From Nitrospirota bacterium (GTDB lineage: Bacteria; Nitrospirota; Nitrospiria; SBBL01; JAADHI01): a DNA stretch of 64,000 nt. The position numbers and the translations under genes were made by a program. The stretch spans positions 1 to 64,000 of the forward strand of contig JAJDBT010000016.1 in assembly GCA_029261215.1 (NCBI GenBank), given 5' to 3'. The notes under the pieces are model-generated. The model had not been told where the DNA came from and ran no database searches. It saw nothing but the letters and a program-made list of their open reading frames with translations. Below are positions 1 to 64,000 of the stretch, piece by piece. Each line of letters begins with the position of its first letter. Position 1 is the first letter of the stretch.

Positions 1-1
1 A

Positions 2-574
2 AACCAGCAGCGTGCAGCAAAACGATTGGCGATTGTGTTGCCGATTGCCGTCATGCTCATTTTTCTCTTTTTATTCACCACCTTCAATTCCATCCGGCAA
101 GCCGGACTGATCCTCTTGAATATTCCCTTCGCCATGATTGGTGGCATCGTCGCCCTGTATTTCTCGGGGCTTTATCTTTCGGTGCCGGCTTCTGTGGGTT
201 TTATTGCCCTTTTTGGGATGGCGATTATGAACGGCATCGTCATGGTCAGTTATTTTAATCAACTGCGTGAAGAAGGATTGTCGGTGCAGGAATCTGTGCT
301 TCAGGGTGCAGAGCGGCGGCTTCGACCCGTGCTGATGACGGCGATCACGACCGGCTTGGGCCTGATTCCCTTGTTGCTGGCGACAGGGCCAGGGTCTGAA
401 TTACAAAAACCGCTGGCAGTCGTGGTCATTGGAGGGCTTTTGACCTCCACACTCTTAACCCTGATTTTATTACCCACCCTTTACGCCTGGTTTGAAGGAC
501 GTGCTGAAACCAAGCTCAAAAAGAAGGAGACCCGCGATGAAATGTTTGACCTTAATCGTCCACGCCTCGGCTAA
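2..574 (+). CDS. Heavy-metal efflux RND transporter permease (CzcA/CusA type), 3' portion only; 5' end lies outside the window
   Basis: Open frame from the window edge; RND C-terminal transmembrane region (GLILLNIPFAMIGGIVALYFSGLYLSVPASVGFIALFGMAIMNGIVMVSY ... RRLRPVLMTAITTGLGLIPLL). Confidence 0.92.
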   Translation, partial: NQQRAAKRLAIVLPIAVMLIFLFLFTTFNSIRQAGLILLNIPFAMIGGIVALYFSGLYLSVPASVGFIALFGMAIMNGIVMVSYFNQLREEGLSVQESVLQGAERRLRPVLMTAITTGLGLIPLLLATGPGSELQKPLAVVVIGGLLTSTLLTLILLPTLYAWFEGRAETKLKKKETRDEMFDLNRPRLG

Positions 575-845
575 GCGCGATGTGGCCGACCGGCTCAGAA
601 ATATCCCCGGCGTCAGCGGATTCACCCTTGTGCCCTGTGAAGGACACTCCGCCGAAACGAGGCAGGATGCGTTTCAAAGTGTCCGGGACCGGGTCGAGGG
701 CTATGTGCCTCGGGTGCGCGTCGATGTTGTCCTGGAGGATGCACAAATCACATCTGTCATTGAGACCCTTAAAAAAGGGGGACCGGAGGGCGCCCGAATC
801 GGTATCTGGTTTGTAAGTGATATTCACGAAAGCGGCACACTTTAG
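537..845 (+). CDS. DUF3240 / PII-like small protein typical of HME-RND operons
   Basis: MKCLTLIVHASAKRDVADRLRNIPGVSGFTLVPCEGHS...; overlaps the end of the RND gene. Confidence 0.75.
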   Translation: MKCLTLIVHASAKRDVADRLRNIPGVSGFTLVPCEGHSAETRQDAFQSVRDRVEGYVPRVRVDVVLEDAQITSVIETLKKGGPEGARIGIWFVSDIHESGTL

Positions 846-861
846 AAAGAGGAGCACAACG

Positions 862-1653
862 ATGAGAATTAAATCATTCAAAATAATGGCCACGACATTC
901 ATCCTGGCCCTGATTCCTGTATGGGCAATGGCACACGGTATTTCCGAATCGGACAAACAGGCCATGATTGACGGCGGTTATGGGCAATATGTGTGGCTGG
1001 GTGCCAGTCACATGCTCACAGGCTACGATCATCTGCTTTTTATTTTCGGAGTGATCTTTTTTTTGACGGGCTTTCGGGATATTGTTAAATTCATCACCGT
1101 CTTTACCGTCGGCCACAGTCTGACCCTGGTTTTTGCCACGATTTTCAGCATCTCCGCGAATTATTTTCTGGTGGATGCGGTCATCGCCCTCAGTGTCTGT
1201 TACAAAGGCTTTGATAATCTGGACGGATTTAAAAAATATCTCAAAATGCCCTCTCCCAATCTACTGTGGGTGATTTTTTGTTTCGGGCTGATTCATGGTT
1301 TTGGGCTTTCAACCCGCCTTCAGCAACTGCCCCTGGGAGAAAGTGGATTGATTTTACGCATCCTTTCTTTTAATGTGGGGGTCGAATTGGGACAGGTTAC
1401 CGCGCTCAGCATCATGTTAGTTTTAATTATCGGATGGCGAAGATCCAATTCCTTCAAACAATTCAGCACGGTTTCAAATGCCGGATTGATTCTCGCCGGG
1501 GCCTTTTTGTTTTTGATGCAAATGCACGGGTACACCCATACCACCGATCCAGACAGCTTTGGATTTAGCACAGACAACCATTTTCACGAACACAAACAAA
1601 TGGAAGAAAAGATCATCGAACAGCAACAACAACGACATGACTCAATTTTTTAG
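862..1653 (+). CDS. HupE/UreJ-family membrane protein
   Basis: Signal-like N-terminus, multiple TM segments, 'GASHMLTGYDHLLFIFGVIFFLTGFRDIVKFITVFTVGHSLTL' motif; His-rich C-terminus. Confidence 0.85.
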   Translation: MRIKSFKIMATTFILALIPVWAMAHGISESDKQAMIDGGYGQYVWLGASHMLTGYDHLLFIFGVIFFLTGFRDIVKFITVFTVGHSLTLVFATIFSISANYFLVDAVIALSVCYKGFDNLDGFKKYLKMPSPNLLWVIFCFGLIHGFGLSTRLQQLPLGESGLILRILSFNVGVELGQVTALSIMLVLIIGWRRSNSFKQFSTVSNAGLILAGAFLFLMQMHGYTHTTDPDSFGFSTDNHFHEHKQMEEKIIEQQQQRHDSIF

Positions 1654-1662
1654 GAGAATGAC

Positions 1663-2013
1663 ATGAAAAAAATATCAGCGGTTTTACTCGTATTATTTAT
1701 ATTTTCAAGTACTCTGGTTTTTGCCGGCCCCGGTGGCGGCGACCACAGCCATGAACCCACTGCACCCATTTCAGAAGAAGAAGCCTTGAAAGTTGCAAGC
1801 GATGTGGTGGCGAGTAACGTCAAAAAAAGAAAGCTGGATGAATCCTGGGGCGCGGTCAAACCCACAAAAGTCATCCAGAAAACCTTTAAGGAACAACCGG
1901 AATGGGTTGTCACCTTTGACAATGCCAAAATAGAAGATAAAAACAAACAAACTTTGTATATTTTTCTAAGTTTATCCGGCCATTATCTCGGTGCCAATTA
2001 CACGGGAAATTAA
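1663..2013 (+). CDS. Small secreted protein, DUF6488-like, in the metal-efflux operon
   Basis: MKKISAVLLVLFIFSSTLVFAGPGGGDHSHEPTAPISEEEAL...; signal peptide, 9 bp after the previous gene. Confidence 0.6.
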   Translation: MKKISAVLLVLFIFSSTLVFAGPGGGDHSHEPTAPISEEEALKVASDVVASNVKKRKLDESWGAVKPTKVIQKTFKEQPEWVVTFDNAKIEDKNKQTLYIFLSLSGHYLGANYTGN

Positions 2014-2076
2014 GGTCCGCCTTCGTTAAAAAAACAGGCTGACCGTTACACTCCACAAGTGTCATCACTCACCTCA

Positions 2077-2103
2077 AGTCGAGGGCTTAAGAAGCCCTCG
2101 ACT
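2077..2103. terminator. Hairpin downstream of the metal-efflux operon
   Basis: AGTCGAGGGCTT-AAG-AAGCCCTCGACT, 12-bp perfect stem. Confidence 0.5.
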
Positions 2104-2440
2104 GCTTAAAACCCTTTCAGGTCGCCAGACCTAAAAGCACTGTACCCGATTCCGTAATTCTTCCCGTATCAGTGATATTTAAATCCCACAATTTTGTCCA
2201 ACCTTTCAATCGCAATTCGAGTTCGAAACGAAGTAATTTTTGAAGCTAGGAACTGTCTAGAAAAACGGGGTCAATTCAGTTGACTTATCGTAGTGTCAGG
2301 CATATAAAACCTGTGTCATTGTGCCCTTAGATTGGTGATAACTGGAAACGAGCAAATTTGCCCGCTTACCGCACCAATATTGCCTTATCAGGGCAAATAG
2401 GCAAGTTAATCAATGGTTAGGTTTCACAATTTAGGAGCCC

Positions 2441-2842
2441 ATGTTGCCAATCGATCCCGCAAAGTTCGCCTGTAACGAAGCGTGGCTGCTGTTTCAACTT
2501 AATGATGCCCCGGTGCAAACGGAATCAGACGGTGATTTTAATGCCTTTGCCATCATGGAAGTTGCAACAGGTGTGATTCTCGGCATGGAGTTGGTTCGAG
2601 TCGCCGAACCAGAGATATCTGAGTTTCAATCAAGAAAGTTGATGACCGCAGCGGAAGCGCAAGCCGGCTCACGGCCACAAAGGCTATTCATTGATTTGGA
2701 GCGTGAAACGGGGAATCTATCCTCAGTTGCAGCTGTAATGGGTATCAGAATTGAGCGTGTACCATCTGACGAACTGAAGCCTATTTCACGAGAGGCAAGA
2801 GAGGGGTTTTCGGCGCATGTTTCAGGTGGTCGAATACAATGA
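2441..2842 (+). CDS. Hypothetical protein
   Basis: 133-aa ORF with plausible composition; no family recognised with confidence. Confidence 0.45.
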   Translation: MLPIDPAKFACNEAWLLFQLNDAPVQTESDGDFNAFAIMEVATGVILGMELVRVAEPEISEFQSRKLMTAAEAQAGSRPQRLFIDLERETGNLSSVAAVMGIRIERVPSDELKPISREAREGFSAHVSGGRIQ

Positions 2843-3217
2843 AACCAAACCAGCCGCCAGACTGTGTGAAAACTCTTTTTTCGTCACTTCGACTTTCAGA
2901 TGACGAAACGCGTCCTCTCAGAACTTGCTTACTTTCCGTAAGCGTGATTTTTAAACTTTATCCAGTTCTACAAGCTTTTAAGTAGGATTACCTCACTTCG
3001 CAATCACAGTCAGCGTTTGTATGATCAAGCCTCATGTATGGGGAACTCAGGAGGTTTTTATCTGTGATTTCAATCATGTATTCCTATTTCCCAAAATTGA
3101 CACCTATTTATAGCCTGCTAAGCTTATTTTGTGGATTCATCCAGAATATACCGGTTGAATTTTTTGAGATTAGGGCAAGCCCTAATCATTAAAAAAAATG
3201 ATTATGTAAGGGGGGGA

Positions 3218-4399
3218 ATGTCATACGGTAAATTCAAATTGGGAATAATCATCTCGACCACCTTTATCTTCATCTCTGTCCCGGTTGTTAAAGCAGAAAT
3301 ACCGGGTAAGATTTCAATCGGAGGAAACTACATCGGCTTGATTAATACCTTTGATGTGGACAATAGTACTGCGGCAGACTCCGAACGGGATCAATTCGAC
3401 TTTGCGGCCAACATTGATTTTGAATGGGAGATCAATCCTGACATCATCATAACCCTCCAGCTACAAGGGGGAAGTGGGGGGGGTAGTCTCGGGCTTCAGG
3501 GTCCTGGACCAGTGGTCACCGACTTGAATGTCGCCTTTAATTTTGAAGACCAAAACTTTGTGTTTACAATGGGTTCTTTCGATGCGCCTTTCGGGGAACA
3601 GACAGAATCTCTGACAAACAATGCCGACAGTTTTCGGAACCCTTTATTATTGAATTCGATCTTTTATAGCTCATTTGGAGGAACGGTCGGGACGCTCAAT
3701 ACTTTGGGTGTAATGGGAACCCTCTCAAGGCAAGCGGCCGATATAACGCTCGCAATCACCAATGGCACTTCTGAGAGCTCAGAAAATCCAGATGGAAACT
3801 TTGGATGGGTTCTCTCCATTGGAACCGATGCTGGCCTGGAAGGGCTTCGGATCGCCGGTTCATATATGCAAAGCGATGATCTTCCGGATCCCGGTCTTTC
3901 GGGGGACATCGATAATGATAGCATGGGGGCTGATTTCCAGGGATGGCTTGTTGATGGGAGTTATACCTTCACAAAAGGGATCCAAGTGAAAGGATATTTC
4001 GGTGGAATTGAGTATAATGACGATATCTCCAGCACAAAAGATAAAGTTAGTATCTGGATGGGAGAGACTAGCTATAGAAAAGGAAAATGGCAAATTGCCG
4101 CCCGTTTATCAGGGTGGGATCCTGCCGACGACAATGGAGATGGACTTCTCGTCGGCCCCATACCGAACCCCGGGTTAAACGCCGGGTTCCCAGTCGATAA
4201 TACCCCTCCGAACACCCCCACAACCCCTGGGCCGAATGTGGACCAGAGTGTCATGCGCCTTCAGGTTGGTTTTTCCTGGGCGCTTAAGGAGAACCTTGTC
4301 ATAAAAACAGAATATGTTCAGGATGATTATGACAAGGCAAGCGCTGGAAAACTCGGAGACCTCTCAGGGGTCATTCTTTCTTTGAATGGGCGGTTCTAA
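3218..4399 (+). CDS. Outer-membrane porin-like beta-barrel protein
   Basis: Start taken at MSYGKFKLGIIISTTFIFISVPVVKA (signal peptide); alternating beta-strand pattern, C-terminal aromatic (LSLNGRF). Confidence 0.75.
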   Translation: MSYGKFKLGIIISTTFIFISVPVVKAEIPGKISIGGNYIGLINTFDVDNSTAADSERDQFDFAANIDFEWEINPDIIITLQLQGGSGGGSLGLQGPGPVVTDLNVAFNFEDQNFVFTMGSFDAPFGEQTESLTNNADSFRNPLLLNSIFYSSFGGTVGTLNTLGVMGTLSRQAADITLAITNGTSESSENPDGNFGWVLSIGTDAGLEGLRIAGSYMQSDDLPDPGLSGDIDNDSMGADFQGWLVDGSYTFTKGIQVKGYFGGIEYNDDISSTKDKVSIWMGETSYRKGKWQIAARLSGWDPADDNGDGLLVGPIPNPGLNAGFPVDNTPPNTPTTPGPNVDQSVMRLQVGFSWALKENLVIKTEYVQDDYDKASAGKLGDLSGVILSLNGRF

Positions 4400-4437
4400 G
4401 GAAACGCTCATAAAGTCATGACTTTATGAGCGTTTCC
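4400..4437. terminator. Perfect 38-bp palindrome immediately after the porin stop codon
   Basis: GGAAACGCTCATAAAGTCA|TGACTTTATGAGCGTTTCC. Confidence 0.6.
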
Positions 4438-4593
4438 CGAAGATCTCTTTCAGGAAGGGTTACTTCTCTCTAATTCCCCGCTGCAAGCAGCGGGGATCAT
4501 TTATGATGTCTTTTTTTTGGGGAATGTTTATTCCCCCTTCGATACGCAAGATGATCGACCGGAGATTTTAGGAAGTGACACATCAACCCACCA

Positions 4594-7581
4594 CTATTTC
4601 ATATCAGAAGCGGCCCTATCGGTCAGAAAACATTGGCTCTGAAGCAATTCTAAAAACTGGCTTTCCGGAACCGGCTTACTAAAATAATATCCTTGTCCTT
4701 TGTCACATTTTATAGCGCGTAAGAACGCCAACTGTCTTTCGTCTTCAATCCCCTCTGCGATGACTTTCATGTTCAGACTGTGAGCCAAGGCCACGATCGC
4801 CTTGGCAATTTCTGCGTCACCTGAGTTGTCTGAAATATCGTCTATAAATGTCTTGTCAATTTTAAGTGTATCGATACAAAACCGCTTAAGGTAGGCCATT
4901 GAAGAATAGCCGGTCCCAAAATCATCCAGGGATACTTTTAGCCCCATACCATAGAACTGATCCAGGGTCTTCATCGTTAAGTCAATGTCTTTCATGGCGA
5001 TTGATTCAGTGATTTCAATATCAAGGGCTTCGGGGGTTATTCTGGTTTCATTGATAATTCCTTGCACCACATTCGGCAGGTTCTGCTGCTGGAACTGACG
5101 CGCTGAAAAGTTGACTGATACAGTAATATCAGAATGCCCAATCAGATCATGCCAGGTCTTGATCTGTTGACAGGCTTTTCGCAACACCCATTCACCCATG
5201 GGAACAATGATCCCCGTTTCTTCGGCAATGGGGATAAAGTCTAGGGGGGAAACTAATCCGATGGTCGGCCGCTGCCACCGGATTAGTGCCTCAGCCCCGA
5301 TGATGCGTGCATCCACTAAGGAGACAATCGGCTGGTAATAAACAAGAAATTCTTTGTCCAAATCTTTTAGTTGAGTTCTGATCGCGGATTCGACTTCAAG
5401 GACTCTGACCGCCTTTAAATGCATGTTAGTGTCAAACATTTTATATCGAGAGCGACCCATTCCTTTGGCCTCGTACATCGCGGTATCCGCATCACGAAGA
5501 ACATCCTCAGGTTGCTCATAACCTGTTGCACTCTGGGCGATTCCAATACTGATTGAAGTGTTAATTTCCTTGCTGCCAATTAAAAAGGGTTTTTTAAAGG
5601 TCTGTAAGATACGTTCTGCGACTCGTGTCGCATCTCTTGTGTCTGTAATGCCATCCAGTAATAACGCGAATTCATCTCCCCCCATTCTTGCGAAGGTATC
5701 ATCCGGTCGAATGATTTTATTGATCCGTTCGGGAACCAAAGTCAGCAATTCATCTCCGGCAAGATGTCCGAGACTGTCATTTACGATTTTAAAACGATCT
5801 AAATCCATAATAAGAACGGCAAAAAGAAAACCCTTGTCCCGCTTTGTATTCTTAAGGGCCTGCTTGAGTCTGTCCATAAAAAGTACCCGGTTGGACAGGC
5901 CCGTCAGTGCATCATGAATCACATCATGCTCAAGCTGCCGTTCTACTTCTTTTCTCTGTGTAATGTCCTGGCCGGCACAAATCACAGACTCAATCGCGCC
6001 CGCGTTATCTCGAACGATGGAACCAGAGAAAAGAATGTGCAGGGTTTTATCCGATTTCACTTTATAAACCACTTCTAGATTATTAATCAGATCATCTTTT
6101 GAAAGGGCTAAAATCCGATCCACATTAAACGCGCTGTCACAAAATAATTTAGAAACAGGATGCCCAATTAACTCCTCTTCCTTGTATTCAAGCAATCGGC
6201 ATAGGGCATTGTTCACGCTTGTAATGATATTTTCAGCCGACATCACAAAAAGCGTGTCATTCATAGAGTAGAGAATTTTGTCCGTATGCAGCTTTGAACT
6301 TTCCAAGGCTAAATGTGATTCATGGAGGTTTAAGGCCATATCATTAAAGCTGTTCGAAACCGCGACCAACTCGTCATCTCCATACGCTTTGATCCGGTAA
6401 TTCAACGTCCCTTTTGCAAAGGCCTCAATTCCCTTTTTTATTTCTGAGACAGAATCCATCATGCCACTGAACATCTTATAAGTAATATGAAAAATTAATA
6501 CTGAGAGCAAGATCAGAAAGAGTACTCCATTACGGGTAGCTGAAGCGATGACCTCTAATGTCAGATTGTTTTGTTCTGTCACCTCTACCTGGCCATCTTC
6601 TATAAAATCAAGAAGCGGTTCCTTGATCTCTTCTTCGTACTTTTCATGAAACTCCTGCTCTTTTAAGATGAAGGCCTCTTTTATTTTTCCCTGATTAACC
6701 AAGGAAATAATGACGGCAGCATCGGCAATGATGCTGTCAATCTTCAGCATCAATTTGTCTAGTCTTACTAAATCCTCTTCTTCTCCCTCGACTCCATGCC
6801 CCATTTGCAAGTGAATAATTTTTTTAATTTGCTCCAGACGATCGATAACCTGGATACTTAAACGATTCACAGCCTTTACACTCATTTCATCTTGAAACAA
6901 GATGAAATGACTCATGTGATAGACCAGTTCGTTTAGAACAGTAAATGTTTTTCCGACCGAAAGGAAGTATTGATACGCAAGCCTTGAAGCCCTGATGGGT
7001 AAGGTCGACTCCTTGGTGCTCCAAGGAAATCGGCCTAAATTCATCAGGAGGGCATCATATCCTGTTTCTGTTTCTCGAAATTCAAAATCAATATGTTCAT
7101 CAATCCGTTTTATGAGGTCCTGATGAGTTTGGATTTTCAGCTGATTGTGAATGAGATCGTAAACAAGGTCCGGGTTTTCTATACGATCAAGAGACCAGAT
7201 CGGCTCGGTCCTTTTCAGGAAATCATTATATTGATTTTTCACCACTCCTAGGCTCTCAACATGGTCGGGTCTCACTGCCGCTCCGCCGCCTTTTTTTTCA
7301 GTAGATAAGATCGTCCGAAATGCAGTCTGCAGTTCTTCACGACTCTCTTCAAACTCAACTTGAGCCTCGTTCTCCCCCAGGAAATAGTCCATTATTTCGA
7401 TGGCCTGTAAACCGATATTCAAATTGATATTGACCAGGTTTTTCAGTTCAATGGTCGAGTCATTTAAGCGTTTAACCTGTTTTTGGGTATCGAATAAACT
7501 ATTGATGAGAAGGCTGGCGTTAAAAACCAAGATAAGAAGAACTAGCAGGAGTACTACAGAAAGCTTTTTTTTAATGCTCAA
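4594..7581 (-). CDS. Membrane-anchored HAMP-PAS-GGDEF-EAL cyclic-di-GMP protein
   Basis: PAS region, GGDEF motif 'ARMGGDEFALLL', EAL motif 'IGAEALIRWQRP', DDFGTGYSS, two N-terminal TM segments. Confidence 0.95.
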   Translation of the reverse strand: MSIKKKLSVVLLLVLLILVFNASLLINSLFDTQKQVKRLNDSTIELKNLVNINLNIGLQAIEIMDYFLGENEAQVEFEESREELQTAFRTILSTEKKGGGAAVRPDHVESLGVVKNQYNDFLKRTEPIWSLDRIENPDLVYDLIHNQLKIQTHQDLIKRIDEHIDFEFRETETGYDALLMNLGRFPWSTKESTLPIRASRLAYQYFLSVGKTFTVLNELVYHMSHFILFQDEMSVKAVNRLSIQVIDRLEQIKKIIHLQMGHGVEGEEEDLVRLDKLMLKIDSIIADAAVIISLVNQGKIKEAFILKEQEFHEKYEEEIKEPLLDFIEDGQVEVTEQNNLTLEVIASATRNGVLFLILLSVLIFHITYKMFSGMMDSVSEIKKGIEAFAKGTLNYRIKAYGDDELVAVSNSFNDMALNLHESHLALESSKLHTDKILYSMNDTLFVMSAENIITSVNNALCRLLEYKEEELIGHPVSKLFCDSAFNVDRILALSKDDLINNLEVVYKVKSDKTLHILFSGSIVRDNAGAIESVICAGQDITQRKEVERQLEHDVIHDALTGLSNRVLFMDRLKQALKNTKRDKGFLFAVLIMDLDRFKIVNDSLGHLAGDELLTLVPERINKIIRPDDTFARMGGDEFALLLDGITDTRDATRVAERILQTFKKPFLIGSKEINTSISIGIAQSATGYEQPEDVLRDADTAMYEAKGMGRSRYKMFDTNMHLKAVRVLEVESAIRTQLKDLDKEFLVYYQPIVSLVDARIIGAEALIRWQRPTIGLVSPLDFIPIAEETGIIVPMGEWVLRKACQQIKTWHDLIGHSDITVSVNFSARQFQQQNLPNVVQGIINETRITPEALDIEITESIAMKDIDLTMKTLDQFYGMGLKVSLDDFGTGYSSMAYLKRFCIDTLKIDKTFIDDISDNSGDAEIAKAIVALAHSLNMKVIAEGIEDERQLAFLRAIKCDKGQGYYFSKPVPESQFLELLQSQCFLTDRAASDMK

Positions 7582-7787
7582 TGACCGCTCCTCAAACAGA
7601 ACCTAGGATAATAGGGTAATTTCATGTTGGGGTTCCCCCTCTCACTTAAAATTAAACCAGCAGCTTAGGCGCGACGACAACTCTGATTTCCTCAATCTAA
7701 GTATAGCGGAGTTTCTTTTAGTTGCCAGCATGAGTGTTCCACGGGAAGTCGACCTGAATTGTCCACATTTTCATAGACACTCCTGAG

Positions 7788-7980
7788 GGCTCTGTTGCAA
7801 AAAATCTTGCTGGAAGAAGCGGTAGCCATCAGATTCAATATTGGGTGTTTTGGCACAACGCCCAAAATAGGGCTCTGGTGCAAAAATTTAAAAATAAGAT
7901 TTTTGATGTCTGTAACTCTTTGAAATTACAAGAAACCACTTTCGTCAAAATCCCCAAAATCAGGTTTTTGCAACAGAGCC
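7788..7980. mobile_element. Short segment bounded by 16-bp perfect inverted repeats resembling IS6-family ends
   Basis: GGCTCTGTTGCAAAAA at 7788 and TTTTTGCAACAGAGCC ending at 7980; a third near-copy GGCTCTGGTGCAAAAA at 7871; no transposase inside. Confidence 0.55.
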
Positions 7981-8300
7981 ATCAAGGGGCTGGCTTCCAC
8001 AGCCTCACCGATGGCATAGATACAAACACAAGCGGGGGTACTCTTGTGTTTCATATCATGGGAGCTATGGCACAGTTTGAACGCTCTCTTATCGTAGAAC
8101 GCACAAAAGCGGGAATGGCTGCGGCAAAAAAACGAGGGAAGCATATAGGGCGACCACCAGCTTTGTCTTCTGGACAAATACAACATGTTCATGAACTTCT
8201 GAATCATGGCGAAACCCAAGGGGCAGTAGCAGAACGTCTAGGAGTTTCGGCTAATACCATTGGGCGAGCGGTTAGAAGACAAAAGAGATCTTGTAATTAA
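7981..8300 (+). pseudogene. 5'-truncated serine recombinase (resolvase/invertase), C-terminal part only
   Basis: GAGFHSLTDGIDTNTSGGTLVFHIMGAMAQFERSLIVERTKAGMAAAKKRGKHIGRPP...; catalytic N-terminal ~75 aa absent; homologous part begins at the inverted repeat. Confidence 0.8.
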
Positions 8301-8731
8301 TGATGTTCCGGACGAGGGCGAACGGATTATTTTGGAATAACTCACTCCTTTCCCGTCATAAAACCCTGCTGGAAAGGGAAGCCATTCGTCTTTCCATATA
8401 ATAGAGGAAAATATCTACGAATATTCAATTTTAGGTGAGCCTTAGAATTATTAAATCCGAGTAGGTAAGCTTCAGCATGGCTGGACGCCCGTTTTGCCAA
8501 AATGCTCCCTGAAACACTCAAAAACCTAGCTTCAGTCACTATACTCGGTTTGAAATGGTATTCGTTAGATTTTGAGTGTATTCGATAAATTCTAGTGTTT
8601 TTATTTTCATTAAATATAAGATGAAACATTCACCCTAAAACCCGCGATTTTAATAAAAGGATTGGAAGGTCTTCTGATTTCCTCTAAAATCTTTTCATTG
8701 AAAACATTGAACTTGAATTGAAGGAGTCTTA

Positions 8732-8896
8732 ATGACCAAGTGGGAATATAAGGCGGAGCATTTAGCGGGGGTACAGATCAACAATCAATTGAACTTCCTT
8801 GGAAAAGAAGGATGGGAGTTGGTGCATGTGACGTATCAAGCCGAAGAAGAATTCCCTTTTTTTTGTATTTTGAAGCGGCCGCTCAGTCGATTTTAA
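8732..8896 (+). CDS. 54-aa DUF4177-like small protein (below the ORF track cutoff)
   Basis: MTKWEYKAEHLAGVQINNQLNFLGKEGWELVHVTYQAEEEFPFFCILKRPLSRF; AAGGAG RBS upstream. Confidence 0.7.
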   Translation: MTKWEYKAEHLAGVQINNQLNFLGKEGWELVHVTYQAEEEFPFFCILKRPLSRF

Positions 8897-10296
8897 TGAT
8901 CGGATTTTTTAAGTGGTTTTCCCGCTATTTTATTCAGGATGCGCCCCACATTGCCAGCCGCATAAGTCCGGACGGAGAGGTCGCTATCTTTCATCATTTC
9001 TTTTAATCGGGCCAGGCTTTCCGCTTCCCCGACTTCGCCAATCGCCCGAACCGCCGTCGTTCGGACACGAGGGGCTTCATCCTCCAGCGCCTTGCTCAGC
9101 AAGGGAAGACCCTCTGCCCCCCATACCCTTCTCAGGGAGCCGATCGCGAAATGCCGCACGCCATAATCCGGGTTCAAAAGAGCCGCTTCATATAAATCAA
9201 GTCGGCTTTTTCCGAGACGTTTCAGCCCTTCTGCGGCGGAAACCCGAACCATGGGGTCGGGATCGCTGATCAATTTTTCGATACGTGATGTCGCGCGACG
9301 ATCCCCCAGTTTTCCGAGTGTGGTTGCGGCAGAGCCACGCACCGCAGCATCTTTGTCACTCAGGGCATCTTCCAGTCCTCCGTAAAATGCAGCCCTTGGC
9401 ATTTCCCCCATGGCCTCTGCGGCATACATCCGCAGCATGTCATCTTTATCCTGAAGATAGGTTTTAAGATAGGGAATCGCATCCGGATTTTGACTTCGAC
9501 CCAGGGCGGCAATGCCGGAGGCCAGCGCTTTCGCCGGGAGTTTTTCAATTTCTGCAATCAATGTCGGAAAGGCGCTTTGATCCCCGTTTTTGGACATCGC
9601 AGCCAAAGCAAGCAAACGCGCAGTGAGATCTTGATCCTGGGTAAAAGTGGCCAGCAAGTTATTGAGTGCAACGCCCTGGTGTGTTTGACCCAGGCTTGCG
9701 AGTACTTTAACGGCCGCGACACGCACCATGCCATCGGGATCGGTACCGGCGGCCATCACCAGTTTAAGGATGTCCGGTCCTTCGAGTTGGCCAATGGCCT
9801 CTACGGTAAAAAACCTGACAAAGGTCTCAGGATCTCTGAATCGCGGTAAAATCAGCGGAATGAATGCCGGATCGCCCATCTCTCCGATGGCTTTAATCCC
9901 GGCGCTGCGGACAAAAAAGTTTTCATGCTGAAGCGAAATTTTGATGATGGAGAGCATGATTTCCTGCATCAAGGGCGGGGCGATGCCGGGAGCCGTTTTT
10001 TTTACAGCATCGTGATGGGCCAGGGCCCCTGGGATGTCGTTCAAAGCAATCAGAGCCCGAATTTTCATCTCGTGCGCTTCGAGGGCATTGGGAGATGACT
10101 GCAAAATGGCTTCGCTCAAAGCCAGGGTTTGTTTGTAATCTTTTGCTGCGTAGGCCTGTTCCGCCTCGACCAGTCTTTTGTCGGATTCGGGGGTGCAGCC
10201 CACATGAAACAAAAAAAACAACAGTACGCCAAAAAGAACACACTTTACGTGAAAGGCTCGTCGCCCTTCACTTTTTTTTACCCTGTCTTTCCCCAT
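8893..10296 (-). CDS. HEAT-repeat lipoprotein with N-terminal TPR-like region
   Basis: Lipobox-like LFHVGC; repeated 'VRxxAxxALGxLGD' HEAT units. Confidence 0.85.
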   Translation of the reverse strand: MGKDRVKKSEGRRAFHVKCVLFGVLLFFLFHVGCTPESDKRLVEAEQAYAAKDYKQTLALSEAILQSSPNALEAHEMKIRALIALNDIPGALAHHDAVKKTAPGIAPPLMQEIMLSIIKISLQHENFFVRSAGIKAIGEMGDPAFIPLILPRFRDPETFVRFFTVEAIGQLEGPDILKLVMAAGTDPDGMVRVAAVKVLASLGQTHQGVALNNLLATFTQDQDLTARLLALAAMSKNGDQSAFPTLIAEIEKLPAKALASGIAALGRSQNPDAIPYLKTYLQDKDDMLRMYAAEAMGEMPRAAFYGGLEDALSDKDAAVRGSAATTLGKLGDRRATSRIEKLISDPDPMVRVSAAEGLKRLGKSRLDLYEAALLNPDYGVRHFAIGSLRRVWGAEGLPLLSKALEDEAPRVRTTAVRAIGEVGEAESLARLKEMMKDSDLSVRTYAAGNVGRILNKIAGKPLKKSDH

Positions 10297-10436
10297 TCAC
10301 TTCTCCCGAAACACAATGCTTCAGTGTAAAGTAATCCCGCTCAGAAAGACAGCGCTGAAGTACAAAGGCCGTCTAATTTGGAAGAGACATACTTCCAGAT
10401 TGAACATAAAAGGAAAACTATGTTACAAAACGCTTC

Positions 10437-11933
10437 ATGAAAAAACAGCACTATAAATATTGGATGGGTCGGGCGAGCATATGTTTCGGGCTCACTATCG
10501 GGGTCTTGATTCTGTGCCTGACTCCTTTATTGGCACAAACGATTACCTTGCCAGATGTGCATTCCAAGACGAGTCCATCTGAGTCCAGTACCCTCAAGGG
10601 AACAATTCATCTAGATTCAAGCAGTGGGGCAAGCTCTTACAAAGTCAAAATCAAAGCCTTTGGCGAACAAATATATACCGAACGTCTTCCTGCGGGAACG
10701 CCTTTTCAAATCGACAAGATCAAGCCGGGTTATTACGATCTTGTGATTGAGGCAAACGGGCACACCACTCTCGTGAAAGAAGACGTGATTAAAATCATGC
10801 CCAAGAAAACAACACAGATTTTCGTCACCATGTTAAAAGCCCCCACCATTTTTCAAGACGGGGATGCGACCAAAATTATCATGTGCAGCGCCTGCCATAA
10901 AAAGCTGTACATGGAAATGATGCGTGGCGAAGGAGCCGATTTTCACACCGGCCCCTGGCCGGGACCCGATGGAAAATTGATTCATTTGCCCGACTTGCAG
11001 CGGGATTTTTATGCCAATTCCTCCCCCGAACATCTGTCTTTTGTTTCCCCCATTACCGTCGCCAGTATTTTAAAACAGCCGGAAGAAAAACGGGATGCCT
11101 GCCGATCCTGCCATGCGCCAACACGGATCTTACAAGGCGGGGATCGTCCCACGCCCCCCAGTCTGCGCGAAGAGAACCAGATCGATGGCGTCACCTGCGC
11201 CAGCTGTCATCTCGATAAAGACGGCAATGTACATGGGAAGTACGATCTTTCCGCGCCTCATCCAACGGTGCAAGACCCGCTTTTTACAGAAGCCCGCTCG
11301 GCGGAACTGTGTGCGGCCTGTCATCAAACAGACTATTCCGCACCTGCACAGCAAACCTATTTGGAGTGGCAGACCGATTTTGCACCCAAAGATGACCGAA
11401 CCTGCCAAAGCTGTCATATGCCAAGAGTCGTCCGTCTTTTTGCCAAAATTTTCTCCACTCTCCCGGAACGGGCCGTCGGAAAACACCTCTTTCCTGGTGG
11501 ACATTCACCCACGATGCTAAAAAAAGCGGCCACTTTGTCTGTCACCCAAAACCCCTCTGCCCCTCAAATGATTCAAATTGGCGTGACGAACAGCGGCGCA
11601 GGACACTCGCTGCCGACAGGTCACGGCCCAAGAGCCGTCTTGCTTCATGTCAAGATTGAAGGACCGGATGGCACCCTGCTGCTGGACACACGTAAAACGC
11701 TGCCCTTGGCCGTGTATACCGTCAACCCGGAACTGCCCCCGATTTCTGAAACCCTGCATGCCGCCATTCGTGCGGGTGCAACAGAAACCGTGGCGCTTAA
11801 ACTTGGAGATCAGCCGGGGCAATATCGTGTTCGCGCTGAGCTCTATTACGACCTCGACCGACAGGTCGATTTTAACGATCAGGATCTACCTTTAATCGCC
11901 GCCATAGAAGCAGAACTCAAGCGCCCTCAATAA
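10437..11933 (+). CDS. Exported multihaem c-type cytochrome with N-terminal carboxypeptidase-regulatory/PEGA-like domain
   Basis: Five CxxCH motifs: CSACH, CRSCH, CASCH, CAACH, CQSCH; signal peptide. Confidence 0.85.
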   Translation: MKKQHYKYWMGRASICFGLTIGVLILCLTPLLAQTITLPDVHSKTSPSESSTLKGTIHLDSSSGASSYKVKIKAFGEQIYTERLPAGTPFQIDKIKPGYYDLVIEANGHTTLVKEDVIKIMPKKTTQIFVTMLKAPTIFQDGDATKIIMCSACHKKLYMEMMRGEGADFHTGPWPGPDGKLIHLPDLQRDFYANSSPEHLSFVSPITVASILKQPEEKRDACRSCHAPTRILQGGDRPTPPSLREENQIDGVTCASCHLDKDGNVHGKYDLSAPHPTVQDPLFTEARSAELCAACHQTDYSAPAQQTYLEWQTDFAPKDDRTCQSCHMPRVVRLFAKIFSTLPERAVGKHLFPGGHSPTMLKKAATLSVTQNPSAPQMIQIGVTNSGAGHSLPTGHGPRAVLLHVKIEGPDGTLLLDTRKTLPLAVYTVNPELPPISETLHAAIRAGATETVALKLGDQPGQYRVRAELYYDLDRQVDFNDQDLPLIAAIEAELKRPQ

Positions 11934-12077
11934 TTCTATTTTTTCCATTTAATCTAAAAATTATATAGCATCGGCCCTGCCAAATTGACCGCCAACCAAT
12001 CCTGCGGTACCTTATTGAGGCACACAATTTCTCTGGGCTTTCCCACGGATGGGACCTATTTTAAAGGTAATTTCGGT

Positions 12078-12521
12078 ATGACAAATGAAGAATATTTAGA
12101 ACTCGGTATGGCCTATATCAAAAAAAAGAAATGGGACGCCGCCATGAGCGTGCTTAAAGAGTGCGAAAAACGACATGCTCTTCCCTTGGTCGAGGCCTTG
12201 CCCCCCCGCTTGCTCTCGGCATTGGGCCTTTGCCTCGCCATGGCGGAGGATAAAGTGTTGACCGGGCTGGATTACTGTGAAAAAGCCGTTCAGCAAGAAA
12301 GCTTTCGTCCGGAGCATCACTATCATCTCGGACTGGTTCATTTGAAGGACAGAAACAAGAGAGAAGCCATCTCTGCTTTTTACAAAGGGCTGAAATTCAA
12401 TCCAAAACACCCTGAGATCATCAAAAAACTGAATCAAATGGGCATTCGTAAAAATCGTTCTGTCCGATTCCTGCGGCGAGAACATATCGTCAATAAATTT
12501 ATGGGAAAACTCGGGGCATAA
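12078..12521 (+). CDS. Tetratricopeptide-repeat protein
   Basis: MTNEEYLELGMAYIKKKKWDAAMSVLKECEKR...; TPR pattern. Confidence 0.65.
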   Translation: MTNEEYLELGMAYIKKKKWDAAMSVLKECEKRHALPLVEALPPRLLSALGLCLAMAEDKVLTGLDYCEKAVQQESFRPEHHYHLGLVHLKDRNKREAISAFYKGLKFNPKHPEIIKKLNQMGIRKNRSVRFLRREHIVNKFMGKLGA

Positions 12522-12567
12522 ACATCACGAAAGCGCAAACCCGCGTTTCACAAGAATCCCCTGATTT

Positions 12568-13452
12568 TTAAAAGAGATGATCCGTGGTGAGATGGTGATC
12601 CGAGCTCAGACTGAACAGCACATCAGCCTGCTCAGGGAGCGTCTCAAACCCATGACGTGTCAGGCGTTCGAAAAACTGAATAAATCGTTTGATTTCCGAT
12701 GGTCCCATGATTCGGGGGCATTGAATTCTCTGTTTCGCCCTTAACTTCTGCTCTTGTAGGAGCCGCCAGTCATAAACCACCTCGAAAGAAGGGGCCTGTA
12801 ACACGATGAAGTAGTCGATTTGTTTAAAAATCGCCGGATAATCATTTTTCAAACAGGCATTCACGTCCCGCCGCCATCGGCCATCTGCATCCTCCTTGGC
12901 TTCCAAGGTATTGACTGGACGCTGAAGACTGCTTTCATCTTGTGCTGGCACACAGAGACACCAGCCCTCCAAAATCACCACATCTACCGGCGTCTGAACT
13001 GTTCCCCAAAAAATGGGATCACTCCGGTCATCCAAAGCCTTGTCAAAACGGGGCAAAGGCACGCGCTGCCCGGCTTTTTTCTGACGCAGGTCTTGGAGCG
13101 TACGCCGGGCAAAAGCAATATCGTGTGTCCCCGGAACCCCCCGCATGGAAAAAAGCGGGTGCCGCGTTTCGGACAGGTTTTTGCGTTCCGCACGGGTGAG
13201 ATAAAAATCATCCAGAGAAAGCCGGGCGACATTGAGCGTGTGTTTTTCCTTGAGCAGCAAGGACAATAGAGAAGCCAGCGTTGATTTTCCCGTGCCCTGC
13301 GCCCCTTGAATCCCGACGATCAGGGCCGAAGGACTATTCTTGCGCAGGCGCGCGATTTTGGCGGCCAAGGGCTTGAAATACTGATCCACTGCGACACGAT
13401 AATTTTCCGGGAGTTGCTTGCTCTGGATAAAATGCGTAAGAACCTTGTTCAT
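12568..13452 (-). CDS. P-loop kinase, D-glycerate 3-kinase (GLYK) like
   Basis: Walker A 'GIQGAQGTGKSTLA', 'LSLDDFYLTRAERKNL', 'VILEGWCLC'. Confidence 0.8.
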   Translation of the reverse strand: MNKVLTHFIQSKQLPENYRVAVDQYFKPLAAKIARLRKNSPSALIVGIQGAQGTGKSTLASLLSLLLKEKHTLNVARLSLDDFYLTRAERKNLSETRHPLFSMRGVPGTHDIAFARRTLQDLRQKKAGQRVPLPRFDKALDDRSDPIFWGTVQTPVDVVILEGWCLCVPAQDESSLQRPVNTLEAKEDADGRWRRDVNACLKNDYPAIFKQIDYFIVLQAPSFEVVYDWRLLQEQKLRAKQRIQCPRIMGPSEIKRFIQFFERLTRHGFETLPEQADVLFSLSSDHHLTTDHLF

Positions 13453-13544
13453 GAAAGGAAAACAGGGCAGGATTCAAACGGGGCCATCGTCATTTTAGCC
13501 GGGGGCCGCATAAAAAAAGCGTCCCCCGGCATAGAGATCGCATC

Positions 13545-13928
13545 TTACCAGTGCCAGACACGGTCGTGGTTTTCAATCAGGTCGAGCACCCCTTCGCGGT
13601 CCGTTGTTTTGACGCCTGCAATGAGCCCGGTGAGGGAAATGCCCCGTTTTACGAGGTCTTCGCCGGAAACATAAACGGCGACCCCTTTTGTCATCAAAGC
13701 CACAATATCCTTATCGATTTCTGCCGCGTGGGTTTGTTGCCATTCCCCAAACGAAACCTGTGGCGCTTGCTGGCCGGAGACGGCATAATTTACGGCATTG
13801 CCACGAAGCAAAACCGTCAGATCCGCCCCGGCACCTTTCATCGCGTGTGTGATCCACACCACCGTGTCGTCCTGTTCTTCAATCGTTGCCCGATAGGCGC
13901 TTTCGATAATATTGAGTGTTGTTGCCAT
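13545..13928 (-). CDS. DsrE-family protein (third of three), cysteine-free
   Basis: MATTLNIIESAYRATIEEQDDTVVWITHAMKGAGADLTVLLRGNAV...; DsrE-like fold pattern, ends VWHW. Confidence 0.75.
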   Translation of the reverse strand: MATTLNIIESAYRATIEEQDDTVVWITHAMKGAGADLTVLLRGNAVNYAVSGQQAPQVSFGEWQQTHAAEIDKDIVALMTKGVAVYVSGEDLVKRGISLTGLIAGVKTTDREGVLDLIENHDRVWHW

Positions 13929-13938
13929 TGTATGCTCC

Positions 13939-14355
13939 TTACTTGGTCGGAATGACGAGTGTATTGTCCGAGGCATTGGCCCAACTGACAAAATCTCCTG
14001 GAGATCCCCGCCGGACTCCCGGCACCGCTTCATTCATGCCTCGCTCGTCTACGCAAAGCCCGCAATTGATCCAATCGACCTTTGCGCCCGATTTCTCGGC
14101 ATGTTTCATCAGTTCGGTCACCCAGTCTTTCGGCAAGGGGTGGTTCCATTCTTCTTTTTCAAAACCATGTACGCTGTTGGCATGCGCCGATTGTTTTGAA
14201 AACGGAACTCCCACAGCGCCTTCATAGGCAAATACGTTAACGTTATGCCCCCGCCGGACGGCGCTGTCGATCAACCGAAGGGCCGTTGTCGTCCGCGCGT
14301 TTTCAAACGGCGCATCCATTAAACAAAAAGTCAGTGTTTTTTTTTCAGACATCAT
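13939..14355 (-). CDS. DsrE-family protein (second of three), with CxxC-type cysteine motif
   Basis: LTFCLMDAPFENARTTTALRLIDSAVRRGHNVNVFAYEGAV...VDWINCGLCVDERG. Confidence 0.85.
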   Translation of the reverse strand: MMSEKKTLTFCLMDAPFENARTTTALRLIDSAVRRGHNVNVFAYEGAVGVPFSKQSAHANSVHGFEKEEWNHPLPKDWVTELMKHAEKSGAKVDWINCGLCVDERGMNEAVPGVRRGSPGDFVSWANASDNTLVIPTK

Positions 14356-14361
14356 TTCCTC

Positions 14362-14688
14362 CTAATGCCACAAGGTTTTGACGCCATCCGCCATTTGATC
14401 AATGACGACATCAAGTTCCGCAGGGGCAACGCCGTTGACAAGGGCCGCGTCCGCAATGCCCCGTTCCTGCAGTGATAAATTATCTGCTAAAATCCGCACC
14501 CCGGCCGTGGCAAGTTTTGCGAGCGTGTTGTGTGTGGGATTTTTTCGCGCAGGCAAGACCCCATTTTGAACGAGAAACAAGGTCACTTCATTTCCGCGTT
14601 CTTTCAAACCGGAAGCAAGGTCATAAAAATAAGCCACGTCGTTCACCTCAAACGGATCACGCGACTCAATAAGTAAATAACTGGCCAT
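14362..14688 (-). CDS. DsrE-family protein (first of three), cysteine-free
   Basis: MASYLLIESRDPFEVNDVAYFYDLASGLKERGNEVTLFLVQNGVL... Confidence 0.8.
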   Translation of the reverse strand: MASYLLIESRDPFEVNDVAYFYDLASGLKERGNEVTLFLVQNGVLPARKNPTHNTLAKLATAGVRILADNLSLQERGIADAALVNGVAPAELDVVIDQMADGVKTLWH

Positions 14689-15192
14689 TCTATCCTCCAT
14701 ATTGATGATGATAAAAAATACCTGCAGTGCCTGATATTCGTTTCTCCCAATCCTCAAGTATTTGAACACGTTTTTGTAGACTGACAACCTACTTTTTTTT
14801 CACCTCTCAGTCAAGATCAAGCGACCACAACCAGCGTGTCTGTTAAGAAAAAGGGATATTTTAAAGACAGTTTCCCCTGACGTACACCTACATTTGATAT
14901 TCCGGGGTTGAACAGGGTCTCATTTTTGACAAATTCCTTATGGGCCCAGGACGACTGCCCCAGCAACTTGGCAGGATACATTCCCTGAGTGGGGCGTTTT
15001 AGCTCAAACACACTCAATCGGTGAAAAATGAAACATTGACGATGCCCCATCCTGGCCTACTACCTGAAGTACTCCTAAAAAAACCGATCCGCAAACTATT
15101 TTTAAATTCCTTCAATTCTATCTTGCTCCTAAAAAAACATGTGTTATAATCCGGGTCTCAAAAACCTCTTGGTATTTCACGGAACAGATTTT

Positions 15193-15885
15193 ATGCATTT
15201 TGGCATCGTTGTTTTTCCCGGATCTAATTGTGACTTTGACTGCCAATATGTCACGGAAAAAATCCTCGGAGAACCCACAACATTGATCTGGCATCAGGAG
15301 AAACAACTCCCTGATATCGATGTGTTGATTTTGCCCGGCGGTTTTTCCTATGGCGATTATCTCCGAGCCGGGGCCATTGCACGCTTTTCACCGATTATGG
15401 ATGTGGTGATTGATTTTGCAGAAAAGGGGGGCTATGTCCTCGGAATTTGCAACGGTTTTCAAATTTTGACCGAGGCCGGATTGCTCCCTGGTGCCCTGCT
15501 CCAAAACCGCTCCACAAAGTTTGTTTGTAAGTGGGTGACCCTTCGGGTGGAATCCAACCAGAGCGCATTTACTCAGCTTTACACGCCCAATCAATTGATT
15601 TCGGTCCCCGTCGCGCACGCCGACGGCAATTATTTTCTTGATCCCGATACCTTGGCCGAGTTAGAAAACAACAAGCAAATCGTTTTTCGCTATGTGGACG
15701 CCAAAGGCGAAACAAGCCCCCTGGCAAACCCGAACGGGTCACTTGGCAATATCGCAGGTATTCGCAACAAAGCCGGAAACGTCCTGGGCATGATGCCTCA
15801 CCCCGAACGTGCGGCAGACCCTGTGTTGGGCGGCATTGACGGCATACACCTTTTCAAATCCTTGCAAACGGCCTGGAATAAATGA
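15193..15885 (+). CDS. purQ: Phosphoribosylformylglycinamidine synthase subunit PurQ
   Basis: [15 protein letters not shown]..., [38 protein letters not shown]. Confidence 0.97.
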
Positions 15886-18128
15886 GCGAACCCGATAAAG
15901 AAACCATCCCCTATCACACACTGACAAACGACGAGTATGAAAAGGTGCTTGCCCTGCTCGGACGCAAGGCCAACGCCACAGAACTCGCCATCTTTTCAGC
16001 CATGTGGAGTGAACACTGTAGTTATAAAAGCTCCAAACGTTATCTCAGCCGCTTTCCCACTAAAGGTGAACATGTCATCCACGGGCCAGGAGAAAACGCA
16101 GGGGTCGTCGATATCGGGGACGGCTGGGTCGCGGCATTCAAGATTGAAAGCCACAACCACCCTTCGTATATCGAACCTTTTCAGGGCGCGGCAACAGGGG
16201 TCGGCGGCATTCTCCGTGATATTTTCACGATGGGCGCGCGCCCGGTCGCGTTATTGAACTCACTTCGTTTTGGGCCGCTCGACATTCCTAAAAACCGATA
16301 TTTAATGGAACGGGTCGTTGCAGGAATTGCGGCTTACGGCAATTGCATTGGTGTTCCGACGATTGGCGGCGAAATTGTTTTTAATGAAACCTATTCAAAA
16401 AACCCTCTGGTGAATGTCTTCTGCCTCGGCATCGCTAGAAAAGATGAAATCGTCACCGCAGCGGCAGGCGGCATCGGAAATCCCGTGATTTATGTCGGCT
16501 CGAAAACAGGGCGGGACGGGGTCCATGGCGCAACCATGGCCAGTGCTGAACTGGATGCATCCACCGAAGATCGCCACACCGTACAAGTCGGAGATCCCTT
16601 CACTGAAAAACGACTCGTCGAAGCCTGTCTTGAGTTGATTCATTCCGGCGCGCTCGTCGGCATTCAGGACATGGGTGCGGCAGGTCTGACCAGTTCTGCT
16701 ACAGAAATGGCTGACCGGGGAAACTGTGGCATTGAAATCAATCTGGACAAAATCCCCCTTCGCGAAGAGAAGATTACCTACGAAGAAATCATGATTTCAG
16801 AGTCTCAGGAGCGCATGCTGCTCGTCGCCAAAAAAGGGCACGAAAAAGACGTGACGGCGATTTTCAAAAAATGGGATCTTGATGTTGCGGAAATCGGCCG
16901 GGTCACCGACGACCACATTTTCCGGGTTAAAGACAAAGACCAGATTGTCGCCGAAATCCCCGTAAAAGCGCTGACCGCTGAAGCGCCGCTGTATGATCGC
17001 CCGGTGAAAGAACCGCGGTTTCAGGAAATGCTTCTGGGACTTCATATCGACGGCATTGCTGAGCCTCAATCCTATTCAGAAACGCTTTTAACCTTGCTGG
17101 CATCCCCCAATTTTGCGAGCAAGGCCTGGGTCTACGAGCAATATGATCATATGGTTCAAACCAATACCGTCATTGCCCCCGGATTAGGGGCAGCAATGAT
17201 TCGACTCAAGGGCACACAAAAAGCATTGGCGATGACAACAGATGGCAACAGTACCTATACCTTGTTAAATCCCTACTTTGGCGGAGCCATTGCCGTCGCC
17301 GAAGCCGCAAGAAACCTGGCTTGTGTCGGCGCGAAACCTATCGGGATGACCAACTGCCTCAATTTTGGCAACCCGGAGCGCCCGGAAACCATGTGGTATT
17401 TGGGCCTCGCTGTTGAAGGCATGGCCGATGCCTGCACCCGTTTTGAAATTCCCGTGGTCAGCGGAAACGTCAGCCTGTATAACGAAACCCTGGGTTTGGG
17501 GATTTACCCCACCCCCATTGTCGGCATGGTTGGTTTGATTGATTCCGCCGATTTAATTGCACATCCCCTCACCCCTGGGTTTAAAGCTTCTGGTGAAAAG
17601 ATCGTGCTCATCGGAGATACGCGCGAAGAGCTGGGCGGGAGCGCCTATCTTAAAATTATTCATTTACAGGAACGCGGCTATCCCCCTAACATTGATTTCG
17701 ACAAGGAAAAAACCGTGCAGACCTTGGTGCGTGAAGCCGCAATCGCCGGATTATTGACCGCCGCTCATGATTGCTCCGAAGGTGGACTCGCAATGACCCT
17801 GGCCGAATGTTGCCTCTTGTCTCCGGCCCAGGTCGGTGGTAAAGTGGAACTGGCACCTCCGTCCATCCGGACAGATGGGTTTTTATTTGGTGAATCACAA
17901 TCCCGGATTGTTGTAACCGTGAAAACCACTGATTTTGAACAACTGAAACACCGTATTGAATCACAAAACCTGCCTTACACTGTCTTAGGAGAAACGGGCG
18001 GATCAGGCCTGGATATTTCGATAAAAGACCACCCTCGTGCGTCAATTCATCTCTCGATTGACGCAATGGATGCCGCATACAAACACGGCCTTTCTGATTA
18101 TTTTAAAGACCCGGCCGAATCTGATTAA
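15882..18128 (+). CDS. purL: Phosphoribosylformylglycinamidine synthase subunit PurL (short form)
   Basis: [50 protein letters not shown]; 748 aa. Confidence 0.98.
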
Positions 18129-18142
18129 AACACGATAGGATC

Positions 18143-19603
18143 ATGGAAAAAGACCTTTTTGATAAAATGCATGAAGAATGCGGGATTTTTGGCGTATATG
18201 GTCACCCCGAATCGGCCAACCTGACTTACCTTGGCCTGTATGCCTTGCAACATCGCGGGCAGGAAGCCAGCGGCATAGTCACCTATGACGGGCAGCAGTT
18301 TTACCAGGAAAAAGATACGGGGCTCGTGGCCGATATCTTTTCAGAGGAACGTCTCAGCCGACTGAAAGGCCATGCCGCCATCGGACACAATCGCTATTCG
18401 ACCACGGGCGGCAGCAACCTCGAAAATGTTCAACCCATTCTTGTTAATTATGCTTTGGGCACACTTTCCATGGTCCACAACGGCAACCTCATCAATGCCC
18501 ATTTCCTAAAAGACGAGCTGGAGGCCTACGGCGCCATTTTTCAATCTTCGATGGACAGCGAAGTCATCATCCATCTCATCGCGCACTCCCGTCAAAAAGA
18601 ACTCACAGAACGCATTGTTGAAAGCCTCTCCCGCGTCCGTGGCGCCTATTCCCTCATCTTTTTATCCGAGCAGGGCATGATTGGTGTTCGGGATCCGAAT
18701 GGCGTGCGCCCCTTATCCCTTGGCCGTTTTAAAAATGGCGGTTACGTCCTGGCCTCCGAAACCTGCACCTTCGATCTCATCGAGGCCGAATTTGTTCGTG
18801 ATGTAGAACCCGGCGAAGTTATTCAGATTACAGAAAAAGAAATCACATCCTTTACGCCTTTTTTGCCAGCCGATCCGGCCCATTGCGTCTTTGAATATGT
18901 CTATTTTTCCCGGCCGGACAGTGATGTCTTTGGTCGAAACGTCTACCAGATTCGAAAAAGAATGGGCAGAGAATTGGCAAAAGAAGGAGCCATTCAGGCA
19001 GATATCGTAATTCCCGTGCCGGATTCCGGCGTTCCCGCAGCCCTGGGCTATTCAGAAGAATCAGGCTTGCCTTACGATACGGGCCTCATTCGGAATCACT
19101 ATGTGGGCCGGACTTTTATTGAACCGCAACAAAGTATCCGTCATTTTGGCGTCAAAATTAAACTGAATGCGATTAGAGGGCTTTTGGAAGGAAAGCGGGT
19201 TGTCGTGGTGGATGATTCACTGGTTCGGGGAACCACCAGCCGGAAGATCGTTAAAATGATTCGCGCAGCCGGGGCCAAGGAAGTGCATGTGCGTATCAGC
19301 TCCCCGCCGATTGTTTCGCCTTGTTTTTATGGCATTGATACCCCGACACGTCAGGAACTGGTCGCTTCCAGTCACGATGTCGAAGAAATCAGGAAATATA
19401 TTACCGCAGACAGCCTGACCTACCTTTCAAACAAGGGCATGTTCCGAGCGGTTTACCAAACGGATTCGGGTGAAAACAAACATTTTTGCACCGCCTGTTT
19501 TACTGAGGAATATCCCATCCCTTTTACCGAGGATGAGATCAGCCAGCTTGGCCTTTTTGAAAATCCGACCCTGCCATTCAGCCTGAATGTATTAGGAGAT
19601 TGA
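18143..19603 (+). CDS. purF: Amidophosphoribosyltransferase
   Basis: EECGIFGVYGHPE, ALQHRGQEASGI, PRTase motif VVVVDDSLVRGTTS. Confidence 0.98.
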   Translation: MEKDLFDKMHEECGIFGVYGHPESANLTYLGLYALQHRGQEASGIVTYDGQQFYQEKDTGLVADIFSEERLSRLKGHAAIGHNRYSTTGGSNLENVQPILVNYALGTLSMVHNGNLINAHFLKDELEAYGAIFQSSMDSEVIIHLIAHSRQKELTERIVESLSRVRGAYSLIFLSEQGMIGVRDPNGVRPLSLGRFKNGGYVLASETCTFDLIEAEFVRDVEPGEVIQITEKEITSFTPFLPADPAHCVFEYVYFSRPDSDVFGRNVYQIRKRMGRELAKEGAIQADIVIPVPDSGVPAALGYSEESGLPYDTGLIRNHYVGRTFIEPQQSIRHFGVKIKLNAIRGLLEGKRVVVVDDSLVRGTTSRKIVKMIRAAGAKEVHVRISSPPIVSPCFYGIDTPTRQELVASSHDVEEIRKYITADSLTYLSNKGMFRAVYQTDSGENKHFCTACFTEEYPIPFTEDEISQLGLFENPTLPFSLNVLGD

Positions 19604-20032
19604 CCGGCTTTGACGGCTTGTATCAAAAAAGATTGAACCGGTCATCAGCACAAAACCGGCAACCACACTCGTACTGTTCACTTCCTTCGATTGAATTACC
19701 CAAAAGAAAAAACAAATCATAAAAAAAAGGGTCACGCTGTAGATAAATTTTGTTTTTAACCAGCCTGCAGGATTAAGAACCCGCATTTGAAACAAACGAT
19801 GCAGACTACGAAAATGAAGCATGGCCAAAACCCCGCCAAGAACCAGCGATAAACCCACTATTTTTGAAACAAAAAATCCAAGCCCGCCGCCAATCAACAA
19901 GAGAAGCAGGCTGCCCCTTTCAATCCTTTTTAGGGAGGCGTTGGTCTTTAACAGGAATTGATTCCGGTCAAAGGGGATCGCACCGCTTTTGCGGTGATCG
20001 CCCTCGGAAAGGCCATCGATTTTCGGATTCAC
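19592..20032 (-). CDS. Small membrane protein, possibly AtpI (ATP synthase subunit I)-like
   Basis: Four predicted TM segments in a 146-aa protein; stop/start overlaps hemL; family assignment weak. Confidence 0.45.
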
Positions 20033-21315
20033 TTTGAACGTTTGAAAGACTGATAAACCGCTTCAATTGTTTTTTCGATATCAGCGGGGGTGTGGGCCGT
20101 CGATAGAAAAAGCGCTTCAAATTGAGACGGAGGGAAATAAACCCCATTTTCCAGAAGAGCTTGGTAGAATACACCAAAACGCTTGGTATCGCATTTTAGG
20201 GCATCCTGATAATTTTTCACGGGCTTGGGATTAAAAAAGAGGGTCATCTGCGAGCCGATACGATTGAGCTGAATCGTGGCCTTCGCCCGTTTCGCCGCTA
20301 AGCGAATGCCTTCTTCCAGAGCGGCCGCGCGGGACTCCAGTTTTTTGTACAGCCCCGGCGTTTTTAGCAATTCGAGGGTGGCAATGCCTGCGGCCATCGC
20401 AATAGGGTTTCCGGAAAGGGTGCCTGCCTGATAAACCGGACCAAGCGGAGAGATGAGATCCATAATCTCTTTTCTTCCACCAAAGGCACCCACTGGGAGT
20501 CCGCCGCCAATCACCTTGCCAAGACACGTCAGATCCGGGCGAATGCCATAGCGCTCCTGTGCCCCGCCAGGTGCGGCCCGAAAACCGCTCATCACCTCAT
20601 CAAAAATCAACAAGGTCCCAAAGGGTTTGGTTAATTCGCGAAGTCCGGGTAAAAACCCATCTTTTGGGACGATCGTTCCCATGTTGCCGGGCACTGGTTC
20701 AAGAATGATGCAGGCGATTTGATTGCCTTCAGTTTCGAGAATTTTCTGAACAGCGGCCAGATCATTATAAGGCGCGCTAATGGTGTCGCGCGCGAGATCC
20801 GGCGGCACTCCGGGAGAATCGGGTACGCCAAGCGTGGTCGCGCCCGAACCGGCCTTCACAAGCAGAGAATCGCCGTGTCCATGATAACAGCCTTCAAATT
20901 TGATGATCTTGTTGCGTTTTGTAAATCCGCGCGCAAGACGAATCGCACTCATCGTGGCCTCTGTCCCGGAATTGACAAAACGCACCCGCTCCATGAGCGG
21001 GAAAAAGTCTTGCACCAGTTCTGCCAGCTGGATTTCCAGCGGGGACGGCGCGCCAAAGCTTGTGCCCAAGGCAGCCGTTTTCTGAACCGCCTCAATCACT
21101 TTCGGATGGGCATGGCCCAAAATCATCGGCCCCCATGAAAGCACGTAATCGATGAACGTATTGCCATCGACATCCGTCACCTTGCTCCCTTTGGCTTTTT
21201 TCATAAAAAGGGGGTTTCCACCCACTGCCTTGAATGCACGTACAGGTGAATTAACCCCTCCCGGCATCAGGGTTTGGGCCGTTTCAAAAAAAGCGTGTGA
21301 TTTATCTCGTTTCAT
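20029..21315 (-). CDS. hemL: Glutamate-1-semialdehyde 2,1-aminomutase
   Basis: [64 protein letters not shown]. Confidence 0.98.
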
Positions 21316-21414
21316 AGGCGGTCATTTTAGGGAAGGGTGGAATACATGTCAAGCCAGGGACAACAAAATGATCCGACTTGACATTTTATTTATAATCTTT
21401 ATCATACTCTTTCT

Positions 21415-21735
21415 ATGCACAGAGCCGCTCTAAAAAAGACTGCACCCATTCTTTTTATCGGGGCGTTCTATTTTGCCACCATACTTCTCGGTGCACTTTG
21501 TCCCTCCGGGGAGCAACCGACACAACACCATAAACACAAACGCGGAATGCAGCATAGTGCCTCTTGTCTTCTGGCCTGCTCCAGCATGGTGGCAAAAGAG
21601 GTCGCGCCACCCTATCTTCCTTCAATGCCGACATTACTGGGCGGACTCCTGATTGCCCTCTCCCTTTTTTTTCTTCAATTCAATGTTTCAACCATCCGGA
21701 GCCGTGCTCCGCCTTTGACCCAATCAACCGTATAA
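21415..21735 (+). CDS. Small membrane protein with His-rich segment and CxxxC motif (family member P1)
   Basis: N-terminal TM; TQHHKHKRGMQHSASCLLAC; C-terminal RAPP. Confidence 0.6.
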   Translation: MHRAALKKTAPILFIGAFYFATILLGALCPSGEQPTQHHKHKRGMQHSASCLLACSSMVAKEVAPPYLPSMPTLLGGLLIALSLFFLQFNVSTIRSRAPPLTQSTV

Positions 21736-21884
21736 ATTTTCCATTTTAACGAACATGATCGCTTTCTAATTTAAAGAAAGTCGATTGATCGCGCCTGCTG
21801 ATTGAAAAAGACTTTTATGTCTGAATGTCTTATCAAGGGGCAGGATTCTAAATTTTTCTGAACGAATTTAGGGTAAAACGGGCA

Positions 21885-22202
21885 ATGAAACCGTATTTTT
21901 GGCTTAAAAAAACCGTTTATCTCGTTGTATTTATCTACCTCTCCCTAGCCTTTTTTATGGTCATGCCAATGGAACAGCATGCCATGACACATGGGCAATC
22001 CCCCGACCATGCCAAAGAACATGGCAACCTGATCTGCGCCTGGATGTGTACGGCTTCAAGCCATGTCCATAGCATTGCGATGGCTCGGGAACAGCGCTTT
22101 ACGCCTGTTTTTGAAATCCGTATTTTCGCCATTCAGCCCTATTTTCAAAATAAACCCCTGCAAGCACTTTCGATTCGACCACCCCCTTCCGATCTTGTGT
22201 AA
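21885..22202 (+). CDS. Small membrane protein with His-rich segment and CxxxC motif (family member P2)
   Basis: N-terminal TM; MEQHAMTHGQSPDHAKEHGNLICAWMC; C-terminal RPPP. Confidence 0.65.
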   Translation: MKPYFWLKKTVYLVVFIYLSLAFFMVMPMEQHAMTHGQSPDHAKEHGNLICAWMCTASSHVHSIAMAREQRFTPVFEIRIFAIQPYFQNKPLQALSIRPPPSDLV

Positions 22203-22307
22203 TTTTCAAATCATAAAACACCTTTAATCCGAGTTGAGAGTTGAACTGATCGTTCTCTCTTCCCAATTCAAAACAGCTATTTTCATTTAAAATGATAAGG
22301 AGTTGTA

Positions 22308-23321
22308 ATGCGCAAGATGTCTTTTTTAATCAAAGAATGGATAATGATCAGTTTTTTAGCAGCCCTGGTCTTAATCACCGTACCAGCAGACGTGTGGCCG
22401 AGTTGCGGCTCGGCCAACTGCTTTCTCGTAACCGGCACACAGGATGGCATTGGTGCCCCGGGCAAAATGACATTGGATATTTCCTATCGCTACATCCCGA
22501 TGGACAAATTTCAGCGGGGAAACAGCAGCACCAATGAAGTCATCGTCCCAAAGGTCGATTTTAAAAACGGCGTGATTGTCCCAGACCATCACCGCGAAGT
22601 CCGCACCATCAATGAACTCATGCAGGTAGATGTCATTTACGGAGTGACCGAACGCTTTAGCCTTCAGTTTTCCATTCCGCTGATGAACAACCGGGCGCAT
22701 GAACATTTTGACGAAGTCGGAACGTCGGATGAATTTTTCACACGTCAAGACGGCTCGTCCGGCCTGGGAGACATTCGCCTTACCGGGCGGTACGCACTGG
22801 TGGTTTCGACCCGCCACCTTTTTGTCCTGGGAGGTGGCATCAAGCTCCCAACCGGGGAGTACAAACTGAATGACAGTCACGGGGAGATCAATGAACCCAC
22901 GATCATGCCCGGTACCGGCTCGACCGATGTACTTTTCTCCTTCTTTTACGATTATCAAATCGTTCCACACAAACTGGATACCTTCTTCTCGGGCAATTAT
23001 CAGCTCACGAGCGAAAACGACCTCGACTATCAATTTGCTGACCAAACCCATTTCAATACCGGATTGAACTATCTTCTGAGCGAAAAGGTTTCCGTCAGTG
23101 GACAATTGAATCTGCAGCTGAAACCGCATGACACATTCAAAGGTCAAAATGTTCCTTCGACAGGGGGAAAGTGGCTCTACGTGACGCCGGGCATTCAGGT
23201 TCAGGCATCGGATCATCTTGGGCTTTACACCTTTGTGCAGATTCCACTCATGCAAGATGTCAACGAGGTCAATATCGTGGCGCGTTATGCACTGGCCATC
23301 GGGGCCTCGTACAGCTTCTAA
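22308..23321 (+). CDS. Outer-membrane beta-barrel protein (transporter-like)
   Basis: Signal peptide followed by WPSCGSANCF; barrel-like strands, ends with GASYSF; AAGGAG RBS. Confidence 0.7.
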   Translation: MRKMSFLIKEWIMISFLAALVLITVPADVWPSCGSANCFLVTGTQDGIGAPGKMTLDISYRYIPMDKFQRGNSSTNEVIVPKVDFKNGVIVPDHHREVRTINELMQVDVIYGVTERFSLQFSIPLMNNRAHEHFDEVGTSDEFFTRQDGSSGLGDIRLTGRYALVVSTRHLFVLGGGIKLPTGEYKLNDSHGEINEPTIMPGTGSTDVLFSFFYDYQIVPHKLDTFFSGNYQLTSENDLDYQFADQTHFNTGLNYLLSEKVSVSGQLNLQLKPHDTFKGQNVPSTGGKWLYVTPGIQVQASDHLGLYTFVQIPLMQDVNEVNIVARYALAIGASYSF

Positions 23322-23382
23322 GCCGTGATGCCGCATTCAGTTATGGATAAAGATTATTGATAAAAGATAAAGGAGTAAAACC

Positions 23383-24765
23383 ATGTTTTTTCAAACGAAG
23401 ACAACAAAACAATGGGCAACAGTTCTTCTGGGTTTGCCGCTTGCACTTTTATTAACCCAGTGCGCCGAGCAGTATGATTCACCCGTCACAGAAACACACA
23501 ATGAAAAAGCCTATGTCGCCAGCGCCAATGGCACAATCGCCGTCATCACCCACGGAGACATCCCCAAACGCGTGAAGACGATTGAAGCCGACGGCTCAAA
23601 CGATGTCGCCGCCAGCTTCGGCCACGTCTATATCAATCGCTCAGAGAGCAACTCCGTGGCCGTAATCGACGCCAACAAGGAGGTCTTAAAGGGATCTATT
23701 TCCGTAGGAGAACGTCCGGTTCACAGCCGGGTGGTCAAAGGCGGCAACTTGCTTTTGGTGGGGAACGACGGACCGCGGGATGACACCACAACAAGCGATG
23801 ACGATATCTTAGTGGCTCAGGATGATTCGATCTCAGTCATTGATACGAATCCAAATAATACTTCCTTCATGACAGAGATTGCCCGGATTCGAGTGGGAAA
23901 CGGACATCACATCATCACCTACAGCGATGAAACACAACGGGCGGCCGTCAGCAACCTCTCCGCAGGAACCGTCTCCATCATCGATATCAACACGCTTTCG
24001 GTGATGTGTACGGTTCCGGTGGGCATTGTCCCGCACGGCATTGACTATTCCCATGTGAGCGGACAGGCCTACAACGCCAATGTGTCCGACCCGACGAACG
24101 CCGTCACAATCATCAATTTGGACGCCGCGATCACGATTCCGGCCAATCCTTACGATCAAACAGACGCCGCCTGTACGGCACTCGTTGCAGGAAGCATTGC
24201 AAAGGGAACCGGTTCCGGACAGATCCCGGTTTCCGGCTATATACAAAGCAATCATTCCGGGGCTTTTGTATTCACAGTGGGTTATGACGACGTGACTACA
24301 ACCGGTTATGTCTCCGCCATCAGGGCGTCGGACAACGTCGTGGTCTCCGTCCTGCCTCTGAGCAACTTCAAACCGGACAAGTTCGCGATAACCGAGGAGG
24401 ACAACCGGATGTATGTCAGTGGTGTCAAGGATGACGACAACGCAACAACAGTCCCCGGCACAAGCGTTGCGGTGCTTGATATTGACCCGGCCACCGGGAC
24501 GCTCACAACCCACGCCACAACGCCCTTTATTTTCGTTGGAACAGGGCATGACCATCGGGCGATTGTGCTCAGCAGTGACGACTTACGTCTCTTTGTGCCA
24601 AACTCAGGAGAGAGCCCTGGAACGGTTTCCGTAATCGACACTGCCACGCTGACCGTCCTCAATACCATCGCGGTGGCAGATGAACCCAATGCGCTGACTT
24701 ACGTCGATGCGGCAACACTCGCGCTCCCCGCAGGAACGGGAGGCAGCGGCGAACATTCCCACTGA
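23383..24765 (+). CDS. YVTN/YncE-type beta-propeller lipoprotein
   Basis: Lipobox LLTQC; repeats such as SVAVIDANKEVLKGSISVGERPVH, GTVSIIDINTLSVMCTVPVGIVPHGI. Confidence 0.8.
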   Translation: MFFQTKTTKQWATVLLGLPLALLLTQCAEQYDSPVTETHNEKAYVASANGTIAVITHGDIPKRVKTIEADGSNDVAASFGHVYINRSESNSVAVIDANKEVLKGSISVGERPVHSRVVKGGNLLLVGNDGPRDDTTTSDDDILVAQDDSISVIDTNPNNTSFMTEIARIRVGNGHHIITYSDETQRAAVSNLSAGTVSIIDINTLSVMCTVPVGIVPHGIDYSHVSGQAYNANVSDPTNAVTIINLDAAITIPANPYDQTDAACTALVAGSIAKGTGSGQIPVSGYIQSNHSGAFVFTVGYDDVTTTGYVSAIRASDNVVVSVLPLSNFKPDKFAITEEDNRMYVSGVKDDDNATTVPGTSVAVLDIDPATGTLTTHATTPFIFVGTGHDHRAIVLSSDDLRLFVPNSGESPGTVSVIDTATLTVLNTIAVADEPNALTYVDAATLALPAGTGGSGEHSH

Positions 24766-24873
24766 TTATTTGAGGGGAAGTTTTCCGGCGAACGGGAGAG
24801 TCGCTTGTCTCCCGTTCGCCCATCGCCATTTAAACAGGGGATGTGATACAAACATAAAACCACTTGAGGAAGC

Positions 24874-25404
24874 ATGAGAAAAATAAAAAGTAAGAGAACC
24901 ACTCTGATCTTGAGATTCTGTACGGGACTTGGGGTCTTTTTCCTTTTATCCGGCATGGCGGGCAAACCACCGCTCGTGGGCGGCCCGGCACCGCATTTTC
25001 AACTGCACTCCCTGAGTGGGTCTCCCGTCGGAATTGCAGATTATCAGGGAAAAGTCGTGCTGCTCACCTTTTGGGCAACATGGTGCAAACCCTGTAAACA
25101 GGAGATGCCCGAAATTCAGACGGCCTATGAAAAACTCAAAGACCAGGGTTTTGTCGTGCTGGCGCTTAATTTTGGCGAGAAAGGCCCCGTCGCTGAAAAA
25201 CTCGTCAAAGAAATGGGTCTGACTTTTCCGGTTTTACTGGATGAAGACGTTGAAGTCGCGGAGCGACATCAGGTGGTTTCCCTGCCCGTCAGTTTTTTTA
25301 TCGATCCAAACGGCATCATCAAAAAAAAAGTGATTGGCGGAACACTCACACAAGAAGAAATCACCATCATCTTTCACGAGCTTCAAGGAACAACGAAATC
25401 ATGA
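24874..25404 (+). CDS. TlpA/ResA-family thiol-disulfide oxidoreductase
   Basis: VVLLTFWATWCKPCKQEMPEIQTAYEKL; N-terminal signal anchor. Confidence 0.93.
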   Translation: MRKIKSKRTTLILRFCTGLGVFFLLSGMAGKPPLVGGPAPHFQLHSLSGSPVGIADYQGKVVLLTFWATWCKPCKQEMPEIQTAYEKLKDQGFVVLALNFGEKGPVAEKLVKEMGLTFPVLLDEDVEVAERHQVVSLPVSFFIDPNGIIKKKVIGGTLTQEEITIIFHELQGTTKS

Positions 25405-25535
25405 GATGCATCCAGCGTTGGATCTCAATAAAAGCGGAGTTAAAATCCGCCGAGTGTCTCCGATTCGCTCGTCCATTTTCACAAAGGGCCTATTTCAAAA
25501 AAAACTGAACAGATATCGGACATTTCCGGATAAGC

Positions 25536-25868
25536 GTGCATAACGTGGCTCAGAACCAAAAAATAAAAAATACCGCGATTTTCGTGATCAGCATCTACTT
25601 CTGTTTATCCGCTTTGATGACCGTGGAGGCAGGAAAGCACCTGCTTAAACACCACCGTTCATCCGCCCATCAGGGGAAAAATCGTGTTTCCTACACCTGT
25701 AACTGGATGTGCGGCGCATTAACGCCCTTACAATCGATTGAACCCTCACTCGATCAAACACGGTTACCCTTTGCGGGAAAAGCCTCGGATATCGTCCCGT
25801 CCGTACTTGGCTATTATTTCACCCCCGATCAGCATGGCCGCGCTCCACCACACCTCACTTCATATTAG
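25536..25868 (+). CDS. Small membrane protein with His-rich segment and CxxxC motif (family member P3)
   Basis: N-terminal TM; GKHLLKHHRSSAHQGKNRVSYTCNWMC; C-terminal RAPP; parallels 21885..22202. Confidence 0.65.
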   Translation: MHNVAQNQKIKNTAIFVISIYFCLSALMTVEAGKHLLKHHRSSAHQGKNRVSYTCNWMCGALTPLQSIEPSLDQTRLPFAGKASDIVPSVLGYYFTPDQHGRAPPHLTSY

Positions 25869-25929
25869 GACAATCCATTTTCGCAGGGCCCGATGGCCCA
25901 TCAACTTCCTAACCTTGAAGGAGGATATC

Positions 25930-26364
25930 GTGAATTCCGCGAGAAGTTTGATCATTTTGGAATTGTATTTAAATGTGTCTGTTCCCAAAGAAAACCCCCA
26001 TGAAGAAACCCTGACGGTGCGAGTCAAACTCGACGGCAAATTTCAACGGGAGATTTTACAGCAGATTGAAAAAACACTCTCTGAGTTGTCCGGAGTCCAT
26101 TCAGTTAATCTGACCAGTATGAGAAGTCATGCATTGATTGACGTGAATTCCAGCCAAGTACGCCCCGATGACCTCATCGCGGCGATTGAACGCATCAAGG
26201 GGGACAGTTGGCAGTGTACCGCTGATTTTAATCATGAAACCGCCAAGATTTACCATATTGAAGAAAAAGTCGGGGCGAATGTCAGTTGGGTTCGGCATCC
26301 TCAACTGAATATGCCATATGGGCTCAAGCCGGGCTCCCCTCATAAAAAGTCTGGAGTGAAATAA
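25930..26364 (+). CDS. HMA-like (ferredoxin-fold) small protein without CxxC
   Basis: GTG start preceded by GAAGGAGG; LTVRVKLDGKFQREILQQIEKTLSELSGVHSVNLTSMRSHALIDVNSSQVRPDDLIAAIERI resembles HMA/ferredoxin fold. Confidence 0.6.
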   Translation: MNSARSLIILELYLNVSVPKENPHEETLTVRVKLDGKFQREILQQIEKTLSELSGVHSVNLTSMRSHALIDVNSSQVRPDDLIAAIERIKGDSWQCTADFNHETAKIYHIEEKVGANVSWVRHPQLNMPYGLKPGSPHKKSGVK

Positions 26365-26682
26365 GGGTTGAGTCGGTGGTTTGGAAGGGGCCTTCGACCT
26401 TAACACCAGCCTCTTCCGAGCAGTCTGATTTTCAAGAGGATTGTTTATTAGAATGAACCCATCTTTGCATTCTATTTTTGCAGGGGGTTCGGCTCGGGTT
26501 GCAGAGAGAGTCAACGAAACCTTGATCCAAATGACGGGAATCGATCAACAGGGCCTGATTCAGGAAATCTTTTTCGGGTTTAACGGGGGGAGAAACTGCC
26601 GTATACGAATGACCGATGCCATGAATGCGTATCGCCCACTAAAGTGAGGAGGAGAGGGGCTTGTTTTTCTAAAGCGCGCTTC

Positions 26683-27642
26683 TTACTGAAAGGCATGCCG
26701 GAATTCAAACGTAAGGGCATAGGACTCCCAGCGCACTTCGTTTAAGGGGGTCCTTGCAATGCCCCCATCACTGAAAAAGACGTAGTCAATACCAGCATCT
26801 GTTCTCCAATCGAGATAGTCGATTTTGACAATAAATGTCCAGTCTTGAATCAGGTGTTCTTCCAAACCCAGCGACGCGGTAATGCCTGTGCCATTGGCTT
26901 CATGCAAAAAACTGAGCGGATGAGCGAACTCTGGCCTCAAGTTCCAGTTGGCGCGCCCTTCATAGCTCGCCCAGTGATACTCAATGGACCCAAAAACGGT
27001 GTGAATGGCATCCATTTCAAGAGACACATCAAGGCCGACCCAGGGTCCGCGCCATTCGGTATCATAAGTACTGTTTAAGCCTGAAAAGGGGCCCAATAAA
27101 GGAACGGTCTGAACCCCATCCGTCATGACCAGGTTTTGCTCGTGATAGGAATAACCCACCAAGGGAGAGAGCCACATCGTGATTCCGGGCCGTCCCAGGC
27201 TTTTCCTGAACCGTGGCCCCATGCCAAACGTCACATCCAAAACATCCCCATCGTCTGCGCTGTTATTCGAGCGGGAAAACTCTGCGGTGCGGTTCTTTTG
27301 ATCATAATCTGAATCCTGGTTGTCTCCCCGATATATTTTCCCCAGACCCAATGCGCCTCGACTGTAAAAAGAAAACGGACTCCGGGAATCATCGACGATC
27401 AGCCGCCCGCCCACCCCAGCCTGCACGATGGAGAGATCTTTCCAGCTTAACTCGGAAAGTACATTGACGTTATTTCCTGAGGGCGACAAACCCGCAATAT
27501 TCCAGCGTAGCTGATCGACCCTGTGACTCACCGAGACATTCAGATCCAGTATGCTTGTCGGTCTGGCCTCTGTATTGTTTGTCCATAAAAAAAACCATCC
27601 CCATAAAAAAACCACGCAGGTCACTGTTTTTAAGTGAAACAT
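26683..27642 (-). CDS. Outer-membrane beta-barrel protein
   Basis: Start taken at MFHLKTVTCVVFLWGWFFLWTNNTEA (signal peptide) rather than the ORF-track start; barrel strands, C-terminal YALTFEFRHAFQ. Confidence 0.7.
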   Translation of the reverse strand: MFHLKTVTCVVFLWGWFFLWTNNTEARPTSILDLNVSVSHRVDQLRWNIAGLSPSGNNVNVLSELSWKDLSIVQAGVGGRLIVDDSRSPFSFYSRGALGLGKIYRGDNQDSDYDQKNRTAEFSRSNNSADDGDVLDVTFGMGPRFRKSLGRPGITMWLSPLVGYSYHEQNLVMTDGVQTVPLLGPFSGLNSTYDTEWRGPWVGLDVSLEMDAIHTVFGSIEYHWASYEGRANWNLRPEFAHPLSFLHEANGTGITASLGLEEHLIQDWTFIVKIDYLDWRTDAGIDYVFFSDGGIARTPLNEVRWESYALTFEFRHAFQ

Positions 27643-27674
27643 CTTTTCTCCCTCAAGGTCTGCATCCCGATCAT

Positions 27675-29120
27675 TCACCAAAGCTTCAACTGTAATCCGA
27701 CATAAGTAATGGCAAGCACAAAATAGGTACAACAGGCGATGCCTAAACCCACACCCGCAACCCGGCCGGGTGCGCTTGAGGGGTGCCCCCATTTTGGCAG
27801 GGCACGATGGTTTAGAATCAACACCGCCCCTGAAAAAATGACCGTACCGGCAAAACCCACCACGGCAGAAAACTGAATCAAAGGGCCAGGGGCATCCAAA
27901 AGCATGGTGACCAGTGTAATCGCCGTAAAAAAATAGAGAAAACGACGATACCAATATTTCGGGGCTTTGTCCCGGCTGGATGGAAAAAGCTGTCGCACCA
28001 TGTCTGTATTGATGCGGCAGATGGCGTCAATCGTCGTAAGCCAGGTATCTGCCAGAAAGGCGGCCGAGACAAAAAGGAACAGCATCCGCCCCCAAACACC
28101 CCACTGCACTTCAAAAAACCGGGCCTGTACGACTGCCAATTGATATTTTTCAGGCAGCACCCCTTCGGGAAAAAGCAGGGCATAGGCAAACAGACATGTC
28201 ATGAGTGTTGTGAAGAGGTTTCCGACGACGCCAATCCCGCTGTCTACCCATAAAAAACGCCGCCATTGTTTTAGTGGCGGGCCGGGTTTCGTACCCTGGG
28301 GCATCGTCCAGCCCTCCAGATGATTGGGCTCGGCGACATGCCGCGCCGCCATGCCAACGCCTTTTTCACGCAGCCAGTAGGAATAAAAAAGCGTCCAGAA
28401 GCCTCCTAATCCTGCGAAGGTCACGGCCGTAAGTAACTTTGTGGCGTCTTCTGACTCCCAAAGACGACCTGCTGGCCATTGCGGCCAAAAGAGCGCACTG
28501 GAAAACGCGGGAATGTGCTGCCAGACATCAGGGTGCATACAAGCCACCAAAAGACCGATGAGCGTGACGGCAGCCACCGCAAACATGATGCGTTCGATCA
28601 AACGATAAACGCCGCGACTAAACCGAATGGCAATAAAAAAAACGGCAATCGAAAGATAGCCCCAAAACAGGGTTTGTGAACGCGTGCTCCAGCCCTTTGG
28701 AAAATCGGTCATGGCCGACAAAGCGGTGCCGCCTGCCGAGGCAAAGGCGCCAAACCAGAGAAAAGAAATCCCCATTAAAACCCAAAGACAGATGGCAAAG
28801 GTTCGATTTAAGCGGATAAAACCTTGCCAGATGCTTTCGCCTGTCATCGCCGTGTAATGTCCAATTTGAAAATTAAGGGGATATTGAAGAAAACAGGCCG
28901 GAATCAGCAAAAAAAGAAAACCCAAACCATATTTCGCCACAAGGTAAGGCCACCAGATTAACTCTCCGCTGCCCTGCGCCAGCGCCATCCAGACGATGCC
29001 CGGCCCAAGAGCCAGCCACCAGCCGGAAAAGGGCGGCATTGCAGCCGGCTTCAATCTGGCCATTGAAAATAAACCAGACGCACCTGGGTGTTTTTCAGGA
29101 GAAGTGGGAGAGGGATTCAT
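27675..29120 (-). CDS. Divergent Nramp-family membrane transporter
   Basis: ALGPGIVWMALAQGSGELIWWPYLVAKYGLGFLFLLIPACFLQYPLNFQIGHYTAMTGESIWQGF; >10 TM segments. Confidence 0.75.
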   Translation of the reverse strand: MNPSPTSPEKHPGASGLFSMARLKPAAMPPFSGWWLALGPGIVWMALAQGSGELIWWPYLVAKYGLGFLFLLIPACFLQYPLNFQIGHYTAMTGESIWQGFIRLNRTFAICLWVLMGISFLWFGAFASAGGTALSAMTDFPKGWSTRSQTLFWGYLSIAVFFIAIRFSRGVYRLIERIMFAVAAVTLIGLLVACMHPDVWQHIPAFSSALFWPQWPAGRLWESEDATKLLTAVTFAGLGGFWTLFYSYWLREKGVGMAARHVAEPNHLEGWTMPQGTKPGPPLKQWRRFLWVDSGIGVVGNLFTTLMTCLFAYALLFPEGVLPEKYQLAVVQARFFEVQWGVWGRMLFLFVSAAFLADTWLTTIDAICRINTDMVRQLFPSSRDKAPKYWYRRFLYFFTAITLVTMLLDAPGPLIQFSAVVGFAGTVIFSGAVLILNHRALPKWGHPSSAPGRVAGVGLGIACCTYFVLAITYVGLQLKLW

Positions 29121-29188
29121 TCCGTAGTCAGAATATCTTTGTTGTGGCCGATTTTAGTTGGACGGCCGACACGATAACACGAGGGAAT

Positions 29189-30274
29189 CTAATTCTCAAA
29201 TTCGCTGGTCAATTGCCCACAAGCCGCTAAAATATCGCGGCCTTTGCTCTTGCGAATGGTTGTCCGGATTTTATGCTGATGCAGCCAGTCTTGAAATCTT
29301 AAAATCTGCCCATCCGGTGTCGGCTGATAAAGCGCGCCGGGATAGGCGTTGAAAGGAATGAGGTTGATCTTGCACTGAATGCCCTTGACCAGTTGCACAA
29401 GTCGCGCGGCATCCTCGAGCGAATCGTTTATGCCTGAAAGCATGACATATTCAAAGGTAATCGAGCGGCGCGGCGGCAAGGGCAATGCACGACAGGCCGC
29501 CATCAACTCTTTGAGCGGATAAAGCCGATTCACTTTTGGCATGATTCGGCTTCGGATCTCATCCGTTGTTGCATTAAGCGAAATCGAGAGGTTGACGGAG
29601 ACGGGGCCTGCGATCAGGGTTTTAATCTGGGGAATGAGTCCGGCCGTTGAAACCGTCACCCGGCGAGAAGCGAGGTTGAGACCCATCGGGGAAATCATGC
29701 GTTCACAGGCCGCCGTCACGGCATTCAGATTCGCCAGCGGCTCTCCCATGCCCATGAGCACGACATTCGTAATGCTTTCTTCGTCGGGCAATGTGGCCTG
29801 AACGCTCAAAAACTGATTGATGATTTCATCCACACGCAAGTTCCGCTTCAGTCCTTCTTGCGCAGTGAGGCAAAAATTACAATCGAGGGTACAACCCGCT
29901 TGAGAAGAAATACAAAGCGTGCGGCGTTTTTTTTCGCTTCGAATGAGCACCGTTTCGATCTGTTTACCATCGGCCAATTCAAATAAAAACTTTTCAGTGC
30001 CATCCGATGATTTTTGATGCGTCACCACTTTCAAATGGGACAATACGGCTTTTTCCGAAAGAAGTCGGCGGTCTGACTTCGAAAGGTTGGTCATGCTTTC
30101 AAAGTCAGCTGCAAACTGTTTATAAATCCAGGACAATACTTGCTCTGAACGATATCTTTTCCAGCCCAAACGGGACAGGAACAAGGTCACTTCTTCAAAA
30201 GACAGCGCCAGGAGGTTTTGTTTTGCGGGAAGCGTGTTGAGGTCTTTATTTTCTGTTGTTTGTATCTGCATCAT
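29189..30274 (-). CDS. rlmN: 23S rRNA (adenine(2503)-C(2))-methyltransferase
   Basis: Radical-SAM CTLDCNFC, VVLMGMGEPLANLNAV, MLSGINDSLEDAARL. Confidence 0.97.
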   Translation of the reverse strand: MMQIQTTENKDLNTLPAKQNLLALSFEEVTLFLSRLGWKRYRSEQVLSWIYKQFAADFESMTNLSKSDRRLLSEKAVLSHLKVVTHQKSSDGTEKFLFELADGKQIETVLIRSEKKRRTLCISSQAGCTLDCNFCLTAQEGLKRNLRVDEIINQFLSVQATLPDEESITNVVLMGMGEPLANLNAVTAACERMISPMGLNLASRRVTVSTAGLIPQIKTLIAGPVSVNLSISLNATTDEIRSRIMPKVNRLYPLKELMAACRALPLPPRRSITFEYVMLSGINDSLEDAARLVQLVKGIQCKINLIPFNAYPGALYQPTPDGQILRFQDWLHQHKIRTTIRKSKGRDILAACGQLTSEFEN

Positions 30275-30306
30275 TCAATGTTCAAGCACATCAATCAAAA
30301 AAAGAA

Positions 30307-30335
30307 GGGCGGCGGAATGTTCCCATCCGCCGCCC
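30307..30335 (-). terminator. Rho-independent terminator for sodB
   Basis: GGGCGGCGGA-N9-TCCGCCGCCC, T-rich on the minus strand. Confidence 0.75.
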
Positions 30336-30370
30336 CAAAAGATCGATCAAAGATCGATCTTAAAAACAGG

Positions 30371-30967
30371 TTACAGATTAGATTCAACAAACTCCCAATT
30401 CACCAGATTCCAGAAGGCTTCGACATACTTGGGACGGGCATTGCGGTAATCAATGTAATAAGCGTGTTCCCAAACATCGCAGGTCAGAATGGGGGTTTTT
30501 CCATCGGCAAGCGGACAACCTGCGTTTGGAGATTGCACGATACTGAGCGTTCCGGCATTGTCTTTTGCAAGCCAGGCCCAGCCACTGCCAAACAGTTTGA
30601 CGGCTGCGGTTGAAAATTGCTCTTTAAATGCATCGAAGCTGCCAAAGGTATCGTTGATCGCTTCCGCAACCTTACCTGTGGGCGCACCACCGCCGTTTGG
30701 GCCAAGACAATTCCAATAAAAGCTGTGATTGTAAATTTGAGCGGCATTATTGAAGATCGCCGTTTTTTTATCGGCCGGAAGCGTGTTACTTTTTTGAATC
30801 AGTTCCTCAAGAGATTTTGATTCCAAATCAGTTCCGCCGACAAGTCCGTTTAAATTCGTAACATAGGAATTGTGGTGTTTTCCGTAATGAAAATCAATAG
30901 TCTCCGGGCTGATATGTGGTGCCAAGCTGTCTTTCGCCCAAGGTAATGCTGGTAGTTGATGTGACAT
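30371..30967 (-). CDS. sodB: Superoxide dismutase [Fe]
   Basis: ISPETIDFHYGKHHNSYVTNLN, YNHSFYWNCLGPNGGG, DVWEHAYYIDYRN. Confidence 0.96.
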   Translation of the reverse strand: MSHQLPALPWAKDSLAPHISPETIDFHYGKHHNSYVTNLNGLVGGTDLESKSLEELIQKSNTLPADKKTAIFNNAAQIYNHSFYWNCLGPNGGGAPTGKVAEAINDTFGSFDAFKEQFSTAAVKLFGSGWAWLAKDNAGTLSIVQSPNAGCPLADGKTPILTCDVWEHAYYIDYRNARPKYVEAFWNLVNWEFVESNL

Positions 30968-31236
30968 TTTTTCCCCTTATCTCATAAGTAGATGGTTTAA
31001 AATCGAACACTGAGAGAGATTTTACATAAGGCTTCGAATCAATTCAACCCATTTCATTTTTTGGGATGGTTTTACTTGCTCGCCTCCAAGAGGCAGAGGG
31101 AGACAAACAGGGTTCCGACATGATAAAATGGTTGCATTCGGAAGATTAGTTTATATAGACTAAGGGCGTTTACCCTTTTTATGAGTCTGGCAACTTGGAC
31201 TCGACACGTTATTTACAATCACCTGAGGTATTTTTT

Positions 31237-32118
31237 ATGGAACAAGCAGTAAATCGCATTGCTCCCCGAAAGCCAGAATCAGCAAATCCTGAGCTGGTAA
31301 AACAAATCGTTGACTATCCTACACTGTTCCTGCTCACCTTGATTTCTGCAGCCACCATTGTTGGGGTTCCACTTTTTGGCTACCTGGTGGGCTACACTGC
31401 TTTTGACTGGGCACTTTTCGCCATCTTTTACGTCGTCACCGGCCTCGGCATTACCGTAGGTTATCATCGTCTCTTTTCTCACCGCAGCTTTACCTGTAAA
31501 ACCTGGGTAAAGATTTACTTTCTCATTACCGGAGGATGGGCTTTAGAAAATTCGGCGCTCAAATGGTGTTCGGATCATATTCGCCACCATGCAAAAACAG
31601 ACACGGATGAAGACCCCTATAATGCCAAAAGAGGGTTTTGGTACAGTCATGTGGTCTGGATTTTCAAAAAAGACCCCTCGTCAGACCTTCCCATTCGGGA
31701 AAAATACAAAACGGCCCTTAAAAAAGATAAGTGGATTATGTGGCAGTACAATAACTACGTGCTCATCGTGCTCAGTGGCCTTGCGCTACCCGCCTTGCTT
31801 GGATTCATCCATCGGGGGTGGGTAGGTGCGGCTTCAGCCTTTATGCTCGGAGGCGCCCTGAGACTTTTTCTCGTCTTAAATTCCACCTTTTTCATTAATT
31901 CGATTTGCCATATGTGGGGGGCTCAACCTTATGGAGACGCCAATAGCAGCCGGGACAACTGGTGGATTTCCCTGATCACTTTTGGAGAAGGCTACCACAA
32001 CTATCACCACAACTTTCCCAGAGACTATCGCAACGGGCCAAAATGGTACAACTTCGACCCGTCCAAATGGCTGATATTCAGCCTCTTTCTGATTGGGGCA
32101 GGCAAAAAAGCAACTTGA
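31237..32118 (+). CDS. Acyl-CoA/fatty-acid delta-9-type desaturase
   Basis: His boxes HRLFSH, HIRHHAKTD, EGYHNYHH. Confidence 0.93.
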   Translation: MEQAVNRIAPRKPESANPELVKQIVDYPTLFLLTLISAATIVGVPLFGYLVGYTAFDWALFAIFYVVTGLGITVGYHRLFSHRSFTCKTWVKIYFLITGGWALENSALKWCSDHIRHHAKTDTDEDPYNAKRGFWYSHVVWIFKKDPSSDLPIREKYKTALKKDKWIMWQYNNYVLIVLSGLALPALLGFIHRGWVGAASAFMLGGALRLFLVLNSTFFINSICHMWGAQPYGDANSSRDNWWISLITFGEGYHNYHHNFPRDYRNGPKWYNFDPSKWLIFSLFLIGAGKKAT

Positions 32119-32153
32119 CCTCATGCACTTTGCTCTGACTCCATTCAGATAAA

Positions 32154-33341
32154 ATGTCTATTTACCTCGATCATATCGCGGCAACGCCCCTCTCAGAGAG
32201 GGCGCGTACCGCAATGCTTCCTTACCTTACCGATTTTTACGGCAACCCGCAAAGCCGTCATGCCTTTGGCGAAGCCCCTCGCAAAGCTCTTGAAACGGCG
32301 CGCGCGCAAATTGCACAGATGGTGAGTTGTGAGCCAAGAGAAGTTATCTTTACCGCCTCTGGCAGCGAATCCAATAACCTCGCCATTCAAGGCCTTCTTT
32401 CAGCTTATCCCAAAAAAGGGCGACATATCATCACAACAACGATTGAGCACTATTCCGTCGCCCATCCCATCAAAATACTTGAACAACAAGGCTACAAAGT
32501 CACATGGCTGCCCATCGATTCTTTCGGTCGGGTCGCTCCAAAACAAGTCGCCGATGCCATTCGCGGCGATACCGTCCTGGTTTCGATCTTACATGCCAAT
32601 AACGAAATTGGGACAATCCAGGCACTGGAAGAGATTGGGAAGATGACTGAAGCCGCCGAGGTCTTTTTTCATACGGATGCGGTCGCCACGGTGGGTGTAA
32701 TTCCCTTTGACTGCAATCGTTTGAATATCGATCTTGCGGCCTTTTCGGCACAACAATTTTATGGACCAAAAGGCGTCGGAGCGCTCTATCTTAGGCGGGG
32801 AACCCGAACCAGGGCATTGATTGCGGGGGGGATTCAGGAAGAAGGGCGACGTGCGGGGACCGAAAACGTGGCCGGGATTGTCGGCATGGGCATCGCCGCT
32901 GAGGAAACAATGATGCGGATTTCAGAAGAAGTGCCTCGACTGACGCTTTTGCGGGATCGACTCATCAATGGACTGCTTGAAAAGGTACCTTTTATCCATC
33001 TCACCGGAGACCCTCAAAACCGCCTGCCACAGGTGGCCAGCTTTGCCGTCGAATATTTAGATGGTGAAGCCTTGATTAAATCATTAGAGCAGCGAGGAAT
33101 TATCGCCGCGAGCGGCTCTTCATGCAGTACAGACGCACTTAAAATATCACCCGTACTCACTGCGATGGGTTTGCCCGGAAACATCGCTCAGGGGGCCATC
33201 GTTTTCAGTTTAGGGCTTGGAACCACTCAAGCAGATATTGACACGCTTCTTACCGTCTTTCCAGAATGCGTTGAAGGCATGCGGCAAGTCTCCCCGCTCT
33301 ACGCCGAGCGTCTTGACCTCCCCAAAAAAGTCATCAAATGA
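32154..33341 (+). CDS. Cysteine desulfurase (NifS/IscS family)
   Basis: MSIYLDHIAATPLSERA, FTASGSESNNLAIQG, HTDAVATVG, FSAQQFYGPKGVGALYLRRG, SGSSCST. Confidence 0.93.
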   Translation: MSIYLDHIAATPLSERARTAMLPYLTDFYGNPQSRHAFGEAPRKALETARAQIAQMVSCEPREVIFTASGSESNNLAIQGLLSAYPKKGRHIITTTIEHYSVAHPIKILEQQGYKVTWLPIDSFGRVAPKQVADAIRGDTVLVSILHANNEIGTIQALEEIGKMTEAAEVFFHTDAVATVGVIPFDCNRLNIDLAAFSAQQFYGPKGVGALYLRRGTRTRALIAGGIQEEGRRAGTENVAGIVGMGIAAEETMMRISEEVPRLTLLRDRLINGLLEKVPFIHLTGDPQNRLPQVASFAVEYLDGEALIKSLEQRGIIAASGSSCSTDALKISPVLTAMGLPGNIAQGAIVFSLGLGTTQADIDTLLTVFPECVEGMRQVSPLYAERLDLPKKVIK

Positions 33342-33571
33342 CCACTGCCGATTTTTCACTGGATACACTAGGTCTGTTTTGTCCCATTCCCGTCATTCTC
33401 ACGTCAAAAAAAATGAAGGAACTGACTCAGGGGCAAGTATTAGAAGTGCTTTCGGACGATAAGGGGATCAAAAAAGATCTGCCGGTATGGTGCAAAAACA
33501 GCGGAAACGAGCTGATTGAACTCATTGAAGAAAATGAGGTCATCAAACTCTACGTGCGTAAAAGCGTTTAA
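33338..33571 (+). CDS. TusA-family sulfur carrier protein
   Basis: LDTLGLFCPIPVILTSKKMKELTQGQVLEVLSDDKG; 4-bp overlap with cysteine desulfurase. Confidence 0.9.
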   Translation: MTTADFSLDTLGLFCPIPVILTSKKMKELTQGQVLEVLSDDKGIKKDLPVWCKNSGNELIELIEENEVIKLYVRKSV

Positions 33572-33592
33572 GGGTTCAATCTCTGAAACACG

Positions 33593-34708
33593 CTATTTTC
33601 CAATTAAAATAGCGATGGATTCTTCATTGTTATTGACCACGGCAATATCCATGCGCCCATCAAGATTAAAGTCTTCTTTCACGATAAAAAACGGGGCCAT
33701 CCCTGTAGAAATATTTAAAGGCGGATGTTCAAAACCGAAGTCGTCCCCTTTTTTACCCACCAGATATGAAATATTATTGCTCCGCGTATTCGCCACAACG
33801 ATGTCAAGCCGCCCATCCTTGTTCCAATCGTGTGCCACGACCGAAACCGGGCCGCCTTCCGCCCCAAAATCCGGAGCCTGAGTAAAGGTCCCATTTTTAT
33901 TGGAAAGAAAAAGCGAGAGCGAATCGTTCAGGCCGTTCACCGAAAGAATGTCCGCACGCTGATCCTGATTAAAATCTTCTGTAATGAGACCCAGCGGATT
34001 CATCCCGTTGCGATAACGATCCCCTTTTACAAAGGTGCCATCTCCATTACCTGTAAACAACACCACATCACTGCTCGGAACCCCGTTATTGGCTACAGCC
34101 AGATCAATAAACGCATCCTCGTTAAAATGACCCGTAATAATGCCTGTCGGAATAGCGCCGGGATCGCCCTTCATTCCCCGTGCAAATCGGCCTTTTCCAT
34201 CACCCAGCAAAATAAGCAATTGGTCAAAACGAGACACAATGGCAAGATCAAGATGTTGATCCCGGTTAAAATCTCCTGAGACGGCGGCGTAGGGAGAGCG
34301 TTCTGTTTTGACCCGTGTGCCCTTAAAAAAGAAGCGTCCAGCCTGGTTAATAAACACCTGCAAACCGTCTTCGCCATTTTGAATGACCGCAAGGTCGGTT
34401 CTTTTATCTTCATTAAAATCTCCAGTAATCAACCACCTCGGCGATTTCCCCGCTTCAATTGTGATAATATCCGGAAAACTCGCGTCATTTTTTCCAAAGA
34501 GAATAGAAATGGAGTTACTCTCGGTATTGGCCACAGCCAAATCCATGACGCCGTCCTGATTAAAATCTGTTGCGACGATATGAGAAGGGCTCTTTCCAAC
34601 CGGGTAAACGACAGGCTCACGAAAAGGGTTGACCGGGGGTTCTGTTTTTACACACCCGGCACACAGACCTAACAATAAGGATAGAGGAAAAAATACATCA
34701 CGAAACAT
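33593..34708 (-). CDS. FG-GAP/VCBS-repeat lipoprotein
   Basis: Lipobox LCAGC; repeated 'DFNxDxxxDLAVxN' units. Confidence 0.9.
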   Translation of the reverse strand: MFRDVFFPLSLLLGLCAGCVKTEPPVNPFREPVVYPVGKSPSHIVATDFNQDGVMDLAVANTESNSISILFGKNDASFPDIITIEAGKSPRWLITGDFNEDKRTDLAVIQNGEDGLQVFINQAGRFFFKGTRVKTERSPYAAVSGDFNRDQHLDLAIVSRFDQLLILLGDGKGRFARGMKGDPGAIPTGIITGHFNEDAFIDLAVANNGVPSSDVVLFTGNGDGTFVKGDRYRNGMNPLGLITEDFNQDQRADILSVNGLNDSLSLFLSNKNGTFTQAPDFGAEGGPVSVVAHDWNKDGRLDIVVANTRSNNISYLVGKKGDDFGFEHPPLNISTGMAPFFIVKEDFNLDGRMDIAVVNNNEESIAILIGK

Positions 34709-34804
34709 TTCTTCATTGTACGGAGTTTCGATTCCGAGTCAACTCATTTTTAGTATCCTCTTGAGGATTGAAAAAAAAAAGAAAGCCGGGTAAACTTTTC
34801 CCCT

Positions 34805-35230
34805 ATGAAAAAACAAGATCAAGACACGCCCATCCCGCTTCTGGGCTTAAGACACCTTGCACTTCGAGTCACTAATCTTAAAAAATCCCGCAGATTTTAC
34901 GAAGAGTGCATCGGCATGCATTCCTTGTGGCAGCCCGATGAGCACAGCCTCTATTTATCGCTTGGCTGTGACAATCTCGCACTTCACGAAATCAAACCCG
35001 GGGAAACCCTGTCACCGGAAGGACAAAAGCTTGACCACTTTGGTTTTATTGCTGAAAATGAATCCATCGTTGATCAGCTTTTCAGTCGTATGAAAACAGC
35101 AGGCATCCCGATTGTGAAACCCGTGAAGCGGCATCGGGACGACAGCTACTCCTTTTATATGGCCGACCCGGATGGCAACGTGATTCAGATTCTTTATGAA
35201 CCGAATATTAGCCCGATGAAACTCCAATAA
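34805..35230 (+). CDS. VOC-family (glyoxalase/dioxygenase-like) protein
   Basis: GLRHLALRVTNLKKSRRFYEECIGM ... YMADPDGNVIQILYEP. Confidence 0.9.
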   Translation: MKKQDQDTPIPLLGLRHLALRVTNLKKSRRFYEECIGMHSLWQPDEHSLYLSLGCDNLALHEIKPGETLSPEGQKLDHFGFIAENESIVDQLFSRMKTAGIPIVKPVKRHRDDSYSFYMADPDGNVIQILYEPNISPMKLQ

Positions 35231-35256
35231 TTTTTTTACCCCGACTTGGTACATCA

Positions 35257-35940
35257 ATGTCCATCTTAAAAAAAGTATCCAAAGACAAGGTCTATTCCCT
35301 TGAGACAGAAATGCTCGCGCTGATTTCAAAAACCACGGACGGCATGTTTGCAAATGACGACAGTGGATGCATTCTCATCTGGAATCGTGCGGCGGAAGAC
35401 ATCCTGGGATATTCAGCGAAAGATGTCCTGGGAAAGGCCTGTTATGACATTGTCTCAGGCCGGGAATTTTCGGGAACACCCTTTTGTTTCAAAGGGTGTT
35501 CCGTCACGGCCATGGCAAAAGCGCATCACGTGGTAAAGGATTTCACCGTACAGGCAACCACAAAAAAACAGCGACCGCTCTGGATCAAAACGCGCATCAT
35601 GACGATCGCAACGAAAAAATGGAAAGGCCCTATTATCGTGCACCTTTTCCATGAAGTGCCTGCTCCGATTAAAGCACCCACCTCCCCCTCTAATTTGCCA
35701 ATATCTGGACTCCCTGAGTTATCTCCCCGCGAGCAGGATGTCCTTGTATTATTGGCCCGGTGTTTGGTCGCGAAGGAAATCGGAACCTTCCTGAATATCA
35801 GCACCGAAACCGCCAGAACCCATATTCAACGAATTTTAAAAAAACTCAATACGCACAGCAAACTCGAAGCCGTTATTCTTGCCATGCAGCATGGGCTCAT
35901 CGAAAAAAGCGCCCTTCAAGCCCTCCCCGATGAGCCTTGA
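35257..35940 (+). CDS. PAS domain-LuxR-type HTH transcriptional regulator
   Basis: PAS region, then LSPREQDVLVLLARCLVAKEIGTFLNISTETARTHIQRILKKLN. Confidence 0.9.
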   Translation: MSILKKVSKDKVYSLETEMLALISKTTDGMFANDDSGCILIWNRAAEDILGYSAKDVLGKACYDIVSGREFSGTPFCFKGCSVTAMAKAHHVVKDFTVQATTKKQRPLWIKTRIMTIATKKWKGPIIVHLFHEVPAPIKAPTSPSNLPISGLPELSPREQDVLVLLARCLVAKEIGTFLNISTETARTHIQRILKKLNTHSKLEAVILAMQHGLIEKSALQALPDEP

Positions 35941-36037
35941 TGTTTTAAAAAGTCAGAATTGCACAACGACCTGAACTGTTTCGGATCAACACCATAGGCA
36001 ATCAATGCCTCACGCATTTTAATTAAAGGAGTCTTCA

Positions 36038-36835
36038 ATGAAAAAAATTGCACTCAGCTTGCTCTTTCTCATCGTGTTTGCCCTGGATGTCCAGGCTGCG
36101 CTTCAAACAAAGGAAATCACATATAAAGTGGGCGACACCGAATTTACCGGCTACCTCTCTTTTGATGATGCCATTTCCGGCAAACGCCCCGGCATACTGG
36201 TTGCCCACGAATGGTGGGGACACGATGATTACTCCCGCAAACGCGCGGACATGCTCGCAAAACTCGGATACACCGCTTTTGCGCTGGATATGTATGGGAC
36301 AGGCAAACTGGCCAAACACCCCGATGATGCAAAAAAATTTATGCAAGCCGCTGTGGGTGAAGTGCCTGAGGCCGAAAAACGCTTCAAAGCGGCTTATGCG
36401 GTTTTAATTAAACAAGACACGGTGGACCCAAAAAAAATTGCGGCCATCGGTTATTGTATGGGCGGCGGCATCGTGATGCACATGGCACGAACAAGCGTTG
36501 TTGAAATGAAGGGGGTGGTCAGTTATCACGGCAGCTTTTCAGGCGCGACACAGACCCCTTCGCAGGCTGGGCCTGAGAGAGCCAAAGTCCTCGCTTTTTC
36601 TGGCGGCGCCGACCCCTTTGTCCCGATTGAATCCGTGCAGACCTTTGTCAAATCCATGACCGAAGCAGGTGTGGATTACGAACTCAAAAGCTATCCGGGT
36701 GTCAAACACAGTTTCACCGTAGCAAACGCGGATGAAAAAGGAAAAAAGTTTTCCTTGCCCCTGGAATACAATGCGGCAGCAGATCAGGATTCCTGGCAGC
36801 GCACCCAGGTCTTTTTCAAAACCATTTTCAAATAA
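36038..36835 (+). CDS. Exported dienelactone hydrolase family protein
   Basis: PGILVAHEWWGHDDYSRKRADMLAKLGYTAFALDMYG, GYCMGGGIV, signal peptide. Confidence 0.92.
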   Translation: MKKIALSLLFLIVFALDVQAALQTKEITYKVGDTEFTGYLSFDDAISGKRPGILVAHEWWGHDDYSRKRADMLAKLGYTAFALDMYGTGKLAKHPDDAKKFMQAAVGEVPEAEKRFKAAYAVLIKQDTVDPKKIAAIGYCMGGGIVMHMARTSVVEMKGVVSYHGSFSGATQTPSQAGPERAKVLAFSGGADPFVPIESVQTFVKSMTEAGVDYELKSYPGVKHSFTVANADEKGKKFSLPLEYNAAADQDSWQRTQVFFKTIFK

Positions 36836-36882
36836 ACGGGTATCAATGCTAGGGCATTCTAAAATAAGGAAAATCCTGGAGA

Positions 36883-38010
36883 ATGGAACCCTTCAAAAAC
36901 CTATTCAATGAGACGATCATCGCGGGCATGGGCGATCATTTTTTGAAAGCCTGGCCGGATTTTAACCGGAAAGGTTTTGTCCAGGACGCGACGGAAAATC
37001 TGGATACCCTGGAACTCAAACAGCGCTCCGAGCAAATCACACAAGCCATGCATAAACACTTGCCGGATGATTTTATCCATGCGGGCAAAATCATGCTGGC
37101 CAGCCTCACCCCCGAAGACGGCAGCGATTTGTCGAACATCCCCGTCAATGAAACAGGCATCTCCGGCTGGGCCGTGATGCCGATGGCGCACTATGTCGGC
37201 TTATGGGGACTGGATCATTTCGAGCGTTCAATGATCCTCTTCAAAGAGATGACCATCCGGTCGTCATCCGAATTCGGCATTCGGTTTTTTCTGATCGAAA
37301 AACCAAAAGAAACGCTTGCCGTGTTAATGGAATGGACAAAACACAAAAACGAACACGTGCGCCGCTTGGTCTCCGAGGGGACGCGTCCGCGTCTGCCCTG
37401 GGCGATGCAGTTGCCCGCGTTTATCAAAACCCCCACCCTGATTCTGCCACTTTTGCAGGCATTAAAAGACGATTCAAGTGAATATGTGCGCCGCTCCGTC
37501 GCGAATAACTTGAATGACATCGCCAAAGACCACCCCGACCTCGTCGCAGAGATCGCAGGGCAATGGCTTGTCGGGGCGTCTAAAGATCGCCAAAAACTCG
37601 TGCGTCACGCCTGCCGGACACTCATCAAACAGGGACATCAAGCGACCTTGCAGGCCTTGGGTTATGATCGCCCTAAAGTCAGTCTTGTCGGTCTGCAGCT
37701 TGAAAGGCCCGTCGTCAAGTTTGGACAAGCCCTTGTTTTTGAGATGGGCCTGGTCTCAAAAGCCAAATCAGTGCAAAATCTCATCGTCGATTATGTGATT
37801 CACCACCAAAAAGCAAATGGCCGCACGACACCGAAGGTTTTCAAATGGAAAGTGTTGACGCTAAAGGCAGGAGCTAGACACAGCGCAAGTAAAAAACATC
37901 CTTTCAGGCAAATCACCACGCGTGTTTATTATCCCGGTATTCACAGAATAGAGATTGTGATCAATGGAGAGACGCAGGGCGGGGTAGATTTTGAATTGTT
38001 GATGACCTAA
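36883..38010 (+). CDS. DNA alkylation repair (AlkD-like HEAT-repeat) protein
   Basis: HVRRLVSEGTRPRLPWAMQLPAFIKTP, YVRRSVANNLNDIAKDHPDLV. Confidence 0.85.
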   Translation: MEPFKNLFNETIIAGMGDHFLKAWPDFNRKGFVQDATENLDTLELKQRSEQITQAMHKHLPDDFIHAGKIMLASLTPEDGSDLSNIPVNETGISGWAVMPMAHYVGLWGLDHFERSMILFKEMTIRSSSEFGIRFFLIEKPKETLAVLMEWTKHKNEHVRRLVSEGTRPRLPWAMQLPAFIKTPTLILPLLQALKDDSSEYVRRSVANNLNDIAKDHPDLVAEIAGQWLVGASKDRQKLVRHACRTLIKQGHQATLQALGYDRPKVSLVGLQLERPVVKFGQALVFEMGLVSKAKSVQNLIVDYVIHHQKANGRTTPKVFKWKVLTLKAGARHSASKKHPFRQITTRVYYPGIHRIEIVINGETQGGVDFELLMT

Positions 38011-38040
38011 ACAGGTCTCGGGGGTAAAGCGACGAAGACC

Positions 38041-38760
38041 TTATTGATTTACATCAATCAGAAGCCAGGTCCCTTCCGAGCTTGACCAGAAGAACGCCCT
38101 TGCATGTTCTTCTGAAAGACGAAGGCTGAAGTCGGGCAATCGACGGTTTCGGATCAAGGCGCGGGCATCCCACAAAAAATCAACTACCGTGTTTTTCAAA
38201 GCTTGAACCCGTTTCACATGTCCGCCACAATCACAGTCAGGTTCAGCATGAACCGAAAGAATCAATCCATCTTCAAAATAAAACAAATAGTGTAAGGGCA
38301 TATCTTCCAGGGTGACAAACCGTTCTTCAAGCCGCTGACTACTGGATGAAGCGGGCAGATCTGCCGCATCCTCAGGCTGCACGGATCTCATAAAAACGGG
38401 GAAGTCCGGTTCCCGTTTGCTCAATCGGTGACTTGAAGGTTCAGCGATTTTGAGCTTGTCCAGATTGGCAGACGAGACCTTGAGTTCTTTTAATAAAAGA
38501 CCCTTTGCCTTTAAAAAGAGGGTTTGAGACTGTGGAGCAACAAGGACATAAACGTCATCGTCCTTCGCCAGCGTCATCTCTTGTTTGAGAAACGTTTCTC
38601 TCGATGAAGGCGGCGGAATCTGAGGTCGGGGCTCTGCGGCCTGAGTCGGAGACGACATAGGCATCAATGCGATAAAAATGAGCAGTAAAACCATACAACC
38701 TACTTGATCCGCCTTGAAACAGATCGGCCTCTTATCAGCCCTGAAAAATACAACAAGCAC
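38041..38760 (-). CDS. Hypothetical exported protein, last gene of the L,D-transpeptidase operon
   Basis: 239-aa ORF, signal-like N-terminus, 7 bp from the next gene. Confidence 0.55.
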   Translation of the reverse strand: MLVVFFRADKRPICFKADQVGCMVLLLIFIALMPMSSPTQAAEPRPQIPPPSSRETFLKQEMTLAKDDDVYVLVAPQSQTLFLKAKGLLLKELKVSSANLDKLKIAEPSSHRLSKREPDFPVFMRSVQPEDAADLPASSSSQRLEERFVTLEDMPLHYLFYFEDGLILSVHAEPDCDCGGHVKRVQALKNTVVDFLWDARALIRNRRLPDFSLRLSEEHARAFFWSSSEGTWLLIDVNQ

Positions 38761-38767
38761 CCCTGTA

Positions 38768-39484
38768 TTAAAAAATGTAAAGCGGGGCGCCTACGGGGAG
38801 ATTCTTGTACACAAATTCCAGATCTGAATCGGCCATGCGGATACAGCCGTGGGTCACGTTTTTACCCAGCATCCGGGTATAGAGCGTCCCGTGAATAAAA
38901 TACCCTTTTCCAAAACCCAGGGCATAGTCGCCCAAAACACCTGCCTCCATTCGCTCGTTTAAAGCGACTGGCAGGGCTTTTCCTTCTTCAACAAAGGCCC
39001 AGTCGGGTTTCACCCATAAGGGGTTTTTTATCTTGGACTGAATCTTAAAAGCGCCCCGTGGCGTTTCAAAAACCCACTTCCGGGGCGAATCACCCGGCTT
39101 GATCAGGGTCGTCCGGCTTCCCGTCGAAACACGCGCTTCATAGAGAATTTTATCTCCTTTTTTCAACCACAGGCGGTTTTGGGCCGTATCGACAAGGGCA
39201 TAGATGCCTTTGGGTGCAAGTCGCGCCATTTTGCCCTGCAGTGCTTCAATTTTTCGGGCCTGAGTCGCGGCCGCTCTTTTGTCTGTCGCCGCAAGCGCTG
39301 CGGAAGGCACAAGAACAGCTGAATCCTCTCCCGCATCCTCTGCTGAAACCGTTTTCATTGTTTCCAGCCGGACAGAGAAGGCCTTGTCATAGATCGCAAC
39401 AGCGCGTATTCCGAGAATCAGCCCCAGAACAATCCAGCCCCATTTAAATCGGGATAATTTTGAATGTTGAGACATCATCAGCAC
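38768..39484 (-). CDS. L,D-transpeptidase (YkuD) family protein
   Basis: FIHGTLYTRMLGKNVTHGCIRMADSDLEFVYKNLPVGAPLYIF. Confidence 0.9.
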   Translation of the reverse strand: MLMMSQHSKLSRFKWGWIVLGLILGIRAVAIYDKAFSVRLETMKTVSAEDAGEDSAVLVPSAALAATDKRAAATQARKIEALQGKMARLAPKGIYALVDTAQNRLWLKKGDKILYEARVSTGSRTTLIKPGDSPRKWVFETPRGAFKIQSKIKNPLWVKPDWAFVEEGKALPVALNERMEAGVLGDYALGFGKGYFIHGTLYTRMLGKNVTHGCIRMADSDLEFVYKNLPVGAPLYIF

Positions 39485-39487
39485 ACG

Positions 39488-40669
39488 CTAAAGGATTAAA
39501 TCCGACGGCAAATTTCCGGCCGTCGTGCCCACAATGGTCACCGGTGTGCCCACTGCAATCCGGTCAAAGAGTTCATCCATTTCCCGATTGAAAAGCGCAA
39601 CACAGCCCCTCGTGACCTCCAGTCCCGCATCACGGCCACCGTGAATTTCGATCAAACCGCCTGGTTCTTTCACTTCCTTGAGACGCACACGATCTCGTCT
39701 GTTTGGATAATTGATCAATAAGGCCTTGTGGAACTTTGACTCACCTTTTCCCTTTTTCATAACAATATGATACTTGCCCTCGGGAGTCGCCCCGTCTCCA
39801 GCGCGTTGTTTGTCGTTGAAACCGTTAAATCCCAAACTGACCGGATAAACCTGCGGGGGACGCTTCCCGTGATAAAGCGTAAGGGTCTTTTCCGCCTTTC
39901 GCACCACAATCACCGGCGCATCATGAACCTTTGACCACTGAACGGTTTCACGCACCCATGTTTGCCAGCGTGCCATATTGTCCGCAGACCGATAGCGGTT
40001 AATGAGCACCGCAATCTCTTTTTTGGCCGGAGACAACAAGGGAAGGGCCGACTGTGCCCCTTTCAGAGCCGTGGCATAGGCGCCCTGTTTAAGATCGCCT
40101 TGTGCTTCAGCAAGAAGCAGTTCTGCACGAACTGTTTTTTTTCGGGAGGATCGGGAGAGATGAACCTTCGACGCGTAGCGGCGAATCCGTTCGACATCCG
40201 CTTCCACCAAGGCAATTTGTTGAAAAGCCTGTTTTTCTGCGGCGGCCCGGCTTTGCAGCACCGATTGAAGCAGCTCATTGCCGCTGAAAGAAAGCAGGGC
40301 AATGTCTTTTCGAATCTGCTCATAACCGCGAAGCATGGGAAGCCTTTTGGCCTGCTCCCGCGAAAAAGTCATGCTCAGATCTTTTAACTCAACCTGAAAA
40401 TGCTCAAAGCGCTCCGGGGAAAAGACCCCTGCATCGCTTTCCCAGAGCGTCTGCTCTATGGCCTTGATGCGCTCCATTTCTTGAAGTGGCGGGGGAGCGC
40501 TGCAGCCCCCCGCTATAATACCGATGACAACGAAACACAGTACGCCGACCCAATGAGCTTGCACACATCGACGCCGGAGCGCAATCGATGCAAGCTCAGC
40601 AGCTTGTTTCGGGACGGATGGGTTGGAAAAAGACATGGATCGTTTTTTAGATAAACAGATCTGATTCAA
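39488..40669 (-). CDS. L,D-transpeptidase (YkuD) family lipoprotein
   Basis: EIHGGRDAGLEVTRGCVALFNREMDELFDRIAVGTPVTIVG; lipobox IAGGC. Confidence 0.9.
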   Translation of the reverse strand: MNQICLSKKRSMSFSNPSVPKQAAELASIALRRRCVQAHWVGVLCFVVIGIIAGGCSAPPPLQEMERIKAIEQTLWESDAGVFSPERFEHFQVELKDLSMTFSREQAKRLPMLRGYEQIRKDIALLSFSGNELLQSVLQSRAAAEKQAFQQIALVEADVERIRRYASKVHLSRSSRKKTVRAELLLAEAQGDLKQGAYATALKGAQSALPLLSPAKKEIAVLINRYRSADNMARWQTWVRETVQWSKVHDAPVIVVRKAEKTLTLYHGKRPPQVYPVSLGFNGFNDKQRAGDGATPEGKYHIVMKKGKGESKFHKALLINYPNRRDRVRLKEVKEPGGLIEIHGGRDAGLEVTRGCVALFNREMDELFDRIAVGTPVTIVGTTAGNLPSDLIL

Positions 40670-40676
40670 GATGCGA

Positions 40677-41336
40677 TTAGCCCTGTTTTTTTCTCATGGG
40701 TGTTGTGGCTTTGGGCTTCATTTTCTTCTGACTTTCAGCCAGTCGGATCTTTTCAATCGCCTGAGAAATTTCACTTGAGACCGCTACGGCTTTTTCCTCA
40801 ATCGGTTTGGCTTTTCCAATCGCACCCAGGAAATCACCCTGATCGATGGATTCCTGAATACTGGGCAGGGACTCTTCCAAAGCACTCAGATCCGAATGCA
40901 GCGCTGCGATGTCGGCTTCTGTGCCTTTTCCTGCGGGAGCTTGCTCAAGCAGGGCTTTTGCCGCAAAAATGGCCTGTCCCGCAGACTCGCGTAAGGCAAC
41001 AGCATCATTTTTGGCCTGATCTTTCTTTGCTGTGGTATCCGCCTGGAGCTTTTCTCCGGCGAGTTTCGCCTCGGCTAAAAGCTGTTCGGCCTGGTCGTAT
41101 TTACGTAAAATCGCCATTTTTTCATCTTGTGCTTTAATTTCCTGAAGCGCCGCTTCCAATTTATCATTCACAGCCTTGTCTTCATCTGCCAAATATTCTG
41201 AAGATCCGGCAGAGCGGGCCTCGGTCAAGGTCTTGTTTGCAGCTTCAATCGCCGCCGTCGGGGCTTCTGAGCATCCGGCTAAAAAACTCATCGGGATTAA
41301 CAAAAGGGCCAAACGGGACAACTTACGGGTATTCAT
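40677..41336 (-). CDS. Ala/Lys-rich coiled-coil lipoprotein (DUF4398-like)
   Basis: MNTRKLSRLALLLIPMSFLAGCSEAPTAAIEAANKTLTEARSAG... Confidence 0.7.
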   Translation of the reverse strand: MNTRKLSRLALLLIPMSFLAGCSEAPTAAIEAANKTLTEARSAGSSEYLADEDKAVNDKLEAALQEIKAQDEKMAILRKYDQAEQLLAEAKLAGEKLQADTTAKKDQAKNDAVALRESAGQAIFAAKALLEQAPAGKGTEADIAALHSDLSALEESLPSIQESIDQGDFLGAIGKAKPIEEKAVAVSSEISQAIEKIRLAESQKKMKPKATTPMRKKQG

Positions 41337-41734
41337 CGATTCTCCTTCACTTTCTTTGACTTTAAAGTACAACGCGCCTCAACCATTGAGACGCGCGCCA
41401 CCTGATTTTTATCTGTCACAGGTCCATTTTCTATCCGCTCAAGGGAGACCATCTTCCATCGATTCGCGATGACAGAAGAACGATCCATTGAGCAGATGTT
41501 GCTGATATTAAGCCTGCCCCGACCTTCTGTAAATGCATATCACACCATAATTTAGTTATATTCATAATAATTAAGTTGCAAAAATACCCGCTAACACATT
41601 TGAGATGTAAGAAAAGCGCCTAAAACCCCCTTTTTTCCCAATAAAAAATATTTCCGCGCAACGGGTTATTTATGGTTTTTATGAAGCGAATCCAACAGTT
41701 CAAAAGAGAGAGAACAGTGTAAAAGGACAAAGGG

Positions 41735-43520
41735 TTATTTTAAAGTTCTGACGCAACGGAAACCGACATCGTTGTTCCTTCTCTCCGGTAGGCTGTTGAC
41801 GCGGCTCGCGCAATGCGCGATCTCCTGAATGAAGTTCCAGGAGCCGCCGCACAGCATCTTGGTCTCCTTATCCTTGTCATACCAACGGTCAGTCCACTCC
41901 CAAACATTGCCCACCATGTCGTAGCAGCCATAGGGGCTGATGCCGTTGGGGTAGCGGTCCACCCGAGAGGTGCTTTTTATCCCGGATGTCTCTGTGTTGC
42001 ACTTTTCTGTGTCAAAGTCATCCCCCCATTGGTGACGGGATAGATGTCGATCTCAAAGGGTGTTTTGGTCTCTTCCGGGGTTTTATCGCCCCCGTAAAGA
42101 AAGGAACCCGCCGGAACCTTGGCCATCTTATCGAAGCCGCTGGGTGCTTCCATCTCTGCCGTTTCGCTTTTCTCTTTCTTTTCCTCGCTGCTCTCCACCA
42201 CGGCGCTTGAGGTAAAGAGTTCACTGAGCGCCTCGGGCTCGACATTAAAATTCCGAAGCAAGTCGGCGAGTTCCTTTTTTTGAATATAGGGCTGTAGGTT
42301 GTCGGGCACTTTCTCAAGGTCTTCCTTGGGGATGTCCCAGTGGGTTTTGGTGTTGAGGGCGGCGTCTATTTTTTTGATATTCTCCTGAAAGGTATAGAGG
42401 GTCTGCCGGTTGTCCTTGATCAGGCTGCTGAGCTTGGGATAGGCATAATCCAGGATGTTCCAGTATAAGAGGTGTCGAAGGTGACCGCTTTGTTTCTGTT
42501 TTTAAACAGCCCCTCCTGAAGATTCAGGTTGTTTAAAAAGCGCTTGATCCTTCTCGGGTTATTTTTGACCGCTGCGCTGATGATTGAAAGGTGCGGCAAG
42601 ACCGCTTCTTTCGACTGGGGACTAATCCGCTCGATGTAGGATTGGCAATCTTCCAGAGAAATCTGAGGCAGGTTGAAGGTGACTTGGACGATTTTGTCCA
42701 TAAATTGATCGGCATCTTCACCATAGGTTTCTTTTAAGGCTTTTTCGATGATGTCATTCGCCGCACCGAGGACAAAGATACAGCCCTCCTTGTCCATAAA
42801 AAGCTTGATGGTTTCGAGGACTTTCAGGATCTTGTCTTTGGGACAGCGGTCGAGATCGTCGATAAAAATAACCAGCGCCCCTTTTCTATCGTCTGGGGTT
42901 TCATCGGTCCTGATTTTTCGACGCCCTTGAAGATAGGCCCACATGAGGTCCTCAAAAACAGTCTGGAAGGTATCGTAGAAACCGAGCTTTTCTTTGTGTG
43001 GTAATTCCGAGAAAAAGGTACTGATATCCAGCAAGCCTCCGGTCAATGCTTTCGAAAGTTCTCCAACGACCTTTCCCTTGTCGAGCATTTGAGTCAGTTT
43101 TTCGAGCGCTCCCGTGCATTTCTTGAAAAAGTCATCCCGATTCATGGTCTTAAAGATCTCTTCGATCAATGCGGCCAGGATTGCATCCTCCTCCTGATAT
43201 TTCCAGGGGCTAAACCAGACGGTTTTACAGTTTCGATAAAGATCTTCGGGCTTATCTTTTCCGATCACCTCAAGCTGGCTGATGACCGTTTGCATCAAGG
43301 TTGTTTTACCCGATCCCCACTCGCCATAGATCCCGATTACAAGCGGTGTTGTGTTTTCTTTGTTTGCTATCAGTTCTGCAAGGGTTTTGGCATAGGCATC
43401 AAAACCAAAGAGGTCCGATGCTTTTTTAGGATCGTCGCTGATAATCCGGACAGGGGTGTTCCCCGCTGTTGCAGTCTTTTTTTTGGGCAATTTAATGCTC
43501 CTTTTATTGAAATTGGACAC
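41735..43520 (-). pseudogene. Decayed KAP-family P-loop NTPase fused to a C-terminal formylglycine-generating-enzyme (SUMF1/FGE) domain
   Basis: KAP: LVIGIYGEWGSGKTTLMQTV, LVIFIDDLDRC; continues in another frame as LYWNILDYAYPKLSSLIKDNRQTLYTFQENIKKIDAAL...; FGE: VPAGSFLYGG...FEIDIYPVTN and WGDDFDTEKCNTETSG...GCYDMVGNVWEWTDRWYDKDKETKMLCGGSWN...VGFRCVR, with the FGE middle missing. Confidence 0.85.
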
Positions 43521-43530
43521 GCTTTAAGAG

Positions 43531-43652
43531 CGCCCCCACCCTAACCCTCCCCCGCTTGCAGGGGAGGGGATTGCCTTAAATGGTGTTCACCTTCCATTTT
43601 TATCTTTTCCTCCCTTCCCCTTGAAACGGGGGAAGGGCCGGGGATGGGGGCC
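43531..43652. repeat. Imperfect inverted-repeat (REP/MITE-like) intergenic element
   Basis: Left arm CGCCCCCACCCTAACCCTCCCCCGCTTGCAGGGGAGGGGA; right arm reverse complement GGCCCCCATCCCCGGCCCTTCCCCCGTTTCAAGGGGAAGGGAGG. Confidence 0.7.
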
Positions 43653-43675
43653 TGTTTTGACACTTCTCCCACCGC

Positions 43676-44062
43676 TCAGGATCTTGATTTCACCGACCGC
43701 CGCCATACCCATCCATAAATCGCGAAATTAATCGCCACAACGAACAAACCCATACCAATCTGCATGTCGCGTGTCAATTTTGCGGGATAGATAATCGGCA
43801 GAATGTAGTGTTCAATGAACCCGCCTTCATAACCCGCGCCGCCGGCCTGTGTTCTCAGCCAGTTTTCAAGCGGGGTCAATGGGCAGCCCCAGCCGAAACA
43901 TTCAACAGAAACAGCCCAAACGACAGCTGACAGATGCAAGGACATCCAGCGCGGCCATTTTAAAACCAGAAAGCCGCCCAGCGTCGCAAACAAGATAAAC
44001 AGGAGGTGCAGGATGACGACGATGTCGGCTAAAAAGGGATAGGGCATGTTGCTAATGTTCAA
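43676..44062 (-). CDS. DUF2784 membrane protein
   Basis: ADIVVILHLLFILFATLGGFLVLKWPRWMSLHLSAVVWA...CPLTPLENWLR. Confidence 0.88.
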   Translation of the reverse strand: MNISNMPYPFLADIVVILHLLFILFATLGGFLVLKWPRWMSLHLSAVVWAVSVECFGWGCPLTPLENWLRTQAGGAGYEGGFIEHYILPIIYPAKLTRDMQIGMGLFVVAINFAIYGWVWRRSVKSRS

Positions 44063-44086
44063 ATCCGGAATTTGATTTGGGGGGCT

Positions 44087-44476
44087 TTAGCCCGTTTTTT
44101 TTGCCCGCGCAATCAGTTCGATTTCGTAGCCGTCCGGAGCATCGATGAAAATGAACTGGCTGCCGGAAGCGCTTTTTGTGGGGCCGTCGGTGATGGGGAT
44201 GTTTTTCGCCTTTAAAGCAGAGAGCGTGTCTTCCATATTGTTGACTTCAAAAGCGAGGTGAACGAGATCTTCCTGAACCTGAACCGGCCCACTAGCGGAA
44301 AATTCGCAGAGTTCGATCAATGTATCGCTCTTGGGCACCGATAAAAAAGCCAGTTTGGAGCCGCGGGGGGACTGGTGTTGTTCCACAAGACTGAGGCCGA
44401 TGATTTCAGTGTAAAAACGGAGGGTCTCTTCCATGTTTGAGACCCGCATGCGGACATGCAACAGTGTGGTAATCAT
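44087..44476 (-). CDS. VOC-family protein, lactoylglutathione lyase-like
   Basis: LHVRMRVSNMEETLRFYTEIIGLSL ... FIDAPDGYEIELI. Confidence 0.88.
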   Translation of the reverse strand: MITTLLHVRMRVSNMEETLRFYTEIIGLSLVEQHQSPRGSKLAFLSVPKSDTLIELCEFSASGPVQVQEDLVHLAFEVNNMEDTLSALKAKNIPITDGPTKSASGSQFIFIDAPDGYEIELIARAKKTG

Positions 44477-44497
44477 TTTTTTAGACCCGATAAAAGA

Positions 44498-45307
44498 TTA
44501 ACGGTCGTGGCAAACGAGACAAAGGGTCGCAGCCGGGGCTCTGAGAAAAGGGCGAACGCTTTCGTTGTGAGGATTATGACAGCTATCGCACTCCAGCATG
44601 CCGCCTGTGGTGCGAACCAGTGTGGATAAATGGTCCACACTGGAAAGGTTCTCTTGCGGCAAGTCGAGATAGGAGGAGGTATTTGATGTCGGCAAAACCA
44701 GTCCATTCGCTTGCTGGTCGGGAAGCGCCCAATATCGCGAGCGGGTCACGGTTGGATTCAGAGGCGTAAATCGGCCATCGGGCCTCCGGGGATAACGAAT
44801 GGAGATGGGATGATCTACACGGCTCAAAGGCGGCGCCCCCCGCACACCGGACATGCCGTTAAAGGGGACATTGGCTGTCGCGCCGATCCGAGGATTATCG
44901 ACATTAATGCCATGCATGTCCGTACCCAATGCGCCGTCATGACATGAGAGACAAACCAGCGAAGGCCCTGTCGGGTGATTATAGGGGTGTTCTTTGAGCG
45001 GCAGGGTTTGCTGGGTTGTGTACGTCGTCTCGGAGTGGCTTTTGTCCCACAAAGGCGGCGGCTGAACAACCTTCACGGCTTTTTCTTTGGGGGCTTCTGA
45101 TTGATCATCCACATGCGTTTGCCCTGGCAAACCATCGGTATGACAGATTGTACAGCTGTTTGTGCCTTCGGCCATTGGGGCGGCGATGAGATTATGTCGT
45201 GTTTGATTGACGGCTTCAAGCGGGGAGGCTTCGATGATGCCTGTTTGTGGAGACAGGCTTGTGAGCATAAGAACGGTTCCCGCAATTTGAAGTCCTCTTT
45301 TAATCAT
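44498..45307 (-). CDS. Exported multihaem cytochrome c (doubled CxxCH type)
   Basis: Four CxxCH motifs: CTICH, CLSCH, CDSCH, CLVCH; signal peptide. Confidence 0.85.
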
Positions 45308-46662
45308 TTTTTAGCCCCTATTTTTGCCTCGACTAACGCGCACAAGGTTTTGGACATTTCTGAAATGACCGCATGGTCTTCCCCTTCGATCATGACCCGA
45401 AGCAGAAGCTCTGTCCCCGAATAACGAACCAATATTCGTCCGGTGCCCGCCAGCTTTTGTTCACAGTCTGAAATGGTTTGCTGGACTTCAGGGATATCCG
45501 CCAAATCTCGTTTCTCTCTGACATAGACATTTTCCAAGACCTGCGGCAAGGCCGTCATGCAATTTGTGATTTCTGAAACGGATCTTCCGCTTCGCACGAT
45601 GAGGGAAAGGAATTGAAGCGCTGTAACCAGGCCATCCCCTGTCGTATTATAATCCAGAAAGATGACATGACCCGACTGTTCACCGCCTAAATTATAGGCC
45701 CCCTTTACCATGCGTTCAATCACGTAACGATCTCCGACCTGTGTCCGAAGCACATGGATGCCTTTGGGATTGAGCGCCAATTCCACACCCATATTACTCA
45801 TTTGGGTCGTGACAAGGGTTTCGCCCTTTAATCGCCGATCTTCCTGCATGGCGAGCGCAAATGCTACAAGCAGGGCATCGCCATCCACAACATTTCCGTG
45901 CTCATTGACGAGGATCACCCGATCCGCATCACCATCGTGCGCGATGCCAATATGGGCCGCATGCTCAATCACCGCTTTTTGTAAACTTTCAGGGTAAAGA
46001 GAACCACATTGATCGTTAATGTTGGTTCCATTGGGGTTGTTATTGATCACAACCACATCTGCGCCCAACTCTCTCAGTGCCATCGGCGCAACCCGGTAGG
46101 CCGCGCCGTTCGCGCAATCCACCACAACCTTAAGGCCTTGAAAATCAAGTCCCTTCGGTAAAGAATTTTTCACAAATTCAATATAGCGGCCTTCGACATC
46201 ATCGATTCGGAAGACTTTCCCGATTTCTTTTGCTGTTGGGCGGATTGCGTCAATTTCCCCAGAAAAAAGCAGGTTTTCAATCTGGTTTTCAACATGATCG
46301 GGAAGCTTGAAACCATCTTTTGAAAAGAATTTAATCCCATTATCCTGAAAAGAATTATGGGAAGCGGAGATCATCACACCCGCATCGACGCGAAGACTTC
46401 GGGCAAGAAAGGCAATGGCCGGTGTCGGAAGCGGCCCCACGAGAATGACATCAACCCCCAGAGAACAAATTCCGGAGGTCAGGGCCGACTCGATCATGTA
46501 ACAAGACAGGCGGGTATCTTTCCCGATGACGATACGATGCCGTCCCGCCTTGTGCTTAAAAATATGGGCAGCGGCGCGGCCAAGCTTCATCGCGGTTTCA
46601 ACCGTCATCGGCTCAATATTTGCGATGCCACGGACACCATCTGTTCCGAAAAGCTTTCCCAT
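45304..46662 (-). CDS. glmM: Phosphoglucosamine mutase
   Basis: [60 protein letters not shown]. Confidence 0.98.
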
Positions 46663-46681
46663 GTTGGTCTCTTGTTAAGTC

Positions 46682-47548
46682 TTAATGATCCATGCCGGGC
46701 ATACCAGGCATTTGTGGCGGAGGCGAGGATGCAGCCTTTCGAAGGGCCTCATCATTGATCACAACCTTGGCCTTCGCCTTGAGCTGATCGATTTCCCAGT
46801 TAATCATTGTACCACGCAGGGCCTGAAGTTGTGCCGGAGTTAAGGTTTCGTATTCTCCAGGAGGCCGTGATGCCGATTTACGAATAATATGGTAGCCGAA
46901 CTGACTTTTTACGGGGCCGCTGACTTCATCTTTTTTCATCGCAAAAGCGGCATCGGCAAACTCTTTAACCATGCGGTCCCGCGTGAAAAAGCCCAAATCT
47001 CCGCCACGCGCCGCACTCGCAGGATCGATAGAAACTTCTTTGGCCAGCGTTTCAAAAGCCGTCCCGCCATCCAGTTTTTTCTTGGCGGCTTTCGCTTCGT
47101 CCTCTGTTTTCACCAAAATATGACTTGCTTGCACTTCACCAAATTCAGCCTTGTTTTTATTGTAATAGGCCTTCATCGCGGCTTCAGTCACTTTTTCCTG
47201 AATAATTTTATTGACCATTTCGTTAATGACAAATTCCTTGGTCAATTCTGAAATACGTTCTTTAATTTCATTACTTTTTTCGAGACCGTTTTTAATGCCC
47301 GCCTGATTTAAAACTTCCCGTGCGATCAAGAGGTCGAGCAGCTCTTTTTTCCCCTCATAGGAATTAAAATTCCCTTGCCCTTCCTGTGTGAGGCGGCTCA
47401 TGCGTTTTTCAAACAAGGCCGTCGAAATCGAAACCCCATCCACATTTGCAATTTCATCGGAAGGGCCCGCATAAAGATTTGGGGTCAAAGAAAAAACCGA
47501 AAACACAATTAGGACAAAAAGAGTGCTACTTACTTTTGAGTTTTGCAT
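46682..47548 (-). CDS. Parvulin-type peptidylprolyl isomerase (SurA/PrsA-like)
   Basis: EVQASHILVKTEDEAKAAKKKLDGGTAFETLAKEVSIDPASAARGGDLGFFTRDRMVKEF. Confidence 0.93.
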   Translation of the reverse strand: MQNSKVSSTLFVLIVFSVFSLTPNLYAGPSDEIANVDGVSISTALFEKRMSRLTQEGQGNFNSYEGKKELLDLLIAREVLNQAGIKNGLEKSNEIKERISELTKEFVINEMVNKIIQEKVTEAAMKAYYNKNKAEFGEVQASHILVKTEDEAKAAKKKLDGGTAFETLAKEVSIDPASAARGGDLGFFTRDRMVKEFADAAFAMKKDEVSGPVKSQFGYHIIRKSASRPPGEYETLTPAQLQALRGTMINWEIDQLKAKAKVVINDEALRKAASSPPPQMPGMPGMDH

Positions 47549-47766
47549 TAAAATCCTCCATTAAAAAAAGCCGACAATATTCTACCTTTAAAAAGAATAA
47601 AAGATCAACGGGTTTTATGGCACATCGCATCACAGGACAAATCGCCTGTGTTCCAGCGAATTTTGATGTTTTCAATTCTTGACTTCGAGAGGAGGAGCCC
47701 GTAAAATTTGAGGCTCTAAACCCTTGTTAATTCATATAAATCAAGTTTGATTATAAGGATTTTTTT

Positions 47767-48234
47767 GTGAGATGGGCAGCCTGGATCGCGACCTGCGGCG
47801 GCATCGGATATTTTCCATACTTCCCCGGAACCATCGGCAGCCTCGCCGGGCTTCTTCTTTTTCTCCCATTGCGGCATCTCTCTATTCCAAGCTACACGGT
47901 CTTTCTGATCGTCCTTTTTGCGCTTGGGGTCTACACCGCCACGGCAGCGGAACCTTATTTCAAAAAAAAGGACGCAAGCCACATTGTGATTGATGAACTG
48001 CACGCCATCCTGTTTGTTTGTTATCTGCTTCCCCCTACTTATGCCTGGTGGATTGCCGGGTTTATCGTCTTTCGTTTTTTCGATATCAAAAAGCCGCGCC
48101 CCATTCGAAGATTTGAAAAATGGCCGGGCGGCTGGGGCGTCATGGCCGATGACTCCGTTGCCGCACTCTATACCGTCGCAGTGCTTCGCCTGGCTGACTT
48201 TTTTATCCGTATGGGGAATTTTAAGTTTGGATAA
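47767..48234 (+). CDS. pgpA: Phosphatidylglycerophosphatase A
   Basis: IATCGGIGYFPYFPGTIGSLAGL, IVIDELHAILF, RFFDIKKPRPIRRFEKWPGGWGVMADD. Confidence 0.93.
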   Translation: MRWAAWIATCGGIGYFPYFPGTIGSLAGLLLFLPLRHLSIPSYTVFLIVLFALGVYTATAAEPYFKKKDASHIVIDELHAILFVCYLLPPTYAWWIAGFIVFRFFDIKKPRPIRRFEKWPGGWGVMADDSVAALYTVAVLRLADFFIRMGNFKFG

Positions 48235-48739
48235 CCCTGAACTCACAAATGCATCCACCCCGACAGACAATGAAATTGAAACACACATTGGGGCCTTGCT
48301 CATCCAAAAAGGCTGGAAAATCTCAGTCGCTGAATCCTGCACAGGAGGCAGAATCGCAAGCCGCCTCACACGCGTCGCGGGAAGCTCTCGTTATTTTGAA
48401 TCCGCCTGCATAACCTACAGCAACAATTCCAAGGAACGCCTGCTCTCTGTTTCACACGCCCTGCTCGAAAAAAAAGGCGCAGTTTCGGCCGAAATCGCCA
48501 GGGCAATGGCCGAAGGCATCCGAAAAAAAGAAGCTGTGGATCTGGCTTTATCAGTGACCGGTATTGCCGGCCCTGGGGGGGGCAGTCAAGAAAAGCCGGT
48601 CGGGCTCGTCTACATCGCCCTTTCTGATTTAAAACAAACCACCGTGACCGAGCACCATTTCCAGGGAAATCGGGAACAAATCCAGGCTAAAGCGACACAA
48701 ACCGCACTTGAAATAATCAAACAGGCGCTGAGCACTTAA
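48227..48739 (+). CDS. pncC: CinA-family nicotinamide-nucleotide amidase
   Basis: ISVAESCTGGRIASRLTRVAGSSRYFESACITYSN, SVTGIAGPGGG; probable TTG start overlapping pgpA (the ORF-track start is too early). Confidence 0.88.
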   Translation: MDNPELTNASTPTDNEIETHIGALLIQKGWKISVAESCTGGRIASRLTRVAGSSRYFESACITYSNNSKERLLSVSHALLEKKGAVSAEIARAMAEGIRKKEAVDLALSVTGIAGPGGGSQEKPVGLVYIALSDLKQTTVTEHHFQGNREQIQAKATQTALEIIKQALST

Positions 48740-48868
48740 TAATAATCTGCAAAAATGATATAAAGACCCTCAAATAGGGAAGCCGTGCTTCGAACAAGCA
48801 ATTGAACGACATCGTTCGTTGATTTAAAGCATCACACCACCGTGACGAATTCATTTTAAGGAGATCAA

Positions 48869-49903
48869 ATGGCAGAAAAGGGGAGTAAAGAGAATAATAA
48901 AGAGGGCGCACTAGAACTCGCCATGTCACAAATTGAACGGCAATTCGGGAAAGGTTCAATCATGAGGCTCGGAGCAGGCGATGTGCCGGAGCACATTCCC
49001 GTCATTTCCACCGGCTCGCTCGGACTCGACATGGCCCTGGGAGTGGGCGGCGTCCCGCGCGGCCGGATCATAGAAGTATTTGGTCCCGAGTCTTCCGGGA
49101 AAACCACCCTCACCCTTCATATCATCGCCGAGGCACAAAAATTAGGCGGCACAGCCGCATTCGTTGATGCGGAGCACGCCTTGGATATTCATTATGCCCG
49201 CCGATTGGGGGTCAACAGCGATGACCTGCTGATTTCACAGCCCGATACAGGCGAGCAGGCCCTCGAAATCACCGAAACCCTCGTCCGAAGCGGAGCGCTG
49301 GATGTGGTGGTCATCGATTCAGTCGCCGCCCTCGTCCCCAGAGCGGAAATTGAAGGCGAGATGGGCGATTCCCACATGGGCTTGCAGGCCCGCCTGATGT
49401 CGCAGGCCCTGAGAAAACTCACGGCGGCCATTTCAAGATCGAAAACGTGCGTCATTTTTATTAACCAGATTCGCATGAAAATAGGCGTCATGTTTGGCAA
49501 TCCGGAAACCACCACAGGTGGGAATGCCCTTAAATTTTATGCATCCGTTCGGCTCGACATTCGTAGAATCGAGACTATCAAAGAAGGACAAGAGGCAACC
49601 GGAAACCGGGTCCGGGTCAAGGTGGTCAAAAACAAGGTATCGCCCCCTTTTCGGAAAGCGGAGTTTGATGTACTCTTTAATGTCGGGATTTCTAAATTGG
49701 GAGAACTGCTGGATCTCGCGATTGAAAAGAAAATCGCGGACCGAAGCGGGGCATGGTATTCCTATAAAGATCAGCGCCTGGGGCAAGGCCGGGAAAATGC
49801 CGTTAAATTCCTGGGAGAAAACCCGAAAATGGCGGCCGAGATAGAAAAATTAATCCGGGAAGAAGCGGGACTGCTGAGCTCAAAACCTGCGGTCGAAGGG
49901 TAG
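48869..49903 (+). CDS. recA: Recombinase RecA
   Basis: [66 protein letters not shown]. Confidence 0.99.
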
Positions 49904-49998
49904 GGCAATATCATTTAATCGTTTCTTCAATGAGCCATTCCCCAGGAACAGTGGTAAGCTCTTAGGGATTTACTTCACTTCAGACATGGAGGGTTCAC

Positions 49999-51141
49999 AT
50001 GAATATCGACACCTTGTTAAAGGCCTCGATGGAGACGGGCGCATCCGATCTTCATATCAAGGTGGGCGCTTCGCCGATGGTGCGCATCAATGGACAACTT
50101 CAACCGCTGGCACAATTTCAGCGAATGGGGAAAGATGAGATTACGGCCCTGGCCTTTTCCGTGCTTAGCCCAGCGCAGAGAGAAACGTTTAAAGAAAGTC
50201 GAGAAATTGATCTCGCCTACGGCGCAGCGGGTCTGGGGCGTTTTCGGGTCAGCATCTTCATGCAACGCGGCACCGTCGCGGCCGTTTTTCGGGTAATCCC
50301 AAGCAAAATCCTCTCTTTGAACGATCTGGTTTTACCCGATGCAATCCAGAAACTTGCCATGGAGCATCGTGGCCTTGTATTGGTCACCGGCACCACTGGA
50401 AGCGGAAAATCAACGACGCTCGCCTCAATCGTCGATATCATCAACACCACACAAACCTCAAATATCATCACCATTGAAGATCCCATAGAATTTCTGCACC
50501 GGGACAAAAAAGGCATTGTGAGCCAACGGGAAATTGGCATGGACACCGATTCTTTTGGCGGCGCCCTCCGCTCTGCCCTGCGACAGGACCCGGACGCCAT
50601 TATGGTCGGAGAAATGCGTGATTTTGAAACCATCAGCACAGCCCTCACCGCCGCTGAAACCGGACATCTGGTGTTAAGCACCCTGCATACCCTGGATGCC
50701 ACCGAAACCATCAACCGCATTATTTCGGTCTTCCCGCCCTATCACCATGATCAGGTGCGCATGCAGCTCGCCACTGTTTTAAAGGGCATTATTTCACAAC
50801 GCTTGATTCCGCGTTCCGATGGCGCCGGACGTGTCCCCGCCGTCGAAGTCATGATCACCACTCAAACCATTGCGGAAGCCATTACGGATTCTGAAAAAAC
50901 ACGTAACATTCACGACATTATCGCCGCAGGAAAATCACAATACGGGATGCAGACCTTTGATCAGTCTATTTATGGTCATTTTCAGAACGGCATCATTTCC
51001 TATGAAGAAGCCCTAAAATGGACCAGCAACCCGGAAGATTTTGAACTGAAAGTGAAAGGCGTTGAAAGCACAAGCGAGAGCTGGGACAATGCACAAGGAC
51101 AAACAAGCGGGGAATCAGAATTTGAAATCGACCGCTTTTGA
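49999..51141 (+). CDS. pilT: Type IV pilus retraction ATPase PilT-like
   Basis: GASDLHIKVGASPMVRINGQL, GTTGSGKSTTLASIVDIIN, ALRQDPDAIMVGEMRD, AAETGHLVLSTLHT. Confidence 0.95.
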   Translation: MNIDTLLKASMETGASDLHIKVGASPMVRINGQLQPLAQFQRMGKDEITALAFSVLSPAQRETFKESREIDLAYGAAGLGRFRVSIFMQRGTVAAVFRVIPSKILSLNDLVLPDAIQKLAMEHRGLVLVTGTTGSGKSTTLASIVDIINTTQTSNIITIEDPIEFLHRDKKGIVSQREIGMDTDSFGGALRSALRQDPDAIMVGEMRDFETISTALTAAETGHLVLSTLHTLDATETINRIISVFPPYHHDQVRMQLATVLKGIISQRLIPRSDGAGRVPAVEVMITTQTIAEAITDSEKTRNIHDIIAAGKSQYGMQTFDQSIYGHFQNGIISYEEALKWTSNPEDFELKVKGVESTSESWDNAQGQTSGESEFEIDRF

Positions 51142-51607
51142 GGATTCCATTGCATCGGCGAAAAAAACGGCCTACAAACTATTATCCTATCGCGATCACA
51201 GCTCCCATGAAGTCATTAAAAAACTGCGCGCAAAAGGCTTTTCAGAAACAACCATCACCCAGACCCTCTCTTTCCTAAAAAAAATTCAACTGATTGACGA
51301 CCCAAAATTTGTCCGGGAGTGGTCTCGCTTTCGGGTCGAGCGGGACCACTATGGGCCATTCCGTCTTCGAGGGGAACTCCTAAAAAAAGGATTCTCGCCG
51401 GAAGAAATTGATCCCCTTGTGCGAGATCTTTCCCAGGAATATGACATTTTATCTGTTATCGAGCACGCCCTGACGCAGCGCTATAAAGACCTTTCCGAAC
51501 TTCAGGAAGAAAAGCCCCGCCGCCGCGCTTTTGACTATCTTCGCCGAAAAGGACATGACACCCACGCCATCCTGGCCGTCTTTAGAAAAATCGGAATCAT
51601 CTCCTAG
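51089..51607 (+). CDS. recX: Regulatory protein RecX
   Basis: KTAYKLLSYRDHSSHEVIKKLRAKGFSETTITQTLSFLKKIQLIDDPKFVREWSRFR. Confidence 0.88.
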   Translation: MHKDKQAGNQNLKSTAFEDSIASAKKTAYKLLSYRDHSSHEVIKKLRAKGFSETTITQTLSFLKKIQLIDDPKFVREWSRFRVERDHYGPFRLRGELLKKGFSPEEIDPLVRDLSQEYDILSVIEHALTQRYKDLSELQEEKPRRRAFDYLRRKGHDTHAILAVFRKIGIIS

Positions 51608-51671
51608 CACCTCCTCATCGCACCGACAGAACAGGGTTATTTTTGTCTTGAATTTTACCGACCAGTCAACT

Positions 51672-52277
51672 ATGATGAGGGTTATGGGACGGACGAGCGA
51701 TGCAAAAACGCGCATTTTGGAAAGCGCGCAAGCCCTATTTTATGCACGAAGCAGTGAAAATGTCGGCGTACAGGAAATCTGCACCCATGCGGGGGTTCAA
51801 AAAGGGAGCTTTTATCACTATTTTTCATCCAAAACCGAACTCATCCTCGCGGTCGCGGCCCGTTACAACAGCGCCACTTGTGAGCATCTTGCCAAGACCG
51901 TCTTCTCCCAAAATAGGCCAGCTCTGAAAAAGATAGACCACCTTTTTGAAGTGGTCTATCTTTTTCACAAAAAAGCCAAGTTGGAAACAGGAAAAGTGCA
52001 GGGCTGTTTCAATATCAATCTCAGCGCCGAACTCAGCACTCAAGATCCAGACATCCACCAAAAACTCGCACAGCATTTATCTGACAGCATCGTCCCGATT
52101 GAAGCCGTGCTCAAGCAGGCTCTTGAAGATGGATCGCTCAGCACTACAGTGGATACACACAACTCAGCGGAAGCGATTTTTGCTTACCTGCAAGGACTGG
52201 TTGTCATGGCCAAAGCCCAAAACGATCCGGATGTGATTCGCCGTCTCTCAAAAGGGGTCAGAGCCCTCATCAAATAA
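51672..52277 (+). CDS. TetR/AcrR-family transcriptional regulator
   Basis: DAKTRILESAQALFYARSSENVGVQEICTHAGVQKGSFYHYFSSKTELILAV. Confidence 0.93.
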   Translation: MMRVMGRTSDAKTRILESAQALFYARSSENVGVQEICTHAGVQKGSFYHYFSSKTELILAVAARYNSATCEHLAKTVFSQNRPALKKIDHLFEVVYLFHKKAKLETGKVQGCFNINLSAELSTQDPDIHQKLAQHLSDSIVPIEAVLKQALEDGSLSTTVDTHNSAEAIFAYLQGLVVMAKAQNDPDVIRRLSKGVRALIK

Positions 52278-52318
52278 ACACGCGAAACAATTCAACCCAA
52301 AGGAGAAGGAGAACAAAC

Positions 52319-53065
52319 ATGAAATTAAAAGACAAAGTCGCCGTAATCACCGGCGGAAACAGCGGCATCGGATTAAGCATTGCTCAGGAATTCAAGGCGC
52401 AGGGGGCTAAGGTCGCCATTTTGGGACGGAACAAAGTCACTCTGGAAGCTGCAGCAAAAAGCTTGGGAGAAAACACCGTGACCGTTCAGGGTGATGTCAC
52501 CCGCATCTCCGATTTGGAGCAACTTTACCGCGAAACACGCGCAGCCTTCGGCAAAATAGATATCCTGGTGGCCAACGCCGGTATCGCCAAACCCATGCCT
52601 TTTAGTGAAATTGATGAAGCCGCCTTTGATGAAACAGCGAACATCAATTTCAAAGGCACCTTTTTTACCGTACAGCGGGCCGTACCGCATCTCAACAAAG
52701 GCGCTTCCATTATTTTGGTTGGATCGATTGCGGGTCAAATCGGTTATCCCGGCATGTCTGTCTATAGCGCGACAAAAGCGGCGATGCGCTCCCTCGCACG
52801 GAGTTTTTCCGCTGAACTGCTTCCAATGGGGATTCGTGTCAACAATTTAAGCCCCGGCCCCATCAAGACCCCTATTTTTGACAAAATGGGGCTGTCAAAA
52901 GAAGAGGTTGATGCCTTTGGAGAACAAATGAAAACGCAGGTTCCGATGGCGCGTTTAGGAGAATCTCACGAAATGGCAAAAGCCGCACTCTTTTTGGCTT
53001 CGTCCGATTCATCCTACGTCGCGGGCATCGATCTGGTGGCCGACGGCGGCATGAGCCAGATCTAA
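52319..53065 (+). CDS. SDR-family oxidoreductase
   Basis: VAVITGGNSGIGLSIA, LVANAGIA, YSATKAAMRSLARSFSAELLPMGIRVN. Confidence 0.95.
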   Translation: MKLKDKVAVITGGNSGIGLSIAQEFKAQGAKVAILGRNKVTLEAAAKSLGENTVTVQGDVTRISDLEQLYRETRAAFGKIDILVANAGIAKPMPFSEIDEAAFDETANINFKGTFFTVQRAVPHLNKGASIILVGSIAGQIGYPGMSVYSATKAAMRSLARSFSAELLPMGIRVNNLSPGPIKTPIFDKMGLSKEEVDAFGEQMKTQVPMARLGESHEMAKAALFLASSDSSYVAGIDLVADGGMSQI

Positions 53066-53080
53066 GCACATCGTAAAAAT

Positions 53081-53117
53081 GAGAAGGGCGGCAGCCACAG
53101 GGAACGCCGCCCTTCTC
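53081..53117. terminator. Terminator hairpin between convergent SDR and rhodanese genes
   Basis: GAGAAGGGCGGC-N13-GCCGCCCTTCTC, T-run on the minus-strand side. Confidence 0.75.
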
Positions 53118-53124
53118 TGTGATG

Positions 53125-53457
53125 CTATTTAGACGAGTCCAAAGGCAGACCTGCCTCGCTCCAATCTTTTTTGCCTTCAGCATATTTGAAGACATTCGCA
53201 TATCCCGCCGCCACTAAGGCTTCGGCCGCAATACCCGAATTTTCGCAGCTTTCGCTTGCACAGTACACCACCACAGTGTCATTCTTATTCCCCAAAAGTT
53301 GCGGCGCTCTTTTTTCGACTTCATCATGGGGAAGATGAATCGCACCAGGAATATGCCCTTCGTCAAAATATTTCCGGGGAAGGGCCTCGATAATCGTTGT
53401 GGGGGTTTTACTCTCAAGCCGCGCCTTCAAGGCTTCCCGCGAAATGGACCGAACCAT
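53125..53457 (-). CDS. Single-domain rhodanese-like protein
   Basis: EALPRKYFDEGHIPGAIHLPHDEVEK, VVVYCASESCENSGIAAEALVAAGYANVFKYAEGKKDWSEAGLP; GGAGG RBS. Confidence 0.92.
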   Translation of the reverse strand: MVRSISREALKARLESKTPTTIIEALPRKYFDEGHIPGAIHLPHDEVEKRAPQLLGNKNDTVVVYCASESCENSGIAAEALVAAGYANVFKYAEGKKDWSEAGLPLDSSK

Positions 53458-53497
53458 GTTTTCCTCCTTCATTTCAGGGTGAGTTCACAATGCCATA

Positions 53498-53515
53498 TAG
53501 TTGCATATGCAACTA
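53498..53515. promoter_or_regulatory. Palindromic operator 1 (probable MarR site)
   Basis: TAGTTGCATATGCAACTA, perfect 18-bp palindrome between the divergent rhodanese and MarR genes. Confidence 0.8.
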
Positions 53516-53535
53516 AGCTAAGATTACCTCAAAAA

Positions 53536-53551
53536 AGTTGCACATGCAACT
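53536..53551. promoter_or_regulatory. Palindromic operator 2 (probable MarR site)
   Basis: AGTTGCACATGCAACT, same half-sites as operator 1, centres 37 bp apart. Confidence 0.8.
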
Positions 53552-53572
53552 AAAAAGGGTTATTCTGATCTC

Positions 53573-54022
53573 ATGATGAAACACCCCGATCAAACATCCG
53601 TAAAGGCCTGGGCACAACTCCTCAAAACCCACCGCTTTTTATTGGAACAGGTCGAGACTGATCTGAAGACCGCGCAGCTCCCCTCTTTATCCTGGTATGA
53701 TGTCTTGTACGAACTAAAATGTGCTGGGCCTGCGGGTTTGCGGCAGTACGAAATTTCGGCACAAATTCTCCTGAATAAACATAACCTTTCCCGCCTGCTT
53801 GACCGACTTCAAGCCAACGGCCTCATCCGGCGTGAATCCTGCCCTGAAGACGGACGAGGCCATTGCGTTCATATTACGGATACAGGGACACAAGTCCTTA
53901 AAAAAATGTGGCCGATTTATGGAAGTGCAATACAAAGCCATTTCTCAGAACACCTGAACCGGGAAGAAGTCCAACAGCTTTCAGACATCCTCTTGAAGTT
54001 AATGCCGACGCGCGAAAAATAA
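53573..54022 (+). CDS. MarR-family transcriptional regulator
   Basis: LSWYDVLYELKCAGPAGLRQYEISAQILLNKHNLSRLLDRLQANGLIRRESCPEDGRGHCVHITDTG. Confidence 0.92.
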   Translation: MMKHPDQTSVKAWAQLLKTHRFLLEQVETDLKTAQLPSLSWYDVLYELKCAGPAGLRQYEISAQILLNKHNLSRLLDRLQANGLIRRESCPEDGRGHCVHITDTGTQVLKKMWPIYGSAIQSHFSEHLNREEVQQLSDILLKLMPTREK

Positions 54023-54384
54023 ATGCGAAGCGTGCCGATGGCACCGTCATTCGGGTAAAAAAACGCCACATTGACATCTTTTAAAACCTGTGATATTGTC
54101 CATCCCATCTTTAAATATCCCATTCAAAGCTAAAAAAACACTCCCCCGCTCTGTGCGCTAAGCAGGATGAAAGGCCGGTGTTTTCAGCTTCCAGGTTTTA
54201 CCAGCGCTGCTTTATATGGAAACCGAAGGTTTGTAATATCACCTGCAAACCTTCCGATTAACGTCGCTTCTCTATTATTTCGGAATTATTCAATAGTCAC
54301 GCCAGCTCTCTCTAGGGGGAGCCTCTGTTTGGCATCTTCGGTAAACAGGAACTCTCACACAACTAAAAAGGAAGGATTTGAAGC

Positions 54385-57297
54385 ATGAAAATAAATTGAC
54401 TCAAAAATGGAAGGGCGGCCAGACAGCTTGGGTGGGCCGGTGTAATCTTGATGTTTTTGTTTCTGACGATCGGATGTGACGACAGTAAAAGTGCAGGCAC
54501 CCAGACCGAAAGAGGAACGGTTTCAGGCAAGGTCATCTCCTCTGCGACGGGCGAAGCCGTTCCAGGCGCAAGCATCCGCGCGGGTGACGCCACCGCGATT
54601 TCCGAAGCGAATGGTACTTACACCTTAAGCCCTGCGGTCGGGGAACGTGTTGTTATTCACATCGATGCAGCAGGCTTTGCGGAAACCTTTCAGATTGCGC
54701 GGGTCACCACCGGACAGACAGCGTCGCTTGATGTGCAACTACTTCGTATTGGGTGGGCAGAAGTCCTTAACGTGCTTTCTGGCGGCACGGTCGCCATTCC
54801 CAATTCAAGCGCGCAGGTCGACATTCCCGCAAACGGGCTTGTTCCGGTCGGGGGTGGAACCGCGTCCGCCAACGTCAATGTTGAACTGACCGCCATCAAT
54901 CCGGCCATCAACCCGGACATCATGCCGGGAGACTTTACGGCTGTGATGTCCGGCGACAGCGTTCCGGTCGAGATTGAAAGTTTCGGCGCGCTGCGCGTCG
55001 ATGTGCGCGACGACACCGGGGCGCGCTACACCTTAAGGACAGGGCAAAGCGCCAGCATCCGCATCCCGCTCGGCTCGCTTTCAGACACGCCGCCCCCCAC
55101 CACCATCCCCCTGTTGGTTTTTAATGAAACAAGCGGCCGCTGGGACCAGGAAGGCGAAGCCACCCTCACGGGAGCCGCGCCAGACCAGTTTTTCGTCGGC
55201 ACGGCAAGCCGATTTGGCACCTGGAATGCCGACAAGCCAATGCTGAGAGTACTCGTCTCGGGCTGCGTGCGGGACACGGCCAATCAGCCGGTGGTGAATG
55301 TGTGGGTTAAAAGCGACGGCGTCAACTATTCCGGCACCGCTTCCACCTTCACCGATGCCGATGGAAACTTCCGCGTGGCGATGCGCCGCGACGCCCGGGC
55401 GACGATCAGCGTGAGCTTTTTAGACCCGATCCGGGGAACCCTCATTAAGACGATTAACGTCGGCCCCTTTTCCGCCGACGTGACACTGGCTGACTGCATC
55501 GTGACCGATCCCGCGCCGCTTTCGATGATTCAACGCACACTGCCTTCTGGTCTTGTGGGCAGGGCCTACAGCGCCGGATTGGCTGCGGCGAACGGCACGA
55601 AGCCCTATGTCTGGAGCGTTACCACAGGCGCCTTGCCGACGGGCCTGACGCTCGACGCCGCAACCGGCCAAATCAGCGGCATCCCGACTGAAGCCGGTTT
55701 CTTCGCCGGAACGATTCAGGTGGCGGACAGCTCGTCGCCGCAGCAGTTGGCGGAAACCCCGTTCTTCATCAACATCATCGCGCCGCCGCCCTTCGGCATT
55801 GCCACAATCTCACTCCGAACGGGTATCGTCGGCACGGCCTATAATGCAACATTGGCCGCGGTAAACGGCACATCGCCCTATACCTGGAGTGTGATATCCG
55901 GCACATTGCCGACGGGCCTGAGCCTGAGTACAAACGGCCAGATCAGCGGAACGCCGACTTCCGTGGGCGACTTCACCTTCACGATTGAGGTGGTGGACAG
56001 CTCGGGGTCCGCGCGATCGGCGAGCGCACCATTCATCATCACTATCGTTTCAGGAGGAGGGGCTGTCAGCTACACTGTCGGCGGATCGGTTTCCGGGCTA
56101 AACGGCACCTTGGTGCTGCAAAACAATGGTGGCGACAACCTCAATGTCTCGGCTAACGGAACCTTCACCTTCGCTAGACCTATCCTCAACGGCACGTTCT
56201 ACAACGTCACCGTCCTGACCCAGCCAGGGGGCCAGAATTGCAACGTAGCCAGCGGCACGGGCTTCATCGCATCCGCCAACATCACCGATGTCGCCATTAC
56301 CTGTGTTACCCCCAACGGTAGCTTCAGCCCAACCGGCAGCATGGTAACAACGAGGCAAGTTTTCACCGCCACGCGACTCCCCAATGGCAAGGTACTGGTC
56401 ACGGGAGGATTTGGGGGTACATCAGGCTCTCTCGCGAGTGCGGAACTATACGACCCAGCGATGGGTAGTTTTAGCGCCACCGGCAGCCTCGCGACGGCAA
56501 GGGGTGGACACACCGCCACGCTACTCCCCAATGGCAAGGTATTGGTCACGGGAGGATTTATTCTTGGAGTTTCTTTTTTAAATAGCGCGGAGCTATACGA
56601 CCCGGTCACAGGCAGTTTCACTGCCACAGGTAACATGGCGACGGAGAGATATCTTCACACCGCCACACTGCTGACGAATGGCAAAGTACTGATCACGGGA
56701 GTATTTGGTGCGACGGCGGAGCTATACGACCCGGTCACGGGCAGCTTCACCGCCACCGGCAGCATGGCGACAAGTGGTGCCGACACTGCCACACTACTTT
56801 CCAATGGCAAGGTACTGGTCACCAGAGGTGTCACAACAGGCAGTACACTCCCGAGTGCGGAACTATACGACCCGGCGACGGGCGGCTTTAACCACACTGG
56901 TAATATGGTGACGCCGAGATTTGATCCGACTGCCACACTGCTGGCCAATGGCAAGGTACTGTTTACTGGAGGAATTGGGGGTGCATCAGGCTTTCTCGCG
57001 AGTGCGGAGCTATACGACCCGGCGACGGGCAGCTTTACCGCCACGGGCAACATGGCGAAAGTGAGAGTTGGGGATCACACCGCCACGCTCTTGCCCAATG
57101 GCAAGGTACTCGTCACCGGAGGGTTCAATGTAGTAACGTTTTTGGGTAGCGCGGAACTATACGACCCGGTGGCGGGCAGCTTTACTGTAGCTGGTGACAT
57201 GGTTGAGCCGAGGTTCCGACATACCGCCACACTACTGAATAATGGCAAGGTGCTGGTCGCTGGTCCTTCTATGAGCGCCGAGCTGTTTCAGGAATAA
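54385..57297 (+). pseudogene. Kelch-repeat/putative-Ig lipoprotein with an in-frame TGA in the signal peptide (the ORF downstream of the stop is 54448..57297)
   Basis: MKIN*LKNGRAARQLGWAGVILMFLFLTIGC in a single frame; two He_PIG-like units (LPTGLTLDAATGQISGIPTEAG, LPTGLSLSTNGQISGTPTSVG); seven kelch units (HTATLLPNGKVLVTGGF ... SAELYDPATGSFTATG). Confidence 0.7.
56330..57280 (+). repeat. Tandem kelch-type coding repeats, about 7 units, similar at DNA level
   Basis: Recurrent 'AATGGCAAGGTACTGGTCAC' and 'GCGGAACTATACGACCCGG' segments. Confidence 0.8.
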
Positions 57298-57403
57298 TCG
57301 CCTTGGGAATCGTCATGGGGACCAATAAAAAGAGTCGCTTCCGAACAGGCAGCGTCCCTTATCAAAAATGTTCGCTGTAAAGTCGAACAGGGTTTCTTGA
57401 AGT

Positions 57404-57429
57404 CCCCCCGCCGGATGTCCGGCGGGGGG
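57404..57429. repeat. GC-rich hairpin repeat copy 1
   Basis: CCCCCCGCCGGA-TG-TCCGGCGGGGGG. Confidence 0.75.
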
Positions 57430-57464
57430 CTGCAACCCAATTAAAAAAAGAAAGGATCTTCGAC

Positions 57465-58289
57465 GTGAACATAAATAACATAAGAAAGAGATCGGCCACC
57501 CGGCAATGGGGATGGGCCGGCGTGGTTTTGATGAGCTTGTTTGTAATGGCGTGTGGCAGCGGCGGCGGGGGTGGTGGTGCTGGTGCTGGCGGCGGGGGTG
57601 GAGGAGGGGGCTTCTCCGGGTCTTCCTTCCTCTTTTTCAGCGGAAGCTTGAAAGCGGTGGACCCCGCCGCTCCCGCCTCGCCCATCACGGTGGAAGCGGG
57701 GCAGATACAGACTAATTCAACTGGAAAATTTTATGCAGGCACTTACAACAGCGCGACGAAAACCGTGACGAACTTCCATACGCATGCCGTGATGTACGCC
57801 AAGACCGACGGCAAATTGTACCGGGTGAGCGCGCTCAAGGATCAATTCGGGGGACACCATACTTGATGGTCTCGTAAAAAGCCCCAAAAGCCTGTCATTT
57901 CGACCGTAGGGAGAAATCTTGCCTTTTACAACAGATTGATCACTCAAAGATTTCTCCCTACGGTCGAAATGACATTTGGGAGCCTTTTGACTTTTTACGA
58001 GCGCACCATACTTAATGCAGCCGTAAAAAATCGAAAACCGCCAAATTTGTCATTCTGAGGAAAGCGAAGAATCTTGTATTCTCAAATAGTTAGACTCTGT
58101 GTTTAAAAGATCTACGTTTTTTGCTTTATCCAGGCCGATGGGGACAACGTGCTGTGCTCAGTGGTGTTTCCGGTTCCGGGGCCCGCGTTGGGCCAGAGCG
58201 ATGTCTTTTTCTTTAACGCCGCAACCGCAGGCTCGCTGACGCGGGTGACCAATACGGCAGACAAAAGTGAGAGTGTCGTCTTAAACTGA
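57465..58289 (+). pseudogene. Gly-rich lipoprotein gene interrupted by inserted palindromic elements
   Basis: 5' part MNINNIRKRSATRQWGWAGVVLMSLFVMACGSGGG...KLYRVSALKDQFGG; 3' part QADGDNVLCSVVFPVPGPALGQSDVFFFNAATAGSLTRVTNTADKSESVVLN* resumes near 58129. Confidence 0.65.
57871..58001. mobile_element. MITE-like palindromic element flanked by a 10-bp direct repeat (CACCATACTT)
   Basis: Arms CTCGTAAAAAG...TGTCATTTCGACCGTAGGGAGAAATCTT and its reverse complement; CACCATACTT at 57855-57864 and 58004-58013. Confidence 0.7.
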
Positions 58290-58457
58290 ATAAACAATGA
58301 GGGACAGGTCCTGTTCTTGGATGGGCTCATGAATTTGTAAGTCAAGTCTGTATTATTGATTATCGAGGTTGAAAACTTGGCCTCTGCTGTTAATGGGTAC
58401 CCCCAGGTTCCGTGCCACTTCCCAAGCGAGGAACGTCTCTCGTCACTGGCGCTTGAC

Positions 58458-58487
58458 CTGCCCCCGCCGGATGTCCGGCGGGGGCAG
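58458..58487. repeat. GC-rich hairpin repeat copy 2
   Basis: CTGCCCCCGCCGGA-TG-TCCGGCGGGGGCAG. Confidence 0.75.
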
Positions 58488-58719
58488 TACGATAAAAACC
58501 CGTTTGGAGATAGTGCATGATTCAAAACAATGCCTTGATTTTTGTCTCTGCACAGCGTTTATTCCAAAGCGATGAAATACCCGCACCCCCCGTGCAAATC
58601 AGTATTTGAAAGAAATGGCTTAAATATGTATATTGTCTGCGGCCATAAAATGCGTGTTTTTTATACTCGGATTTGGCCCAGCCTTGCAGGCAGCCTGTGA
58701 TTTAAACTTGGGGAATCCC

Positions 58720-60066
58720 ATGAAAAAAGAGACCATCCAACACTTACTCATACGCGGCACACTTGTTTTTCTCCTGGGCATCACAGCCCTCTTTTCAATT
58801 TTTACGCATGTCGTCTACGCACAAGAGTCAGGCGCAGACACTCAAAACAATGTGTTCTGGACGATTGGCACCCTCGTTTATGTGGTCGGGGTCATCGGCG
58901 GCTTTCTTTGGTATATGTACACATTGCAAAAACGTTTTTTTGAAGGCTGCAAAGAAGAGAAACACATGGCCCTTTTTTTTGAAAGCCCGGCCGGACTGCC
59001 TGCCGGAACCGTTCGTTCGGTACTGGCCCTCATTATTGTCACCATCTCCCTTTATTTCATCGTGATTGGCACATTCAGAGGCGTGGGTTTTCCCGAGACC
59101 CTGACGACGATATTGGGCACCGTGATCGGGTTTTATTTTGGCTCCAGGTCCGCTTCAAAAGACACAGATCAAGCAGAGATGGATCAAATGAAAGCCTATC
59201 AGAAAGACCGCGATGTCGCCCTGACGGCACAGGGCGGAACCTTACTGAAAAAAATTGAAAAAGGCATTTCCATGTCGAAGGTCGCCCTGGATCTTTTGCC
59301 GGATGACTTGAAGAAAAAATATTCCGGCGTCGTCGGAAAGCTGGAGCAGGGATTGAGTTCCGCGCAGGATCTTTCCAAATTGGGCAATGCCAGTCAAGCC
59401 ATCGAAAAAGCCAAGGAAGTCTTTGATTCATTCCGAAAAGACAACCCTGTGAAAGACATCGTGCAAAAGGCCAGCCTCTCTTTTGCTACCGTATTGGGCG
59501 GCTCCATCCCGCCCGTGGCGATTATCGGCGCAGTCGTTGCGGTGGGGACTGCCCTTGCGGGGGTGGCCTATCAAAAATGGAAATCACGGATTTTACACGC
59601 GCCTTTTTCTCCGGCGGATACGCCGCTTAAAATTGTGGATGCCAATACGGGTTTTACCCTCTTTCTGCAATGCCCGATCTTTAAGAACGCCTTTATGGAT
59701 AAACTGGAAGCCAACGATCGGCCCTTTATCGCCTCGGCTGTAGAAAAATTTCTTGGCCCAACAGACAAAACGCAACTCTGGAATGCCTATAAAGATCGTT
59801 TTGAATCCATCGACCAATTTGAAACAGGCCTGGAAGAATTTCGCCGTGCGGCAGTGGATCTTGAAATTAAAAACGAAATTCCGCCGGATCTGCTCTCTGA
59901 AGTGGGCGGATATGAGAACCTGATCGCCAGCATTGATAAAATCCACAGCAACCCGGACGCCAAGGCAGATCTTGACGCAGTCTTCATGATTGCTCAAGGC
60001 TTGCAACAAAAGGGCGAGCCGGTGAAATCCATCTTTGAAAAAGTCCGGGAGGAGATTACTCCATGA
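58720..60066 (+). CDS. Multi-TM membrane protein of unknown function (first gene of coupled trio)
   Basis: N-terminal TM segments incl. TLTTILGTVIGFYFGSRSASK (holin-like look), internal SIPPVAIIGAVVAVGTALAGVAY, soluble C-terminus. Confidence 0.7.
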   Translation: MKKETIQHLLIRGTLVFLLGITALFSIFTHVVYAQESGADTQNNVFWTIGTLVYVVGVIGGFLWYMYTLQKRFFEGCKEEKHMALFFESPAGLPAGTVRSVLALIIVTISLYFIVIGTFRGVGFPETLTTILGTVIGFYFGSRSASKDTDQAEMDQMKAYQKDRDVALTAQGGTLLKKIEKGISMSKVALDLLPDDLKKKYSGVVGKLEQGLSSAQDLSKLGNASQAIEKAKEVFDSFRKDNPVKDIVQKASLSFATVLGGSIPPVAIIGAVVAVGTALAGVAYQKWKSRILHAPFSPADTPLKIVDANTGFTLFLQCPIFKNAFMDKLEANDRPFIASAVEKFLGPTDKTQLWNAYKDRFESIDQFETGLEEFRRAAVDLEIKNEIPPDLLSEVGGYENLIASIDKIHSNPDAKADLDAVFMIAQGLQQKGEPVKSIFEKVREEITP

Positions 60067-60749
60067 GACACCATCGTTTAAACCGCTTAACCGTCCTCAC
60101 CTTACTGCTGCTCTTTCCCTTGGTGGCGGCCTGCAATCCGGCCTTAAAACCCCTCAAAACCGCCAAGGCCAACTGGGAGAAACGAGACTTTGTCAGCCTC
60201 GCGGCAATGGATATCCCCTGCGAGGCCTCAGACAAAGGCTGTAATCAGCTTCATCTGATTAAAGGAGATGCCTGTTTTCGTCTGGCTAAAAACAATGTCG
60301 AGACGGAGCGGCATCTCGCCTGTGCGGTCAATCACCTTCAAACGGGCATTGCGCAAACGACGGACTGGCAGATGAAAAAGCTGGATCTCGACCGTGGGCA
60401 AACCTATGAAAACCTGCTGGAATCTTTAAGGCTTTGGCAAGATACAAAACAGGGAACAGAGGCAGACAAAGTCACGCGGCAGCTCATATCATCGGCCCAG
60501 GAGTTACTCAAGGCAGAGCCAGACCATTTGGCCGGGATTTATTTTTTGAATAGCGGCGCATACACATTACTTCGCGGGGAACTCTTGCGCCAAACGCAGC
60601 CCCAGCAACTTTGTACCGCTTTAAATCACATCTTCAAATCCCTGAGTGCAGCAGAGCCAAGAGCGCTCGGAACAAAATATGCGCCTAATTTCGAGCGGCT
60701 GCGCCTGGATGTCCGGGCCGCAAAAACAACCGTGACGGGGTGCCGGTAA
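60063..60749 (+). CDS. Lipoprotein of unknown function (second gene of trio)
   Basis: LLLLFPLVAAC lipobox; ATGA overlap with upstream stop. Confidence 0.7.
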   Translation: MRHHRLNRLTVLTLLLLFPLVAACNPALKPLKTAKANWEKRDFVSLAAMDIPCEASDKGCNQLHLIKGDACFRLAKNNVETERHLACAVNHLQTGIAQTTDWQMKKLDLDRGQTYENLLESLRLWQDTKQGTEADKVTRQLISSAQELLKAEPDHLAGIYFLNSGAYTLLRGELLRQTQPQQLCTALNHIFKSLSAAEPRALGTKYAPNFERLRLDVRAAKTTVTGCR

Positions 60750-61654
60750 TGCCCTATACACGTGCCTTAAAATACAGCTTCCCCTTAATGCGGGGAGACG
60801 ATGTGCTCGCATTACAGCACCGCTTACGAGAAATAGGACACACGTCCACCATTACGCCAGACGGACTTTTCGGGGCGGATACCAAAGAAGCGGTTATGAT
60901 CTTTCAGCGAGTGAATCAACTTAAAGTCGACGGTATTGTGGGTTCGAGGACCTGGACCGTTTTGTTCGAATCAGTGCTCTCAGATTCAATCTCCGATAAA
61001 ATCCGTACGGTCTTGGAAGACCTTCAAAAACCGCATGGTTTTCGCGACGGCGTCACATGGCACCTCTCTTCTGAAGGGATTTGCATTGCAGGAAAAAAAC
61101 CGGAGCACACGGGCGGAAAACCCGTGACGGTCCGCAGGGTTTGGACTCAGTTTGGAGATTCTGTCACTGAATGGGCCTCGACGATCGGGGTGCCTGCGGA
61201 GTTAATCATTGCAACAATTTGCACGGAAACAGGCGGCGACCCCACGGCTGTGCGAGAGGAGCCGGGGTACATTTCAGACGAAAAAACGCCCCACAGAGTC
61301 TCCCCCGGTCTCATGCAGACATTAATCTCTACGGCTCAAGATGCCCTTGGAGATGATTCGATTGACCGGAAATGGCTGCTGATCCCCGACAACGCCATCC
61401 GCGCGGGAACGGCATACATTGCCAAGCAGTGGCGGGTCAGCCATTTCGATCCACCAAAAGTGGCCTGCGCATACAACGCCGGAGGGGTTTATTATAATGA
61501 CGGGATCAAGAACCGTTGGAAAATGCGCCAATACCCGATTAATAGCGCTGAGCACGCAGACCGCTATATCAAGTGGTTTAATGATTGTTTTCGTTTGTTT
61601 TTAGAGGAAGATGTCAGCCCCTCGATGAGTTATTTTAAACTCCTTCAACCTTAA
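60749..61654 (+). CDS. Peptidoglycan-binding domain + lytic transglycosylase (SLT-like) protein (third gene of trio)
   Basis: MRGDDVLALQHRLREIGHTSTITPDGLFGADTKEAVMIFQRVNQLKVDGIVG; IGVPAELIIATICTETGGDPTAVREEPGYISDEKTPHRVSPGLMQTLISTA. Confidence 0.85.
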   Translation: MPYTRALKYSFPLMRGDDVLALQHRLREIGHTSTITPDGLFGADTKEAVMIFQRVNQLKVDGIVGSRTWTVLFESVLSDSISDKIRTVLEDLQKPHGFRDGVTWHLSSEGICIAGKKPEHTGGKPVTVRRVWTQFGDSVTEWASTIGVPAELIIATICTETGGDPTAVREEPGYISDEKTPHRVSPGLMQTLISTAQDALGDDSIDRKWLLIPDNAIRAGTAYIAKQWRVSHFDPPKVACAYNAGGVYYNDGIKNRWKMRQYPINSAEHADRYIKWFNDCFRLFLEEDVSPSMSYFKLLQP

Positions 61655-61710
61655 GCTTCTTATCCAGATCTAAAAAACAAAAAAAGATCGACCTTTTCCT
61701 TAAACGAAAA

Positions 61711-61737
61711 CAGAGAGAAGGGAAGCCCTTCTCTCTG
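61711..61737. terminator. Hairpin terminator at the rnpB 3' end, possibly bidirectional
   Basis: CAGAGAGAAGGG-AAG-CCCTTCTCTCTG followed by TTTT. Confidence 0.8.
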
Positions 61738-61741
61738 TTTT

Positions 61742-62125
61742 GGAAAAAGTCTCGCATAAGCCGAGTTCTGTTCCCCGAAAAAATCGGGGCGATGATCATT
61801 TCTCTCGACCAGATGTTGCCATCTGGCTCTAGCGACCTAACCCGAACGCTTCGGATGGGCCATCCTTAAAAAAGACAAGATGTCTTAATCTGCGCTCCTA
61901 TTTGGTCTTGCTCCGGGTGGGGTTTACCCTGCCTTCGATGTCACCACCAAAGCGGTGAGCTCTTACCTCGCCGTTTCACCCTTACCTGAAATAAACAGGC
62001 GGTTTGTTTTCTGTGGCACTTTCCTTAGGGTCGCCCCCAGTCGCCGTTAGCGACCACCCTGCCCGCTGGAGCTCGGACTTTCCTCTCTCCGCATGTAACG
62101 AAGAGCGACCATCTGCTCCACTTTT
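61742..62125 (-). ncRNA. rnpB: RNase P RNA (bacterial class A); boundaries approximate
   Basis: Minus strand: GAGAGAGGAAAGTCCGAGCTCCAGCGGGCAGGGTGGTCGCTAACGGCGACTGGGGG ... CGGGTTAGG ... AGAACTCGGCTTATGCGAGA. Confidence 0.93.
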
Positions 62126-62412
62126 TCCAATACATCCTAGCGGAACACCGTTTCAGTGCGCAAGTTGAATGTCTTGTAGGGAAAACAAAGATCCTGCTCA
62201 CGCCCTAAAAAAGCCGGAGTTCAGATAAAATCAATCCGTCATTGGTGGTAAAAAGGCATTCTGAAATGAGCGTGGGACGCCGGAGCGTCTCTCATTCATC
62301 AATACAAACAAGGGGCATGTGAATGTGCTGGCAAGGGATTTTCAGTATCAATAGAAAAATGACAGTGAGGCACTCACGGCAGGGGAAAGGACAAAAGCAA
62401 CGAGAAGATCGT

Positions 62413-63135
62413 CTATTTCGCAGCTTCCTGTTCAGTTTTAGCGTAAAGAATTCGATGACAATAGCCGCAGGTCAGGACTTTTTCCTGGCGCTTCACTTCT
62501 GCAATCAGTTGGGGCGGAAGACTAAAATGGCATCCGGTGCAGATCGACCCGTGGAGCGGAACCACCGCCAAACCCTTGGAGCTTGAAAAAAGACGCTGAT
62601 ACGAGGCAAGCAGGCTTTTTGAAATTTTTGCCGAGATGCTTTGCCATTCATCTTCCACAGTCGCTGCAGCCGCTGCAACTGCGTCCATCTCGCTCTGAAC
62701 GGCTTTTTTGACCTCTAAAAACTCAGCTTCGTCTTTGGCAAGCGCGGCCTCTTTTTCTGATATTTCTTTTGTCAAAATCTCAGCACCCTCCATCGCGTTG
62801 AGCAGGTGGTCTTCTATCTCATTTTTACTATTTCGGGCCGCCGCAATCTCTTGAAGATGCGCATGATATTCCTTGTTTGTTTTTATATCAGTCAAGCGGA
62901 GTTTTAATTTTACAATTTTATCTTCAATGACCTGAAGGGCCAGCTCATTTTCTTTTCGACCTTGATGCAATGTTTCAAGACGCTCCCGGGCTTCTTCAAG
63001 CTCAGTCCGGACTTCTAATAATGGCTTTTCCGCAATCGCCATTTTTTCAGGGAAGCCTTTAAGGACCTCTCTGTCTTTCTGACGTTTCAGATCCATGGTC
63101 TGGAGCTGAACGAGCAATGACAGTTCTTCTTTCAC
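62413..63135 (-). CDS. Coiled-coil protein with C4-type zinc ribbon (DUF164-like)
   Basis: Long coiled coil, then GSICTGCHFSLPPQLIAEVKRQEKVLTCGYCHRILY. Confidence 0.9.
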   Translation of the reverse strand: MKEELSLLVQLQTMDLKRQKDREVLKGFPEKMAIAEKPLLEVRTELEEARERLETLHQGRKENELALQVIEDKIVKLKLRLTDIKTNKEYHAHLQEIAAARNSKNEIEDHLLNAMEGAEILTKEISEKEAALAKDEAEFLEVKKAVQSEMDAVAAAAATVEDEWQSISAKISKSLLASYQRLFSSSKGLAVVPLHGSICTGCHFSLPPQLIAEVKRQEKVLTCGYCHRILYAKTEQEAAK

Positions 63136-63177
63136 GCCTCTTACCCCCTATGAATGTTTCCTTTGATTCAAGCAGGA

Positions 63178-63254
63178 TGGTGGGCCCACCAGGACTCGAA
63201 CCTGGGACCAACCGGTTATGAGCCGGTAGCTCTAACCAACTGAGCTATGGGCCC
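63178..63254 (-). tRNA. tRNA with CAT anticodon (Met, or Ile2 if lysidine-modified); CCA encoded
   Basis: GGGCCCATAGCTCAGTTGGTTAGAGCTACCGGCTCATAACCGGTTGGTCCCAGGTTCGAGTCCTGGTGGGCCCACCA, full cloverleaf. Confidence 0.95.
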
Positions 63255-63283
63255 TGCCGAACCTCTCATTAAATCTCTGCTTT

Positions 63284-64000
63284 CTAAATAATTTCTACAA
63301 AACTTTTTAATCGCTTGCTTCGGCTCGGATGACGCAATTTTCGTAAGGCCTTCGCCTCAATCTGACGAATCCGTTCCCGAGTCACTTCAAAGTCTTGACC
63401 AACCTCTTCCAGAGTATGATCAGTGGCCTCACCAATACCAAAACGTTTTCTTAAGACCTTTTCTTCTCGTGGCGTCAAGGTTTGCAATACACTGTCGATC
63501 TGTCGTTGAAGGTCATAACGAATCGCCGCATCAAGCGGAGAAATGACCTTTTTATCTTCGATAAAATCACCCAGATGCGAATCCTCCTCTTCCCCAATCG
63601 GGGTCTCAAGGGAAATTGGTTCTTTCGCAATTTTTAAAATCTTACGAACCTTCTCCAGAGGGAGTTCCATCTTTTCCGCGATCTCTTCCGGCGTGGGTTC
63701 ACGGCCCAATTCCTGAACCAATTGCCTTGAAGTCCGAATCAGCTTATTAATGGTTTCTATCATGTGAACCGGAATTCGGATCGTTCTGGCCTGATCCGCA
63801 ATGGCGCGTGTAATGGCCTGGCGAATCCACCAGGTGGCATAGGTAGAAAACTTGTACCCTCTCTGGTACTCAAATTTATCAACGGCCTTCATCAAGCCGA
63901 TATTGCCCTCCTGGATTAAGTCCAGAAATTGCAACCCACGATTTGTGTATTTTTTTGCAATACTGACCACAAGACGTAGGTTCGCTTCGACCAGTTCGCT
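63284..64000 (-). CDS. rpoD: RNA polymerase sigma-70 factor RpoD, C-terminal part; 5' end outside window
   Basis: [86 protein letters not shown] ... [32 protein letters not shown]. Confidence 0.98.

Follow-up and report, generated by a model that had tools for sequence, protein, structure and literature searches.

Three small upstream ORFs as probable CruR/CutF-type nascent-chain sensors at a metal-related locus of Nitrospirota

Why should three short, related ORFs that end in R-x-P-P stand before the genes of a metal-related cluster? The cluster was found in the window, the 64,000-nucleotide stretch of a Nitrospirota contig analysed here, and an earlier note had read the small ORFs as proteins for periplasmic metal capture or cuproprotein maturation. 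Their C-terminal R-x-P-P, the constant spacing between it and the Cys pair, their placement and the RNA features around them mark them instead as regulatory upstream ORFs (uORFs), and for these reasons we consider it likely that they are cis-acting nascent-chain sensors of the CruR/CutF type, upstream of a cluster that handles metal, probably copper. CruR and CutF both belong to the DUF2946 family. CruR of Bordetella pertussis (BP2923) is a Cu-responsive upstream ORF that works via CxxC, RAPP and Rho-dependent termination (PMC9426467); its transcript starts 45 nt before the CruR start codon, and its arrest was later demonstrated in vitro (PMC12992588). CutF of Rhodobacter capsulatus has a CxxxC motif, a Pro-rich C-terminus and a stem-loop covering the next Shine-Dalgarno (SD) (PMC9973294).

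Three related ORFs and the genes that follow them

The three small ORFs were found on the + strand in the places first described (Table 1), originally listed with 106, 105 and 110 aa (starts 21415, 21885 and 25536). Common to all three were an N-terminal hydrophobic segment, visible by eye in sequence and alignment, a His cluster, a CxxxC motif and a C-terminal R-x-P-P (RAPP, RPPP and RAPP) lying 5-7 residues from the stop. Because the match to the homologous profile begins at 25548, uORF 3 probably starts at the GTG at 25545 (107 aa) and not at 25536; the HMA-like gene likewise probably starts at the GTG at 25930, behind AAGGAGG, and not at 25738. Across all six frames the pattern C...C-(39-44 aa)-R[AGPS]PP-(0-12 aa)-stop occurred exactly three times in the window, at uORFs A, B and 3, and not once in 60 Markov-1 random windows. 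uORF A is single-copy in the genome. Profile matches confirmed the earlier identification of the barrel with its mature CGSANC, the YVTN lipoprotein, the TlpA-like thioredoxin and the HMA-like protein lacking CxxC.

Table 1. Features of the locus, with positions in the window
Feature	Position	Strand	Basis or remark
Sigma-70-type promoter, TTGACA-16-TATCAT	21378..21405	+	11/12 match; -10 box ends 9 nt before uORF A ATG
Candidate arrest peptide nearest the promoter, uORF A (type A, CLLAC, RAPP, spacing 41)	21415..21735	+	
C>G bubble, C 22-35 %, G 12-21 %, candidate rut region	21590..21787	+	Composition
uORF B (type B, CAWMC, RPPP, spacing 42), tandem after A, immediately 5' of barrel	21885..22202	+	
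C>G bubble, C 26-33 %, G 9-14 %, candidate rut region	22090..22247	+	Composition
Outer-membrane barrel, mature N-terminus CGSANC, putative uORF B target	22308..23321	+	PF13557, E 5e-11
YVTN beta-propeller lipoprotein	23383..24765	+	TIGR02276, E 2.5e-18
TlpA/ResA-like thioredoxin, thiol-disulfide oxidoreductase	24874..25404	+	PF00578, E 3e-29
uORF 3 (second type B, CNWMC, RAPP, spacing 42), immediately 5' of HMA-like gene	25545..25868	+	
C>G bubble, C 35-41 %, G 13-19 %, candidate rut region	25784..25921	+	Composition
CCTCACTTCA, final uORF 3 codons, predicted 5' side of lock	25853..25862	+	Pairs with downstream Shine-Dalgarno; z -3.2
TGAAGGAGG, Shine-Dalgarno of HMA-like gene, predicted 3' side of lock, occluded in free RNA	25916..25924	+	Fold prediction
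HMA-like protein without CxxC, putative uORF 3 target	25930..26364	+	PF00403, E 1e-5

Membership of DUF2946 by profile was rejected, as no small ORF reaches the Pfam threshold: uORF A scored 17 bits (E 0.01) against PF11162, below the gathering threshold of 23.7 bits, uORFs B and 3 had no DUF2946 match in the Pfam profile search, and a DUF2946 search of the own genome returned nothing over the cut-off. The NCBIfam profile search gave no relevant match for the small ORFs. The type A and type B profiles match each other (hhalign probability 96.5 %). All three ORFs are shorter than 150 aa, carry PP within the last 15 residues and have a same-strand gene within 1 kb, terms taken from the published filter for CutF-like proteins, which additionally asks for an N-terminal signal peptide (PMC9973294). 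The AlphaFold model of the barrel (pLDDT 82) was closest to the FapF/COG4313 channel fold, the best matches (PDB 4rl8 and 5o65) having a TM of about 0.6-0.75 at 13-16 % identity; the barrel differs in its CGSxxC N-terminus, whose Cys pair is invariant among relatives, and in its metal context.

Conservation across the class and the spacing from Cys to R-x-P-P

Our own type-B profile had matches in 181 of the 197 class genomes, including 159 of the 166 high-quality ones; in a phylum sample all 38 matches fell inside the class and none outside it. Run over the fetched loci, an N-terminal model that extended only through CxxxC retrieved 120 distinct ORFs, of which 119 ended in R[AGPS]PP at a spacing from the second Cys of 41 (93 ORFs), 42 (25) or 43 residues (1), a constancy to be read with the training rows having been picked for R-x-P-P and most loci having been fetched with profiles that contain it. 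The remaining ORF had RGPP at spacing 42 and a longer tail. Between CxxxC and R-x-P-P the linker varied freely (median pairwise identity about 22 %), and His, CxxxC and R-x-P-P were invariant alignment columns among homologues, which bears out the expectation that the His and Cys positions would be conserved.

Within the class, 147 genomes were sampled for the barrel, and 91 had it. A survey of 32 barrel loci, of the kind proposed in the earlier note, found that 28 had a single uORF of this kind or a pair of them in the 1.5 kb of upstream sequence that was searched; the four without a uORF by pattern in that 1.5 kb were two class-level relatives, one Nitrospina MAG and one contig edge. One pattern-based genome-contig scan with the barrel returned only three loci. 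In the window's order there were 17 strong type-A matches, 15 of them directly trailed by type B when coordinates were compared, and the tandem is therefore a conserved unit. An orthologue of uORF 3 is present in relative L038, and the closest named record, L033 (a 'Nitrospirota bacterium' MAG), has 69 % barrel identity. The gene right after the uORF (n=120) was the barrel in 67 cases, a count inflated by loci that had been fetched by barrel, then TlpA (17), TonB (10), BNR (4), HMA (2) and YVTN (2). Relatives carry up to six uORFs within a 19 kb cluster, and their type-A-like uORFs precede TonB-dependent receptors. Genes for a ZnuA protein and an ABC-3 permease stand immediately upstream of the tandem uORFs in L037; sequences resembling both, by likeness only, lie at the same place in L042. 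Divergent secA-like genes were also seen beside several clusters in relatives. The conserved neighbourhood and the conserved His and Cys support a metal-related locus, and this part of the proposed metal/thiol locus stands; the metal-capture role assigned to the small ORFs does not.

Promoter, base composition and predicted pairing of the Shine-Dalgarno

Each of the 13 type-A uORFs at the level of the order had a promoter with at least 10 of 12 matches, its -10 box ending 6-10 nt short of the ATG, compared with 3 of 256 control ATGs that reached 9 of 12 matches. From this position of the promoter we predict that the first uORF is leaderless. Over the last 120 nt, the excess of C over G was +16.8 % in uORFs (n=138) and -2.5 % in other genes (n=207), a contrast whose p = 1e-50 is overstated because the sequences are related. 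Four-fold sites share the C bias weakly (C:G 1.34 in uORFs vs 1.07), and the bias is partly amino-acid driven. Intrinsic terminators between uORFs and targets were rejected, with no convincing site and a scan total of 9 against 6.2 +/- 2.0 in shuffles.

The idea that uORF codons lock the downstream SD arose from uORF 3 and was afterwards tested by fold prediction, on which all RNA results here rest, in the whole set of 74 uORFs that are followed by a clear SD. Predicted SD accessibility rose from 0.21 in free RNA to 0.39 when a ribosome footprint was masked at R-x-P-P, whereas control gene pairs gave 0.41 and 0.42 (gain 0.01). The gain at R-x-P-P (0.18) compares with 0.03 for slid masks and 0.025 for shuffled sequences, and it persisted on 44 sequence clusters. 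Synonymous recoding of the uORF end lowered it from 0.19 to 0.08 (44 clusters, p = 3e-9), so that the RNA, and not the peptide alone, appears constrained; computationally, the lock and the synonymous-site constraint hold at the level of the group. Pairing to the SD was concentrated on the P-P codons and those following, peaking in the interval +6 to +21 relative to the Arg codon. CCT-CC stood at P-P in 89 of 138 uORFs and in 46 of 229 control P-P, for which reason mere general codon usage was rejected as the source of the proline-codon bias; as CCC/U-C pairs are reported to be selected against in E. coli (PMC8129111), this enrichment is unusual. Recoding the P-P codons alone left a gain of 0.15 and recoding everything except P-P left 0.10 (native 0.19). 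Selection for pausing alone might in principle still account for the choice of proline codons, although in these folds half the gain was lost when P-P was kept and the rest recoded.

Within the window, the SD downstream of uORF 3 was predicted to be unpaired at only 0.003 in free RNA (fold z = -3.2), with 0.98 of its pairing in the R-x-P-P end region. Masking raised its accessibility only to 0.17, which we attribute to a local hairpin that can take the place of the long-range pairing. Fold prediction gave neither a lock nor a gain (0.42 to 0.42) for the RNA between uORF B and the barrel in the window; a lock was predicted in several uORF B orthologues (L033, L036, L041, L042 and L058). It was not evident in the folded uORF 3-HMA region of L038, a case with overlapping frames.

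Proposed mechanism, alternatives and known systems

Arrest at R-x-P-P, Cu sensing by the Cys pair and coupling to Rho are carried over here from related peptides in the literature. We postulate that transcription would begin at or beside the ATG of uORF A, and that a ribosome would stall once it has brought R-x-P-P to the peptidyl-transferase centre and the first Pro of P-P occupies the P site, in the manner of RAPP-like peptides, which stall with the third residue there (PMC10987492). CxxxC, preceded by the His cluster in the stalled chain, would then lie about 44-48 residues back, just past the exit tunnel, where Cu could bind; the shared spacing offers a testable geometry, in which a chain held with R-x-P-P at the catalytic centre would have its CxxxC just clear of the tunnel. 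The stalled ribosome would cover the uORF 3' end, shielding the C-rich, G-poor stretch from Rho, and would also free the downstream SD so that the next gene is expressed. Metal binding would relieve the arrest, as in CruR, whereupon the lock would re-form, Rho would terminate and expression would fall. Tandem uORFs A and B would form two gates before the barrel, and uORF 3 would gate the HMA-like gene separately. For the organism of the window we predict copper as the ligand, and we infer both that metal turns expression OFF and that Rho acts at this locus. Rather more tentatively, the arrest codons may do two jobs across the clade: the peptide R-x-P-P would stall the ribosome, and the Pro codons, which in their frequent form CCU-CCN mimic an anti-Shine-Dalgarno, would together with those following lock the next SD, the stall being the key; tandem sensors, the first leaderless, would put the barrel operon under metal-dependent control in steps. 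Such an overlap of predicted stall site and SD lock would be a simple, mutable model for how arrest is turned into gene expression. Supposed metal-binding proteins would thus become nascent-chain metal sensors, and CruR/CutF-type control would extend to essentially the whole Nitrospirota class.

The same sensors might act with the opposite sign, as in CutF, where a Cu-dependent delay opens the SD-shielding stem-loop (PMC9973294): metal on the exported CxxxC would strengthen or prolong the pause and turn the downstream genes ON, for detoxification or efflux. The CxxxC shared with CutF and the CutF-like predicted SD lock fit this alternative; we hold it to be somewhat unlikely, as TonB and TonB-dependent receptors beside the uORFs of relatives, together with the rut-like bubble, are reminiscent of the acquisition operons of CruR, and the spacing would put CxxxC only about 44-48 residues from the catalytic centre, at the tunnel exit and not in the periplasm. 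Zinc or another soft metal could also be sensed by the same arrest logic. Cys/His sites bind Zn, Ni/Co variants are mentioned in the CutF survey, and ZnuA and ABC-3 permease genes directly precede the tandem in L037, with similar sequences in L042; such a context is confined to two relatives, however, and Cys-containing CutF-like proteins chiefly adjoin Cu genes (PMC9973294), which makes zinc an unlikely ligand.

Still less probable is that the Cys pair senses thiol-disulfide or redox state, or Sec export, with the TlpA-like genes as the response. TlpA-like genes do follow 17 of 120 uORFs directly, RAPP uORFs with conserved Cys have been reported 5' of thioredoxin-domain genes (PMC12992588), and the divergent secA-like genes would suit it, yet the invariant His with C-x-W-M-C suggests a soft-metal site, HMA, TonB receptor and ZnuA genes are among the neighbours, and Cu is what is sensed by CruR and CutF, the characterised systems closest in design. 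The original view, small stable periplasmic or membrane proteins that bind metal and work in trans, accounts for the metal-ligand residues, the putative export signal and the metal-gene neighbourhood. It leaves unexplained the invariant C-terminal R-x-P-P, the strict placement before genes, the constant spacing despite a freely varying linker and the synonymous-site constraint on SD pairing, and it is weakened by the recoding result; CutF, moreover, is quickly degraded once exported (PMC9973294). We regard it as very improbable.

The reading as nascent-chain sensors rests on a principle that is already known from CruR and CutF (PMC9426467, PMC9973294, PMC12992588), and to that extent the locus is not 'undescribed', as the earlier note had it; the Nitrospirota clade and the tandem/leaderless form are. 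New are the tandem pair, the predicted leaderless start of its first member and the proposed double role of the arrest codons. The main text of the CruR and CutF papers makes no mention of a tandem pair or leaderless start, that of the CutF paper has no tandem or Nitrospirota case (PMC9973294), and searches of open-licence papers on leaderless arrest peptides, on DUF2946 in Nitrospira and on anti-SD with proline codons brought up no description of them. With CruR the uORFs share the position as first ORF of a metal operon, a putative export signal, the Cys pair, the C-terminal RAPP, a near-constant Cys-RAPP spacing, the C>G bubble at the uORF 3' end and, among relatives, the TonB-receptor setting. 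CruR has CxxC and 45 residues to RAPP, whereas the Nitrospirota uORFs have CxxxC and 41-43, fall below the Pfam threshold, and come with a tandem pair, a predicted leaderless promoter, barrel, TlpA and HMA targets and a predicted SD lock. They resemble CutF in CxxxC and, for uORF 3, in a predicted RNA structure that shields the SD of the next gene; the CutF shield is an intergenic stem-loop and its tail generally Pro-rich, whereas here the tail is R-x-P-P and the arrest codons with those following form the predicted lock. The RAPP/RGPP (RQH family) arrest peptides such as ApdA, ApdP and SecM are exported upstream ORFs with a RAPP-like C-terminus (PMC10987492), as the uORFs here are predicted to be, but they monitor Sec/YidC, whereas the conserved Cys and His of the Nitrospirota uORFs suggest a metal ligand.

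Genes associated with the uORFs in relatives

In one locus from a relative (L087), a gene resembling ApbE by eye was preceded by a tandem pair of type A and type B uORFs, and the tandem unit therefore leads other genes too. BNR-repeat proteins in the uORF-led clusters of L045 and L046 conserved the motif GMACPCCRPML, a possible metal or thiol site. In L037 the tandem uORFs were directly preceded by genes for ZnuA and an ABC-3 permease, and sequences similar by eye occupied the same position in L042. Upstream of the barrel homologue in a Nitrospina MAG (L035), an ORF rich in His, with scattered Cys, ended in DPPPRFI and lacked the R-x-P-P pattern; it is possibly an independent Pro-ending sensor.

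Features in the window and in loci from relatives
Feature	Location	Strand	Remarks
hemL promoter-like element, TTGACA-17-TAAAAT	window 21324-21352	-	back to back with uORF A promoter
Three adjacent candidate DsrE-like ORFs	window 13545-14787	-	by eye
BNR-repeat protein	L046:4226-5503		uORF-led cluster
BNR-repeat protein	L045:11518-12861		uORF-led cluster
ApbE-resembling gene	L087, near G049:C1:1590437-1591166		
ZnuA and ABC-3 permease	L037:2603-4508		Pfam-tested
ZnuA/ABC-3 permease-like sequences	L042:13738-15595		by eye only
His-rich ORF	L035:5361-5810		

SecA-like neighbours

In at least five relatives (L045, L048, L049, L050 and L052), a gene for a protein of ~900 aa, assigned as SecA-like by eye (its sequence includes LIFGSKNDREIKALRP), adjoined the uORF cluster in divergent orientation. 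This neighbour is noteworthy because secA is regulated by other RAPP arrest peptides.
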